From Chloroflexota bacterium (GTDB lineage Bacteria; Chloroflexota; Anaerolineae; Caldilineales; Caldilineaceae): 6,396 bases of DNA. The stretch is from positions 1 through 6,396 of the forward strand of contig QEUW01000496.1 of assembly GCA_003577005.1 (NCBI GenBank), read 5' to 3'. The position numbers and the translations under genes were made by a program. Shown piece after piece: positions 1 through 6,396 of the stretch. The notes beneath the pieces were generated by a model that was given only the letters and a program-made list of their open reading frames with translations, had not been told where the DNA came from and made no database searches. How positions within the stretch are numbered: the stretch's first letter is position 1; each line of letters begins with the position of its first letter.

Positions 1-26
1 ATCTGGTCAGGTTACGGCATTCATGA
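1..26 (+). CDS. 3' end of an upstream gene, probably the ABC transporter ATPase (PotA-like)
   Basis: The frame beginning at base 3 reads LVRLRHS and stops at TGA (24-26), which overlaps the ATG of the next gene in an ATGA arrangement. That four-base overlap is typical of translational coupling inside an operon. PotB/PotC permeases usually follow the PotA ATPase, whose C-terminal TOBE domain ends in a short beta strand, and the seven residues seen are compatible with that. The identification rests on context only; seven residues cannot prove a family. Confidence 0.35.
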
Positions 27-874
27 AGCGACGCTCCCGCTGGAATCTCCTTGTTCTGCTTTCCCCGGCGTACCTGTGGCTGCTACTCTTTGGCTTTGCG
101 CCATTGGGGATCATGCTCTATTTTAGCTTTTTGAGCGATACGCCGCTGAGCGGACGGACAGTCCACTTTACGTTTGACAACTATCTGCGCTATTTTACAC
201 GTGGATTTTATAGCCAACTCACCGGGCGCTCGCTGCTCATGGGGTTCTACACGACAGTGGGCTGTCTGATCCTGGGCTACCCGCTGGCGTATGCGCTGGC
301 GAAACGAGTGCAGGGGCGCTGGCAGACGGTGCTCTTTCTACTGATTATCGTGCCCTTTTGGAGCAACTCGCTCATCCGCCTCTACTCGTGGATTATCGTG
401 TTGAGCCGGGGTGGCATCATCAATTACACGTTGGCGCGGTTGGGTTGGCAGGTGGAGTTTGGCGTCCTCTTCACCTATCCGGCGATCATCATTGGGTTGG
501 TCCATGCCTATCTGCCGTACATGGTTTTGACCATCTATGTGGCGTTAGACCGCATCGACGACCGGCTGGTCGAGGCGGCGGCCAGCCTGGGCGCCAGGCC
601 CTGGCGCACGTTTCTACGTGTGGTCTTGCCGCTGAGTATGCCCGGCGTGGTGGCCGGTGTGATCCTGGTCTTTATTCCGGCCATCGGCTCCTTTGTCGAG
701 CCGAGGCTGTTGGGAGGTCCTGCCGGGACCATGCTCGGCACGGTGATCGAGGACCAGTTTGTCCAGGTCTTCAACTGGCCGCTGGGCGCTGCACTCTCGT
801 TTATCCTGCTGCTGATCGTCGCCGCCATCCTGGCGCTCTCGGCCCGGCTCCTCACCCAACGCACCCAACTGTGA
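23..874 (+). CDS. potB: ABC transporter permease, PotB-like (polyamine-type importer)
   Basis: This is a 283-residue inner-membrane subunit of a type I ABC importer of the spermidine/putrescine family (BPD_transp_1 fold). Six hydrophobic spans are visible at about residues 9-31, 68-92, 102-128, 146-174, 202-225 and 254-275. The cytoplasmic EAA loop that docks on the ATPase is intact: E184-A-A followed by G190, then the FLRVVLP helix and LSMPGV. The family's 'FWSNSLIRLYSW' segment is at about 112-123 and 'SFVEPRLLGG' at 223-232. Length is normal for PotB. The start ATG overlaps the stop of the preceding frame (ATGA), and the gene ends 14 bases before the potC start, so the genes are one operon. 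The polyamine substrate is inferred from the subfamily; the binding protein (PotD) is not in the window. Confidence 0.9.
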   Translation: MKRRSRWNLLVLLSPAYLWLLLFGFAPLGIMLYFSFLSDTPLSGRTVHFTFDNYLRYFTRGFYSQLTGRSLLMGFYTTVGCLILGYPLAYALAKRVQGRWQTVLFLLIIVPFWSNSLIRLYSWIIVLSRGGIINYTLARLGWQVEFGVLFTYPAIIIGLVHAYLPYMVLTIYVALDRIDDRLVEAAASLGARPWRTFLRVVLPLSMPGVVAGVILVFIPAIGSFVEPRLLGGPAGTMLGTVIEDQFVQVFNWPLGAALSFILLLIVAAILALSARLLTQRTQL

Positions 875-888
875 AGAGATGACTTCCC

Positions 889-1605
889 ATGCCCCGCCCC
901 ATTCGTAATTCACAATTCACAATTCACAATTCACAATTGCTGCCCCGTCTCTACATCGCGCTGGCGCTGCTCTTTCTCTACGCTCCCATCCTGGTCATGA
1001 TGCTTATGGCCTTCAACCGTTCGCAGCTCAACGAGTTACCCTTCCACTTTGACCTGGTCTGGTTCGAGCGGCTGGCGCAAAACCGGCGACTCATCAGCGC
1101 GACGCTCAACAGCATCATCCTCGCCGTGCTGACCGCACTCACGGCCACGGCACTGGGGACGATGGCGGCATTGGCGTTGGCTCGCTACACCTTTCGCGGC
1201 CGGCAATGGTTGCAGGCGTTGCTCATCCCGCCCATCACCATCCCCTGGCTGATTCTGGCCGTGGCCATGCTGATCATGTTCTTCTGGCTGGGCGTCCCGC
1301 GCAGCTTGCTGACCCTCTACCTGGGCCACGTGACCATACAGTTGCCGTACACGATCCTGGTGGTCAGCGCCCGGCTGGCGTTGCCGGGCATTCTGGCGGC
1401 CGCGCTCTTTGCTTTTGTCATCTCGTTTGATAATTTTGTCATCTCGTACTTTCTGGCGCCGCCGGGCGTCTCTACGCTACCGGTGGAGATCTACTCGGCC
1501 ATCCGCACCGGTTTTACCCCGGAGGTCAACGCCATCTCGACCCTTGTCTTTCTCGTCTCGGCAGCCAGCGTGCTATTGGTAGGGCGGGAGATTCCACTCC
1601 GCTAG
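889..1605 (+). CDS. potC: ABC transporter permease, PotC-like, lacking the EAA loop
   Basis: This is the partner permease of PotB, 238 residues where PotC proteins are usually about 260-280. Conserved parts are the first membrane span (21-43), the helices at 71-98, 107-132 and 138-160, and the C-terminal block FAFVISFDNFVISYF (175-189) with TLPVEIYSAIR (197-206) and PEVNAISTL (211-219). The segment that should lie between SARL (160-163) and ALPGI (164-168) is missing: about 30 residues carrying the EAA-G motif that binds the ATPase, present in the neighbouring PotB at 176-205. The rest stays in frame. The N-terminus also carries a translated heptamer repeat (907-938), giving IRNSQFTIHNSQL at residues 5-17. 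The start ATG has GAAGAG ten bases upstream (873-878). As it stands the subunit is probably uncoupled or inactive, unless the gap is an assembly error. Confidence 0.85.
   Translation: MPRPIRNSQFTIHNSQLLPRLYIALALLFLYAPILVMMLMAFNRSQLNELPFHFDLVWFERLAQNRRLISATLNSIILAVLTALTATALGTMAALALARYTFRGRQWLQALLIPPITIPWLILAVAMLIMFFWLGVPRSLLTLYLGHVTIQLPYTILVVSARLALPGILAAALFAFVISFDNFVISYFLAPPGVSTLPVEIYSAIRTGFTPEVNAISTLVFLVSAASVLLVGREIPLR
907..938 (+). repeat. Heptamer tandem repeat (AATTCAC x4 plus AATT) inside the potC start region
   Basis: Four exact copies of AATTCAC run from 907 to 934, followed by a partial AATT (935-938). The array lies inside the coding frame, codons 7-17 of potC. The unit is 7 bp, so gain or loss of one copy changes the reading frame: loss of one unit would end translation at TGA 998-1000 and gain of one at TGA 1050-1052. 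Such A/T-rich heptamers are dispersed simple repeats in several bacterial phyla. Family conservation of PotC begins only after the array, at about residue 20. Confidence 0.9.
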
Positions 1606-1665
1606 AGTTGATCGCCACCCACGGGGTCGGAGTCTTTCTTGCTATGGAAAGCACGAGACGATGGC

Positions 1666-2961
1666 CTACACCTGTACACGGGGTGCGGCCGCCAGGTGAC
1701 CACTCTGGACAAAATATGCGAGATAGGCGCGAATGTGCTCGCTCGTCAGCGGCGGACAGTGAATGCTGCTGCCGGCAAGACCAGCAAGCGTGTTCCGGGC
1801 GTCGAACTGGGGGAGGTGTCCCTGTTCGAACAGGTCGGGCAGCGTCTGCGGCTCAGCCGTGGCATGTCCCTTGGCCAGGATGGGGAGCAGCAGGGCCAGC
1901 GCGTTGTCCTGGGGCCTGGTCACGCCGGTCTTGAGCCGGGTCTGCCACTCCTTGAGCGGCATTCTCTCCAGTGGATAGCCGAACGATTCGATCCACTCAA
2001 ACAATTGGCTGAAAGCGAGCGGGTGCGGGTTTACCAGATGAAAGACATTACCTTGCCCGGTGGACCGTTGCGCCAAATGGACGATGGCTTTGCCGACATA
2101 GTTCACCGGAGCCAGGGAGACTGAATTCTCCAGGACCGGCCAGGCGCCAAGCTGGATACAGCCCTTGATCGCCCGGCAGAGAAAGTCATCGGGATTGTCC
2201 CAGATGCCGGTCTCGCTGTCCCCGATCAGCACGCCGGGCCGGTAGATAAAAGCGGGCAGCCCGCGTGCGCGCGCCTGGGCAATGATCTTTTCGGCCACCC
2301 ACTTGCTTTGAAAATAGCCCAACAGCAGCCGGTTGCCGTCACCCAGATCATCGGTCTCGTAGCAGACCCGGCCATTGGCATGTTGGCGAGGCTCGAAGAC
2401 AAAGACGGTTGAGACATAGTGGAGCGGCTTGCATTTGTGTTGGAGGGCCAGCCGGATGATCTCCTGCGTGCCCGTCACATTCGCCGCTTTGAGGGCGCGG
2501 TACGATTGCAGAAAATTGACCACTGCCCCATTGTGGTAGATCGCATCGATCTCTTCAGCGAGCTGGTCAAACGTTTGGGACGAGAGCCCCAGGAGCGGCT
2601 GGGCAAGATTCCCTACGACAGGGACGATCCGTTCACGATACGAATCATTCCAGAGGGCATTGGTAACCAGCTTGCTTTGCACGCGGTTCAGGGCTGTTTC
2701 CGGGTCGGCGCCGCGCACCAGACAGTAGACCGTCGCCTCTGTCTTCTGGAGCAATTCGGCAAGCAAAAATACCCCCAGAAACCCGGTCGCGCCGGTCAGG
2801 AAGACCGAACGGGCGGTCGCCGTCTCGCCACAAGGTCCTTGCATCGCGCTGGCGAAGTCGAGCGTGGGGTCGAGCACGGCTTCATGCTGAAGGTCAACCC
2901 CAAGCCGTGCCTGCCCTGTTTGCAGCGGCTGTTTTTTTCTCACTGGATGCTGTGTCGTCAC
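1666..2961 (-). CDS. Stand-alone thioester reductase / fatty acyl reductase (extended SDR)
   Basis: The 431-residue protein is an NAD(P)H-dependent reductase of the thioester-reductase (NRPS R-domain, Lys2/CAR-type) family, which releases acyl thioesters as aldehydes or alcohols. It shows the dinucleotide motif GATGFLG (57-63), the LVRG strand end (81-84), the HNGAVVN loop (143-149), the catalytic serine/threonine in VSTVFVF (183-189), the catalytic YFQSK (Y216, K220) and RPGVLIGDSETG (241-252). The C-terminal block, with FDARNT and CPPLTSEHI, is complete. Residues 22-34 (VDLQHEAVLDPTL) match the linker that joins such domains to a carrier protein, yet no adenylation or carrier domain precedes it: the frame is closed by TGA at 2995-2997, so the GTG at 2959-2961 with AGGAG ten bases upstream is the start. 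It lies 120 bp downstream of the AGPS gene on the same strand. I infer reduction of a fatty acyl-ACP or acyl-CoA to the alcohol that AGPS uses. The alternative is a remnant or partner of a nonribosomal peptide or polyketide system. Confidence 0.88.
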   Translation of the reverse strand: MTTQHPVRKKQPLQTGQARLGVDLQHEAVLDPTLDFASAMQGPCGETATARSVFLTGATGFLGVFLLAELLQKTEATVYCLVRGADPETALNRVQSKLVTNALWNDSYRERIVPVVGNLAQPLLGLSSQTFDQLAEEIDAIYHNGAVVNFLQSYRALKAANVTGTQEIIRLALQHKCKPLHYVSTVFVFEPRQHANGRVCYETDDLGDGNRLLLGYFQSKWVAEKIIAQARARGLPAFIYRPGVLIGDSETGIWDNPDDFLCRAIKGCIQLGAWPVLENSVSLAPVNYVGKAIVHLAQRSTGQGNVFHLVNPHPLAFSQLFEWIESFGYPLERMPLKEWQTRLKTGVTRPQDNALALLLPILAKGHATAEPQTLPDLFEQGHLPQFDARNTLAGLAGSSIHCPPLTSEHIRAYLAYFVQSGHLAAAPRVQV

Positions 2962-2971
2962 AAAACATGCA

Positions 2972-2976
2972 CTCCT
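2972..2976 (-). promoter_or_regulatory. Ribosome binding site fixing the GTG start of the reductase
   Basis: On the minus strand AGGAG sits ten bases before the GTG at 2961. An ATG in between (minus strand, seven bases upstream of the GTG) is out of frame and opens only a short frame of about two dozen codons, so the GTG is preferred. The in-frame stop at 2995-2997 excludes any longer N-terminus. Confidence 0.6.
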
Positions 2977-3014
2977 GATCGACTTTTGCAGGATTCAAAC
3001 CCGCAGCGGATAGC

Positions 3015-3034
3015 GAAAAGTCGCCGCAGCGACT
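3015..3034 (-). terminator. Possible weak intrinsic terminator after the AGPS gene
   Basis: Read on the minus strand, a six-base stem AGTCGC / GCGACT closes a TGCG loop and is followed by TTTTCG, about 50 bases after the AGPS stop. The stem is short and the T run is only about four, so it may just attenuate transcription into the reductase. Confidence 0.3.
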
Positions 3035-3081
3035 CATAGAGAAACCAGACCGGTGTCGCACAGATTACAGAGGAAGCATCC

Positions 3082-4878
3082 TCAGGGTCGATTGGAGGGC
3101 GGAACCGCATCTGGCGGTGGCTCCTCCTCTTCTGTGTGGTCTGTGAAGATGTTGTTGCGTATGCCAAAAATGTTCTGTGGGTCCAGCGCTTGTTTGGTCT
3201 GTCTCAGCAGTTCGATGCTCGTTGGCGAGAGGATCTGGGTCAGAAATGCCTGGCGAATCTTTCCTACCCCATGATGATGTGAAATAGAACCGCCGGCGGC
3301 CATGATCGTCTCACGGAGCGAATGCTCGATCTCATGCAGCACGGCGTCGGGCCGCTCAACCTCTTTGGCATAAAAGCCGTAGGTAAAGTAGATACAGACA
3401 CCTGTGTGGTAGCACTGCGTGATCCGGTAGGAGATGTACGGTTTGCCTGGCAACTGGTAGTTCTTGTGCTGCTCCTCTACCTGTTGCGTCACAGCAGCAC
3501 AGACGTCCTCTATCTTGCTCCAGGGTACAGTCGTCTCAAACGTTTCACCGATGATGTGGTATTGGAGCAGAAAGTCACGGATATAAGCGATGGCAAAGGT
3601 AAGCATGTAGCCGCGCTTGCCGTGGCCTTCACCGGCGGCCAGCCCACCATGTTTTTTGGCCAGTGCATAGATACCTTTGGCCTGGTGCGCTACTTCGGCT
3701 TTGGTGCCCTCCATCACAATCGTCGCCGCCGCCAGGCGGTAGGGGTCAAAGCCTTTGACCCGCAGCAGGTAGAATTTCTCGACCCGGCGGACCAATGATT
3801 TCAGAAAACTGGGGCGAGGGCGCAAGGCGCTGCCAAAGCGAAATTGAAAATTGTCCACCAGGCGCACGCTCGCCGGGGTAAGCCCTGCCCGCGTTAGTTC
3901 GTACAAGAATTGAACCCCCGCTTTGAAATCGGGGAAGACGATGGACCCATAGCGTTTGGTTTCGGGCAGGCGATGGACGCGGATGATCGCCTTGGTGATC
4001 AGCCCGAGATTGCCTTCGTTGCCAAAAAGCAGCTTGTTGGGTTGCATCCCCATCGAAATGCGCGGCATTGGCATAGCCTGTTCGAGGATCCCTTTGGGCG
4101 TCACCAGGTTTACTGATTCGACAATGTCTTCGATATTGCCGTAGCGGTTCTTTTTCATCCCGCTGGCATTGGTGGCGATCCACCCGCCGAGCGTCGAGAG
4201 TTCGACGCTATCGGGTTCATGACCACAGAGCAAGCCTTCTTTGGCAAGCTGCCGTTCCAATTCGCTGCCGGTGATACCGGCCTGGACACAGGCGCGCAAA
4301 TTTTCCTTATCGATCCATTCAATCCGATTCATGCGCCGCATATCCACCGAGACGATCATCCGCCGTTCGTGGGGGGGTAATTTGAGCGCGCTGCTGACAT
4401 TGGTTCCCCCGCCGTAAGGCACCAGGCAAACGTTGTGTTCCTTGGCCAGTTCTACCAGCCGCACTGCATCCGCTTCGGATTCGCAAAAGAAAACGAGATC
4501 CACCGTGCGTTCGAGCCGGCCATAGAGCACCCGATAGACCTCGTCGGCTGTGGTCTGCCCATGGCTATGAGTGAGCCGCTGTTGTGGATCAAAGGTGTAT
4601 TGGGTTGATCCAAAATTCTCTTGTAGGGCCTGGTAGAACGGTTCGTTGATGACTGGTTCATCGATCGGCTTCTCGGCACATTCGGCCTTTACATCTTGCG
4701 GATCAATACTGACGCCCAGCATCGATTCGACAAAATGAAAAAACTCGGGCATGACTGTGCCTGACAACTCATAGCGCTCCCCCGTCACCCGGACAGTGCG
4801 GTCGGGCTGGAGCACCAGAGCGGTGTCTTTGAATCCCCACTTATGACTGTGTACAATGTTCTGCTTGTCTGAAGTCAT
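3082..4878 (-). CDS. agps: Alkyldihydroxyacetonephosphate synthase (AGPS), ether-lipid enzyme
   Basis: The 598-residue FAD enzyme would exchange the acyl chain of acyl-DHAP for a fatty alcohol, creating the ether bond of alkyl glycerolipids (EC 2.5.1.26). It aligns by eye along the whole mature length of animal AGPS, not just the shared FAD_binding_4 fold of lactate/glycolate oxidases. Visible landmarks are KWGF (13-16), GERYELSG (33-40), the FAD pyrophosphate loop PYGGGTNVS (154-162), GITGSELERQL (201-211), GHEPDSVELSTLGGW (219-233), SGMKKNRYGNIEDIV (239-253), ASVRLVDN (336-343), KRGYMLTFAIAYIRD (421-435) and the histidine loop SHHHGVGK (533-540). R339 corresponds to the arginine whose loss in human AGPS causes rhizomelic chondrodysplasia (R419). 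The family normally ends near NIFGxRN; here an extra acidic, proline-rich tail runs from 580 to 598. The start ATG has GAGGG only three bases upstream. It is the first gene of a pair with the reductase. The acyl-DHAP-forming acyltransferase is not in the window. Confidence 0.9.
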   Translation of the reverse strand: MTSDKQNIVHSHKWGFKDTALVLQPDRTVRVTGERYELSGTVMPEFFHFVESMLGVSIDPQDVKAECAEKPIDEPVINEPFYQALQENFGSTQYTFDPQQRLTHSHGQTTADEVYRVLYGRLERTVDLVFFCESEADAVRLVELAKEHNVCLVPYGGGTNVSSALKLPPHERRMIVSVDMRRMNRIEWIDKENLRACVQAGITGSELERQLAKEGLLCGHEPDSVELSTLGGWIATNASGMKKNRYGNIEDIVESVNLVTPKGILEQAMPMPRISMGMQPNKLLFGNEGNLGLITKAIIRVHRLPETKRYGSIVFPDFKAGVQFLYELTRAGLTPASVRLVDNFQFRFGSALRPRPSFLKSLVRRVEKFYLLRVKGFDPYRLAAATIVMEGTKAEVAHQAKGIYALAKKHGGLAAGEGHGKRGYMLTFAIAYIRDFLLQYHIIGETFETTVPWSKIEDVCAAVTQQVEEQHKNYQLPGKPYISYRITQCYHTGVCIYFTYGFYAKEVERPDAVLHEIEHSLRETIMAAGGSISHHHGVGKIRQAFLTQILSPTSIELLRQTKQALDPQNIFGIRNNIFTDHTEEEEPPPDAVPPSNRP

Positions 4879-5128
4879 TGGCCCTCAGCTAGTACGTTTA
4901 TTAAATAGCGGGAATGCCCCTCGACATGGGAGGTAACTCCGTGTCAACGTGGCGGCTAAGTTATCGTTCGGCGCTCTGAATCTGGTCGAGGACTGTCTGA
5001 GCCAGCCCGGGCAGCCGGGCCAATGGCGCTATTCTATCTGACCACTGGACTGCCACCCAAAAAAGGCTGGCGACCACAGGATCTCGCAATATCTTCTGTT
5101 AGAGACCCGTATTGTGCGCTTCCCCTAT

Positions 5129-5158
5129 ATAATAGCGGGCGCCCAGCATGATCGACAA
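5129..5158 (-). promoter_or_regulatory. Candidate sigma70-type promoter facing the AGPS gene
   Basis: On the minus strand TTGTCG (5158-5153, four of six to TTGACA) is followed after 18 bases by TATTAT (5134-5129, five of six to TATAAT). Transcription would start near 5122 and give a leader of about 240 bases before the AGPS ATG. This was found by eye against the E. coli consensus, and the organism's own promoters may differ. Confidence 0.35.
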
Positions 5159-5170
5159 ATTGCCGATCAT
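5148..5170. promoter_or_regulatory. 23-bp near-perfect palindrome, candidate operator
   Basis: Arms ATGATCG (5148-5154) and CGATCAT (5164-5170) are exact inverted copies. Inside them CAA (5156-5158) and TTG (5160-5162) also pair around a central A, so ten of eleven positions are symmetric; only 5155/5163 mismatch. It overlaps the candidate -35 element of the AGPS-facing promoter, the usual place for a repressor site. The regulator is not in the window. Confidence 0.45.
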
Positions 5171-5277
5171 CCTCTCGACCGTTGCGGGGTGGGGCTTGAA
5201 TTAACGAAAGTTGGGCACTGCTTTGCACGCTCGGGATAAAATACTCGAACAGTCCCCATTCATGCAAAACGGTGCAA

Positions 5278-5340
5278 CAGTTACTGCCGTGGTCCCGCCA
5301 CCCGGCGGAAGCTCGCTCCGCCAAAAGGCGGAGACAACTG
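5278..5340. repeat. GC-rich hairpin cluster
   Basis: Two adjacent perfect hairpins are present: CCGCC-ACCC-GGCGG (5295-5308) and CTCCGCC-AAAA-GGCGGAG (5316-5333), enclosed by a CAGTT / AACTG pair (5278-5282 with 5336-5340). The second arm of the first hairpin, GGCGGA (5304-5309), can also pair with TCCGCC (5317-5322), so two alternative folds exist. No T run follows. It could be a REP-like dispersed element or part of the leader of the downstream gene. Confidence 0.55.
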
Positions 5341-5466
5341 CTCCCCATAAAGCATTATCACCGTTCCATCCTCCGCCCCAGGCAAAAACGCTGTTTTTCC
5401 GCTAAAGTGCGAGTGGGAAAACCAAATTCAACAGACAACAAACGATATAAAAGAAAGGGGATTCAC

Positions 5467-5976
5467 ATGAACACATCACAAGTACTCAACCCCACCACAA
5501 CAGCACAGGGTATGCGGGCCAAGGAGGACCGACGCTGGATGCGTTGGCTTTTGTGGATCACCGGCGGCATTGTCGCCCTCATCATCATTGGAGTCCTCGC
5601 ACTGATGATGTATATGAACTATGTCCCGGCCAACCTGGACACCTCGACCACGTTGGCCTCGGAACAGGGCTTCTATCGCATCAGTTACCAGAGTGCGCTC
5701 GAGCCTATCACGATCAACCAACTCCATTCATGGACGCTCCACGTCGAGACGTCAGACGGCCAACCCGTCGTTGACGCCACAATTCATGTGGATGGCGACA
5801 TGCCCCAACACGGCCACGGTCTGCCGACCCGGCCTCAAGTGACGCAGAACCTGGGCAATGGGGATTATCTGGTCGAAGGGCTCAAGTTTCACATGCACGG
5901 CTGGTGGATCGTCGAGTTTGATATCACCTCTGGCGGCGAGACCGACCATGTGGCCTTCAATCTGCTGCTGAACTAA
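5467..5976 (+). CDS. Membrane-anchored FixH/YtkA-like protein, possible copper-binding
   Basis: This is a 169-residue protein with a cytoplasmic N-terminus, one membrane span at about 27-50 and an extracytoplasmic beta-sandwich-like domain. The domain resembles the YtkA-like/FixH family: a [13 protein letters not shown] strand (89-101), then MPQHGHGLP (112-120), [10 protein letters not shown] (130-139) and FHMHGWW (141-147). The His and Met residues of these two motifs could bind copper, as proposed for this family, but metal binding is not shown by sequence alone. The chosen ATG at 5467 has AAAGGGG six bases upstream (5454-5460); an upstream in-frame ATG at 5272 would add a basic, low-quality stretch and run through the hairpin cluster, so it is rejected. 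The next gene is a di-haem peroxidase homologue in the same direction, suggesting a shared periplasmic redox role. Confidence 0.8.
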
Positions 5977-6083
5977 AAGCAGGAACACAGAGGGCGCTGA
6001 GGAAACACAGAGAACACCGAGAGTCTCTCTGTGCCCTCCGTGTCTCCTCGGTGTTCTCTGTGTCACTGCTGTTCCTCACTTTT
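5975..6083. repeat. MITE-like imperfect inverted repeat between the FixH-like and peroxidase genes
   Basis: A perfect 17-bp stem, ACACAGAGAACACCGAG (6005-6021) with its complement at 6047-6063, is surrounded by weaker outer pairing: AGGAACA (5981-5987) with TGTTCCT (6070-6076), and AAAAG (5975-5979) with CTTTT (6079-6083). The left half also contains two related 20-bp direct copies beginning AACACAGAG (5984 and 6004). The purine-rich CACAGAG wording recalls a dispersed intergenic repeat of many bacterial genomes. In RNA it would form a long hairpin followed by CTTTTC, which might weaken read-through. Confidence 0.75.
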
Positions 6084-6103
6084 CGACGAAAGGAAGGTTC
6101 CCC

Positions 6104-6396
6104 ATGAAGAGTCGCACGAAGGTCGTCGGCGCGCTCGTTCTGTTGGTAGTGTTGGCCGGTGCAACCACTTTCATGCTGTGGCCGCGCTCGCCCTGGACGC
6201 AAGAGGAAGTCTCGATCCTGCGCGCGCTGTGGATCGGCAGCCTGGCGCCGCTCCCGCCCGACCCGTCGAACCAATATGCCGATGACCCGCGCGCCGTTGC
6301 GCTTGGCCATCAACTCTTTTTTGACACCCGTTTCAGCGCCGACGGCCAGGTTGCGTGTGGAACCTGCCACCTGCCGGGTGACCAATTCCAGGATGG
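6104..6396 (+). CDS. Di-haem cytochrome c peroxidase / MauG-family protein, 5' part only
   Basis: The frame is open from ATG 6104 to the window end (97 full codons). AGGAAGG (6091-6097) lies six bases upstream of the start. Residues 6-26 form a signal peptide or membrane anchor, exporting the protein. Then come WTQEEVSILRALWIGSL (31-47), LPPDPSNQYADDP (50-62), A-x-x-LGHQLFFDTRFS (64-78) and a c-type haem site C85-G-T-C88-H89. The order 'LG..LFFD.RFS..G...C..CH' is the N-terminal haem signature of bacterial cytochrome c peroxidases and MauG, enzymes that reduce peroxide or oxidise a protein or small partner in the periplasm. The second haem site and the active domain lie beyond the window, so peroxidase and MauG-like roles cannot be separated. 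It follows the FixH-like gene by 127 bp. Confidence 0.88.
   Translation, partial: MKSRTKVVGALVLLVVLAGATTFMLWPRSPWTQEEVSILRALWIGSLAPLPPDPSNQYADDPRAVALGHQLFFDTRFSADGQVACGTCHLPGDQFQD

Follow-up and report, generated by a model that had tools for sequence, protein, structure and literature searches.

In Myxococcus the AGPS gene adjoins a gene for a fatty acyl reductase and, according to the published account, disrupting AGPS slightly lowers the amount of ether lipid (PMC9131029). The same account describes ElbD of myxobacteria, a multidomain protein combining ligase, ACP and reductase, as required for most ether lipid (PMC9131029). A third protein, the HMG-CoA reductase-like FcrA, is described as reducing acyl-CoA to the alcohol in vitro and is placed near AGPS in Promineifilum (PMC11948995). 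Homologues of ElbD, Ger and AGPS have been described as the markers used in a metagenome survey (PMC11868695). Here, we address where bacteria other than myxobacteria obtain the fatty alcohol used in AGPS-type ether lipid synthesis.

The window is a 6396 base stretch of Chloroflexota DNA encoding seven proteins. Like the Myxococcus locus, as described, it has AGPS beside a reductase, here a proposed fatty acyl reductase. In Myxococcus the reductase resembles FAR1 and carries a fused acyltransferase, whereas the window protein is a thioester reductase (TR), consisting of an R-domain with neither a Sterile domain nor an acyltransferase. In ElbD, according to the same account, one polypeptide includes both a FAR1-like domain and an acyltransferase; in the window, the reductase is an R-domain protein alone and AGPS is encoded by a separate neighbouring gene. 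FcrA resembles TR, in the role proposed for the latter, as a fatty alcohol maker near AGPS but belongs to a different protein family (PF00368). Closest to the window TR, in both sequence and fold, is the R-domain of MxaA. The terminal R-domain of MxaA carries out reduction to primary alcohols. However, MxaA ends a PKS-NRPS and the window TR is free-standing. The preliminary description knew of no report of such a pairing. Since a fatty acyl reductase is already known to accompany AGPS in Myxococcus, it is the type and history of the reductase that are new, rather than the idea of the pairing.

The window locus and its reductase

The features are listed in Table 1. AGPS is read first on the minus strand, followed by TR. 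The preliminary description had reported a full-length AGPS with four landmark motifs and, 120 bp downstream on the same strand, a complete thioester reductase with two. Both were found as claimed: PYGGGTNVS, GHEPDS, ASVRL and SHHHGVGK at residues 154, 219, 336 and 533 of AGPS, and GATGFLG and YFQSK at residues 57 and 216 of TR.

Table 1. Coordinates of the two genes and the gap between them.
Feature	Position	Strand	Details
AGPS homologue	3082..4878	−	598 aa; ATG start
Thioester reductase (TR), stand-alone R-domain	1666..2961	−	431 aa; GTG start
Gap between AGPS and TR	2962..3081	−	120 bp; hairpin GTCGC-TGCG-GCGAC-TTTT inside

The hairpin in the gap had a folding z of −1.1 and was not called by the terminator scan; neither promoter nor terminator scans gave a signal exceeding that of shuffled sequences. 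The longest known contig is 9370 bases for the AGPS protein cluster and for the TR protein cluster alike. A single internal residue distinguishes the TR cluster representative from the window TR; hence, the window does not necessarily come from the 9370 base contig.

The window TR scored 366.7 bits against the thioester reductase model TIGR01746 (cut-off 213.35). Its closest solved relative is the MxaA R-domain (4u7w, 4w4t; E 2.2e-95, 40% identity), and comparison of the folds gave TMt 0.92 and TMq 0.83–0.85. The Tyr-x3-Lys pair, Tyr216 and Lys220, is conserved in all 57 aligned TR sequences. By cut-off, motif and fold, the protein is a thioester reductase. FAR1 and FarA combine PF07993 with PF03015, the Sterile domain; the window TR has the first but not the second. 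CARs have adenylation and carrier domains fused to the R-domain, whereas the window TR has only an R-domain in its 431 residues and scored 145.6 bits against the CAR model NF041592 (cut-off 1300). The FcrA domain PF00368 was absent from all seven window proteins in the Pfam scan. Thus, the window TR belongs with the MxaA-type R-domains and is not a FAR. We propose that its reaction converts a fatty acyl thioester into the fatty alcohol.

We dropped one argument for four-electron reduction. Mutation of SrCAR D998 reportedly has an effect bearing on that reaction. The equivalent position (the residue number being counted from the alignment) is Gly in both the window TR and MxaA. However, Asp occurs in none of the 57 aligned TRs and the alignment is shaky at this column.

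Recurrence of the pair and a ligase relic

AGPS was searched for in the order (46 genomes) and class (396 genomes) of a Chloroflexi MAG, L001. TR was searched for in the phylum (400 genomes) and class (373) of L001 and in the class of a further genome, G002 (158). The pair recurs in L001 in the same order and on a shared strand, with different flanking genes. The L001 proteins are 73% (AGPS) and 57–59% (TR) identical to those of the window, and among the PF07993 matches listed for the L001 genome TR alone is strong (1.6e-73; next 7.5e-21). Of the 396 genomes of the class, 18 had an AGPS of at least 50% identity, one being a fragment. Among 39 TR loci of Chloroflexota-side genomes, with flanks of up to about 1.5 kb, AGPS adjoined TR in two, and both were the L001 gene. 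Hence, TR and AGPS do not commonly become neighbours by chance. Conserved adjacency was a check suggested in the preliminary description: the pair recurs in L001, but a TR neighbour of AGPS is rare in Chloroflexota (1 of 17 AGPS loci).

In favour of the pair, longest contigs of equal size were shared by an AGPS and a TR cluster in three further cases: 8186 bases (P0125 and P0002), 111359 (P0133 and P0006) and 40191 (P0127 and P0243). Counting against it, for 8 of the 13 TRs of the clade the longest contig was matched in size by none of the 120 AGPS clusters listed. Likewise, three close AGPS clusters on long contigs, P0122 (18730 bases), P0123 (26596) and P0129 (23712), had no matching entry among the 120 listed for either TR search.

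In L001 the gap between AGPS and TR contains a FAAL (fatty acyl-AMP ligase) relic, which begins 12 nt past the AGPS stop. It matches the start of FAAL at 19 of 24 residues (E 9.4e-7), scoring 97 against a best of 54 in 1000 shuffles. A FAAL motif is retained at 11 of 14 residues (score 51; 1000 shuffles gave no more than 43). The window gap held no detectable relic, and the FAAL parts of P0242 and P0243 had no match in the window at E ≤ 1. Moreover, the FAAL-TR fusions P0242–P0245 share a 100/100 clade with the window TR. These sisters have the ligase and R-domain logic of CARs. CARs carry a carrier domain, whereas PF00550 is not listed among the precomputed domains of the four fusions. FAALs activate fatty acids. 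Hence, the relic and the sister proteins point to a fatty acid as the probable ancestral substrate, and to AGPS with a CAR-like fatty acid reductase as the probable ancestral unit. The L001 genome contained no strong FAAL (best match 63.5 bits) and no FcrA counterpart.

These data bear on two other explanations. The TR could be a release domain, detached from a PKS or NRPS and acting on a carrier-bound natural product, with AGPS an incidental neighbour. The myxalamid R-domain is the nearest solved relative, and 9 of the 17 TR matches among 400 Chloroflexota genomes (15 of which had a match) lay in open frames of 1115–3250 aa. We consider this unlikely, given the FAAL fusions among its sisters, the recurrence of the pair amid unlike flanks, and the absence of PKS or NRPS domains from the seven window proteins and the 10 larger L001 neighbours scanned. 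Alternatively, the aldehyde or alcohol might serve mainly another product, such as wax esters, with AGPS merely sharing the pool; for FcrA of Ca. Promineifilum breve, a role in wax ester as well as ether lipid formation has been suggested (PMC11948995). The same 17 proteins included no wax synthase domain. The neighbourhood is also tight, as the start of the L001 relic illustrates, and we regard this alternative as improbable.

Reductases beside bacterial AGPS

Residues 5–575 of the window AGPS match guinea-pig AGPS (4bby) with 538.8 bits (E 1.6e-160). There is also a match to 2uuu, titled alkyldihydroxyacetonephosphate synthase. Both Pfam domains are present (PF01565 FAD_binding_4, 130.9 bits; PF02913 FAD-oxidase_C, 146 bits). 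The protein keeps the SHHH motif, GHEPDS, the Arg of SVRL and the Tyr of CIYF, which we take to be residues with roles in AGPS. By domains, near full-length match and motifs, it belongs to the AGPS family, and would use acyl-DHAP and a fatty alcohol to form the ether bond. That it is instead another flavin oxidoreductase of the same fold, and the pair unrelated to ether lipids, is very improbable: glycolate and lactate dehydrogenases share the fold family and match, but those matches reach at most 82.9 bits, the residues changed in 4bc7 and 4bca (R and Y) are wild type in the window, and an acyltransferase and an SDR adjoin AGPS in many relatives.

We surveyed 80 bacterial AGPS loci, searching neighbours up to 10 kb away. 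An acyl-to-alcohol reductase was present in 34, always within 4 kb and on the AGPS strand in 32. The reductase was FcrA-like in 22 loci, where it lay upstream of AGPS, a FAR in seven and a TR in five. PF03015 was present in the reductases of L046, L080 and L076, the last below the curated cut-off. The label "GNPAT" for a 646-aa neighbour of a FAR was withdrawn, as the protein had no Pfam match at the usual cut-off. On the Chloroflexota side, 10 of 24 AGPS genomes had an FcrA counterpart.

Four of the five TR loci are cyanobacterial, and in two of the five (L026 and L075) TR is on the strand opposite AGPS. One cyanobacterial locus (L015) is a tight run of FAAL-ACAD-ACP-TR, a PF01553 acyltransferase, AGPS and an SDR; another (L021) has ACP, TR, an acyltransferase (by similarity), AGPS and an SDR. 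The window has an acyl-to-alcohol reductase family beside AGPS. However, neither PF01553 nor an SDR or alkyl-DHAP reductase was found among its seven proteins by Pfam scan of the 6396 bases.

The TR–AGPS linkage appears to have had two or more origins. Comparison of relatives suggests that the R-domain, otherwise most familiar from the release of peptides and polyketides, came to be used next to AGPS on at least two occasions, and that different, partly unrelated reductases fill the alcohol-supply step in different bacteria. The preliminary description had seen a two-gene bacterial equivalent of FAR1 plus AGPS. An R-domain in the place of FAR is well supported by L001, the four cyanobacterial TR loci and the FAR and FcrA-like genes elsewhere. 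Conversely, "two-gene module" was too complete a term for a window with no acyltransferase or alkyl-DHAP reductase. Nor was either clearly assigned elsewhere in L001, the sole relative genome searched: PF01553 had three matches there, one of them clear, and the SDRs were too numerous and too weak (best 88.2 bits) for an alkyl-DHAP reductase to be named.

A proposed route to alkyl ether lipids

The gene identities, the recurrence of the pair, the L001 relic and the recurring place of a reductase beside AGPS make it likely that the window genes act in an alkyl ether lipid pathway, one supplying the alcohol and the other forming the ether bond. TR would take a fatty acyl thioester, most likely acyl-ACP and possibly acyl-CoA, and reduce it with NADPH via the aldehyde to the fatty alcohol. 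AGPS would then swap the acyl group of acyl-DHAP for this alcohol, giving alkyl-DHAP. Substrate, cofactor, four-electron reduction, transfer of the product and the final lipid are all predicted parts of the scheme.

Some observations were counted against the pathway: the rarity of TR neighbours in Chloroflexota, a window with neither acyltransferase nor SDR, an L001 genome with no strong FAAL and no SDR above 88.2 bits, the opposite strand of TR in L026 and L075, and the hairpin with a short T run between the genes. So was the activity of NRPS/PKS-type TRs on C10-ACP, which is described as at least tenfold weaker than that of CAR-type TRs (PMC13303079).

More tentatively, AGPS and a carrier-less FAAL-TR may once have been the two proteins of a route that turned free fatty acid into alkyl-DHAP, the window lineage then shedding the ligase. 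TR would now draw acyl chains, as acyl-ACP, straight from fatty acid synthesis, and ether lipid formation would be coupled to the making of the chains and not to the acyl-CoA pool. If true, no fewer than three interchangeable enzymes would supply the alcohol for ether lipids in bacteria: FAR, FcrA and the R-domain TR. A reductase place beside AGPS, filled by three families, serves as a testable criterion for recognising ether lipid producers, and concrete gene sets are named in the cyanobacteria Planktothrix PCC 9631, Nostoc LEGE 07299 and Dulcicalothrix PCC 7102.

Identity of the paired genes and a possible reaction scheme

The preliminary description had read the AGPS gene and its stand-alone acyl reductase neighbour as a candidate two-gene bacterial ether-lipid module. 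When both proteins were checked, all the motifs it named were found. In a comparison with solved structures, AGPS residues 5–575 matched mammalian AGPS with 538.8 bits. A second solved AGPS, 2uuu, scored 311.9 bits, and flavin dehydrogenases ranked next, at 82.9 bits at best. The reductase scored 366.7 bits, above the thioester reductase (TR) family cut-off of 213.35. A Pfam scan detected PF07993, but not PF03015, the Sterile domain of fatty acyl-CoA reductases (FAR). Residues Tyr216 and Lys220 are conserved in 57 of 57 aligned rows. An AlphaFold2 model of the TR has a mean pLDDT of 87.5. The structure nearest to this model is that of the MxaA R-domain (TMt 0.92 and TMq 0.83–0.85, at 40% identity); the FAR structure 7eoz is far less similar (TMt 0.54–0.57).

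Feature coordinates in the window, L001 (a Chloroflexi MAG locus), L046 and L080
Locus	Feature	Position	Strand	Remark
Window	AGPS	4878..3082	minus	598 aa
Window	TR	2961..1666	minus	431 aa; 120 bp past AGPS
Window	PotB/PotC-like transporter		plus	downstream side of pair
Window	PotC-like permease	889-1605		
Window	YtkA-like and MauG-like genes			upstream side of pair
L001	AGPS stop, end	11743		
L001	FAAL start relic	11755-11826		
L001	FAAL motif	11851-11892		
L001	TR start (ATG)	11934		
L046	FAR-AGPS intervening protein	7839-9779		
L080	FAR-AGPS intervening protein	6000-8057		

The TR would convert an acyl thioester, with 2 NADPH, to a fatty alcohol. From this alcohol and acyl-DHAP, AGPS would make alkyl-DHAP and fatty acid. 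Alcohol as an R-domain end product is on record in PMC10168641 and PMC13303079; the latter also describes NRPS/PKS-type TRs as weak on C10-ACP. Judging from the animal pathway (reviewed in PMC9131029), a DHAP acyltransferase would be required as well, and so would an alkyl-DHAP reductase. Neither lies within the window. Among the seven window proteins scanned, none in the flanks of the pair belongs to lipid metabolism. The family match of the PotC-like permease is broken into two stretches, and Pfam BPD_transp_1 was missed; a mid-protein piece seems to be absent in frame, presumably the loop touching the ATPase.

Recurrence and history of the AGPS-TR pair

We compared the best 80 of 223 AGPS-encoding stretches, from named genomes. 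The proposed adjacency recurs in L001, where AGPS is also followed by TR on the same strand (73% and 57–59% identity to the window proteins, respectively). The other neighbours (tRNA synthetase, KdpD-like kinase, permease, cNMP-binding and ParA-like proteins) are unlike those of the window, and a FabI-like reductase lies ~7 kb away. Among the PF07993 matches listed for this genome, E-values fall from 1.6e-73 for the TR to 7.5e-21. Window and L001 share one clade in both the AGPS tree (11 rows, SH-aLRT 100) and the TR tree (13 rows, support 100/100). Equal longest-contig sizes of AGPS and TR clusters (8186, 111359 and 40191) suggest three more candidate pairs; for 8 of the 13 rows of the TR clade, none of the 120 listed AGPS clusters had an equal size. 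Since cyanobacterial AGPS-linked TRs, and their AGPS, fall outside the window clades, the linkage does not look like a single inheritance. At L026 and L075, two of the four cyanobacterial loci with a TR, this gene and AGPS lie on opposite strands, so the case for an operon is weaker there. Among the open-access papers listed, we found no report of TR beside AGPS; this is weak evidence of absence.

The TR was probably once joined to a fatty acyl-AMP ligase (FAAL). In protein cluster P0004 (57% identity to the window TR), a FAAL C-terminal part precedes the TR, and P0242–P0245 are full FAAL-TR fusions with precomputed domains including PF00501, PF23024 and PF07993. The carrier domain PF00550 is not among these precomputed domains, whereas cyanobacterial fusions of ~1100 aa in the same listing have it. 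The 190 bp gap of L001 keeps a FAAL start (19/24 residues to P0242, E 9.4e-7; score 97 versus 54 for the best of 1000 dinucleotide-preserving shuffles) and a FAAL motif (11/14; score 51 versus a maximum of 43 in 1000 shuffles). Hence a FAAL-TR gene once stood 11 nt after AGPS, the FAAL since being mostly lost. An error in the assembly of the MAG could produce the same picture in L001, but seven other clade members, including the window, also have free-standing TRs (412–438 aa). No FAAL relic was seen in the window's own AGPS-TR gap, so FAAL loss in that lineage is inferred from the tree.

Proposed alcohol supply in Chloroflexota

In vitro, the HMG-CoA reductase-like enzyme FcrA produces alcohol from fatty acyl-CoA. 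The same study suggested that FcrA is linked to AGPS in Promineifilum and noted the two genes near each other in one genome (PMC11948995). On the Chloroflexota ALTERNATIVES, a PF00368 search found an FcrA-type gene in 10 of 24 AGPS genomes (730–1142 bits), a 108-bit fragment in one (G014) and none in 13. The L001 genome has no FcrA-type gene, its sole PF00368 gene being of another type. G010 and G096 carry FcrA on the same contig and strand as AGPS, at distances of 2.9 and ~11.6 kb, respectively. FcrA thus seems to serve AGPS in some genomes of this phylum, TR in the window/L001 lineage, and other sources in the rest.

Reductase families beside AGPS

The same best 80 of 223 loci were scanned for TR, FAR and FcrA-like genes, 10 kb per side where the contig permits; many loci are shorter, and 14 of the 46 without a match total <9 kb. 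FcrA-like genes were found at 22 loci, FAR at 7 and TR at 5. The reductase lies within 4 kb of AGPS in 34/34 loci (maximum 3785) and on the same strand in 32/34.

Reductase genes near AGPS by phylum (best 80 of 223 loci)
Phylum	TR	FcrA-like	FAR	None
Fidelibacterota (Neomarinimicrobiota)		18	1	1
Cyanobacteriota	4			2
Chloroflexota	1	1 (L014, perhaps mislabelled)		15
Latescibacterota			3	6
Gemmatimonadota			2	8
Actinomycetota			1	2
Pseudomonadota		2		1
Acidobacteriota				6
Planctomycetota				1
None given		1 (L010, Promineifilum)		4

Three FcrA-like proteins scored 284–341 bits, below the 441.8 set as the cut-off for HMG-CoA reductase. Nineteen of the 22 loci with FcrA also have a PF01553-like acyltransferase and an SDR alongside FcrA and AGPS. 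All four genes form one run in 18 of 20 Fidelibacterota loci (L006, L013, L029, L032, L033, L034, L036, L037, L041-L044, L049, L050, L055, L065, L070 and L071), an arrangement that resembles a complete alkyl-lipid operon whose reductase derives from HMG-CoA reductase. L014, from a MAG labelled Anaerolineae, has the same run, with an FcrA-like fragment at the contig end and an AGPS near-identical to that of Neomarinimicrobiota L013; the contig is probably mislabelled or mis-binned.

A conserved protein of 646–685 aa lies between FAR and AGPS in five loci (L046, L080, L051, L059 and L066). The L046 and L080 members match no Pfam family under the standard threshold; relaxing it to E<=1 gave a hint of PF01553 in L080 (E 0.2) and nothing else in either. 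The L046 protein also has no NCBIfam or PDB match. The protein is a candidate DHAP acyltransferase of a new type. AGPS adjoining a FAR1-like gene is already known from M. xanthus (PMC9131029). In a phylum-wide search around a Planktothrix genome, AGPS was found at E<=1e-150 in 6 of 386 genomes, four of which have a FAR-like gene directly after it.
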